Shown here one piece after another: positions 1 through 35,328 of a DNA stretch of 35,328 nt (positions are counted from its first letter, which is position 1; every line of letters starts with the position of its first letter). The notes beneath the pieces were generated by a model, which worked only from the letters and a program-made list of their open reading frames with translations, had not been told where the DNA came from and ran no database searches. The stretch covers positions 1-35,328 of the forward strand of contig VXMJ01000050.1 in assembly GCA_009841145.1 (NCBI GenBank), in the 5' to 3' direction. This DNA comes from Caldilineaceae bacterium SB0661_bin_34. GTDB lineage: Bacteria; Chloroflexota; Anaerolineae; Caldilineales; Caldilineaceae. A program made the translations under genes and the position numbers.

Positions 1-119
1 CACCGTCGCCAGGCATCCGACCGCACCTGTCCACACAGGACCGCGATCCGCGCCAGCCGGTCGTACTTGGCCGCGTTCAGCCCTTGGCTGTGAAGTACAC
101 GCGTGACCTTCTCAGCCAT
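1..119 (-). CDS. tnpB: TnpB-like protein of an IS607-type element, N-terminal fragment
   Basis: Only the first ~39 codons are in the window; the rest runs off the left edge. The peptide begins MAEKVTRVLHSQGLNAAKYD and continues with a helix ending in VRSDAWRR, which resembles the N-terminus of TnpB proteins carried by IS607 elements (RNA-guided nucleases, ancestors of Cas12). The ATG at 119 lies 8 bp inside the end of the recombinase reading frame, so the two were translationally coupled. The call rests on this short N-terminus plus the IS607 recombinase next to it. Nuclease motifs (RuvC) cannot be seen here. Confidence 0.55.
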   Translation of the reverse strand, partial: MAEKVTRVLHSQGLNAAKYDRLARIAVLCGQVRSDAWRR

Positions 120-700
120 TGGTGGTGTCCTCCTGGATTTGCTTGTGACAGGCGCGCAGGCCAGACAGGCGGCCGGAGAAGGTGTCGACGATGGCCATCA
201 GGTCCTCGACCAACTCCGCCCGGGGCGACAGGCTTGCCTGGTTGACAACCGTGAGGGTGGAACCGTGTTGCTTGGCGAAATGCTCGAACCAGTCGAAACC
301 GAAACGGGTCAGGCGGTCTCTGTGGGTGATCGCCCATTCCTCAATGCGTTCCATCAGCGCCAGGAACACCGGGCGCTTAAAGTCCAGGCCGCCCCCGATT
401 TCCGACCGCCATTCATCCACGGCCACACCCGCGCCCAGACAGTACGCCTCCATGGCCGCGACCTAGCGTTCCAGATCGTCCTCCTGACCCCGGCGGGACA
501 CCCAGCAGTAGACCACAGTCAGACCCTTGGGGGACTCGTCTCCCTCTCCCAGGAACCGCAAGCATCGGCCTCCGTGTAGTACCGCCGCCCCGTCGCGGTC
601 CAGCGGGCCGGGAACGTGCCATTGCGGTCCATGACGCGCAACTGATGCGCCGAGCGCCCCACGCGGTACCGAACTGGGAAATGCGATAGATCTTGTCCAT
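112..700 (-). pseudogene. tnpA: IS607-family serine recombinase (TnpA), decayed
   Basis: All parts of an IS607 TnpA are readable, but in three frames. The ATG at 700 starts MDKIYRISQFG (MerR-like DNA-binding start). A one-base loss near 665 moves to a frame reading VGRSAHQLRVMDRNGTFPAR and ending TGRRYYTEADA. A second shift near 560 leads to GLTVVYCWVSRRGQEDDLER, which carries the catalytic serine region of serine recombinases. An amber TAG at 462-464 stands where CAG (Gln) is expected. After it, codons 453-112 read MEAYCLGAGVAVDEW and then DRLTRFGFDWFEHF, ending in the usual LVEDLMAIVDTFSGRLSGLR tail. Two frameshifts and a nonsense codon make this copy inactive, unless TnpB or another recombinase acts in trans. 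The family call is firm from motif order. Confidence 0.8.
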
Positions 701-732
701 AGCCACACAATGCCATATGCACCCTTACAATA

Positions 733-2199
733 TCAAGGGCTTGTTGATACTCCGAGGCTGCACAGCAGATCGGCATAGGAACCGGTCAGTTCCACGATGC
801 CTCCCACGCGCCCGTTGCCTTCCACAACCAGGAATTCGTCGGCACTCGAGTGGCCGCTGGCATATCCCAGACCGGTACTGCCCAGGACCTTGAGCCCCAG
901 CATCTGGCTGAAATAGCCGGTGGGGCCACTGGCACCGCGCCGGGGCCAAACCATGGGTTCCACGCTCCAGTCGGCAAACACTCCCAGGGCCGACTGGGCC
1001 AGATCGTCGTGCAGGTCCAGGCTTTGGGCCCCAACCGACATCAGCACTTCGAGATGGATGTCGGTGTAGCCCTGGGCATCCAGATGCTCGCGTATCCGTT
1101 CCAGGCAGGTCTGCGAATCCAAGTCCGGCGGCAGACGGTGGTCAATGGTGCATCGGGCCTCGTGCGGCAAGGTCCAAAGCGTGGTGCCTGGTCCCGTGAA
1201 ACCTGCGCGGATGCCGTTGATGTTCATGGTCGGCAGGAAACAATAGCGGCTGAACACCTCGGAACCCGTTGCGTCGTTGACGAAGCAGGGCACCTGATCG
1301 GCCCGCCCAATGCCGGGAACACCGGCCGCCTCGTTGTTTTGGTAACGGGCCGCCAGATCCTCCACCAGTTGCAGGTCCACGGCCGTGGGTTCGCGCAACC
1401 CATCCAGGAAACCCGGAACCGTAATGTTGCCGGAGGCGGGATCGTACAGGGTGGACAGGGCATGCACCAGACGCCAGACCGGATGGTCCACGACCCCCAT
1501 GGTGGAGGAATGGGTCGGCGCTCCCTGCGGGCCGCGTCCCCAATCTTCCCCGCTGCACCGCATTTCAATGTGCAGGCACCCCTTGTTGCCGAGGGCCAAG
1601 TCCACGGCACCGGCGGCATTCTGGCACGGACCGGGTGACAGCATGCCCGATGCCCGGGACAACGGTTCCCGATAGCGCTCGATCAGTTGGGGGACATGCA
1701 GACTGCCAACAAACTCCTCGCCCTCGCACACGAACATGAGATTGACCGGCAGGGAGCCGCGCACCTGCTGCACCACCTCAATCGCATTGAGGAATGCCAT
1801 GAACCCGCCCTTGTTGGAGGCACCGCGCCCATACAACACCTGGGGAAAGTCGGGATGGGATGTGACCACACCCTCAAAGGGATCGTGGGTCCAGCCCGTG
1901 CCCACAATATTGGTGTCGAAGAACCCGTACACCGCCAGGGTCTGGGCGGCGCCGGCATCCAAGTGGGCCCACACGGCCGGCAGATCCGGCGTCTCGGCAA
2001 TCTCCACCTCCTGGCATCCAATCTGCAGAAAACTTTCGGAGAGCAGTTCGGCGCATTCCCGCACGCCCAAATTGCCTTCGCTGACACTGGGCTGGGCCAT
2101 GTAGCTTCGGATCCGTTCCAGATGGTCTGGAAACACCTCCCGAATATGAGCATGGAGATCGGCATTGACGGTTGACTGCAACATTGGAACAGACCTCAT
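733..2199 (-). CDS. M20/M25/M40 family hydrolase (peptidase/deacylase-like)
   Basis: The 488-residue product has the M20 plan: catalytic half, inserted dimerisation domain (THSSTMG around 230) and a C-terminal catalytic segment with GHSSADEF. The start at 2199 overlaps the stop of the upstream permease gene by ATGA. An internal ATG at 2184 has a better Shine-Dalgarno (GAGG ~9 nt upstream) and would remove five residues. Downstream position in a DppBC-type operon suggests hydrolysis of an imported peptide or amide (inference). Several metal-ligand positions look unusual. The usual GHxD motif reads GFFD (92-95). The GRGxxD motif reads GRGASNKG (124-131) without the aspartate. The EE pair is EEF (161-163). 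It may be a divergent subfamily, a one-metal enzyme, or a non-catalytic member. No frameshift is present. Confidence 0.85.
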   Translation of the reverse strand: MRSVPMLQSTVNADLHAHIREVFPDHLERIRSYMAQPSVSEGNLGVRECAELLSESFLQIGCQEVEIAETPDLPAVWAHLDAGAAQTLAVYGFFDTNIVGTGWTHDPFEGVVTSHPDFPQVLYGRGASNKGGFMAFLNAIEVVQQVRGSLPVNLMFVCEGEEFVGSLHVPQLIERYREPLSRASGMLSPGPCQNAAGAVDLALGNKGCLHIEMRCSGEDWGRGPQGAPTHSSTMGVVDHPVWRLVHALSTLYDPASGNITVPGFLDGLREPTAVDLQLVEDLAARYQNNEAAGVPGIGRADQVPCFVNDATGSEVFSRYCFLPTMNINGIRAGFTGPGTTLWTLPHEARCTIDHRLPPDLDSQTCLERIREHLDAQGYTDIHLEVLMSVGAQSLDLHDDLAQSALGVFADWSVEPMVWPRRGASGPTGYFSQMLGLKVLGSTGLGYASGHSSADEFLVVEGNGRVGGIVELTGSYADLLCSLGVSTSP

Positions 2200-3140
2200 C
2201 GGAGAGAATGGGGGTCAAAGGCATCGCGCAAACCGTCGCCCAGGAAGTTCACACAAAGGACGGTAACCAAAATCATGATGCCGGGGAACAGCGCGATCCA
2301 CGGGGCGTTCAGGAGGTAGGCCTGGGCCCGGTTGAGCATGCTGCCCCAAGTGGCCGTTGGAGGTTGGATGCCCAATCCCAGAAAGCTCAGGGACGCCTCG
2401 AAAATAATGGCCCTGCCCACATCCAGCGTCGCCGCCACCACGACAGGCGCCAGTGTGTTCGGAACGATGTGGCGCACCAGTATGCGGCCCGCCTGACAAC
2501 CCAGTGAACGAGCACCGAGCACGAAATCCCGCTCCTTGAGCGACAAGACCTGGGCCCGCACGATGCGGCTGGTGGGCATCCAGGACAGCGTGCCGATCAC
2601 CAGGGTGATGAAGGCGATATTGCCTACGCCGATGTGGTCTCCCAGAACCCGGGTCAGGACGATCAGGATAAAGAGCGTGGGGATACTCAACAGGGCATCG
2701 GTGATGCGCATGAGGACATTGTCGATCCACCCTGTGTTGTAACCCGAGATCGTCCCTACTGCAATCCCGATGACTACGCTGATACAAGCCGCCAGAAGGC
2801 CGATGCGCAGGGAGATCTGGCCGCCAAACAGGGTGCGCAGGAACATGTCGCGCCCCACGTCGTCAGTGCCGAAGGGATGTTCCCATGAAGGCGGACTGCG
2901 CATGGCCTGGACATCGATGAGATTGGCCTCGTCCTCGGACACGAAGAGGGAAACCCCGAAGCAGGCCACCACCAGGAACAGAAGCACGACCAGACTGACC
3001 ATGGCCGGCCGATGGCGGACAAACCGCTGCCGAAACATGGTCCACATCGTCTCCGGCGGGCGTGCCAGAGCGCCGGAAACCGCCATTTCCGCCAGGGGTG
3101 CCGCCTCGCGCAACCGGGAAGTGTCGCTGGATCCGGTCAT
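2196..3140 (-). CDS. dppC: ABC transporter permease, DppC/OppC type
   Basis: Inner-membrane permease of a peptide/nickel-type ABC importer, 314 residues from the ATG at 3140. A cytoplasmic N-terminal tail leads into the first membrane segment (MVSLVVLLFLVVACFGVSLF). Then come the periplasmic PFGTDDVGRDMF signature typical of DppC/OppC, further membrane segments, and the EAA-type loop (LGARSLGCQAGRILVRHIVPN) that docks on the ATPase. The motif FEASLSFLGLGIQPP is also family-typical. I chose 3140 because the ATG overlaps the dppB stop as ATGA and homology starts there; the open frame upstream (to 3296) is antisense-like sequence. It forms a heterodimer with the upstream DppB. No binding protein or ATPase gene is adjacent. 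Confidence 0.93.
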   Translation of the reverse strand: MTGSSDTSRLREAAPLAEMAVSGALARPPETMWTMFRQRFVRHRPAMVSLVVLLFLVVACFGVSLFVSEDEANLIDVQAMRSPPSWEHPFGTDDVGRDMFLRTLFGGQISLRIGLLAACISVVIGIAVGTISGYNTGWIDNVLMRITDALLSIPTLFILIVLTRVLGDHIGVGNIAFITLVIGTLSWMPTSRIVRAQVLSLKERDFVLGARSLGCQAGRILVRHIVPNTLAPVVVAATLDVGRAIIFEASLSFLGLGIQPPTATWGSMLNRAQAYLLNAPWIALFPGIMILVTVLCVNFLGDGLRDAFDPHSLR

Positions 3141-4102
3141 GAGTAGCTGATCCTCGGATCCACCACCGCATAGAAAATGTCGGCGATCAAATTGAACAGG
3201 ACCGTCATGACGGCCACAAACAGCATGACGGCCATCAACACGGGAATGTCGGTTCGTTCCGCCGCGGACCAGAATAGGCGGCCCACACCGGGCCAAGCGA
3301 ATATGGACTCAATGACGATGGTTCCCGAAAGGAAGTTGGGCAGGTCCAGTCCCACGAGCGTGACCAGGGGCAGGAGCACATTTTTCATGACGTGACGAAA
3401 GAGTACCGCCCGGCTCCGGAGGCCCTTGGCCGTTGCCGTACGAACGTAATCCAGTTGCAGCTGCTCCAGGATGGACGAGCGGATGTAGCGTACGTAACGG
3501 GCGCAAACCACCACCGACAGGGTGATGGCCGGCAGGATCACATGGCGTGAAACCTCAGCCAGTGTCTTGCCCTCGCTGAGGTCGTACATCCCGCCTACCG
3601 GTAGGGAAGGCAGCCCCCAGGCCTTGAACCGCACGGCAAAGAGATAGATCAGCATCAGGCCCAGCCAGAAGCTGGGGGTGGCAATTCCCAGGAAGCTCAG
3701 TGCCGTCACCGAATAGTCGAACAGCGAGTACTGGCGTATCGCGGTCAGGATACCCAGGATCAAGGCCACGCCCAGGATGAGCGCATAGGACACCGCAAAA
3801 AGGATCAAGGTGTTGGGGAGACGCTCCAGGATCATGTCCACCACGTCCTCCCGCGTGAAGTACGAGGTGCCCCAGTTGCCTGTGGCCATGTTCTTGAGCC
3901 AGTTCAGGTACTGAATGGGAACAGGCTGATCCAACCCGTACTTGGCCTTGAGACGGGCGATGTCGTCCGAAGTCAGTGACGCGTCCACGGTGTAGGCCGC
4001 CAGGGGATCGCCGGTGGCCTGGATGCTCAGGAAGACGATGAAGGAAATCAGGAACAGGAGGGGAATCGCCTGTATCACCCGCTTGAGAATGTAGGTTCTC
4101 AT
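3137..4102 (-). CDS. dppB: ABC transporter permease, DppB/OppB type
   Basis: First gene of the reverse operon, 321 residues, full family length. It begins MRTYILKRVIQAIPLLFLIS, the standard DppB first membrane segment. Next is a periplasmic loop (LKAKYGLDQPVPIQYLNWLK ... GNWGTSYFT), then five further membrane segments. The cytoplasmic EAA loop reads YVRTATAKGLRSRAVLFRHV, and the tail FNLIADIFYAVVDPRI is characteristic. It pairs with DppC to form the transmembrane channel for peptides or similar solutes; specificity cannot be read from permeases. No clear Shine-Dalgarno precedes the ATG. The solute-binding protein and two ATPases that usually accompany this pair are absent from the window. Confidence 0.94.
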   Translation of the reverse strand: MRTYILKRVIQAIPLLFLISFIVFLSIQATGDPLAAYTVDASLTSDDIARLKAKYGLDQPVPIQYLNWLKNMATGNWGTSYFTREDVVDMILERLPNTLILFAVSYALILGVALILGILTAIRQYSLFDYSVTALSFLGIATPSFWLGLMLIYLFAVRFKAWGLPSLPVGGMYDLSEGKTLAEVSRHVILPAITLSVVVCARYVRYIRSSILEQLQLDYVRTATAKGLRSRAVLFRHVMKNVLLPLVTLVGLDLPNFLSGTIVIESIFAWPGVGRLFWSAAERTDIPVLMAVMLFVAVMTVLFNLIADIFYAVVDPRISYS

Positions 4103-4460
4103 GGTTTAAAAAGACGATGCCCCGCCCGGACGAAAAGAGAAGTTGTGACGAATACCGGATTCTAGAGGATCACAGACATGCACCCTAACGGGGATCGGGG
4201 CTTGGGCATCTTGTTCAATCCCATGCCCTTCCCCCAGAGTGCCTGCCGGAGGAGGTCCGGAACCCGTTGGGCCGGTGGCAGCCGCTCACTCCTGCGACCG
4301 GTGGACCATCATCCCGACCAAGTCGCACGCTCTGTTTCAAACGCCCCTGTCCATGGCCGGCCCATCATTCTGACAAAATCAACCGCCAATCCAAGCGGGT
4401 AGGTCAAGCGCTCGAGGGTGCTGCCGTACAGAATCTCATCAGACAAGACACGGCGCACCA
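4103..4460. other. Intergenic region, no gene recognised
   Basis: Between the start of dppB and the TA promoter I see no convincing coding sequence on either strand. Short open frames here have no family resemblance and no Shine-Dalgarno. The dppB promoter must lie here on the reverse strand, but I could not pick one with confidence. Confidence 0.5.
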
Positions 4461-4489
4461 TTGAGGCCAACAGTGTCGATTCATATAAT
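4461..4489 (+). promoter_or_regulatory. Sigma-70-type promoter for the vapB-vapC pair
   Basis: TTGAGG at 4461-4466 is followed by a 17-nt spacer and a perfect TATAAT at 4484-4489. It lies 45 nt before the antitoxin start. The -10 match is exact and the spacing ideal, so this is a strong prediction; start-site mapping has not been done. Confidence 0.6.
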
Positions 4490-4507
4490 GCCTCACAGCA
4501 ACTCGAA

Positions 4508-4520
4508 TTGTGATTCACAA
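4508..4520. promoter_or_regulatory. Palindrome TTGTGA-T-TCACAA, likely TA operator
   Basis: A perfect 6-bp inverted repeat around one central T lies downstream of the -10 box and directly abuts the GGGAG ribosome-binding site (4521-4525) of the antitoxin. Antitoxins of this type commonly repress their own operon by binding such dyads. Binding here is inferred from position. Confidence 0.45.
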
Positions 4521-4533
4521 GGGAGCAAGCAAC

Positions 4534-4797
4534 ATGAACCAGCTCACGGTCCGGGGATTCGACGACGAACTGAGTTCTGCTGTGCGCCGTCTGGCCAAGA
4601 CCGAAGGAATTTCCCTGAACCAGGCAGCATTGAGACTGCTCAAAAAGGGTGCCGGTCTAACCGATAGCAAGGAGAACCCCCACGCGATAGGGTCCTCGCT
4701 GGACGACCTGTTCGGCGTGTGGAAACAGGATGAGGCGGAGAGTTTCGATGCTGCCCTCGAGATCTTTGAGACTGTGGACGAGTCAGCGTGGACATGA
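4534..4797 (+). CDS. vapB: VapB/FitA-like antitoxin (ribbon-helix-helix type)
   Basis: The 87-residue protein begins MNQLTVRGFDDELSSAVRRL, a short strand then helix typical of ribbon-helix-helix antitoxins (FitA/Arc-like), followed by EGISLNQAALRLLKKGAGL. The acidic C-terminal half (LFGVWKQDEAESFDAALEIF) should wrap the toxin. ATG 4534 is chosen because GGGAG stands 8 nt upstream; an upstream in-frame start lacks a site. The stop overlaps the toxin start as ATGA. A paralogue at 16261-16524 is about two-thirds identical by eye, gap-free along the full length. It presumably neutralises the PIN toxin and autorepresses through the palindrome at 4508-4520. Confidence 0.85.
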   Translation: MNQLTVRGFDDELSSAVRRLAKTEGISLNQAALRLLKKGAGLTDSKENPHAIGSSLDDLFGVWKQDEAESFDAALEIFETVDESAWT

Positions 4798-5192
4798 AGA
4801 TTCTGCTGGACTCCAATGCCTACTCCGCGTTTATGCGAGGCGCCCCCTCGGTACGAGGCCTGATACAAGCCGCCGAAGAGGTGCTGTTCTCGGCTGTCGT
4901 GGTAGGGGAACTACTTTACGGCTTTCGGCAGGGGGTGCACTTCGGTCGGAACCTTGCAGAACTCCGATCCTTCCTCGAACGTCCCTACGTGACCTTTGTA
5001 CCGGTCGGACCAGTAACTGCGGACCGCTATTCCCGAGTGATGACGGCGCTGAAAGCCAAGGGGCGGCCCATTCCCATCAACGACGTCTGGATTGCAGCCC
5101 ACGCGATGGAGACAGGTGCCGACCTTGTGTCGGCAGACAAGCACTTTGGATACGTTGATGGGATTGCCTGGGTGCGAATGGAAGCAAGTTGA
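4794..5192 (+). CDS. vapC: VapC-type PIN-domain toxin (ribonuclease)
   Basis: A 132-residue PIN-domain protein with the expected acidic residues: D6 (MKILLDSNAY), E39 (VVGELLYGF), D97 (PINDVWIAAHA) and D115 (VSADKHFGY). These coordinate Mg2+ for RNA cleavage; VapC toxins usually cut tRNA or rRNA. ATG 4794 overlaps the antitoxin stop, and an in-frame GTG lies two codons upstream (4788). Length is normal and no damage is seen, so this pair looks functional. Targets cannot be read from sequence. Confidence 0.9.
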   Translation: MKILLDSNAYSAFMRGAPSVRGLIQAAEEVLFSAVVVGELLYGFRQGVHFGRNLAELRSFLERPYVTFVPVGPVTADRYSRVMTALKAKGRPIPINDVWIAAHAMETGADLVSADKHFGYVDGIAWVRMEAS

Positions 5193-5263
5193 AATCCGAC
5201 AGGCGCGAAGCATGCAGGTTTCATTCCGCCCCCTGATTCCGGCGGTCCTGCACACCCAGGTTT

Positions 5264-5285
5264 CCCGCGACCATCAAGTCGCGGG
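5264..5285 (+). terminator. Stem-loop downstream of vapC
   Basis: CCCGCGAC (5264-5271) and GTCGCGGG (5278-5285) form an 8-bp GC-rich stem with a 6-nt loop, about 70 nt after the vapC stop. No run of T follows, so intrinsic termination is uncertain; it could protect the mRNA 3' end instead. Confidence 0.35.
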
Positions 5286-5484
5286 GCTCTCCGCGGCTGC
5301 CCAACCATGTACTGGGCAACTGCGCCGAGTGCTACGGCTGCCTAGTCGCCCACGAGTACATGGACGACACCGAGAGCAGCGGACATAACCAGCATGGACT
5401 GCATCCGTTCGCCAGTGCATCGCGCGTTGGCCTATGCTTAGGGACACCCGCCTCCCGCCCGCGTTCCCATACGGTTGCCCGCGC

Positions 5485-5766
5485 ATGTCCGCCCAGCGCC
5501 AGATCATCATGATCCTCTACCTGTCCAATTCCGCCCTGGACAGCGATGTCAGGGGCTGGACCATCTATGACGGGACCGGCCAAACCTACCCCACCACCGG
5601 AGACAGTGACACGCCGCCGTATCCCACGGGCCTGGCGGCGATGCAGGACGGCTGGCGCGTGATCCAGATGCCCCAGTTGATCCCCCCGGACAAGGATCTG
5701 GAATACACGACATCCTTCTTCAAGTTCGAGTATGTTTTCGAGAAGATGGTGGAGGTGGAGACATGA
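5485..5766 (+). CDS. Small conserved-looking protein of unknown function, coupled to PhyH-like gene
   Basis: A 93-residue protein from ATG 5485 (MSAQRQIIMILYLSNSALDS); a second ATG at 5509 (MILYLSNS) is possible, and neither has a strong Shine-Dalgarno. I do not recognise a family. It has a hydrophobic first strand, then a turn-rich centre (WTIYDGTGQTYPTTGDSDTP) and a C-terminal helix rich in aromatic and acidic residues (FFKFEYVFEKMVEVET). It has no signal peptide or cysteine cluster. The stop overlaps the start of the next gene by 4 bp (ATGA), so the two proteins are very probably made together; this could be an accessory subunit of the oxygenase. Coding is supported mainly by this coupling and by clean codon structure. 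Confidence 0.6.
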   Translation: MSAQRQIIMILYLSNSALDSDVRGWTIYDGTGQTYPTTGDSDTPPYPTGLAAMQDGWRVIQMPQLIPPDKDLEYTTSFFKFEYVFEKMVEVET

Positions 5767-6647
5767 CAACCGCGACCGTGAACCCCGAACTGTTGCTGAC
5801 TACAAACCAGATGGCGTCGTTTGCCGCACGCGGCTTCCTGCGCTTCGACAGTCTGGTGTCCGACGACCTCAACCGACGCGTCATGGACACCTTTGATGCC
5901 GGACCGGTTGCGCGTCCGGCCGCGGGTCTGCCGCTGTCCGAGGTCTATGCACCCGGATCGCCGTTGGACGACCTGATGCACCTGCCGGAAATCCAGGGCA
6001 TCGTCCAGAGCCTGGTCGGTCCCGACCCGCTGTTCGATCACCACGCCGTCCACATCCGCCAGCCCAACGAGGGCCGGGCCCAGGGCCTGCACGGAGACGC
6101 CATCATCGACACCCGGATGCACTTCGACATCCAGTTGATGTACTTCCCCCACGATACACCGCTGGAAATGGGCGGCACGCTCCTGTTGCCGGGCAGCCAG
6201 TTCCGCCGCATCAACGAATCGGACATCGCCCGCTACCAGAACTTCGTGGGCCAGATTCCCATGGTGTGCGAGGCGGGCACCGTGCTGGCCCTCCACCACG
6301 GGATTTGGCATTGCGGACGACGCAACCAGACGGATCGGGTCCGCTACATGTTCAAGATCCGGCTGAACCCCAAGGTACGCCAGCATCGGTTGTGGAATAC
6401 CGGTGATCTGGACGACCAGATGCAGGCCGATCCGGTGACCAACCTGGAAGCCAGGAACCGCACAGAGGAAAACATCTACTCCATCCTCTCCCGCCCCGAG
6501 CCGTGGTACGAGTTTCCGGTGGGCCGCCTGGAGATTGTGAATCGGGTCAAGTTCTGGCGGTTCCTGACCGGCAGCAACACCTTCGATCTCAGCTACTGGC
6601 TCACCCGGTTGGAGAACGAGCCCGAGAATCTGGCCCCGGCCGCCTGA
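5763..6647 (+). CDS. Phytanoyl-CoA dioxygenase (PhyH) family Fe(II)/2-oxoglutarate oxygenase
   Basis: The 294-residue product fits the PhyH family. Iron ligands are H110-G-D112 (GLHGDAIID) and H183 (HHGIWHCGRR). The 2-oxoglutarate-binding arginine is R192 or R194 (TDRVRYMFK). The middle of the fold reads GGTLLLPGSQFRR, as in family members. GGAGGTGGAG just upstream is a strong ribosome site. It should hydroxylate or otherwise oxidise an unknown small molecule in the cytoplasm. PhyH proteins act on many substrates besides phytanoyl-CoA (halogenated metabolites, ectoine, phosphonates). It is coupled to the upstream small gene and followed 102 bp later by a lipoprotein gene on the same strand. 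Confidence 0.88.
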   Translation: MTTATVNPELLLTTNQMASFAARGFLRFDSLVSDDLNRRVMDTFDAGPVARPAAGLPLSEVYAPGSPLDDLMHLPEIQGIVQSLVGPDPLFDHHAVHIRQPNEGRAQGLHGDAIIDTRMHFDIQLMYFPHDTPLEMGGTLLLPGSQFRRINESDIARYQNFVGQIPMVCEAGTVLALHHGIWHCGRRNQTDRVRYMFKIRLNPKVRQHRLWNTGDLDDQMQADPVTNLEARNRTEENIYSILSRPEPWYEFPVGRLEIVNRVKFWRFLTGSNTFDLSYWLTRLENEPENLAPAA

Positions 6648-6749
6648 ATTCGACGACCCGAGGAGCCGGAAATTCGGTTCGTCCAGATGTCCGTAGCAAC
6701 AGGCAACGTTGACGACGCTTCAACCAGACAAGACACGGAGGTCTCGAAG

Positions 6750-8471
6750 ATGAAAAGGTTAGGTTTGTCCTTGGCGGTATTCTTGACAATGGGAGCCTTC
6801 ATGGTGGCCTGTGACGCGGAATTTGCCGCTGCTCCCCCGGAGGTGGAGAAAACGGTTGAAGATGCCAGTGCGGCCGGAAGCGAAACGGGAGGCTGGGAAG
6901 TGTGGTTGTCCGATCAATCGGACAGTGTCGACATCAGTGCCGACAATCCGGCCGGAACCCATGGGAGTCGCATTGTCATTTACGAAAGCAGTGACATCCT
7001 CGCTGCTCCTCCGGGTTGGTATGCCGAAGATGATCCGAAGTACGGGCCAACTGTTATCGAAGCCGTCGATGTGTTCCCGTCCGCTTTCGAAGAACTCGGT
7101 GTGCATGTGCGACGCCTTCACGGCATGTTGCCGCAGCCCTCGAACCACCGGTACATGAACGCCAACTTCTTTGGTCCGGGCGCGGGACTGGTGGGCATCA
7201 TCGATGCCGAAGGACAATGCGAGCCGCTGGCCGACGGCCTCCGGAAATGCAAGCCGATTCAAGGCAGTCCGGAGGAAGCTGTGAAGCTGGGCAAAGCCCT
7301 GTTTCGCACCACCGGCCCGGAAGGCTCATCGCCTTCGAATCACATGTCCTTCTTCTCACCGGACGGCACCAAGTTGATCGTGGCCAATCTTGGGGCCAAG
7401 CTGCTGGAACGCATTGATTACGATGCGGAGTCCGACACCTTCACGTTCAACAAGGCCGCCACGCTCGATCTGGTGGGCGGCCGGGATCTGACCACCATGG
7501 AAGCTCAGGCTGATGCGACTCTGCCTGACGGCAGTGTGAGCGGCGAGTATACCAATTTTCAGCCGACAACCACACCAAGCGGCGCGCTCAAGGAAGGTCC
7601 AGGGCGGGCCAACAACGTCGTAGTGTGTCCCATAGTCAGCAGCAACAACCGGCACGCCTATGTCACGTTCGGCGGCGGCGGATTGTTCGTGGTCGATATT
7701 ACAACCGAGCCGATGTCCATCGTGGCGGAATACACCAACGACGTCATCAGCGTTGCCGGGTGTGGCGGTGTGGAAGGAAGAGGCTTCATGCACCTGAACG
7801 CGGGAGTCTCGGCAAGCCCCGCGGGTGCGGATGACTCAACGTTCATCATGTACCGTCTGCCGCTTGACTACCCTGATGGCGCAAACCCGCATACGACCCC
7901 GAACGTGCCTCCGGTGGTGACGTTCCACGAAGAGAAGGTACTGGAGATCACCGACGAAACCGAGTTGTCCAAACGCCGGGATTCGCACGGTGCTGTCGCT
8001 TCTGTGGATGGCCGGTATCTGTATCAGTTTGATCGGATCCAAAACAATGCGGAAGTGTTTGATTTGGACAAGGTGATCAACGATCCCGACGCTACGCTGG
8101 AAGAGCAGGCAGCGGCGCACGTAGGCACTTTGGATCTCACGGGAACAGGACATTGTGTCGGCGAGGGGGCGCCCTTCGTCAACATGCAGGACGAAGGATA
8201 TGAATTCAATGATGATCCCGCTCCCGACCTCGTGGATATTTCCCCCGATGGCCGAATGCTTGTTGTCTCCTTCAGGGGAGCAAACCCCATAACTGTGAAA
8301 CACGCCGGTTTGGGCAGTTGTCCCGGGTTTGGGATAGTGACTCTCTCAGACGACGGGGGATCAACCGGCACACTGACCCATGTGTTCCGGACATTCCTGC
8401 CGGACGCGACGGGTACCAGGAATCTAAGTGACATTCACGCGGCGATTGTTCGAATCAAGTCAAAGGATTGA
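6750..8471 (+). CDS. Predicted lipoprotein with beta-propeller-like repeats
   Basis: 573 residues from ATG 6750; GGAGG stands 9 nt upstream. Nearer-N-terminal in-frame codons are rejected because the signal peptide starts here: MKRLGLSLAVFLTMGAFMVAC, with a lipobox ending at Cys21. The mature protein starts with an acidic, low-complexity linker. It then shows repeated blade-like phrases: HMSFFSPDGTKLIVAN, HAYVTFGGGGLFVVDI, DSHGAVASVDGRYLYQFD and VDISPDGRMLVVSF. These SPDG-L-V patterns are those of YVTN/WD40-like propellers. It is probably anchored on the outside of a membrane. Function is unknown; propellers of this kind include lactonase-like and binding proteins. No frameshift is seen. Confidence 0.75.
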   Translation: MKRLGLSLAVFLTMGAFMVACDAEFAAAPPEVEKTVEDASAAGSETGGWEVWLSDQSDSVDISADNPAGTHGSRIVIYESSDILAAPPGWYAEDDPKYGPTVIEAVDVFPSAFEELGVHVRRLHGMLPQPSNHRYMNANFFGPGAGLVGIIDAEGQCEPLADGLRKCKPIQGSPEEAVKLGKALFRTTGPEGSSPSNHMSFFSPDGTKLIVANLGAKLLERIDYDAESDTFTFNKAATLDLVGGRDLTTMEAQADATLPDGSVSGEYTNFQPTTTPSGALKEGPGRANNVVVCPIVSSNNRHAYVTFGGGGLFVVDITTEPMSIVAEYTNDVISVAGCGGVEGRGFMHLNAGVSASPAGADDSTFIMYRLPLDYPDGANPHTTPNVPPVVTFHEEKVLEITDETELSKRRDSHGAVASVDGRYLYQFDRIQNNAEVFDLDKVINDPDATLEEQAAAHVGTLDLTGTGHCVGEGAPFVNMQDEGYEFNDDPAPDLVDISPDGRMLVVSFRGANPITVKHAGLGSCPGFGIVTLSDDGGSTGTLTHVFRTFLPDATGTRNLSDIHAAIVRIKSKD

Positions 8472-8621
8472 GCTGACACGATCCAAATTGCAGACACCGG
8501 TGTGCATTGAGCTGTTGGAAGACGGCGCGCAGGGCATCCTCCAACGTGTTGGTCCCGATAAACGGCGCCGAAGTATCGCCGGTGTCTGATGCGGTCAACA
8601 ATCCGCTTGCTGTCGTTTATT

Positions 8622-8653
8622 CCCAGCCGTGAGCCGCCCGGCTCACGGCTGGG
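8622..8653. terminator. Perfect 14-bp hairpin between convergent genes
   Basis: CCCAGCCGTGAGCC (8622-8635) pairs exactly with GGCTCACGGCTGGG (8640-8653) across a 4-nt GCCC loop. It sits in the 486-bp gap where the lipoprotein gene and the Pnkp gene converge, so a bidirectional terminator or mRNA-stabilising stem is plausible. No T-tract follows on either strand. The rest of the gap (8472-8957) shows no gene I can support. Confidence 0.45.
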
Positions 8654-8957
8654 GACGCCTTGCTCCCGGGCGCAAAGAGACGGTGCACTTAGGAAATCAG
8701 CGCATTCCTCTGCATCCACCTCCGGCGCGACCTGGAGGCCCCGGGTGCTTGGCCTCCGATGGAGGACAGCCTGAAGCAGCCTCGGGCCGAGTGCAAGGTC
8801 AAATCGTGTCGATCCGGTCGTTGGGCAGAGCCTCCAACTCCCGCATTTGCGCTCAAACGTCTGGCGGCAGACCGGTCAGGCCCTTTTCCGTAACGGTTGA
8901 AATACCAACAGTTCCGTCATTCCAGACACGCCAGATGTCGCGCTGGCGGGAATATGT

Positions 8958-11531
8958 TCACAACCTTGGATCAACCGGCTCGCTCTCAAGCGCGAGTACC
9001 GCGAACGCGCACTCGTGTACCCGGTGAAGAGGCTCTCGCTCCACAAAACGCTGCAGGCCCTCCAGGCCCAACGCAAACTCCCGCAGGGCAAGTGACCGCT
9101 TCGTGGAGATGTTCCTTTTGCGCAGACGGTCCATGTTCTCCGACAGGGTGTACTCCGGTCCGTAGATGATGCGCAGGTATTCGGTACCCCGGCATTTCAT
9201 GGCAGGTTGCACCAAGCCGCGCGTGCCGTGCGCAACAAAGTCCATCGGCTTGGCGACGATGCCTTCCCCGCCCTTGCTCGTTAGTTCCTCCCACCAGGAT
9301 GTGGCCTCAACCTCATCCTCGGTATTCAGACGCACGACCTTGTGGTGGGTATCCCGGAACAACCCTGGATCGGCTGTGTGCAGGCGTCCGGCCACACCCA
9401 TATGCCACAGGTGGTCCTTCCCGACATGCACTTGGCCCTCGCTCGCCAACAGGTGGAACGGCGCCAATTGGATATCGGCGAGCGATGTTACCGGCCAGCA
9501 GTACCGGGCGTAGGCATCACTGTAGAGTTGAGTGAGGTTCAGCCGCTCCGCAACTCTGGCCAAGGCTTCACCAACGTCGATGCCGCGCTCCATCGTTTGC
9601 CGGAGGAGGGATTCGGCGGCCGTGAGACTGGTCCGCGCGGCCACGCCCACCGCGGCATATTGTTCGCGGAGCAGTTCCTGTGCCTTGAGGGACCACGGCA
9701 TAAGTTCACTGTCCAGTACGACCCAATCGGTCTCCAGTTCAGCCCAAAGACCGGCATCCGCAATGCCCTTTCGGATACGTTCCAGGAATTGCGCCTCAAG
9801 GATGCGGTCTTCAAAGAACCTCCGTCCGGTACGCGTGTAGCAGGTGCCGATGTCTTCACCTGCGATGCCAAAGCGCCGTTCGATGGCTGCGGCATCCTGC
9901 CCAACCACGACCACGGCCCGTGAACCCATGTGTTTCTCTTGGCAGACTACCTCGGACACGCCGTTGTTGCGGAAGTGGGCAAACACCTCGGTTGGATGTT
10001 CGAGTACACCAGGGAGCGCGGAGGTCTCACACGGGGAAATGGTCGGCGGGAGATACACCAGCCAGCGGGGGTCCAGGGCAAAACGGCTCACAACCTCAAG
10101 CGCCGCCGCTGCGTTTTCTTCCCTTACTGTGATATTGCCGCGGAGCCGAGTCGCAACGATGCGCTTACCAATTACGTCTCCAATGTCAAGGACGTTCGCC
10201 GCGCGGGTCCCGGCCGACACAACGGAAACCTCCGACTGGACATCCTCGGCCACCGGTCTCACCGGTTCACAATAGACCTGCGCCGCCGGAACCGACACAA
10301 GCTCCTTTTCGGGGTACCGAAGTGCGGTCAGCCTGCCACCAAAGACACAACCCGTATCAATGTTGATGGTGCGGTTGAGCCAAGCGGGCTCCACAACTGG
10401 GGTATGGCCGTAGACCACCGTCGCCGGCCCGCGATAGCCAACCGCCCAATCGGCGCGTACCGGGAGACCAAATTCGTCCGTTTCCCCGGTGGTCTCGCCA
10501 TAGAGACAGAAGTCCCGGACGCGGGCCGATGCACGGCCCTGGTATTCCGCCTTCAACCCCGCGTGGGCCACCACCAGATTCCCGTCATCGAGCACATAGT
10601 GGCTGATCAGTCCATCCAGGAACGCAGCCGCCCGTTGTTGAAACTCCGGGGACTCCATTTCCAGCTGAGCGAGCGTTTCCGCCAGTCCGTGGGAAATCTG
10701 CACCTTCCTGCCCTGAAGTTTGCGGACGAGCTTGGCTTCGTGATTGCCCGCCACGCAAAACGCGGTGCCGTCCGCGGTCATGGACATCACCAGATTGAGT
10801 ACCTTGGCAACAGCCGGACCCCGGTCCACGAGGTCGCCAACGAATACGGCCTTGCGCCCCTGCGGATGGGTGACGGAAAAACCGGGTTCCCCGATGTCGT
10901 CGGCGCGGGTCTCCAACCTGTATCCGAGACGTTTCAGGAGGATGGCAAGTTCATCGAAGCACCCGTGGACGTCACCGATGATGTCGAACGACCCGTGCTC
11001 GTTGCGCAAGTTGACCCACATGGGCATCCGCTCAACGAAAGCCTCTTCAACCTCTTCAGGAGAGTTCAACACAAACACATACCGGAAGCCCTCGCGCTTC
11101 AACCTGCGCAGCGATCGTTTGAGCTGTGCGGCCTGATTGCGCACCACATGGGGGCCAAACGAGCGCTCCGGACGATCCTTGTTGCGGGCTAGGCACAGGG
11201 CCTCGGGCATGTTCAGGACGATGGCCACCGACAGGCAGTCGTGCTCCCGGGCGAGTCCCACCAGAGGCTTGCGCGCCCGCGGCTGCACGCTGGTGGCGTC
11301 AATGACGGTGAGGCGGCCGGCCCGCAGGCGCGTGGCCGCGATGAAGTTGAGCAGGGCAAAGGCGTCGGGCGTTGCGGACTGGTCGGTGGCGTCATCGGCC
11401 ACCATAGCCCGGCAGGTGTCCGAGGACACTACTTCCGTGGGTTTGAAGTGGCGGGAGGCAAAGGTGGACTTCCCCGAGCCCGTGGGGCCAATGAGAACCA
11501 CCAGACACAATTCGGGAATGGCGATCTTCAT
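8958..11531 (-). CDS. pnkp: Polynucleotide kinase-phosphatase-ligase, bacterial RNA repair enzyme Pnkp
   Basis: The 857-residue three-domain enzyme heals and seals broken RNA with Hen1. The 5' kinase has a P-loop GPTGSGKST (15-23) plus D38 and R41. The 2',3'-phosphatase has GDVHG (D187, H189), GDLVDRG (D233, R237), GNHE (N263, H264), H323, GHTP (H376) and D392. The ligase/adenylyltransferase carries nucleophile K533 in EKHMGSRAV. These fall at the same numbers I recall for Clostridium thermocellum Pnkp (870 residues), so the start at 11531 is well supported. The longer open frame upstream is Hen1 sequence in another frame. The ATG overlaps the hen1 stop by ATGA. All catalytic residues checked are present. 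Confidence 0.96.
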   Translation of the reverse strand: MKIAIPELCLVVLIGPTGSGKSTFASRHFKPTEVVSSDTCRAMVADDATDQSATPDAFALLNFIAATRLRAGRLTVIDATSVQPRARKPLVGLAREHDCLSVAIVLNMPEALCLARNKDRPERSFGPHVVRNQAAQLKRSLRRLKREGFRYVFVLNSPEEVEEAFVERMPMWVNLRNEHGSFDIIGDVHGCFDELAILLKRLGYRLETRADDIGEPGFSVTHPQGRKAVFVGDLVDRGPAVAKVLNLVMSMTADGTAFCVAGNHEAKLVRKLQGRKVQISHGLAETLAQLEMESPEFQQRAAAFLDGLISHYVLDDGNLVVAHAGLKAEYQGRASARVRDFCLYGETTGETDEFGLPVRADWAVGYRGPATVVYGHTPVVEPAWLNRTINIDTGCVFGGRLTALRYPEKELVSVPAAQVYCEPVRPVAEDVQSEVSVVSAGTRAANVLDIGDVIGKRIVATRLRGNITVREENAAAALEVVSRFALDPRWLVYLPPTISPCETSALPGVLEHPTEVFAHFRNNGVSEVVCQEKHMGSRAVVVVGQDAAAIERRFGIAGEDIGTCYTRTGRRFFEDRILEAQFLERIRKGIADAGLWAELETDWVVLDSELMPWSLKAQELLREQYAAVGVAARTSLTAAESLLRQTMERGIDVGEALARVAERLNLTQLYSDAYARYCWPVTSLADIQLAPFHLLASEGQVHVGKDHLWHMGVAGRLHTADPGLFRDTHHKVVRLNTEDEVEATSWWEELTSKGGEGIVAKPMDFVAHGTRGLVQPAMKCRGTEYLRIIYGPEYTLSENMDRLRKRNISTKRSLALREFALGLEGLQRFVEREPLHRVHECAFAVLALESEPVDPRL

Positions 11532-12928
11532 TGCGTAAAGATCCCCATCTGGGTCGGTGCCCCATGGTCGGGGTGGACAGGACCGATGTCCTGGAAACGC
11601 ACATCGTACCGGCGGCGGTTGGCAACCCGCCCCGACCAGTCCCGAAATTGCTCCCGCGTCCACTCGAACCGATGGTCCCCATGCCTGAATGCTCCGGCGG
11701 GCAACCTGTCGAACACCGCGTTGTGTTCTGCGTTGGGCGTCGTGACGAGGACAGCCTTGGGTTGCGCGGACCCGAACACGGCCTCCTCGAAGGCGTCAAG
11801 CCGCGGAGCATCGATGTGTTCAATCACCTCCATGGCTATGGCGGCGTCGTGGCCTGAAAGGCGGCTGTCCCCATAGACAAGGGACCCGTGCAGTAGGTTG
11901 ACGCGCTGCTGCTGCCGAGGGGGCAGGTCATTGAGGCGCAAACGCCGACGCGCTGTTGCCAATGCCCGGAGCGACACGTCAATGCCGGTGATTGAACGTA
12001 CTGAAGATTCACCGAGGAGGGCATGAATCAGTCTTCCTTCGCCACAACCAAGGTCAAGCACCTTGACAGCCCCAAGGCTGCGGAGCGCGTCCAGCACTGC
12101 CTGAATACGCTGCTCACTTAATCGAAGCGGGGTTTCAAGCTGTTTCTCTGCCTGTTCGTGCCGTGTAGCGGCGGTACCCGGATCCGTTGGCCCGGCATCG
12201 AGCAGTTGGACCAGCGCCTGATCGACAAGCCCGCGCTGATGCTTCAGGTAGCGGCGCGAGATGAGATCCCGCAACGGATGGCCGTCCAACCAACCCTCAC
12301 CAAAGCGCAGCAACTTGGCCACCTCATCGTCGCCGACCCAGTAGTGCTTGTGGTCGTCCAGGACAGGCAACAGCACATACAGGTGGACAAGCAGGTCCCG
12401 GAGCCGGGTCGTCGCCGCGAGGCGCACGCTGAAATATGGGCTGGGGCCCCACTCGGGAAAACGCTCGTCCAGCGGGCGACCCTCAATCCCTACGGCATAG
12501 CCAAGGGGTTCGAACAGATTCCCAATGAGGTCCGCGCCTTCCCGCGAGGGCACGACAGGGATCCGGGCTTCCAGAGGAATGGCCTGTTCCGCCAAATCCG
12601 GCCGGTCCCTGCTGTTGCCCGCGAGGGCACTGCCAAACACCTTGGCAATCGCCACGCTCAAGTGCGATGACGCCACGTAGGGACGGTCGTTGACGTACTG
12701 CTCCAACCAGCCGCCGCCCTTGGGCGCGCCGGGCTTCAGGCGTACAAGCCCCACCGGGTCGATGTTCAGCAGAAGCGCCACCGTGCAGCGGTGGCTTTCC
12801 GCTTCGGGATAGAAGACATCGGCCCGCCCGAACGGGAGTTTGAACGACTGAAATCGGGCGGGGTTCTTATGTACCAGGAACCCAAGATCGGTTGCAGGCC
12901 GATGCGTGGTGGAGATGGTTAGCAGCAT
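11528..12928 (-). CDS. hen1: Hen1, RNA 3'-terminal ribose 2'-O-methyltransferase
   Basis: 466 residues. The bacterial Hen1 N-terminal domain opens MLLTISTTHRPATDLGFLVH, ending the opening block with VFYPEA. The C-terminal methyltransferase has the SAM loop LDLGCGEGR (291-299) and the metal-binding set E367-x-x-E370-H371 plus H419 (HRFEWTREQF). Hen1 methylates the 2'-OH at the break during Pnkp repair, so that a ribotoxin cannot cut there again. The N-terminal domain also stimulates Pnkp ligation in studied systems. The gene is intact and translationally coupled to pnkp. It lies 234 bp downstream of a small unknown gene and a PIN toxin-antitoxin pair on the same strand. Confidence 0.95.
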   Translation of the reverse strand: MLLTISTTHRPATDLGFLVHKNPARFQSFKLPFGRADVFYPEAESHRCTVALLLNIDPVGLVRLKPGAPKGGGWLEQYVNDRPYVASSHLSVAIAKVFGSALAGNSRDRPDLAEQAIPLEARIPVVPSREGADLIGNLFEPLGYAVGIEGRPLDERFPEWGPSPYFSVRLAATTRLRDLLVHLYVLLPVLDDHKHYWVGDDEVAKLLRFGEGWLDGHPLRDLISRRYLKHQRGLVDQALVQLLDAGPTDPGTAATRHEQAEKQLETPLRLSEQRIQAVLDALRSLGAVKVLDLGCGEGRLIHALLGESSVRSITGIDVSLRALATARRRLRLNDLPPRQQQRVNLLHGSLVYGDSRLSGHDAAIAMEVIEHIDAPRLDAFEEAVFGSAQPKAVLVTTPNAEHNAVFDRLPAGAFRHGDHRFEWTREQFRDWSGRVANRRRYDVRFQDIGPVHPDHGAPTQMGIFTQ

Positions 12929-13162
12929 GACGCCAATGGTTGTACAGACAACGCCAAGAGAACAATGGGGCTGATGCGCCGCCGCGCTGGCAACGAAGCT
13001 CCATGCCGGTCATTATGCAGGTACCCATCCGGGATTCACGGTGGTCGTGCCAACACCAGGCTGAACTTTGTTCCATCAGTACGAGATGGACAGGTTTGAG
13101 ATTATCGGCCCTACTACTGAACGGAGTGGGTTGCGCCTCATCCGTAGCCTCTCGTGGCGTTG

Positions 13163-13405
13163 TCATTGGTCCTTCAGTGGGCGATGCAGGACCAGGGCAT
13201 TGGTGACTCTGCCATCTATGTCAGGTGTGAAGTCGGCGTCGTTGTGTCGACCTTCCCACCAATTCTCGCCGATGTCCAGCCGTATCTCGCGGACACGTAT
13301 GAGGTCCTCGACCAAGTCGTCATACCCATCTTCATAGCCGTCCACGACTACGCGCAAGTCCTGCGGGTAGGTCTGCAAGATCCGTATCAAGTCTGCAATC
13401 TTCAT
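13163..13405 (-). CDS. Small acidic protein of unknown function
   Basis: 80 residues, starting MKIADLIRILQTYPQDLRVV and continuing VDGYEDGYDDLVEDLI. It has an N-terminal helix followed by strands and an acidic glycine/tyrosine loop. I know similar small hypothetical proteins scattered in bacterial accessory DNA but no function. AAGGA lies about 10 nt before the ATG. It begins 44 bp after the PIN toxin stop and ends 234 bp before hen1, all on one strand, so it may be transcribed with either. The charge pattern would fit a nucleic-acid-mimic or partner protein, but this is speculation. Confidence 0.65.
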   Translation of the reverse strand: MKIADLIRILQTYPQDLRVVVDGYEDGYDDLVEDLIRVREIRLDIGENWWEGRHNDADFTPDIDGRVTNALVLHRPLKDQ

Positions 13406-13449
13406 GCTGTCGTTGTCCTTCAGATCCAGCCAATCCCTGCCTCACACAG

Positions 13450-13869
13450 TCAGGGCAAATCCAGGTTGTTGAAAGGATTGAGCACCTTGGCCCCGGTGGG
13501 TTCGAAATGGCGGACGTTGCGGGTGACTACCGCGAGATCGTGCTCGATAGCGGTCGCCGCAATGAGGAGATCGACGTTAAAGTGGCCCAACTCTCCAGAG
13601 AGTTGGCCCCAACGCTCGGCGATGGCTGCGTTCACAGGGATGACGCGGTCGTCAAACCATGTGATCGTCCGCTCCAGCCATAAGGTGAGATCGCGTGCAA
13701 AGTCCGGATTGTGTCGCCGTTGCCGGACGATACCGCGCGCCAGTTCCGCCAGCGTTACGACGCTGAGATGCAAGTCGGCCTGACGCTGGGACTCCAGCCA
13801 CTGGAAGACAACGGGATGGCGATTTGGTCTGCGTCTGAGAGAAACCACATCCGTGTCAAGCAAGAACAT
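13450..13869 (-). CDS. vapC: VapC/FitB-type PIN-domain toxin
   Basis: 139 residues with PIN acidic residues D5 (MFLLDTDVVS), E42 (TLAELARG) and D100 (FNVDLLIAATA), plus the N118 position in VVTRNVRHFEP. The LVTRN-HF ending and the tail GAKVLNPF are typical of FitB/VapC toxins. It starts 2 nt after the antitoxin stop. It is a likely Mg2+-dependent RNase, normally tRNA-directed. This pair stands directly upstream, on the same strand, of the Hen1-Pnkp RNA-repair genes. Confidence 0.9.
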   Translation of the reverse strand: MFLLDTDVVSLRRRPNRHPVVFQWLESQRQADLHLSVVTLAELARGIVRQRRHNPDFARDLTLWLERTITWFDDRVIPVNAAIAERWGQLSGELGHFNVDLLIAATAIEHDLAVVTRNVRHFEPTGAKVLNPFNNLDLP

Positions 13870-13871
13870 GG

Positions 13872-14126
13872 TCAGATGTCCAGTGGCCGGGCCTCAAGAG
13901 GCATGCGCTCGAACTCCTCGCCACCCTGAGGGAAGGCCAAGAGGTGATCAACGAAAGTAGGCGCGCGGTCCTTCTCCGCTTGGCAAAGCCGCTTATAGTC
14001 CTCGACCGCCACCACTACGACGGCGGGAGTGCCCCTGCGGGTGACCGTTTGGGGTTTTCCGGCCAAAGCGGCATTCACCACGGCACTGAAGCGGTTTTTG
14101 GCATCCTGCAAAGCCCATTCAGACAT
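13872..14126 (-). CDS. Phd/YefM-family antitoxin
   Basis: 84 residues: MSEWALQDAKNRFSAVVNAA, then GKPQTVTRRGTPAVVVVAVE, the classic Phd/YefM N-terminal DNA-binding fold. A short C-terminal toxin-binding tail follows (FVDHLLAFPQGGEEFERMPL). GGAGG lies 5-6 nt upstream of the ATG at 14126; the longer open frame upstream is not supported. It partners the PIN toxin starting 2 nt after its stop. A 7-bp inverted repeat at 14137-14154 just upstream is the probable autorepression site. Confidence 0.9.
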   Translation of the reverse strand: MSEWALQDAKNRFSAVVNAALAGKPQTVTRRGTPAVVVVAVEDYKRLCQAEKDRAPTFVDHLLAFPQGGEEFERMPLEARPLDI

Positions 14127-14136
14127 GGCTCCTCCG

Positions 14137-14154
14137 GCTAGCCAACTGGCTAGC
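14137..14154. promoter_or_regulatory. Inverted repeat GCTAGCC-AACT-GGCTAGC, probable Phd operator
   Basis: Perfect 7-bp arms (14137-14143 and 14148-14154) with a 4-nt centre lie 11 nt upstream of the Phd-type antitoxin start, overlapping its leader. Phd proteins bind such dyads. An 11-mer from its left side (GGCTAGCCAAC) recurs at 14348-14358. Confidence 0.45.
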
Positions 14155-14340
14155 TTGAATTTGTTGTCATAGCATACCAGATAAAAGGCGTTGCCACAGA
14201 TTGTTCCACGCAACAACGGAGGCAACTTCCGTTTCATTGATTTTGCTCCGTGTCCAGAATGGATATCGCCGGACGCGCAGAATGTCCCGATCGTTTGCTC
14301 AGACCACCGTGCTCCACGGCTTGCAGCATCTACCGGTAGA

Positions 14341-14451
14341 GCGGTCTGGCTAGCCAACGTGGCCTGGGACGAACTGTTCACCTCCGTCACGGAGCATCTG
14401 GGGACTCTCGACGACGTGCTCACGATCGACGAGACAGGCTTCCCCAAGTAA
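14341..14451 (+). pseudogene. Relic of an IS701/DDE-type transposase
   Basis: The forward frame ending at 14451 reads AVWLANVAWDELFTSVTEHL followed by GTLDDVLTIDETGFPK and a stop. The pattern W-D-E-L...V-EHLG...D-VL-IDETGF is that of the first catalytic aspartate region of IS701-family transposases. The reading frame has no start and ends right at the IS630-family element that begins at 14454. It is an isolated fragment of about 37 codons. Family call from a short stretch. Confidence 0.45.
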
Positions 14452-14453
14452 TA

Positions 14454-15605
14454 CCAATCCAGTATGGCTATGCGACTTGAGTGTTGGTGGGCAGGGCCTC
14501 CAGGGCATCCCGGATCCAGCCCCAGCCACACAGCTGCCGCACCCGCTTGGGGTCCGCCTGCCAGGCCTCCAGCACCGGCTGCAGCGCGTCCTGCTTGGCC
14601 TGCAGGGTCGGATAGACGCGGCCCTCAACGGCCCGGCGCAACTCCCGGAAGAAGCGTTCCACCGGGTTCAGCTCGGGGGCGTAGGGCGGCTGCACCACCT
14701 GGGGCGCGTCCACGGTCTGCATGTCCTCGCCCGTGTGGCCGCGGGCCCCGTCCCAGACCCAGCCGTCAATGGCCGGCTCCTTCGCCCAGATGCCCCAGAT
14801 GCGGGCCATCTCCTCGCCCTTCATGTTCTGTTGCCAAGCCCACCACAGCCGCCCCGTCAGGGGGTTGATGGCCACGGCCACATAGATGTACTTCCAGCCA
14901 ATCTGCACAGCCTGGGACACCGCCACGCCGCGCGGGGCCCACACTGGGCGCACTTGGCCGCGCAGCCCCAGCTTCATCTCGTCGCCCCATACGATCCCCT
15001 GCCCCGCCTGCAACCCGACCGCCGTCAGCCGTTCCCCGAGCCCCCTTTTTTCCAGGCCGCCTGGGCCAGGGGATCGGATTTCGTGGGGCGGGGCCGCGGC
15101 CGCTTCAGCCGGATCCCCAGCCGCGGCAGCAGCGTGTACAGGCTGTCGCGGGTGTAGACCACTCCGAACTCGGCCTCCAGCCAGTCCCGCACGGCCTGGG
15201 CCGTTGCAAACATCCCCCTGGCCGCCGCCGCCACCAACTGTTCCTGCTGCGTCGGCGTCAGGTAGGAGGGCTTCCCCACGCCACCCTTGCGCCGGCCGCA
15301 CACCATCGCCAGGCCGCCCTCCCGGTACCACTGCAGCCACCGCTGCACACTGCTCCGCTGCACCCCCAGGGCCGCGGCCACGGTCGTGGGTGTCCAGCCC
15401 GCCTGCGGCTGGCGCAGCAGCCACAGGGCATGCAGCCGTGTGCGTACGACACCATCGGCTTCGGCCAGATAGCGTTGGTGCAGGGCCTCGGCGGTGTCGG
15501 CCTCCGCCCAGGGAATGACGGCGGGACGGGCCATGGCGGAGGGCTCCGGTGACAGGCAGGGGGACAGACAAGCCTACATCAAGTCCCTCTTTTACGCTAG
15601 ATTGG
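14454..15605 (-). mobile_element. IS630-family insertion sequence, 1152 bp
   Basis: The element is bounded by imperfect inverted repeats. The left end CCAATCCAG... (14454-14480) and right end (15579-15605, reverse complement CCAATCTAG...) share 17 of 27 positions, including the outer CCAATC and inner ACTTGA. TA dinucleotides flank both ends (14452-14453, 15606-15607), matching the TA target duplication of IS630/Tc1-like elements. It carries one transposase in two frames and is a different subfamily from the two copies at 32254 and 34024. Confidence 0.75.
14468..15534 (-). CDS. IS630-family transposase, two frames joined by -1 slippage
   Basis: The N-terminal frame (start 15534, stop 15025) holds the DNA-binding helices: GWTPTTVAAALGVQRSSVQR and a second winged-helix segment. 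The C-terminal frame (to 14468) holds the DDE catalytic core: IVWGDEMKLGLRG (D), WVWDGARGHTG (D) and YAPELNPVERFFREL (E). The frames meet at a homopolymer run, A6 then G5 on the coding strand (15041-15051), where a -1 slip gives AWKKRGLGERL. IS630 elements often use such slippage, so I treat it as one functional gene. A simple frameshift mutation is the alternative. Confidence 0.8.
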
Positions 15606-15987
15606 TATAACCATAATCAGTGAACGCCGCCTGCCTCATTGTTGCACCTTGCCGGAATTACATGACGTTGGACTGAGAATACCGAGTTGCACGAGGCGGC
15701 TTCTGAGGTCACCGCCCCTTCCCTTCCTACAGTTCCGGGACGAGGCAACTCACAGGAGGCATACAGGCATACCGACAGCACTTTCTGGCTGTCGTCACCA
15801 CTCACCTCCCTCAGGTGATCCCCCAGAGCAGCCGTTTTTCTGGTGTACTCCTTGAACGCCTGAGCTGGGCGGCCACAGAGAGATTCGTGTCCTGGTGATC
15901 ACCCGGAACTTTCGCATGGAGGGCCGCCGAGGATAGGGGGTTGCAACGGTTTCTTCTCTTCGTCCTCCTGTGGATCATTGTCAGGCC
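15606..15987. other. Intergenic region, no gene recognised
   Basis: Flank of the IS630 element running to the broken PIN toxin. I see no coding sequence with family resemblance. A short dyad TCACCT-ccctc-AGGTGA (15802-15818) is present without a T-tract. Confidence 0.4.
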
Positions 15988-16264
15988 TCAACTTGCCGAC
16001 ACGCGAATCCAAACAATCCCGTCAATATGCTCAACGTGGCTGTCCACTGAAATGAGGTCCGCGCCCATCCATTGCATGGGCAACAAGCCAGACATCATTG
16101 ACGAGAATGGGGCGGCATTCTGCTCGAATTGGGTTCCTCACCCGACACCATGCATCAACTCGCCAACCAGGATGGTGGAGAACTGCTCGCCGCACCAACT
16201 TGGCATCCTACTCATGTCCCCGCATGAGCAAGGAATGGGCACCGAAATCCAGTAGAAACCTCAT
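15988..16264 (-). pseudogene. VapC-type PIN toxin, destroyed by frameshifts and a deletion
   Basis: Downstream of an intact antitoxin the expected toxin is readable only in pieces. ATG 16264 overlaps the antitoxin stop and begins MRFLLDFGAHSLLMRGHE then a stop. In another frame EQFSTILVGELMHGV matches the E-containing segment of the 4794-5192 toxin. A third piece reads VNDVWLVAHAMDG. After a one-base shift near 16074 it continues ADLISVDSHVEHIDGIVWIR, ending VSAS at 15988. Part of the middle of the protein is missing (about 277 bp remain of roughly 400). The toxin is therefore dead, while its antitoxin gene remains open. Confidence 0.8.
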
Positions 16265-16524
16265 TGCCAAGCTGTCTCGTCGATGGTCTCGAACTCCTCC
16301 AGGGCGCAATCAAACTCATCCGCCTCCGTTGCAGTCCAGGTACCCATCAGATGGTCCAATGAGGAGCCGATGGTATCCGTCCTTTCCGCACCATCTGCCA
16401 GGCCAGCCCCTTTCCGCATCAATTTGAGGGCGGCTTGATTCAGGGAGATTCCTTCCCGCTTTGCCAAACAGCGCAAACTGGCGTTCAGGTCGTCGTCGAA
16501 TCCTCTGACCGTAATTTGGTTCAT
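16261..16524 (-). CDS. Orphan VapB/FitA-like antitoxin, paralogue of 4534-4797
   Basis: 87 residues, the same length as the first antitoxin and alignable without gaps. Shared blocks include TVRGFDD, EGISLNQAAL, KGAGL and IGSSLD; I count 56 identical positions by eye. ATG 16524 is chosen by this homology. The neighbouring toxin is a pseudogene, so this antitoxin has no local partner. It may persist by drift, through cross-neutralising the related toxin at 4794-5192, or as a regulator. A palindrome at 16550-16566 lies upstream. Confidence 0.85.
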   Translation of the reverse strand: MNQITVRGFDDDLNASLRCLAKREGISLNQAALKLMRKGAGLADGAERTDTIGSSLDHLMGTWTATEADEFDCALEEFETIDETAWQ

Positions 16525-16549
16525 TGGGCCATCGCCTTTGAGGCATGAA

Positions 16550-16566
16550 TGATGCAATATGCATCA
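16550..16566. promoter_or_regulatory. Palindrome TGATGCA-ATA-TGCATCA, probable antitoxin operator
   Basis: Perfect 7-bp arms (16550-16556, 16560-16566) around a 3-nt centre, 26 nt upstream of the orphan antitoxin start. The position fits autorepression. Its sequence differs from the palindrome in front of the paralogous pair (4508-4520), so the two operators, if real, have diverged. Confidence 0.4.
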
Positions 16567-17076
16567 CTCTATCCCGATGCCGACAGGTGGATCAAGACTG
16601 GAGTAATCAGCAAGCACACCCAGGCCCCAGATTCCGGTTTCGGCCTCGGGTCAGTCGTGCCCGCGGCCTGACCACCCAAACCAATCCCTAGCCGGTTGAT
16701 CCCTTCGGGGATGGTGTTGCCCCTGCGTGCAACACACCAAATCGTGTCAGTAGCCCGTTAGGCAGACCACCGGGTTGCGTACGGGCGGTGCCAACCGCGG
16801 TCCTATCCAAGGATCTGCATGCCCTTGGATAAACGGGCTCGTTTCGGTCACCACACACACCAAATCGAGCCAGGCGGCACGGCTAAACAGCCATCCCAGT
16901 CGAGGTCTGATCCTGTCAGGCAAATCCTCCGTCGCGGATCCGGAACTGCGGCTCGCTGGCGGCTGGTCAAGAACGAAGGGCCTTGCCGATGTCAAGTCGG
17001 CGGCGACGCCAAGCCGTCTGCATGGGTCCGGGATGGGCAGGAGTGGATGTAGAGATTGTCGACCATGCGTGGGCCC
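16567..17076. other. Intergenic region, no gene recognised
   Basis: A 510-bp stretch between the orphan antitoxin and the PHP-ATPase stop. A reverse open frame (16747-16995) and forward frames exist, but they show no family resemblance or ribosome site. It may be old insertion debris; I cannot identify it. Confidence 0.4.
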
Positions 17077-19922
17077 CTAGCCAAGTCGCCTGTACCGGTT
17101 CCTAAACGCCTCCCGGCCGCCCTCCATCACTCGGCAGACCTCATCTCGAATGGTCTCTTCCTGCAGGGAGCCGGACTGTTTGACGACGCACTGGCCTCTA
17201 TCGAATGCCAGTGCGTGGACCATTTCCGCATCACCGTTTACGACGATGTTGGGGTTATGGGTCACCACGATGATCTGGCGTCTGAACTTGTTCTCTCTAA
17301 TCTGGCGCACGACCAGGTCATAGATCAGATGGTTGTCCAGGTCGTCTTCCGGCTGATCGAGGACCAGAGGTTCCTCTCCATGCGCCAGCAGGAAAGCCAG
17401 CATTGCCGCGGATCGCTGGCCGGCTGACGCCTGCGAGATTGGCTGAAAGTCCTTACCATCCCCTGTCCGACTGTACCTGACGGCAAGTCCATCCTCCGGG
17501 AACCAGGTCAGGAGGTTGTCGAGCAACTCCGGCCGGCGACCAGACTCCCGTTCAAGATAGTTGTTCAGGCGGCCGCCAAAGTCACCCTGCCCAGCACACG
17601 CCGATTCGAGTCGCTGCTTCAGCTCTGCCAGACGGTCATCTACCTTTGCGATTCGCGCATCGGGATCGTCCGGCAGTCCCTTGAGGAAGTCAGCTACAAT
17701 GCCCTTGGAGGGCGACTGGCCGCCTCCGGTGAGTATGTCATCGGCAAACCTGTCATCGGGGACGTTTAGCACCTGGCGGAAGGACCGCTCGATGATCTGC
17801 AGGTCGTCCCCATAGGGCTGAACCTCTATCCGCACGAAGTTGTTCTGTGACAGTGCGTTGGCCAGAAAGTCACGGCGGGCACGAGTCATGGCGCGGCGCA
17901 TCTCACCGGCTTCTTGTAGGCGCTGCTGAGCTTCTCCCACAAGCCTGGCTTGTTCATCCCTGTCCGACTGGAGGTCCTTCATCACGATTTCGAGTCGCTG
18001 CTTTTCCTGTACCAGGGATGCGTACTCGTTCGGGTCCGTGACGCCCTCCTCTTCAAGGCTCTTGACCTGGTCGCGATAAGCCTTATCGGCCTCCTCCACC
18101 AGCGCCGCCCACCTACTATTGTTCAGCGTTTCGCGCTGAGACTCGGCGACTCCTCGGAGGTTCTGCGCTACTTCCCGCGACTGTTGGCGTGCCGTCTCAA
18201 CAGCCGCCCTCAGTGCGGCCGCCAATTCGACGACCTGCCGGTCCTCTTGCGATGATTCTTCGAACAGATCATCTGGCAGGTCGTCCATGCTGAGGCTCTC
18301 TGCCGTGGCTTCGATCCGCTTTGCGGCTTCCTCGACCGCCTCGAACTGGCGGTCTATCTCCTGGCGTTGTCGCTGACGGCCACGATAGGCTGTCAAGACG
18401 GCCGTATGCCCTGACTCTTCGAAGCGGACGAGCTTACGCTCCACGTCCTGGAGTGCAATCGCGGTCGGGCCCTCAAGTCCGCCCAGCTTGCTTTCCAGCT
18501 CGCGAATCCGCGCCTTGGAGGAATCGAAGGCTGCGACAGCCATATTGAGCTTGCTCTGCAGCTCTCCGACTCCGGCGGCCCGGTCGATCTCTCTCAACAG
18601 CGCCGTCGGGTCGTCCCCGGCCAGTTCGGCGATCTGTCCCTGGCTAAACAGCTGGAGGGGAAACCGGTCCGCCGTAACGTCCTGCACGCCTGAGGGTTGC
18701 CACTGACCGGACGTGGGCTCATCCTCGACAGACGTCGCCTTGTCGTCCTTCGCCCAGTTGACGCGATGCTTCACGCCGTCACGGGTCAGCGTCCACCGGA
18801 TGTTCGTGGAGTCCGTCAGGCCGCCGGCCTTGGTTTGGTCGGGCGGCACCTGATTGAACCGATCGAACGTTGTTTTGGATTCGCTGTTGCTGGGCAGCGC
18901 CTCGAAATCCGAATGACGCCGCGCCGCGATTCTCAGCGCATGGATGACCGTTGACTTGCCCGTCCCCCGTCCTCCGATCAAGGCGTTCAACCAAGGGTTG
19001 AAGTCCAGCCTCGCAAACGTTGGCCCGCGCCCCATGTAGCGCGCCTCGCCAATCTCTATGGACTCGATGCGGTGACCCGGCAACGTGAATGGATCGAAGG
19101 CTTCCGGCGTGTCGCTTCGCCGGATGGAGAAGCCCCCACCGTCGAGCAGCGCCAGACGCAGCCCTTCAAGGGATGGCCTTGCCATCTTCACCCAGGTGTA
19201 GTGGGAACCCGGATAGTGCTCTTCGGACTCGCCATCGGGGTGATGCGAGTCGGACCCGAGGACCTCAGCCCAGGCCAGCTTCCGCTGCACGTACAGTTCC
19301 GGCTTCTGGAACCCCGGGTCCACATCGCCAGGATGCCCTCACAGTCCAGCACTTGGTTGACAGTGCTGGCATCGAGCGCCAACTTCTTCGAGCCGGGGCT
19401 TTGGGTGCGAAGCAGGCCCTTGGACCTGTCCGCGTGGGCGAGAATGGGGATCCCTCCTCTGTCCAGGACGGTCTCCACAACCTTCACGGGTGATGCCTTG
19501 GTAACGCCGTCGCTGTGTCCCTTGGTGCCGTCATAGTCGACGGCGCCAAGGAGCAAGTCGATGTCGGACGTGGTCGCGTCAGTGTCGAAGATCGCGAGAA
19601 GATGGAAACCCCCATTGACGGATAGCTCCACTCCGGGGAACAGGTGAAGGGGCCGGAACTCCGGGTGGTTGGACGACTCGAGGTCGTCCAGCTCCTTCCT
19701 GAGGTGGTCAAACGATTTACCGGTGTTGTGGTCTGTGACTGCCACGCAGTCGACCTCGGCGCGCATGAAGCCGAGCAGCCACTCCGACAGTGGGCGTTGC
19801 TTCAGGGAGGACTGGTTCTCTCCCTTGCCATAGTCCACGGACGCCTTGGTGTGAGTGTGGAAGTCAAACTTCCACCACCTGGCGCCCGGGTGGTTCCAAT
19901 CGGTGCTTGGGTCAGTCGTCAA
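17077..19922 (-). pseudogene. PHP-domain plus SMC-like ATPase (TrlF-type architecture), one frameshift
   Basis: One ~948-codon gene read in two frames. The TTG start at 19922 has GGGAGG 8 nt upstream. N-terminal PHP phosphoesterase motifs in order are FDFHTHTKAS, VAVTDHNTG, PGVELSVNGGFHLL and ILAHADRSKG. After a one-base loss near 19325 the second frame continues VDPGFQKPEL and supplies the last PHP motif GSDSHHPDG. The ATPase follows: Walker A GGRGTGKST, a long coiled-coil middle, signature SAGQRSAAM, Walker B LVLDQPEDDLDN, and VVTHNPN. The PHP motifs straddle the shift, so the parts were one protein. The C-terminal frame has an in-frame GTG (19323) and stays open for 748 codons. The shift may be recent, a sequencing error, or recoded. 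Likely a nucleic-acid-directed ATPase-nuclease. Confidence 0.85.
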
Positions 19923-19978
19923 GCTCGTGTCCTCCCCGTTTCTGTTTCTTCGACAGGCTGGGTCGGGCGCGCCGGCCC

Positions 19979-20404
19979 CTAGCTCCCTGCCTCTTGAGCG
20001 CGCCCCGCGACTCCGACGGGGCCGCGCCTTCCCGGTATCACCTCTACCGGTGTGGGAATGAGCCACTCGGAGCCGGCCTTCACGGCGCCGCGGACCCTTC
20101 CGTCCCTGGCCAGCTTGCGCACCCGACGCTCCGAGACGCCTAGGCGGAGAGCCGCCTCTTTGACCGTGACATTGCCGATGTCATCGGGAGCGACCTCGGA
20201 TCCCAGCTCGAACTCGATGGGGCTCGGATCCTTGAGGGTGCTCATCTCGTGGATCAGGAACCCGATGACCTCGCCGTCGTCGTCCAGCCGCTTGAGGACC
20301 CGTTCGTCGTCGGTGGCCGCGAAGTAGCCCTCCCTGAGAGCCCACAGGACCTCAAGCATGTCCCCCTCGTGGTCGTAGGAGACAAACACCTTTCTGCTCG
20401 TCAT
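19979..20404 (-). CDS. DUF2283-like protein fused to an excisionase-type HTH domain
   Basis: 141 residues from ATG 20404. Residues ~5-65 resemble DUF2283 (VSYDHEGDMLEVLW ... VIGFLIHEMSTL), a small fold frequent in antitoxins. Residues ~79-120 form a MerR/excisionase-type helix-turn-helix (VTVKEAALRLGVSERRVRKL, then DGRVRGAVKAGSEWLIP). The start overlaps the upstream toxin-candidate stop as ATGA, and the stop is 56 bp before the PHP-ATPase TTG. It is probably the antitoxin and the DNA-binding repressor of the operon, acting at the palindrome in the promoter. The role is inferred from domain pairing and order. Confidence 0.75.
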   Translation of the reverse strand: MTSRKVFVSYDHEGDMLEVLWALREGYFAATDDERVLKRLDDDGEVIGFLIHEMSTLKDPSPIEFELGSEVAPDDIGNVTVKEAALRLGVSERRVRKLARDGRVRGAVKAGSEWLIPTPVEVIPGRRGPVGVAGRAQEAGS

Positions 20405-20700
20405 GGTCGCTCTCCTTTGATGCTCGGGGCCAGGTAGCCGGTGAGGATGAAGGAGTATTCCGTCTCCCTCTTCACCACCAGACACAGGTAACGGTTTCTG
20501 CCCCGCAGATCGGTGTAAAGCCGGTAAGTAGAGCTGGACCTGGAGGGCCTCACCGCGTCGGGGTCGGCGAGGGTCTCAGCGAAGCGGTGCATCTGGAAGG
20601 CCAATTCGGAATGCCTCCGTAGAATGTGCCCGAGCCGCTCGTCGGTGAGCCGGACCTCGTTGCCGTGCTCATCGGTGAACTGGCGCACGCCGCGCCCCAT
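20401..20700 (-). CDS. Small nuclease-like toxin candidate (PBECR/BECR-type fold suspected)
   Basis: 99 residues from ATG 20700; an in-frame GTG at 20703 is the alternative. Features are LTDERLGHILRRHSELAFQM with two histidines, then ETLADPDAVRPSR, a strand pair RYLCLVVKRETEYSFILTGY, and a C-terminal PSIKGERP. The order T-DERxxHIxxRHPE, TLxxPD, then VVK...F.TAY...KG is that of small phage-toxin-like RNase domains often found beside DUF2283 proteins. The gene precedes its putative antitoxin, overlapping by 4 bp. The leader is very short (about 11-14 nt from the predicted start site) with no clear Shine-Dalgarno. Activity is inferred from pattern, not shown. Confidence 0.65.
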   Translation of the reverse strand: MGRGVRQFTDEHGNEVRLTDERLGHILRRHSELAFQMHRFAETLADPDAVRPSRSSSTYRLYTDLRGRNRYLCLVVKRETEYSFILTGYLAPSIKGERP

Positions 20701-20720
20701 CACCGGATACCGTACCGGAA

Positions 20721-20750
20721 AGTATACCGCTGAGCGGTATTGCCCGGCAA
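20721..20750 (-). promoter_or_regulatory. Promoter with embedded palindrome for the toxin/HTH/PHP-ATPase operon
   Basis: On the reverse strand TTGCCG (20750-20745), an 18-nt spacer and TATACT (20726-20721) form a good sigma-70-type promoter. A perfect dyad ATACCGC-TGA-GCGGTAT (20724-20740 on the forward strand) fills the spacer and overlaps the -10 box. A repressor bound there would block polymerase, as expected for autoregulation by the HTH protein. Confidence 0.55.
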
Positions 20751-20890
20751 GAGGGGGCTATGGTCAGTGGCTGGGACCGTGGTTCAGAAGGCGAACACGG
20801 GCATCTGGACAGCGGTAGTAGGGCACATTCGGAATGATGCCTACATCGACACGGACTTCCACCGTCCATATGCCTGGTACCGGTGCAGGA

Positions 20891-22630
20891 CTACAGACCG
20901 GCCTTACTCAACTCATCCTGCAACGCGCGCAATCGATGGTGGCGTTCCCGGAACTCCGCCATGAAGTCGGTCCACGCCGGTTCCTGCGACATCTGTCGAT
21001 ACAGGTCCCGCATCGTGGTCAGGTAGGTACACGCCTGCTGGTATCGCTCCCGACCGCGAGCCTCCACCAACTTCTCCGCTTGCTCCCGGTAGAGCTCGGC
21101 GGCGGCCTGGGGACGTGTCTCCGCCGCGGCTTCGGCCACTCGCATCCACTGGCCATAGTAAAAACCCTGACTGGGTTGGCGTACCGATTTCAACGCCAAG
21201 TCTATTTCGCCTTCGTCCAGATGGATGTCCGTCAACAGGCCGTATTGCCGGGCGGCGGCCCACTCGGCCAGCAACTCCGGGCGTGTTGCCTGCCAGATAC
21301 CGAGACGCTGGGACAACTCCCGTACGTCCTGGTACGCGGCAAGGTCTTGGCGTTGTTCGAGCAACTGTTGGGCCAGGACCAGAGCCTCATCCAGTTCCCC
21401 GCGTTCTTCATGCTGCTCCTTGAGCCACGCTATCAAACCATCGATGCGGGTCGTTTCGATTCTCTCGGCCACCAACGGTTCCAACCTGCGGCCATGGCCA
21501 TGTGCGCCGAATAGCCCCGCCAAGGTCAGCAATTCCATGTCTCCGGCCCGACCGGCTTCGGCCAACGCCTCGTCCAACCGCCCCAGCGTCAGCAGGCGAT
21601 CCACCAAGTCGTCCAAGAGACCACTCTCACGGCAGATCTCCAGGAAGGCGTCGTCGTCCAGGTGGTCGGCCTCCAAGTCCAACAGGATACTGCCGTACGA
21701 TCGGCGTCGAAAGCTGTCGTACTCACCTGTGGCCGCCTGCATGGCGGTCCGCGCCCAACCGGCAACGACCCTCTTCTCGTCGTCGTCGGCATGTTCCAGT
21801 ATGAGTCCCTCCGCTTCATCCCCCATACCGTATCCTCCATAGTTCAGGTCCAAACGGAATATTTCAAAGAGGGCTTGCAGGGCGTTCTCTCTGGCCGCGG
21901 CGTTGCCGTCCTCCGCGGTCAGGCAGTTGCCAAGCCCTTGGATGCACCGGTTCACCACTTCGTGCATTTCCTCGCCGTCTTCGTCGTACACCATCTCAAA
22001 ATGCTCAAACATCTCCTGTGCCACTGCCAGGTACACGATGCCAGCGTTGGCGTAATCGGACTTGGCCAGGAAGTTGTCGCCGGAGCCCAATACCACGTTG
22101 ATGTCTCCGACACCGCCCCAGTCCCAGCCGTCAACACCGGATCGGATGGCGAGCTCTGCCTGCCGACGGTAACTTTCCGGGTCGACCAAGGGGCTGCTCT
22201 GGCCGTCTTCGGGCGGAGGCGCCTCCAGCAGGGCTTCGAAGGTAGGGTGGGCTTCCACCATTTGCTTGATGAGGGCAATCAGTTCCGACTGGCTGCGTCG
22301 CTCCAAGTTCGGGTCCAGTTCTTCCACCTCCCGGAAGGAATCAGGATCGTCCAACCAGGTCAGTAGCAAGGCCGCGACGTGCTTGCAACGTCCGCCGCCA
22401 CCCACCGGGCAGGAACAATCAGCCTCCTTGATCCCTTCGGTGCCGCAGGCAACCCACAAGCGGTAGGGTTGGGGCCTGGAGCCTTGACACCAGGCCTTGA
22501 GGGTGTTGTCTTGAAGGCGCGGCTCGAGGATGTCCCCACGCTTGAAGTAACTGCGGCCGCGTTGGAAGCTTCGTGAGCCCACCCAATCGGATATGGCCCC
22601 TTCGTTCACTGCAGGGAAGGGATTGCTCAT
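20891..22630 (-). CDS. SWIM zinc-finger protein, tandem copy 1
   Basis: 579 residues from ATG 22630 (GAGGAG 11 nt upstream; an in-frame GTG at 22639 is possible). The N-terminus carries a SWIM zinc finger CxCx7CxH: C72, C74, C82, H84 in ADCSCPVGGGGRCKHVAALL. The remaining ~480 residues are acidic and helical with repeat-like segments (LLTLGRLDEALAEAGRAGDM, ELLAEWAAARQYG), suggesting a TPR/HEAT-like alpha-solenoid scaffold. It ends RALQDELSKAGL. SWIM domains bind DNA or proteins. No enzyme domain is visible. The next copy upstream (23223-24962) matches along the whole length, about four-fifths identical by eye. Confidence 0.85.
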   Translation of the reverse strand: MSNPFPAVNEGAISDWVGSRSFQRGRSYFKRGDILEPRLQDNTLKAWCQGSRPQPYRLWVACGTEGIKEADCSCPVGGGGRCKHVAALLLTWLDDPDSFREVEELDPNLERRSQSELIALIKQMVEAHPTFEALLEAPPPEDGQSSPLVDPESYRRQAELAIRSGVDGWDWGGVGDINVVLGSGDNFLAKSDYANAGIVYLAVAQEMFEHFEMVYDEDGEEMHEVVNRCIQGLGNCLTAEDGNAAARENALQALFEIFRLDLNYGGYGMGDEAEGLILEHADDDEKRVVAGWARTAMQAATGEYDSFRRRSYGSILLDLEADHLDDDAFLEICRESGLLDDLVDRLLTLGRLDEALAEAGRAGDMELLTLAGLFGAHGHGRRLEPLVAERIETTRIDGLIAWLKEQHEERGELDEALVLAQQLLEQRQDLAAYQDVRELSQRLGIWQATRPELLAEWAAARQYGLLTDIHLDEGEIDLALKSVRQPSQGFYYGQWMRVAEAAAETRPQAAAELYREQAEKLVEARGRERYQQACTYLTTMRDLYRQMSQEPAWTDFMAEFRERHHRLRALQDELSKAGL

Positions 22631-22959
22631 GACTTCCACCGCTCCTCGCGCTGGCTTGTTCCCTGGGTTGCCCGATGCAGGACACTCACACTGATCGCGT
22701 CAGCCGGTCCCGAACTTTATCGTTCGCGCACGGTCTTCCGACACGCAGCCAACAAACAAGAGGCGCCCTGAGGCTCTCGCAACTGAACCTACCATCCCTC
22801 TCGGCGAATCTGTTCCGCGCGTCGCCAGCGCAACCAAACGGGCTGTACCATGGGCCCGACCCCGACTGCCAAGGGGCATCGCATCCTTCATCAACCATTT
22901 TCGCATCATTCGAAAGCGAACCCAGGGCGATGGCCGAGACCGCACTGTCTCATTCTCGT

Positions 22960-23105
22960 TGATGCGGACATTTGCCCATTGTAGACGGCTCAGTACCCGG
23001 CACTCCACCGTGTCCGGCACCGACCGGTTTGGCGACACTCGGCCCAGCACGTCCGTCGTGTCTGTGGCTTCGGTTCCAAATCAACGAAACCGAAACAGTG
23101 CTCTA
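22960..23105. repeat. Direct repeat A (~145 bp) between SWIM copies 1 and 2
   Basis: This block aligns nearly gap-free with 27275-27420; shared cores include CGGACATT, CCACCGTGTCCGGCACCGAC, GCGACACTCGG and AATCAACGA. It lies about 330 bp upstream of copy 1, within a 590-bp gap (22640-23222) that otherwise shows nothing coding. On the reverse strand the two repeats can be translated to similar peptides, but copy A has a frameshift, so it is either a decayed small gene or a regulatory block duplicated with the genes. Confidence 0.7.
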
Positions 23106-23222
23106 TCCGGTGGGATGACAGGCAGTTGGGGCCGACCACACAGGGCCACGGGCGACACGAAGTGGGCGAAGCGCGGATTCCAGAGACCGTGCCCGACACC
23201 GGCTACAGCTACTGGCTCCAGG

Positions 23223-24962
23223 CTACAGGCCAGCTTTGCTTAACTCATCCTGCAACGCGCGCAATCGACGGTGGCGCTCCCGCAACTCGGCTATGAAGTC
23301 GGTCCACGTCGATTCCTGTGACATCTGTCGGTAAAGGTCCCGCACCTTGGTCAGATAGATACATGCCTCCTGGTATCTTTTCCGACCGCGAGCCTCAATC
23401 CACTTCTCCGCCTGTTCCTGGTAGATTTCAACCGCGGCTTGGGGCCGTGTCTCCGCAGCGGCCTGAGCTACTCGAATCGACCGGTCTCCGACATAGGGAG
23501 AAACCCGCTCCAGTTGCCGCACCGATTTCAACGCCAGATCAATTTCGCCTTCGTTCAAGTAAACATCGGTCAACACGCCGTATTGCCGGGCGGCGGCCCA
23601 CTCGGCCAGCAACTCCGAACGTGTTACCTGCCAGACGCCAAGACGCTGGGACAACTCCCGTACATCCTGGTACCTGACAAGGCCGGGGCGTTGCTCAAGC
23701 AACTGTTTGGCCAGGACCAGAGCCTCGGCCAGTTCCCCGCGTTCTTCGTGCTGGTCCTTGAGCCACACCACCAAACCATCGATGCGGGTCGTTTCGATTT
23801 GTTTGGCCACCAACGGTTCCAACCTGCGGCCGTAGCCATGTGCGCCGAATATCCCCGCCAGGGTCAGCAAGTCGAAGTCTTGGGCACGATCAGCTTCGTC
23901 CAACGCCTCGTCCAACCGCTCCAGCGTCAGCAGTCGGTCCACCAAATCATCCAGGCGGCCACTGTCACGGCAAATCTCCAGAAAGGCATCATCGTCCAGG
24001 TGGTCGTCCTCCAAGGCCAGCAGGAAACCGCCGTATCTTTGGCGTCGATAGCTGTCGTACCGGCCTGTAGCTGCCAACATGGCAGTCCGCGCCCAATCGG
24101 CAATGACCCTCTTCTCGTCGTCGGTGGCATGATTCAGTATCAGGTCCTCCGCGGCTTCCCCCGCATACCCTCCATAGTCCGAGTCCGAACGGTATATGGC
24201 AAACAGGGCTTGCAGGGCTGTCTCTCTGGCCGCAGTATCGCCATCCCCGTCGGCCAGGCAGGTCCCAAGCCCTTGAACGCATCGGTTCACTACTTCGTAC
24301 AAGTACTCGCCGGTGTATTCGTCGAGCACCATCTCAAAATGCTCAAACACCTCCTGAGCCACCGCCTGGTACACGATGCCGGCGTTGGCGTAATCGGACT
24401 TGGCCAGGAAGTTGTCGCCGGAACCCAATACAATGTTGATGTCCCCGGTGCCACCCCAATCGTCAAAACTGGTTCGGATGGCAAGTTCTGCCTGCCGACG
24501 GTAACTTTCCGAGTCGACCAAGGGACTGCTCCGGCCGTCTTCGGGCGGAACAGCCTCCAGCAGGGACTCCAAGGTGGGGTGAACTTCCACCATTTGCTTG
24601 ACGAGGGCAATCAGTTCCGACTTGCTGTACCGCTCCAGGTTCGTGTCCAGTTCTTCCACCGCGCGGAAGGAATCGGGTTGGTCCGACCAGGTAAGCAGCA
24701 ACGCCGCGACATGCTTGCAACGTCCGCCGCCACCCACCGGGCAGGAACAATCGGCCTCCTTGATGCCTTCGGTACCACAAACAACCCACAAGTGGTAGGG
24801 CTGGGGTCTGGAGCCTTGACACCAGGCCTTGAGAGTGTTGCCTTGAAGACGCGGGTCGAGGATGGCCCCACTCTTGAAGTAACTGCGACCGCGTTGGAAG
24901 CTTCGTGAGCCTACCCAATCGGATATGGCCCCTTCGCTCACTGTGGGGAAGGGATCGCGCAT
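23223..24962 (-). CDS. SWIM zinc-finger protein, tandem copy 2
   Basis: 579 residues from ATG 24962, with AGGA 4 nt upstream. It has the same plan as copy 1, with intact zinc ligands C72, C74, C82, H84. The helical body is conserved (LLTLERLDEALDEADRAQDF, VRELSQRLGVWQVTRSELLA, ALKSVRQLERVSPYVGDRSI) and the C-terminus is identical to copy 1 over its last residues (RALQDELSKAGL). Differences cluster around residues 205-290 and 500-515 (copy-specific insertions such as EYTGEYLYEV). No damage is visible. It is separated from copy 1 by repeat A and from copy 3 by an IS110 relic. It may form hetero-oligomers with copy 1. Confidence 0.85.
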   Translation of the reverse strand: MRDPFPTVSEGAISDWVGSRSFQRGRSYFKSGAILDPRLQGNTLKAWCQGSRPQPYHLWVVCGTEGIKEADCSCPVGGGGRCKHVAALLLTWSDQPDSFRAVEELDTNLERYSKSELIALVKQMVEVHPTLESLLEAVPPEDGRSSPLVDSESYRRQAELAIRTSFDDWGGTGDINIVLGSGDNFLAKSDYANAGIVYQAVAQEVFEHFEMVLDEYTGEYLYEVVNRCVQGLGTCLADGDGDTAARETALQALFAIYRSDSDYGGYAGEAAEDLILNHATDDEKRVIADWARTAMLAATGRYDSYRRQRYGGFLLALEDDHLDDDAFLEICRDSGRLDDLVDRLLTLERLDEALDEADRAQDFDLLTLAGIFGAHGYGRRLEPLVAKQIETTRIDGLVVWLKDQHEERGELAEALVLAKQLLEQRPGLVRYQDVRELSQRLGVWQVTRSELLAEWAAARQYGVLTDVYLNEGEIDLALKSVRQLERVSPYVGDRSIRVAQAAAETRPQAAVEIYQEQAEKWIEARGRKRYQEACIYLTKVRDLYRQMSQESTWTDFIAELRERHRRLRALQDELSKAGL

Positions 24963-25196
24963 GATGTCCTGCTGTTTCCTTGCAATCCCGCACAGACAGC
25001 CGCGCAGGAGAGGTCCCTAACGGAAACGCCTCTCACCGTGCAGCCATCCTTGGAACGCGGACATTGCGGGCGCACTCTGAGCGGGCTAGATGCTGGACAC
25101 AGGGCGGACCGTCAGGCTCGTTGATAGAGGCATCCGGCTGCCGAGGTACGCCCTTTGCGGTTGCCACCAGGCAAAGGAAACAGTCAGTATAGTGGA

Positions 25197-25352
25197 CAGT
25201 TGAACCGCGCGATCCGGCAATCCCGAGCCGGGCTGCTGTGCAGTGTGCCCGAGGAGGATCCGGTCGTGGCCGCCGTGCTCATGTCCGAGTTTCCGGACGT
25301 GAACCGTCGCAACGGGTGTGGGATTGCCACGCCGGCCGGTGCGTCCCTCTGA
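25197..25352 (+). pseudogene. IS110-family transposase relic
   Basis: The forward frame reads QLNRAIRQSRAGLLCSVPEE, then DPVVAAVLMSEFPDVNRRN and IATPAGASL before a stop. This matches the order of the C-terminal IS116/IS110/IS902 domain (L-raI-S...LL-SVPG-GPV-AA-LL-ELPE...AL-G-AP), including the nearly invariant SVP and AA-L. No N-terminal catalytic part is present, and the glycines of SVPGxGP are replaced. It lies in the 496-bp gap (24963-25458) between SWIM copies 2 and 3, where a third direct repeat might be expected. The rest of the gap shows nothing I recognise. Confidence 0.5.
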
Positions 25353-25458
25353 ACCGAAACAGAAGTCGGTATCAGTGCCGTGCCTGAGGCGGTCGCGCTT
25401 CCGTAGGCGATCCCCTGTATCGTCACCATGACCGGCACCGGATGACGCCAGCGCAGGG

Positions 25459-27205
25459 TTACAGACCAGCGTTGTCCAACTCATCCTGCAGCGCGGGCAA
25501 GCGACGATGGCGTTCCCGGAACCCGACCATGAAGTCGGTCCACGCCGGTCCCTGTGACATCCGGCGGTAAAGGTCCCGTACCTTGGTTAGGTAGACGCAC
25601 GCCTGCTGGTAGTTGTCCCGACCGCGCGCCTCGACCAACCTCTCTGCTTGTTCCAGGTAGATTTCCAGGGAAGCTTGGGGGCGTGTCTCCGCCGCGGCTC
25701 GGGCCACTCGCATCAACCGGTCGCCACCATGGGAAAACACCTGCGTTTGTTGTCGCACCGATTTCAACGCCAGATCCATGTCGCCTTCTTCCAGATGGAT
25801 GTCGGTCAACAGGCCGTATTGCCGGGCGGCGGTCCACTTGGCCAGCAACTCCGAGCGTAATGCCTGCCAGCCCCCAAGTTGCCGGGAAAGCTCCCGTACA
25901 CTCCGGTACCTGTCAAGGCCGGGGCGTTGTTCGAGCAGTCGTTGGGCCAGGGCCAGAGCCTCGGCCAATTCCCCTCGTTCTGCGTATCGTTCCTTGAGCC
26001 ACTCCACCAAACCATCGACGCGGGTCGTTTTAATTCGCTTGACCAGCAACGGTTCCAGCCTGCGGTCGCAGCCATGTTTGCGGAATACCCCCGCCAGGTT
26101 CGGCAAGTCTGAGTCCCCGGCACGATCGGCTTCGGCCAACGCCTCGTCCAACCGTCCCAGCGTCAGCAGGCGGTCCACCAAGTCGTTCAGGCGGCCGCTC
26201 TCGCGGCAGATCTCCAGGAAGGCGTCGTCGTCCAGTCGTCCGTCTCCAAGTCCAGCAGGAAACGGCCATACTCTTGGCGCTGATAGTCATCGTACTTGCC
26301 TGTGGCTGCCAGCATGGCGGCCCGCACCCGACCGGCAATGGCATTCTTCTCCTCGCCGGTGGCAAGTTCCAGAATGAAGTCCTCCGCAACTTCCGCCAAA
26401 CCGAACTGTCCTATGTCCATGTGGAAACGGTACATTTCAAAAAGGGCTTGCAGAGCCCTCTCCCTGACCGCAACGTCACCGTCCCCGGCAGCCAGGCAAT
26501 CCGCCAGCCCATCGACGCACTGGTGTATCACATCCCACAGGTAGTCTTGGTTGTCCAGCATCATGTCGTAATGTTCCAACAACCCCTGGAGCACCGCCTG
26601 GTACACGATGCAGGCATTGGCATGGTCGGACATGTCCATGAATTCATCGCCAGTGTCCATGGCCATGTCAATGTCCGCGACAACCTGTCGGGCTGCATTC
26701 CGATCATCGCCAGCGCGTTGGAAGGCGGACACTATCTGCCGACGGTAACTTTCCGGATCGATCGTCGTGCGGCCCCGGTCGCCCCCGGGCAGTGCCGCCT
26801 CCAGCAGGGCCTCCAGGTTGGGCTGAACCTGCAGCATTTGCCGGATGAGGACAATCAGTTCCGACTTGCTGAGTTGCTCCAGGTTCATGTCCGGTCTTCC
26901 ACCGCGCGAAAGGCAGCGGGTTGGTCCAACCAAGCCAGCAGCAGTGCCCCAACGTACTTGCAACGTCCACCGCCACCCACCGGACAGGAACAATCTGCCT
27001 CCTCGATACCTTCGGCACTGTAGGTATCCCGCAAGCGGTAAGGTTGGGCCTTGGAGCCTTGACACCAGGCCTTGAGGGTGCAGCCTTGAAGGCGCGGCTC
27101 GAGGATGGCCCCATCCGCAAGGTAACTGTGACCGAGTTGAAAACTCCGTGGGCCTACCCAGTCCGATATGGCCTCTTCGTTCACTGCCGGGAAAGGATTG
27201 CTCAT
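25459..27205 (-). pseudogene. SWIM zinc-finger protein, tandem copy 3, degraded
   Basis: The same gene as copies 1 and 2 but in three frames. ATG 27205 starts MSNPFPAVNEEAISDWVG. A one-base loss near 26893 (after FRAVED) shifts to the frame reading MNLEQLSKSELIVLIRQML. A second one-base loss near 26236 (after LDLETDD) shifts to the frame containing MVDRLLTLGRLDEALAEADR and ending LPALQDELDNAGL at 25459. The SWIM motif reads ADCSCPVGGGGRCKYVGALL. The zinc-binding histidine is Tyr84 (TAC for CAC), so the finger itself is probably lost. Damage in three independent places makes sequencing error an unlikely full explanation. It is the most divergent of the three in the middle region. Confidence 0.85.
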
Positions 27206-27274
27206 AGAGATCTCTGCCGCCTGCCCGTGGGCTTGTTCGCCCGATGCAGGACTTGAGGACTGTTTCATATCTCA

Positions 27275-27420
27275 TTGATACGGACATTCACCTGCTGTAG
27301 ACAAATCAGCACCGCGTGTCCCACCGTGTCCGGCACCGACTGGTTTTTGCGACACTCGGCACAGCATGTCCGTCGCGTCCGTGGCCTCGGACCAAAATCA
27401 ACGAGCATGAAACAGTGCCC
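27275..27420. repeat. Direct repeat B (~145 bp) upstream of SWIM copy 3
   Basis: Second copy of the block at 22960-23105, in the same orientation, 70 bp upstream of the copy 3 start. Order and spacing of the shared cores are kept (CGGACATT, TGTAGAC, CCACCGTGTCCGGCACCGAC, CACTCGG, AATCAACGA, AAACAGTGC). A reverse-strand frame (27265-27501) is open through it and contains CCAEC, but has no recognised family. It probably duplicated together with the SWIM gene. Confidence 0.7.
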
Positions 27421-27464
27421 CAAGCTGGATTTACCCAAGGGGCTGAGACAGCATGGGGTGGACT

Positions 27465-27494
27465 TATGGATTGTAAATCTACCGGTATGGATTG
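27465..27494. promoter_or_regulatory. Direct repeats TATGGATTG spaced 21 bp, possible VapB operator
   Basis: TATGGATTG occurs at 27465-27473 and again at 27486-27494, exactly two helical turns apart, ending 6 nt before the antitoxin ATG. Side-by-side repeats on one DNA face suit a dimeric or cooperative repressor. No consensus promoter was assigned with confidence. Confidence 0.3.
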
Positions 27495-27500
27495 AATTCA

Positions 27501-27758
27501 ATGGGTCTCAGCATCAAGAACAAGGAGACGTGCCGGCTGGCCAGCGAGTTGGCGCAGCTGACCGGTGAGACCATGACCGGGGCCATCACAGTGGCCCTCC
27601 GAGGGCACCTGGAGCGCATGCGGAGGGAGGGCAGCACCGAGACCCGCGTACAGAGACTTCTCGCCATCGGCAGCCGATGCGCAGGCATGCTGGACGACGG
27701 TCCCACTGCCGTCGAGCATGGCGATTTCCTGTATGACGAGCGCGGGCTGCCCAAGTGA
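27501..27758 (+). CDS. vapB: VapB antitoxin (Rv0623/PSK-type)
   Basis: 85 residues: MGLSIKNKETCRLASELAQL, then TGETMTGAITVALRGHLERM, the N-terminal DNA-binding half of the Rv0623-like VapB group. The C-terminal tail VEHGDFLYDERGLPK is the toxin-binding segment. ATG 27501 is chosen since this group starts with M-x-L-x-IKN; an in-frame TTG lies three codons upstream. The stop overlaps the toxin GTG by 4 bp (GTGA), so translation is coupled. Confidence 0.9.
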   Translation: MGLSIKNKETCRLASELAQLTGETMTGAITVALRGHLERMRREGSTETRVQRLLAIGSRCAGMLDDGPTAVEHGDFLYDERGLPK

Positions 27759-28141
27759 TCACCGACATGTCGGCGATCCTGGCAATCCTGTTCCGCGAGC
27801 CGGACGCGGAACACTACGCCACGGCTATTGCGCTGGCATCGTCTCGCCGGATGTCGGTCGCTACGCTGGTGGAAGCGACCATGGTGCTCGAGAGTCGCGG
27901 CGGTGCCGCAGCCGGGTATGAGCTGGATGCATTCCTGGAAGAGGCGGAGATCGAGTTGGAGCCGGTGACTTCTGAGCAGGCGCAGGCCGCTCGAAGGGCT
28001 TGGCGGCAATTTGGCAAGGGCAATCACCCGGCCGGGTTGAATTTCGGTGACTGCTTCGTCTATGCGCTGGCCCAGGCCGCGCGGGAGCCTCTTCTGTTCA
28101 AGGGCCAGGACTTTGCACTTACCGACGTTGAAGTTGCATGA
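27755..28141 (+). CDS. vapC: VapC PIN-domain toxin
   Basis: 128 residues from GTG 27755. PIN residues are D4 (MITDMSAILAILFREPDAEH), E40 (TLVEATMVLESR), D99 (LNFGDCFVYALA) and D119 (LFKGQDFALTDV). The second motif and PAGLNFGDCF are typical of VapC toxins paired with Rv0623-like VapB. Methionine at residue 5 replaces the common threonine of VDTSA. The gene is otherwise complete. A likely Mg2+-dependent RNase; no recognised gene occupies the 220 bp that follow. Confidence 0.92.
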   Translation: MITDMSAILAILFREPDAEHYATAIALASSRRMSVATLVEATMVLESRGGAAAGYELDAFLEEAEIELEPVTSEQAQAARRAWRQFGKGNHPAGLNFGDCFVYALAQAAREPLLFKGQDFALTDVEVA

Positions 28142-28361
28142 CGTTGGCCTCGGTCCATCTAACCAGCGACATCGCCGCGCATGTGGGAAACGGGTCTGTA
28201 CAGAAGGGAGAAGTCATAGCGGGGCCCGCCAATGATGGGAACGAGGGGAGACATCCGGCCATCTGCGCCCGCGCGTCGGACAAGAGCCAAGGCAGAGAGG
28301 ACAGGATTTCCATCACTGAGCCGTCGTGTACGCCGATACCGGTTGCCAAAACCTTGAACAG

Positions 28362-28410
28362 GCCTCCTCCTTATTCAAGGATGTGTAATATCCTTGAATA
28401 AGGAGGAGGC
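28362..28410. promoter_or_regulatory. Perfect 21-bp inverted repeat overlapping the fic ribosome-binding site
   Basis: Arms 28362-28382 and 28390-28410 are exact reverse complements with a 7-nt centre (GTGTAAT). The right arm contains the whole Shine-Dalgarno AAGGAGGAGG (28400-28409), and the left arm its complement, 3 nt before the fic ATG. As RNA it would lock the ribosome site in a long stem; as DNA it is a two-fold operator. The Fic protein has a C-terminal winged-helix-like region that could bind it. Confidence 0.7.
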
Positions 28411-28412
28411 TA

Positions 28413-29678
28413 ATGGCGCATCTGGAAGCGCGATACTGGGAGGGTCAGGCTGCTGGACCAACTCGGCGTGATCGCCGTCCCTGCAACTACTCGGTCTACT
28501 TGCCCGATACATTGTCCGACCGCCGGTTCGTCCTCGACGGCGACGTGGCCGCAGACGTGGCCGCCGCTGAGACCGCCCTCGTGCGGCTTGACACTGCTGC
28601 CTCCGCGCTTGCCAACACCGAGGCGCTGGCCCGGCTCCTGCTCCGCGCGGAGTGCGTCGCCTCGTCCCGCATTGAAGGCTTGGAGGTGGGGGGACGGCGA
28701 TTGCTCCGCGCCGATGCAGCGCGGCAGCTGGGTGAAGACCCCAGGGATGTTACGGCCACGGAAGTGCTCGGCAACATCAACGCGATGGTCTGGGGGGTAC
28801 GCGGCGTGGAGCCCGGTGGCATGATGACGGTGGAGAGTCTGCTGGAGGTGCATCGCCGTCTGCTGGCCGGTACCCGTCTTGAGGAACACGGGGGCCGCAT
28901 TCGCGACATGCAGAACTGGATTGGCGGCAGTGATTACAATCCTTGCTCCGCAGAGTTCGTGCCGCCGCCGCCAGAGAGAGTGGCCCGCCTTCTGGACGAT
29001 CTGTTCACCTTCTGCAACGATGACTCGCTTCCGGCGTTGGCACAGGCGGCCATCGCCCATGCGCAATTCGAGACCATCCATCCGTTCGTGGACGGCAACG
29101 GACGTACAGGACGGGTGCTGTTTCACTTGATCATGCGCCGCCGGGGGCTCGGACTGCGCATTCTGCCCCCGATTTCCCTTATTCTTGCCACGTGGTCGCG
29201 GGACTATGTTGCCGGGCTGACTGCGACCCGCTATGTCGGCCCTTCAGACTCCGACGAGGCCCACGCCGGAGTCAACCGGTGGATCGCGCTCTTCGCGTCG
29301 GCGTGCCACCGGGCGATTGATGACGCCAGCCGCTTTGAAGAGCAGGTGCGCACATTGCAGAGGTCCTGGCATGAACGGGCAGGACATGTCCGTCGCGACT
29401 CTGCGGCTCGCCTGCTCATCGAAGCACTCCCGGCAGTGCCGGGGCTCACAACCTCCACCGCCGCGGAGTTGATTGGACGGTCATTCCAGGCAGCAAGCCA
29501 AGCAATAAATCAACTCATGGAGGCGAGAGTGTTGGCACAAGTCACCGTCGGCAGGCGCAATCGCATATTTGAAGCCCCCGAGTTGATTGAGGCCTTCACC
29601 GCGCTGGAGCGACAGCTCGCGAGCCCCGAGGGCAACACGCGCGTCTCCAGACCCGTCCGGCACGTTCCTCGACGGTAG
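28413..29678 (+). CDS. fic: Fic-domain protein (AMP-transferase type) with N-terminal inhibitory motif and C-terminal winged helix
   Basis: 421 residues. The Fic catalytic motif HPFVDGNGRTGR occupies 223-234 and predicts transfer of AMP (or another nucleotide) to a hydroxyl of a target protein. The inhibitory helix SSRIEG (S84, E88, G89) places it in the class with intramolecular N-terminal inhibition. The G-R-IR-x-QNWIGG segment (161-172) is the target-binding flap region. C-terminal residues ~330-405 look like a winged helix (TTSTAAELIGRSFQAASQAI, then MEARVLAQVTVGRR). ATG 28413 follows the Shine-Dalgarno in the inverted repeat. The gene is intact. It stands after a VapBC pair, but its inhibitory helix is built in, so no separate antitoxin is needed. 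Confidence 0.92.
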   Translation: MAHLEARYWEGQAAGPTRRDRRPCNYSVYLPDTLSDRRFVLDGDVAADVAAAETALVRLDTAASALANTEALARLLLRAECVASSRIEGLEVGGRRLLRADAARQLGEDPRDVTATEVLGNINAMVWGVRGVEPGGMMTVESLLEVHRRLLAGTRLEEHGGRIRDMQNWIGGSDYNPCSAEFVPPPPERVARLLDDLFTFCNDDSLPALAQAAIAHAQFETIHPFVDGNGRTGRVLFHLIMRRRGLGLRILPPISLILATWSRDYVAGLTATRYVGPSDSDEAHAGVNRWIALFASACHRAIDDASRFEEQVRTLQRSWHERAGHVRRDSAARLLIEALPAVPGLTTSTAAELIGRSFQAASQAINQLMEARVLAQVTVGRRNRIFEAPELIEAFTALERQLASPEGNTRVSRPVRHVPRR

Positions 29679-29732
29679 GGTGAGAACTCGCCAGCAGGTC
29701 CCCCGAGCCTTGTACGGTAAGGGGACAGGAGA

Positions 29733-30240
29733 TTGACTACCGGAAGCAGCGACCAGCCTATTCGACTTGAGCCCAAGGAGGCCTGTCCTCCGTCGACCGC
29801 GCTGGTTGTCGGATTCCAGGGCACCGCACTCGTACTGGCGCCGACGGTGCTGAACGTGGCTATCGCAGTCCGTTCTGCCGGACTCGATGACACCTACCTG
29901 ACTTGGAGCGTCTTCGCTGCACTGCTGATCAGCGCGGCGATCACGGCGTTGCAAGCGTTCCAGTTCCGGCGATTCGGGGCAGGCTATATTGTGCTCACCT
30001 GTCCCGCGGCGCTCTTCATCGGGATCATGGTGGCGACCGTCACCTCGGCCGGACCGTCAACCTCCGCGAGCCTGATGGCCGTCTGCTGCGTGATCCAGGT
30101 TGCGCTTGCCGGTGGTTGCCAAACGCTGCGCCGAATCTTTACGCAGGTTGTTACGGGGACGGTGACCATGCTGATCGCCGTCAGCGTGCTGCCCATCGCG
30201 TTCGACAGCGTTCAGAACCTGCCGGCGGGTTCTCGATATT
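29733..30240 (+). pseudogene. Nucleobase:cation symporter (NCS2-like permease), N-terminal remnant
   Basis: A TTG start at 29733 (GGAGA just upstream) opens a frame with N-terminal membrane segments typical of xanthine/uracil permeases: ALVVGFQGTALVLAPTVLNV, then a second helix and YIVLTCPAALFIGIMVATVT, followed by FTQVVTGTVTMLIAVSVLPI. Resemblance stops near 30235 (SVQNLPAG), less than half the usual ~430-460 residues. After that the frame continues in unrelated sequence to 30329. The cut point lies just before a tandem 12-bp repeat that could be an insertion-sequence end. Not expected to transport. Confidence 0.65.
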
Positions 30241-30278
30241 GTCAAGCCTGGTGGAGCTGGGGGGACTCGTACCGAAGA

Positions 30279-30302
30279 CTGAAAATTGGTCTGAAAATCG
30301 AT
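30279..30302. repeat. Tandem 12-bp repeat at the permease break point
   Basis: CTGAAAATTGGT (30279-30290) is followed directly by CTGAAAATCGAT (30291-30302). Short repeated CTGAAAAT units are seen at ends of some insertion sequences (IS21-like), so this may mark an element that truncated the permease. The link to a family is weak. Confidence 0.35.
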
Positions 30303-30372
30303 TTGTACCACTTAATGTCCCACGTTTAGCTCCCCGCACTGCCCGGTGCTGCCGAACTGTGTCAGAACCGCG

Positions 30373-30576
30373 ATGACTGAACCGCGCACGCTGACCAAGA
30401 AGGAGCTGCACCGGCAGGCCCTCGCAGAGGCCCGCAAGCAGGTGCAATCCAAGCTGCGCAAGGGGTACGTCGTGCAGGCGTACAAATGGGACGGGTTGCT
30501 GGCCGACGCGCCGGAGTGGGATAATTGGCAGCACGGTGGAGATCCGCGGACGGGAGGGCACCAATGGGAATCTTGA
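30373..30576 (+). CDS. Small basic protein of unknown function
   Basis: 67 residues from ATG 30373: MTEPRTLTKKELHRQALAEA, then a charged helix (RKQVQSKLRKGYVVQAYKWD) and an aromatic-rich tail (EWDNWQHGG). I do not recognise a family. Codon use looks protein-like and the stop overlaps the next small gene by 13 bp, suggesting a coupled pair. No strong ribosome site is seen. Confidence 0.4.
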   Translation: MTEPRTLTKKELHRQALAEARKQVQSKLRKGYVVQAYKWDGLLADAPEWDNWQHGGDPRTGGHQWES

Positions 30577-30755
30577 CACTGTTGATCCGGAGGGGCTTCG
30601 TGCCGGCCATCTTGGCTCTCCTGGTGTTGCATGTGGTCGCGACTACCGCGTATGGCGACTTGGTGGTGGCCGGGCTGGCCGATTTGGGCAGCCGGCTCGT
30701 TGGGTTTATTGGCGTGGCTTTTGACAGCAGCATCCAGGGCGCGCCGGTCGAGTGA
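30564..30755 (+). CDS. Small predicted membrane protein
   Basis: 63 residues from ATG 30564 with GGGAGGG about 6 nt upstream. MGILTLLIRRGFVPAILALL begins one clear membrane helix (to VVATTAYG), followed by a second, weaker hydrophobic stretch (LVVAGLADLGSRLVGFIGVA). The function is unknown. It overlaps the end of the preceding small basic protein gene. Such pairs are common in mobile DNA, but I cannot assign a role. Confidence 0.4.
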   Translation: MGILTLLIRRGFVPAILALLVLHVVATTAYGDLVVAGLADLGSRLVGFIGVAFDSSIQGAPVE

Positions 30756-31413
30756 CGGACCGACCGGCAGTGCGGGCGATGCCAATCCGCACCGTGGCGG
30801 CTGCCGGCATCGGCAGTTGCCAACCCCAACACGGCGCACTGGCCGCAAATTGAGCGGTCGGGGGCCTGTGCGGATGGGCCGAATGGGCCGCCCACGCGCC
30901 GGGATTTGCGTTTTTGGTCGGCCGCATGCGGCGAGTCTGCGCCGACTGGCGCAGGGCTGCGCGCACCCGCGGGTGGTCGATCAAGGGGTCGAACCTGGAT
31001 GACGCACCGCGGCGATCCGTCAGGACGAACACTGCCGGTTGCAGGAGGCGCGAAGCTGGCAGCGTCGGTGATGTGTGCGCCCACGCGATGCTGCCAGCGA
31101 TCAAGGGTGCGGATTGAATGGTTCGAAGCGCGGTCACCGGACAGGCGGGCGACTGCCCGCTGCAGGGACCCGCTCCATGAAGCCCAGGTTCGGAATGGCG
31201 GTAGTCGAACCTGGGCTGTAGACTGCCGCACATGCGATTGTCGATCCCCAGCGAAACACCTCCAGAAGAGAGACTCCCGACGACAGAACGCTATCCCGGC
31301 GATTGGTTTGCGCGTACGAACATCACATCCCTATATCAAGTGGTTGGCCGTGCCCAACCTGGAACCACGTCCGGAGCGATCCCAAACCCAGCCCAACCCA
31401 ATGGGAACCAACC
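30756..31413. other. Region without recognised gene
   Basis: About 650 bp between the small membrane protein and the second fic gene. Open frames occur on both strands but none shows a family pattern or a proper start. A 12-bp inverted repeat lies at 31181-31217 (separate entry). Confidence 0.4.
31181..31217. terminator. 12-bp inverted repeat AGCCCAGGTTCG / CGAACCTGGGCT
   Basis: Perfect arms (31181-31192, 31206-31217) are separated by 13 nt. No T-tract follows. It could be a terminator-like stem, or a recombination or binding site upstream of the second fic gene. Confidence 0.35.
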
Positions 31414-32262
31414 ATGACGCAACAGCACCTGGACGACTACGCGGGCTGGCAGGGCATTCAACCCCTGTCGCCCGCCGACATGAAGCGCACCTTCGATCAC
31501 GAGGACCTTTGGCAACGGCGGTTTCGCGCCTTGCGCACTTCGCCAAACGAACAGGACCGGATTAAGAAAGGAAAGTTCCGGTTTGTAAACAGCCTAGTGA
31601 TCGAGACCGGCGCTATTGCGGGGCTCTACGAGCTCACCGAAGAAATGACGGAAGCTCTGGTGCGCAGTGGTTTCGATTCGCTGCGTGGCAGACGCAAAAA
31701 GGGAGTCGACCCGCACATATCGAACCTGATTTCTACCTTCCGCCAACGGAATCTGAAGGGGGTCGACTATCTGCTCAACGTTCTAGCTGACCACACCCAA
31801 GCCCACTCCAAGATCTTGGATTTCGTCCTTGAGGACCGTCCGATCACCAAGTATGCGATCCGCGGGCTGCACCAGCTGATCATCGCCCACCAGGAGACAT
31901 ACGATGCGGACGATTCGTTGGGTAAGCGAGTAATTCGCAAGATGGAACCGGGAGCTTTCAGAATGTTCCCGGCATATCCCAACAACCCGACACAACCAGA
32001 CGGCACAACAATCCCCTACGTGCCGTACGAACAGATCGACTCCCAACTGGACCGCCTGCTCGAACTCTACGGAGATTATCGAAAAACATGCCATCCGCTG
32101 CTAGTCGGTGCCTGGCTACACCATCGCTTTGCGCAGATCCACCCGTTTCCTGATGGCAACGGCCGTACGGGCCGCATGTTGTTGAACTGGCATCTGTGGA
32201 GTGCTGACTGGAATCCCGTTTCGGTGCATCGAAGGGATCGCGACAACTACCTAGTGGGGTAA
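31414..32262 (+). pseudogene. fic: Fic-domain protein, 5' part, interrupted by an IS630-family element
   Basis: The frame from ATG 31414 (an internal homology-based start; an earlier in-frame ATG at 31303 is unlikely) holds the catalytic motif HPFPDGNGRTGR at residues 243-254. It also holds the helix SLVIETGAIAGLYEL (60-74), common in Fic proteins of this subgroup. At NYL (280) the gene is entered by the insertion sequence; the last codons (VG, stop at 32260-32262) are element sequence. Removing 32254-33507 and one TA restores NYL-DAMNQADAGDL in frame with the 3' part. The truncated product still has the catalytic motif, so residual activity is conceivable. Confidence 0.88.
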
Positions 32263-33507
32263 CTTGGTGAAATTGTGGGGTGTAACATAGGCGGTTGCAC
32301 GGTGGCCGTCGCCGGCAGGCACCGTGTGCGTCCTGGCCCGGCGACCCTCGAGAGCACGCCCCATGTCCCACAAGCGCTACATCGTCGAACTGTGCCCGGA
32401 GGAGCGGAGCCGCCTGCGGCAACTGACCGCAACCGGCAACCCCAAGACCCAGGCCCGGCGGCGGGCCCAGATCTGGCTCCTCTGCGACCAGGGCCCGGAA
32501 GGGCCGGCCTGGACCGACGCCCGCACGGCGGAGGCCGTGGGCGTGACCGAGATGACCGTGTCGCGGGCGCGCCGGGCCCTGGTCGAGGAGGGGCTGGAGG
32601 CGGCCCTGCAGCGCAAGCCGCGCCCGCCGCGTCCGCCCAAGCTGGACGGGACGGCCGAGGCCGAGTTGGTCCGGCTGGCCTGCTCGACGCCGCCGCCCGG
32701 ACGCGCATGCTGGACCCTGAAGCTGCTGGCGGCCGAGCTGGTGGCCCTGGAGGTGGTCGATGCGATTGCACCCGAGACGGTGCGCCGGGCGCTCAAAAAA
32801 ACGCGTTGAAGCCGTGGCAGAAGCAAGGCTGGTGCATTCCCCCGCAGGCCAACGCCGCCTTCGTGCACAACATGGAGGATGTGCTGGAGGTTTACCACCG
32901 CCCCCCGGACGACCGCTTTCCAGTGGTCTGCGTGGACGAAACCAGCAAGCAGCTGGTCGCGGAAACGCGCCTGCCGCAGCCGGCGGCGCCCGGCCAGCCG
33001 GTCCGCTACGACTACGAGTACCGGCGCCACGGGGTCTGCAACCTGTTCCTGCTCACGGCTCCCAAACTGGGCTGGCGCACCGTCAAGGTTACGGCCCGAC
33101 GCACCAAGTTGGATTTCGCCGCCGTCCTGCGCGACCTGGTGGATGTGCACTTTCCCGAAGCCGAAAAAGGTGGTCCTGGTCTGCGACAACCTCAACACGC
33201 ACCACCCCAGCGTGCTCTACGAGGCCTTCCCGCCGGCCGAGGCCCGGCGCATCGCGGCGCGCCTGGAGTGGCACTACACGCCCAAGCACGGCAGCTGGCT
33301 CAACATCGCCGAAATCGAATTCAGCGCCTTGGCCGCGCAGTGCCTGGCCCGGCGCATCGCCAGCGAGGCCGAGCTGAAGGCCGAGATCGAGGCCTGGGTG
33401 CGCGAGCGCAACGCCTTGGGCAGGCCCGTGCATTGGCAGTTCACGACCGAGGACGCCCGCATCAAACTTCTGCATCTGTACCCCACATTTGAGTGAAGTT
33501 GACCCAC
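32254..33507 (+). mobile_element. IS630-family insertion sequence, copy A (1254 bp), inside fic
   Basis: It starts GTGGGGTAACTT (32254) and ends with the reverse complement of GTGGGTCAACTT (33507); the ends match at 19 of 27 positions. TA duplications sit at 32252-32253 and 33508-33509. Its transposase is frameshifted twice, so it depends on another copy to move. It is related to copy B (34024-35274) but clearly diverged, so neither is a recent duplicate of the other. Confidence 0.9.
32363..33496 (+). pseudogene. IS630-family transposase, copy A, with an extra frameshift
   Basis: The N-terminal frame from ATG 32363 (MSHKRYIVELCPEERSRLRQ) carries the helix-turn-helix part and stops at 32809. 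An A7 run at 32795-32801 allows a -1 slip to LKKNALKPWQKQGW, starting the catalytic frame: VVCVDETSKQLVAET (D), then the second aspartate region. An A5 run at 33164-33168 has one base more than copy B. This throws the ribosome out of frame just before VVLVCDNLNTHHPS. The rest (EWHYTPKHGSWLNIAEIEFS, with the final E) is readable in the shifted frame to 33496. The first shift is probably programmed; the second is a mutation. Confidence 0.85.
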
Positions 33508-33650
33508 TAGATGCCATGAACCAAGCGGATGCTGGCGATCTTTCGGTTTTGACCGATTTCCTGATCGCCATGAATCGAAAGGCCATTCGCATGGTGATGC
33601 ACGAGTTCTCGATTGAGGAACGCCTACGGGTGTTGGGTTCCGGAGTGTAG
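33508..33650 (+). pseudogene. Fic-domain protein, 3' part after the insertion
   Basis: Continuation of the gene starting at 31414. After one TA is removed the frame reads DAMNQADAGDLSVLTDFLIA and then MNRKAIRMVMHEFSIEERLR before TAG at 33648-33650. The A-x-x-QADAGDLS-L block is the usual element just after the last Fic-fold strand. It is separated from its promoter and start by 1.25 kb of inserted DNA and should not be translated as part of Fic. Confidence 0.85.
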
Positions 33651-33826
33651 CAATGGCACAAACCCGGATGTGTGCACTAAAGTTCTGCGCGCATCAGACC
33701 GCTTGGAGCACGTCATACAGGCGATCCGGAATGAACGTAGGCGGCAGGGAAGTCAGACCCATTGACTTACTTTTGGTACCTCGCAGGATTCGTCTGCCCA
33801 GGCCGTCTGAATTGCCCAGGTGGTTG
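33651..33826. other. Short region between two interrupted genes
   Basis: A reverse-strand frame can be read here (GRRILRGTKSKSMGLTSLPP, then FIPDRLYDVLQAV and a stop near 33700), overlapping the end of the fragment at 33827-34023 in another frame. It has no recognised family; it may be a real short gene end or chance. Confidence 0.3.
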
Positions 33827-34023
33827 TCATCGTCGTTGGCGCAGCCCCGGATAATCACCCATCGTCAGTTCATCGGGTGGCAGCGGTGCGCCGAGAATCA
33901 CTGCTGCTTCCTCGGCATCGTTGAGCACGAAACGGATCATGATGCGGGTCAACCTGTACAAGAGGCCCACCAGGACCGACAAATCACCGCCATCCGCCTG
34001 TTCCAGGGCATACATGTAACCTA
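33827..34023 (-). pseudogene. C-terminal part of a gene interrupted by IS630 copy B (Fic-like tail)
   Basis: The reverse frame reads GYMYALEQADGGDLSVLVGL, LYRLTRIMIRFVLNDAEEAA and on to DYPGLRQRR, stop at 33827. The Y-x-x-A-x-x-QADGGDLSVL block closely parallels the tail of the fic gene at 33508 (DAMNQADAGDLSVL), so this may be another Fic-family C-terminus. The upstream part lies beyond the element at 35275-35328 and joins in frame when one TA is removed. The rest of the gene is outside the window. Confidence 0.6.
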
Positions 34024-35274
34024 GTGGGTCAACTTCACTCAAATGTAGGGTACAGGTGGAGGAGTTTGGTGCGGGCGTCCTCGGTCGTGAAGAGCCAGCG
34101 CACGGGCGTGCCCAGGGCATTGCGGTCGCGCACCCAGGCCTCGATCTCGGCCCGCAGCTCGGCCTCGCTGGCGATGCGCCGGTCCAGGCACTGTGCGGCC
34201 AGGGCCGCGAACTCGAGTTCGGCGATGTTGAGCCAGCTGCCGTGCTTGGGCGTGTAGTGCCACTCCAGCCGCGCGGCGATGCGTCGGGCCTCGGCCGGCG
34301 GGAAGGCCTCGTAGAGTACGCTGGGGTGATGCGTGTTGAGGTTGTCGCAGACCAGGACCACCGTCTCGGCCTGCGGGAAGTGCACGTCCGTCAGGTCGCG
34401 CAGGACAGCGGCGAAATCCAACTTGGTGCGCCGCGCCGTGACCTTGACCGTGCGCCAGCCCCGCTTGGGGGCTGTGAGCATGAACAGGTGGCAGACCCCG
34501 TGGCGCCGGTACTCGTAGTCGTAGCGGAGCGGCTGGCCGGGGGCCGGCGGTTGGGGGATGCGGGTTTCGGCCACCAGCTGCTTGCTGCTCTCGTCCACGC
34601 AGACCACCGGGCGGCGGTCGTCCACCGGTGCCTGGTAGACGGTGAGCACATCCTCCATGTTGTGCACGAAGGCGGCATTGGCCTGCGGGGGGATGCACCA
34701 GCACTGCTTCCGCCAGGGCTTCAGAGCGTTTTTTTGAGCGTGCGGCGCACCGTCTCTGGTGCGATCGAATCCACTACCTCCAGGGCCACCAGCTCGGCCG
34801 CCAGCAGCTTCAGGGTCCAGCGCGCGCGTCCGGGCGGCGGACGCGAGCAGGCCAGCCGGACCAGCTCGGCCTCGGCCGTCCCGTCCAGCTTGGGCGGGCG
34901 CGGCGGACGCGGCTTGCGCTGCAGGGCCGCTTCCAGCCCCTCCTCGACCAAGGCCCGGCGCGCCCGCGACACGGTCATCTCCGTCACACCCACGGCCTCC
35001 GCCGTGCGGGCATCGGTCCAGGCCGGCCCTTCCGGTCCCTGGTCGCAGAACAGCCAGATCTGGGCCCGGCGCCGAGCCTTGGTCGTGGGGCTGCCGGTCG
35101 CGGTCAGGGACCGCAGGCGGGTCCGTTCCCCCGGGGACAGTTCGACGAGGTAGCGCTTGTGGGACATGGGAGATCTCGATGGTTGCCGGGCCAGGACGCA
35201 GCACGGCACCTGCCGGTCGCGGCCACCGGGCGACAACCTATGTTACACCCCACAATTTCACCAAGTTACTCCAC
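34024..35274 (-). mobile_element. IS630-family insertion sequence, copy B (1251 bp)
   Basis: It begins GTGGGTCAACTT at 34024 and ends at 35274 with the reverse complement of GTGGAGTAACTT. TA flanks are at 34022-34023 and 35275-35276. The orientation is opposite to copy A. It carries a transposase whose two frames need only the single A-run slip, so it may be autonomous and could mobilise copy A in trans. Confidence 0.9.
34035..35167 (-). CDS. IS630-family transposase, copy B, two frames joined by -1 slippage
   Basis: The N-terminal frame starts at ATG 35167 (MSHKRYLVELSPGERTRLRS) and ends at 34721; it contains the HTH region (TDARTAEAVGVTEMTVSRAR). An A7 run on the coding strand (34729-34735) permits a -1 slip to LKKNALKPWRKQCW. 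The catalytic frame then runs unbroken to 34035 with VVCVDESSKQLVAET (first D), VVLVCDNLNTHHPS (second D) and YTPKHGSWLNIAELEF (E). This is the DDE triad of IS630 transposases, and apart from the slip the gene is complete. Confidence 0.9.
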
Positions 35275-35328
35275 TAAGCCTTTCGTATGGACGAATGTGA
35301 AGACACGGGTTATCCTTGCGAGGTCTTG
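35275..35328 (-). pseudogene. Upstream flank of the gene interrupted by IS630 copy B
   Basis: The last 54 bp, read on the reverse strand, give QDLARITRVFTFVHTKG. When element 34024-35274 and one TA are deleted, the frame continues LGYMYALEQADGG into the fragment at 33827-34023. It shows that the element split a reading frame that continues off the right edge. The short peptide alone does not identify the family. Confidence 0.55.

Follow-up and report, generated by a model that had tools for sequence, protein, structure and literature searches.

Oxygenases of the PhyH fold commonly function without a small partner. The PF05721 enzymes PHYH, PHYHD1, EctD, SptF, SnoK and ThoJ share their fold, catalytic residues and Pfam match with the PhyH protein that we describe here, but the clade to which this protein belongs is set apart from them by a private residue signature. 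Two kinds of system pair an iron enzyme with a non-catalytic protein. According to PMC12141560, the PhyH-fold catalytic subunit of TlxIJ (PDB 7VBQ) is far more active with its non-catalytic partner, which itself resembles the catalytic subunit and the homodimer AndA. The second kind is found among the MNIO (DUF692) enzymes, such as MbnB-MbnC and TglH-TglI (PMC12141560 among other sources), where a non-heme iron enzyme acting on peptides has a non-catalytic partner that is proposed to guide the precursor peptide. Among the open-access matches listed, the portions available described no PhyH enzyme with a small partner from an unrelated family.

Here we analyze a 35,328-nucleotide stretch of DNA (contig VXMJ01000050.1 of Caldilineaceae bacterium SB0661_bin_34, referred to as the window) in which a PhyH gene overlaps that of a small protein (SP). 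SP resembles neither the PhyH subunit nor AndA, unlike the partner in TlxIJ, and a TlxIJ-type heterodimer with the PhyH fold in both subunits was rejected since SP has no PhyH match, is only 93 aa long and has another predicted topology. An MNIO enzyme with its partner was rejected as well, as the catalytic member of the pair matches PhyH only and not DUF692.

Results

The first-pass annotation of this DNA described a 93-residue open reading frame (ORF) and a PhyH gene sharing an ATGA, and both ORFs and their overlap were recovered (Table 1). An alternative in-frame SP ORF of 110 aa begins at 5434; we prefer the shorter reading because G002 and G003, out of three other genomes of the genus, have an in-frame stop three codons upstream of the ATG equivalent to 5485, and because many relatives share an N-terminus of the form M-S/A-x-x-R-Q. 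No clear Shine-Dalgarno sequence precedes the SP ATG in the window's genus, while AAAGGA or AGGAG precedes it at loci in other genera. SP is judged to be coding because nucleotide differences within the genus fall mostly at codon position 3 (2, 1 and 12 differences at positions 1, 2 and 3 between G000 and G003) and because it matches a relative in another genus with 70% residue identity.

Table 1. Features of the SP-PhyH locus, in coordinates of the window
Feature	Coordinates	Strand	Basis or remark
SP, 93 aa	5485..5766	+	ORF; unnamed family; predicted beta-beta-alpha-beta-beta fold
ATGA overlap of SP stop and PhyH start	5763..5766	+	Sequence
PhyH-type Fe(II)/2-oxoglutarate oxygenase, 294 aa	5763..6647	+	Pfam PF05721, invariant residues, AF2, Foldseek
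Beta-propeller lipoprotein, judged outside the module	6687..8471	+	Likely start 6750; presence pattern in G000-G003 and G018

The window's PhyH scores 31.8 bits against PF05721 (cut-off, 22), a domain found in all 43 SP-linked PhyHs (E ≤ 0.001). H110, D112, H183 and R194 are invariant across these 43 aligned proteins, and we take the first three to be the Fe(II) ligands and R194 to bind 2-oxoglutarate, following the general pattern of the family. PhyH and SP were each modeled in AF2 as a single chain. The PhyH model (mean pLDDT, 90.6) has a double-stranded beta-helix fold, and a Foldseek search with it matched SptF (E = 8e-11, probability 1.00) and further 2-oxoglutarate oxygenases, TlxI among them.

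Homologues of SP occur in 28 of 100 genomes and, within a set of 400 from the phylum, in 33 (the window's own counted in both). Relatives are found in Chloroflexota, Poribacteria, Planctomycetota, Latescibacterota and other groups, as well as in Streptomyces; 80 of the 291 confirmed relatives were retained. A search for viral carriers gave 49 pattern matches and no relatives. SP as a member of a known family was rejected, as a search of Pfam and NCBIfam with the window's protein gave no match at E ≤ 1, and 62 SP members searched against Pfam gave just four stray single-member matches (E = 0.048 to 0.083). The SP model (mean pLDDT, 87.7) had no Foldseek match below an E value of 1 (best, 1.4), the best VIA-align match, KCTD1 (Z = 4.7), lies below the level indicating kinship, and every match of a profile search against the PDB had an E value of 0.5 or worse. 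The helix-GW-strand pattern of SP is also present in DUF4177 (Pfam PF13783), with which hhalign gave a probability of 35 and a score of 23.75 over 40 columns; no column shuffle of 200 reached this score, and a reversed alignment gave a probability of 0.2. None of the 62 SP members matched PF13783 at E ≤ 0.1, and a 13-sequence DUF4177 profile had no PDB match at E ≤ 0.05. By this sequence pattern DUF4177 is possible distant kin of SP, although the claim of kinship is weak.

The first-pass annotation had suggested looking for SP beside PhyH genes elsewhere, and the arrangement proved to be widespread. PhyH lies directly 3' of SP on the same strand at 139 of 140 loci (L001-L030 and L061-L170, not all independent), and the single miss, L079, stops at a contig edge. 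A scripted count that added the other 94 places and treated overlapping loci separately found PhyH directly downstream of 256 of 259 SP ORFs, the misses being L079 together with L302 and L311, where the PhyH frame strongly overlaps SP but extends past it. When the nearest in-frame start is assigned to PhyH, 71 of 257 pairs overlap by 4 bases and 51 by 1 base. Across nine genomes from other phyla, SP stands beside PhyH in 34 of 37 places (28 of 30, L377, and 5 of 6), and five additional loci (L372-L376) are all PhyH-linked. Three places have no linked PhyH: L335, within the 3.2 kb examined; L344, where SP is followed by an HpcH/HpaI aldolase and the contig stops 468 bases beyond the SP stop; and L383, truncated by the contig end.

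Viewed from the enzyme, SP was not missing beside any orthologous PhyH gene: all 25 scored matches (E ≤ 1e-20 in 100 genomes including the window's own, with 24 PhyH candidates scored in the richest genomes) adjoin SP, 24 of them by coordinates and the last, in G014, with the SP C-terminus at a contig edge. In the genome of the window, which has 64 PhyH matches, 30 further PhyH loci were checked and none contains SP. The overlap had been read as making SP an obligate translational partner; the comparative linkage upholds a dedicated partner, but an ATGA overlap alone proves no obligate partnership. The conserved pairing of SP with an oxygenase suggests a two-part enzyme.

Thinning of 258 linked and 105 unlinked PhyHs left 85 rows for a quick tree, which placed 35 of 36 SP-linked PhyHs inside one 43-row group, with an SH-aLRT value of 89 that is below the starred level. 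The eight rows of this group that were scored as unlinked are six extra PhyHs of SP loci, the contig-edge case of G014 and one long branch. When these eight and the one linked row outside the group are excluded, N37, Q107, Y127, M136, T139, W182 and K198 are each present in 86 to 100% of 35 linked rows and in 0 to 17% of 41 unlinked ones. We also compared SP and PhyH divergence in a mirror-tree test of 152 pairs, 120 of which come from genomes with at least three pairs. These 120 pairs, from 33 genomes, gave r = 0.82, compared with a mean of 0.14 and a maximum of 0.25 over 1,000 within-genome pairing shuffles. Co-divergence of SP and PhyH would also arise from close linkage alone.

In Streptomyces sp. 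NBC_00316 the gene order is swapped with the 4-base ATGA overlap retained, and PhyH and SP (the pair WP_267009352.1 and WP_267009353.1) are 52% and 64% identical to those of the window; Streptomyces sp. NBC_01001 carries a decayed SP with no PhyH beside it. At the planctomycete locus L339, a single 360-aa ORF encodes a PhyH domain (53.3 bits) followed by SP, and the stop of this ORF overlaps a separate PhyH by ATGA. This is the one fusion among 306 SP ORFs (all 383 loci checked), with none in L001-L030 and L061-L170.

Neighboring genes were profiled as plain occurrences, from 78 of 172 neighbors after thinning. They include Amidohydro_2, MR_MLE, aldo-keto reductase, fucosidase, HpcH/HpaI and xylose-isomerase-like families and solute-binding proteins. 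Inositol catabolism genes lie near the Streptomyces pair on the opposite strand. Many poribacterial loci place the pair in a syntenic region that has IGPD, GlgC-like and lectin-like genes among its clusters; outside them the neighbors vary, and no universal third gene was seen across the loci examined. The term small-molecule oxidation module, used in the first-pass annotation, is plausible given these mixed catabolic neighbors. That annotation had also drawn in the propeller lipoprotein downstream, which did not hold. Its ORF, which resembles that of a beta-propeller lipoprotein, scores 24.4 bits against Pfam Lactonase (cut-off, 21.7), and from the likely start at 6750 it carries the signal MKRLGLSLAVFLTMGAFMVAC, with the lipobox assigned by eye. 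The lipoprotein follows the pair in G000-G002, three of the genus's four genomes. It was not found in G003 despite the presence of the pair, and it has a relative in G018, a genome without an SP match. It is thus not conserved with the pair, and is a genus-level neighbor of it.

Discussion

We favor, with some reserve, the explanation that the pair is a two-subunit oxygenase in which PhyH is catalytic and SP is a dedicated non-catalytic subunit, probably acting on sugar- or cyclitol-like molecules. PhyH would hold Fe(II) by H110, D112 and H183 and use R194 for 2-oxoglutarate. SP, predicted to be a small beta-sheet domain and produced in step with PhyH from overlapping genes, would most likely bind the PhyH core close to the active-site entrance and may stabilize the enzyme or shape substrate access. 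From the neighboring genes we infer that its substrates are probably small molecules of catabolic pathways, similar to sugars or cyclitols, which PhyH would hydroxylate or O-demethylate. What the data show directly is that the pairing is conserved, that the two proteins diverge together, that the clade has its own signature residues, that the catalytic residues are intact and that one fusion exists; contact between SP and PhyH, the function of SP and the type of substrate are inferred.

Gene overlap and co-inheritance require no contact between the products, and SP could instead be a ligand-binding, carrier or regulatory protein of the same pathway, co-expressed with PhyH but not a subunit of it. 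We consider this unlikely, even though two loci have SP without an adjoining PhyH, one of them by a catabolic aldolase. The partner of SP is nearly always PhyH while the other neighbors vary, SP-linked PhyHs have a private residue signature, the overlap persists where the gene order is inverted, and a PhyH domain and SP are fused in one gene; this fusion makes the subunit reading slightly likelier.

ThoJ acts on a ribosomal peptide, and 6zyk, which its PDB title names ThoJ, was the sole match (E ≤ 0.01) when PDB sequences were searched with the PhyH of the window. With P45, A52 and W57 of SP invariant in 62 aligned rows, PhyH might hydroxylate a residue of SP, which would become the functional product, as with peptide-modifying oxygenases. 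This is improbable in our assessment: SP is predicted to fold as a domain, is conserved along most of its sequence and has no leader and variable core, no RiPP maturation set is among the best 25 of the 94 families matched by the 78 neighbors, and 6zyk is just one of many matching PhyH folds.

According to PMC12709175, PHYHD1 and bacterial relatives, one of them poribacterial, demethylate 2'-O-methyl nucleosides. PHYHD1 is also among the fold matches of the window's PhyH, and a Pnkp-Hen1 cassette lies nearby (8958-12928), so that a demethylase of the PHYHD1/FJS kind, here turning over RNA methylated by Hen1, was considered. The cassette is on the opposite strand to the pair, however, and strong Hen1 matches share the pair's contig in G001 and G003 but lie on a different contig in G024 (in G002 the pair's contig ends too early to show this). 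PHYHD1 also fits the profile of SP-linked PhyHs worse than SptF, SnoK and PHYH, and we give this reading very little weight.

Accidental linkage, for which nothing speaks beyond the two exceptions L335 and L344, is barely credible: by arithmetic from the 64 PhyH matches in the 4.34-Mb genome of the window, about 1 in 90 of its positions should have a PhyH start on the same strand within 1.5 kb, whereas the scripted count gave 256 of 259 SP ORFs.

The two-subunit oxygenase that we favor could be taken further. In a tentative proposal, about which we are more doubtful than hopeful, such pairs are two-subunit 2-oxoglutarate oxygenases of a new class, with SP, from a new family, as an essential, co-evolving specificity subunit. 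Since the pair is duplicated many times, with as many as 8 SP matches in one genome, every copy would then be an oxidation tool of its own, directed at a different catabolic substrate. A compact pair is present in a Streptomyces strain with a completely sequenced plasmid, which would permit a direct test of the two-part enzyme. For the PhyH family, SP is a sequence marker for one clade among its enzymes. SP-linked PhyHs may seem inactive or unstable if expressed alone, and such apparent inactivity could partly explain why these enzymes lack an assigned function.

A small protein gene joined to a PhyH-family oxygenase gene

The first-pass annotation had described a 93-residue small protein (SP) and a PhyH-family Fe(II)/2OG oxygenase as obligate translational partners. 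Both open reading frames are present as it described, and an ATGA overlap joins the SP stop to the PhyH start in the window sequence. The 93-residue start is preferred because two other genomes of the genus (G002 and G003) carry an in-frame stop three codons upstream of the matching position and because many SP homologues share an M-S/A-x-x-R-Q N-terminus. Within the genus, differences in SP fall predominantly at third codon positions. Neither Pfam nor NCBIfam gave a match to the window's SP at E<=1, and 62 diverse family members searched against Pfam gave only four stray single-member matches (E 0.048-0.083).

Coordinates of the SP-PhyH pair and of other window features discussed here
Feature	Positions	Strand	Remarks
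VapBC/FitAB-like pair	4510-5192	+	FitA-like RHH slightly below cut-off; PIN 60.6 bits
SP	5485-5766	+	93 codons
PhyH oxygenase	5763-6647	+	294 codons; Pfam PF05721, 31.8 bits (cut-off 22)
Propeller lipoprotein	6687-8471		
Bacterial Pnkp-Hen1 RNA repair cassette	8958-12928	-	TIGR04075 1375.7 bits; TIGR04074 666.9 bits
SWIM zinc finger protein	20891-22639	-	finger near N-terminus
SWIM zinc finger protein	23223-24962	-	finger near N-terminus

SP is linked to one group of PhyH genes

A same-strand PhyH gene lies downstream of SP in 139 of 140 partly redundant loci (L001-L030 and L061-L170; L061 repeats L001, and some named contigs duplicate G contigs), the sole miss, L079, being cut by a contig edge. 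With the 94 remaining places of the 100- and 400-genome searches added, the most distant ones included, a scripted count over L001-L324 placed PhyH downstream of 256 of 259 SP ORFs; the misses were L079 and L302/L311, where the PhyH frame starts before or within SP and extends beyond it. Judged by the nearest in-frame PhyH start, 71 of 257 pairs overlap by 4 bases, 51 by 1 base and 31 by 8 bases.

In nine genomes of other phyla the genes were linked at 34 of 37 places (28/30, L377 and 5/6), as they were at all five further loci (L372-L376) from a search of the phylum of G489, a genome containing the planctomycete locus L116. The three unlinked places are L383, cut by a contig end; L335, whose SP gene (1486-1866) has no PhyH within 3.2 kb of sequence; and L344, whose SP gene (469-1047) lacks an adjacent PhyH, is followed by an HpcH/HpaI aldolase gene and lies on a contig that stops 468 bases after the SP stop. 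L335 and L344 are useful cases for learning the role of SP alone.

The proposed partnership also held when approached from the oxygenase, where SP might have been absent beside orthologous genes: all 25 PhyH matches listed at E<=1e-20 in 100 genomes, the window's own included and with 24 candidates scored in the richest genomes, adjoin SP, 24 by coordinates and one (G014) through C-terminal SP residues at a contig edge. In the window's own genome none of 30 further PhyH loci carries SP, and against 25 of 25 close matches this ties SP to one PhyH group rather than to PhyH at large. That genome has 64 PhyH-family matches in 4.34 Mb, a large expansion; a comparable one has been reported in Poribacteria (PMC3909097).

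Distribution, rearrangement and fusion of the pair

A single-sequence query found SP homologues in 28 of 100 genomes, and a profile search of the phylum found them in 33 of 400; each count includes the window's genome. In G489's phylum 6 of 199 genomes have them, G489 and G490 among these. Scanning genome contigs yielded 291 confirmed relatives, and the 80 retained are labeled as Chloroflexota groups (Caldilineaceae, Anaerolineae), Poribacteria, Latescibacterota, Planctomycetota, Gemmatimonadota, Armatimonadota groups, Zixiibacteriota and a Trueperaceae MAG, taxa taken from record titles, of which single MAG titles are possibly mistaken. Many genomes have more than one pair, and SP matches reach 7 per genome in the 100-genome search and 8 in the nine genomes of other phyla. 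SP copies in L011-L030 and L230-L279, mostly of genus g9, carry an N-terminal extension of ~30 residues that looks helical; two tandem PhyHs often follow them, and in some of these loci a glyoxalase-family gene lies between SP and PhyH.

SP is also present on two Streptomyces plasmids, one copy being decayed. On the plasmid of Streptomyces sp. NBC_01001, an unannotated SP (L371, 8001-8185) is split over two frames, and tblastn across 16 kb found no PhyH. PhyH precedes SP in Streptomyces sp. NBC_00316, a reversed order that again has an ATGA overlap (PhyH 52% and SP 64% identical to those of the window); a swapped order with the overlap kept is hard to explain by one old inherited gene arrangement.

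Distances between SPs correlate with those between their linked PhyHs (r = 0.82; 120 pairs from 33 genomes with at least 3 pairs), and 1,000 partner shuffles within genomes gave a mean of 0.14 (SD 0.03, maximum 0.25). Each pair seems to behave as a unit in duplication and movement. The codivergence is no proof of contact because linkage alone gives the same effect, as it might for an SP acting as a separate protein of the same pathway, a reading that we consider unlikely. In the planctomycete locus L339 (543-2455), a 360-residue ORF combines a PhyH domain (53.3 bits, residues 20-216) with SP (residues 278-356), and its stop overlaps a separate second PhyH gene by ATGA; the genome is metagenome-derived and also contains planctomycete locus L120. 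No second fusion turned up among the 306 SP ORFs (383 loci); gene fusions of this type often mark cooperating proteins.

SP as a putative oxygenase subunit

A quick maximum-likelihood tree built from 85 PhyHs placed 35 of 36 SP-linked sequences within one 43-row group (SH-aLRT 89, below the starred level). The 8 rows in it scored as unlinked are six extra PhyHs of SP loci, the G014 edge case and one long branch; the linked PhyH outside it (L021_1749) is the first of two behind its SP. N37, Q107, Y127, M136, T139, W182 and K198 are each found in 86-100% of 35 linked rows versus 0-17% of 41 unlinked rows, and all 43 SP-linked PhyHs in an alignment have the catalytic residues H110, D112, H183 and R194. 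Given this invariance, and private residues (Q107, W182 and K198) close to the catalytic ones in sequence, the SP-linked PhyHs should be catalytically active and perhaps have a pocket of their own. An active PhyH might also take SP itself as its substrate, which we think improbable.

We propose that SP would be a noncatalytic subunit that stabilizes PhyH or shapes substrate entry. Its AF2 model is beta-beta-alpha-beta-beta (mean pLDDT 87.7), and no PDB fold stands out as a match, which does not imply a new fold. A weak match to the DUF4177 profile (probability 35; none of 200 column shuffles reached its score) suggests that the two may be distantly related in the helix and the final strands. 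The PhyH model (pLDDT 90.6) matches SptF, PHYHD1, HygX, ThoJ, EctD and TlxI. The nearest precedents, as outlined in PMC12141560, are TlxIJ, in which an oxygenase-fold protein is supported by a second one, and the MNIO enzymes that have partner proteins; unlike these, SP has a PhyH as its partner and is not itself a PhyH. We found no description of an SP-PhyH type pair in the open-access literature (PMC full text), and rate the pair as a heteromeric-type oxygenase with a partner family undescribed there.

Gene neighborhoods

SP and PhyH are constant and the surrounding genes variable. The propeller lipoprotein, which in the first-pass annotation may bind a related extracellular substrate, is a neighbor: three of the genus's four genomes have it, and a search of the fourth did not find it. 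The VapBC/FitAB-like pair lies just upstream of SP in the window; VapC also precedes SP-PhyH in G002 and G003, but the G001 locus showed none. The two SWIM proteins are similar in size and perhaps a tandem duplication.

The Pnkp-Hen1 cassette is adjacent to the SP-PhyH pair in the window, and a strong Hen1 match is found on the SP-PhyH contig in G001 and G003 also. Hen1 adds 2'-O-methyl groups. Some PhyH enzymes are described as removing such groups from nucleosides (PMC12709175); that this PhyH is a 2'-O-methyl nucleoside demethylase tied to Hen1 is very improbable.

Among 78 thinned same-strand neighbors, the commonest Pfam families by raw count are Amidohydro_2, MR_MLE_N, SBP_bac_1 and NHL (3 each), followed at 2 each by fucosidase, aldo-keto reductase, HpcH/HpaI, xylose-isomerase-like and other families. 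The Streptomyces pair has Gfo/Idh/MocA, TIM-barrel and iolB/C/D genes nearby, every one of them on the opposite strand, as well as genes for sugar transporters. The neighbors point to a possible role for SP-PhyH in the catabolism of sugar- or cyclitol-like molecules, into which a hydroxylation or O-demethylation step would fit naturally.

Follow-up and report, generated by a model that had tools for sequence, protein, structure and literature searches.

The SWIM array and its genomic setting

The window analysed here is the whole stretch of 35,328 nt within contig C5 of a 4.34-Mb, 98% complete Caldilineaceae MAG (Chloroflexota), whose nearest named relatives are also Caldilineaceae MAGs. From 20891 to 27205, on the minus strand, we found three homologous units arranged head to tail with no enzyme ORF between them, in agreement with the original prediction. 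Each unit has an N-terminal SWIM region followed by a long helical body. Copy 1 (a-type, 20891..22630) is intact and encodes a protein of 579 aa (582 aa if the alternative GTG start at 22639 is used), with a SWIM finger (CxC...CKH) at 22358..22456 and a predicted alpha-solenoid. Copy 2 (b-type, 23223..24962) is intact as well, is also 579 aa long and has its SWIM finger at 24690..24788. With scores of 27.6 and 28.3 bits for PF04434 (Pfam gathering cut-off 19.6), copies 1 and 2 were the only proteins in the genome that passed the Pfam SWIM cut-off. The Pfam scan of these two copies returned the SWIM domain alone, and no other domain, effector domains included, was recognized in their bodies. 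Amino-acid identity is 79% between copies 1 and 2 and 64-65% between copy 3 and either of them, which is far beyond chance.

For comparison we used this genome and three congeners (G001, G002 and G003), representing four species of the genus. Three full-length paralogues had been predicted from the window; copies 1 and 2 are full-length, whereas copy 3 (c-type, 25459..27205, minus strand) is broken in the assembled sequence and has intact orthologues in G001 and G003. Comparison with each of the intact copies shows that a single base is missing at about 26895 and a further one at about 26235, so that the protein is divided into three pieces, each in a frame of its own. The zinc-ligand motif CxC...CKH now ends in CKY, with the His ligand lost. 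Both lesions are single-base deletions known from assembled sequence alone, and the comparison of copy 3 with its orthologues (omega 0.39-0.44) still looks like that of a constrained gene, as would be expected if the breaks were assembly errors and all three copies were intact genes. However, the reading frames of copies 1 and 2, Pnkp, Hen1 and Fic close by are clean, the SWIM His was removed by substitution and not by deletion, and array copies have been broken independently in G002 and G003. We regard assembly error as an unlikely explanation of copy 3.

A segment of about 150 bp upstream of copy 1 (22954..23101) is repeated upstream of copy 3 (27270..27418) with 77-82% identity, and this diverged repeat was not found before copy 2. 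It is probably a remnant of the original duplication unit. Promoter and terminator scans gave results no better than those for shuffled sequence.

On one side, the array is flanked by a gene for a Fic protein (PADLOC SoFic model, 28413..29678, plus strand), which is a conserved flank in G001 and G003. The other side carries a TrlF/Ppl-type PHP-ATPase, an anti-phage ATPase, on the minus strand (17077..20066), split in two overlapping frames (PHP part 19188-20066 and ATPase part 17077-19323). TrlF/Ppl is found at the array position in this genome only and is absent there from the three congeners. Congeners carry type I restriction-modification genes on that side (HsdM, plus HsdS in G003); in this genome, the relative of HsdM is located on another contig. 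The array thus lies at the edge of a defence region whose gene content changes. The surroundings had been described as full of TA and IS elements, and genes of both kinds do occur nearby: a PIN-domain toxin and Phd/YefM antitoxin pair (13450-14531, minus strand) and, next to it, a DDE_3 transposase ORF (14468-15571). We also observed an adjacent RNA-repair pair, Pnkp (901 aa) and Hen1 (466 aa), at 8958-12928 on the minus strand, both over the NCBIfam cut-offs.

To compare this setting with that of other family members, we examined the three ORFs closest to the gene on either side at 20 family loci elsewhere, together with control regions. Transporters and metabolic genes made up most of the neighbours. 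A small number matched PADLOC models (type I restriction proteins, one SNF2-type protein and generic methylase models), and in this coarse comparison, based on counts per model and a simple ORF rule, no clear excess of defence neighbours over control regions was seen in the 20 loci. A conserved operon partner was also considered and rejected, as an all-against-all comparison of the neighbours at these loci revealed no recurrent adjacent gene.

Age, decay and selection of the array within the genus

All three congeners have the array or its remnants at the same place, and the order Fic-c-b-a-type I restriction genes is conserved in G001 and G003. G001 retains three intact copies. Orthologues in this genome and in G001 are 92% (a-a), 86% (b-b) and 80% (c-c) identical, whereas paralogues within either genome are 78-79% (a-b) or 60-65% (c versus a or b) identical. 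Since each copy is more similar to its orthologue in G001 than to its own paralogues, sequence comparison places the triplication before the split of these species, and the array is old and genus-wide. The tandem amplification and divergence originally proposed are indeed observed, but a recent amplification is rejected. Across all four species, b-b identities are 77-86% and a-b identities 73-81%. In the codon tree the c copies form one clade with 100% support, and the placement of the G003 b copy is weak (55%).

The fate of the copies differs among species. In G003, the third copy (a) is reduced to its last ~200 bp, a 3' remnant with a stop. The c copy of G002 likewise has a stop and is cut off by the end of its contig, and all four species retain an intact b copy. 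This is an old array under birth-and-death evolution, and the species differ in which copy has decayed. The triplication is confined to one genus among the genomes surveyed.

The b copy of G001 (L023 4669-6414, minus strand) carries an a-type segment over codons about 201-350. Since it joins the a copies in these codons at 100% bootstrap, gene conversion has taken place between tandem paralogues in G001.

Pairwise NG86 omega values were 0.31-0.59. Under M0, the eight intact copies gave an omega of 0.48 and the b orthologues alone one of 0.44, compared with 0.031 for rpoB and 0.30 for the flanking Fic gene from the same genomes. The copies are constrained yet fast-evolving. Site models were fitted with our own implementation of a maximum-likelihood codon model, on eight sequences in which recombination is present; M8 was better than M8a (LRT 13.2). 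As gene conversion can inflate such site tests, a separate tree was used for each of three partitions, which gave a summed LRT of 10.35 (p=0.016, 3 df), of which 6.8 came from the initial half of the solenoid (codons 201-350). M2a alone gave p=0.018, with a posterior of 0.95 reached at no site. Constraint is relaxed, and positive selection in addition to this is modestly supported, most strongly in codons 201-350. Diversifying selection acting on the three copies had been suggested, to be examined by dN/dS region by region; the elevated omega and the modest signal that persists after partitioning agree with it, but the assembled sequence does not support three functional copies in this genome.

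Domain anatomy, known relatives and distribution of the family

AlphaFold modelled the body as a TPR-like alpha-solenoid, the kind of C-terminal structure for which prediction had been proposed as a check. Residues about 150-440 were modelled best, with pLDDT 69-93 over residues 220-440 (the shallow alignment limits the model), whereas pLDDT was <50 for most of residues 1-145, so that the SWIM half is of low confidence. Structural comparison matched the model with TPR superhelices (Foldseek E from 1.9e-4; VIA-align Z about 10, a value common for helical repeats). A family profile built from 25 members matches designed TPR proteins at positions 344-432, and Pfam TPR models reach their cut-off in 1 of 10 relatives scanned. 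As modelled, the body is similar to TPR superhelices such as OGT, LapB and designed TPRs in its helical repeats, but rmsd is high and a shared fold says nothing of function. The predicted SWIM finger followed by a long helical body is supported by Pfam for copies 1 and 2 and, for the body, by the model.

Against the PDB, human ZSWIM8 (9rwz) was the sole SWIM-bearing chain matched by the family profile (hmmsearch E=1.8e-15, ZSWIM8 residues 129-457). The alignment is strong over the pre-SWIM strands, the SWIM domain and the D-domain helices, and weaker beyond. On this alignment, the N-terminal third of the family is homologous to ZSWIM8, including the dimerising region. ZSWIM8 is a CUL3 substrate receptor in target-directed microRNA degradation. 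Its SWIM domain (172-208) organises a dimer that holds the AGO2 complex in a clamp made by a pair of solenoid arms, and its D-domain (225-268) dimerises the protein (PMC13083262). Both proteins share the SWIM domain, the preceding strands, the following D-domain segment and an alpha-helical solenoid downstream. On the other hand, the bacterial protein is much shorter and its C-terminal solenoid is unmatched by sequence. ZSWIM8 is matched from residue 129 onwards, past its BC/cullin box (71-111), and the bacterial profile from position 15, which leaves no room for a BC/CUL3 box, and no ubiquitin pathway is implied. A Cut8-like dimerisation segment was considered as well and set aside, as it appeared just as a sub-threshold Pfam match (104-167) in one relative, which is a hint only.

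Among defence models, copies 1 and 2 match PADLOC PDC-S62 (profile PDLC05053, 566 positions) with E=4.3e-14 and 3.6e-18, respectively, and a cyanobacterial relative matches it with E=6e-21. The match consists of separate stretches and does not run end to end (the best ones are the SWIM end, 13-132, for copy 1 and the C-terminal end, 408-571, for copy 2), and no curated cut-off is given for this profile. PDC-S62 has the same single-gene architecture and a similar length, but it is a candidate model only, and here the gene stands in a tandem array. Our literature search found no paper that names PDC-S62. SWIM domains are also contained in, or accompany, SWI2/SNF2 ATPases of the SsoRad54 type in mobile and conflict systems (PMC5512222); the array proteins differ in lacking an SNF2 ATPase domain, and none was recognized beside the array. 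The family is already known as PDC-S62-like and uncharacterised, and the array, in which one copy is broken, is an old, genus-limited tandem duplication at a hotspot rich in defence genes.

The 25-member profile detected the family in 93 of 298 genomes of the class (E<=1e-15, some short SWIM-only matches included) and in 29 of 301 genomes of the phylum (E<=1e-40). Outside the genus, full-length matches are patchy and usually number one per genome. The search for further arrays that had been suggested yielded none in these ~600 Chloroflexota genomes: with the best four or fewer candidates scored per genome, no adjacent full-length pair was present among the matches listed. Uniform purifying selection on single-copy orthologues in housekeeping contexts, named beforehand as the pattern opposed to diversification, is what we see outside the genus but not inside it. 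Plasmids of Halobacteria, Cyanobacteria and Rhizobium carry relatives of ~600 aa, annotated as SWIM zinc finger family proteins, some of them near toxin-antitoxin or CRISPR genes. That the family is virus-borne was rejected, as three viral-contig scans gave 0 relatives and there was no PHROG match; a phage collection contained one SWIM match with 12% coverage.

Possible role of the copies

We consider it about an even chance that copies 1 and 2 are stand-alone adaptor or receptor clamps, encoded by a triplicated array under birth-and-death evolution and directed at a changing partner. In such a protein, a zinc-binding SWIM domain and the dimerising helical segment after it would form the core, from which the ~400-residue TPR-like solenoid would project as a clamp on a protein or nucleoprotein partner. 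By analogy with ZSWIM8, the product may be a zinc-organised dimer with two TPR-like arms gripping that partner. Because the SWIM half of the model is of low confidence, the putative dimerisation is read from the alignment. The gene was triplicated in one Caldilineaceae genus before the sampled species split, at a place where defence genes come and go, and the copies then diverged fast in the solenoid, were overwritten occasionally by gene conversion and were lost one by one, as copy 3 here. The partner may plausibly be an invader or a conflict-related target that changes over time. A conflict role is plausible at this locus because of the PDC-S62 match and the flanking Fic and type I restriction genes or TrlF/Ppl. 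In this respect, the defence or conflict role initially suggested is plausible on the local evidence, but the 20 loci elsewhere, where defence genes were in no clear excess, give no clear support for such a role of the family as a whole.

A stronger version would be that the array is a working anti-phage locus of the PDC-S62 type, in which each paralogue recognizes a different invader component and triplication widens the range. The PADLOC match, the defence-related flanks, the fast-evolving and gene-converted solenoid and the plasmid-borne relatives near toxin-antitoxin or CRISPR genes are all in line with it. However, PDC-S62 is a candidate model, the protein has no recognized effector domain, family members have no recurrent gene beside them and no clear enrichment of defence neighbours, and the copies decay readily, so that we find this version rather doubtful. 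The opposite possibility, to which we give a chance somewhat short of even, is that family members serve as accessory scaffolds in regulation or quality control, for example as stress or proteostasis adaptors, and have no conflict role, and that the array is a local duplication eroding under weak selection. Such a scaffold would fit the single-copy, patchy occurrence across the class beside metabolic genes, the relaxed constraint and the loss of different copies in different species. It fits less well with an array that, despite its age, keeps b intact in four species and three intact copies in G001, and with an omega that is well below 1 overall while a class above 1 is present. A more far-reaching idea, in our opinion quite improbable, is that the array is a conversion-shuffled repertoire of ZSWIM8-like dimeric clamp receptors for invader nucleoproteins, and that eukaryotic ZSWIM substrate receptors have in this family a prokaryotic relative and possibly their source.

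The array offers a natural test bed for the partners of PDC-S62-like SWIM proteins, with three old paralogues in four species at one position. The SWIM/dimerisation link with ZSWIM8 suggests that the core of the microRNA-decay receptor has bacterial and archaeal relatives without ubiquitin ligases. Among the archaeal ones, a SWIM gene on a Halovenus plasmid (L034 3955-7522) lies between SprT-like and helix-hairpin-helix genes, all in one direction, and this arrangement is possibly an archaeal operon.
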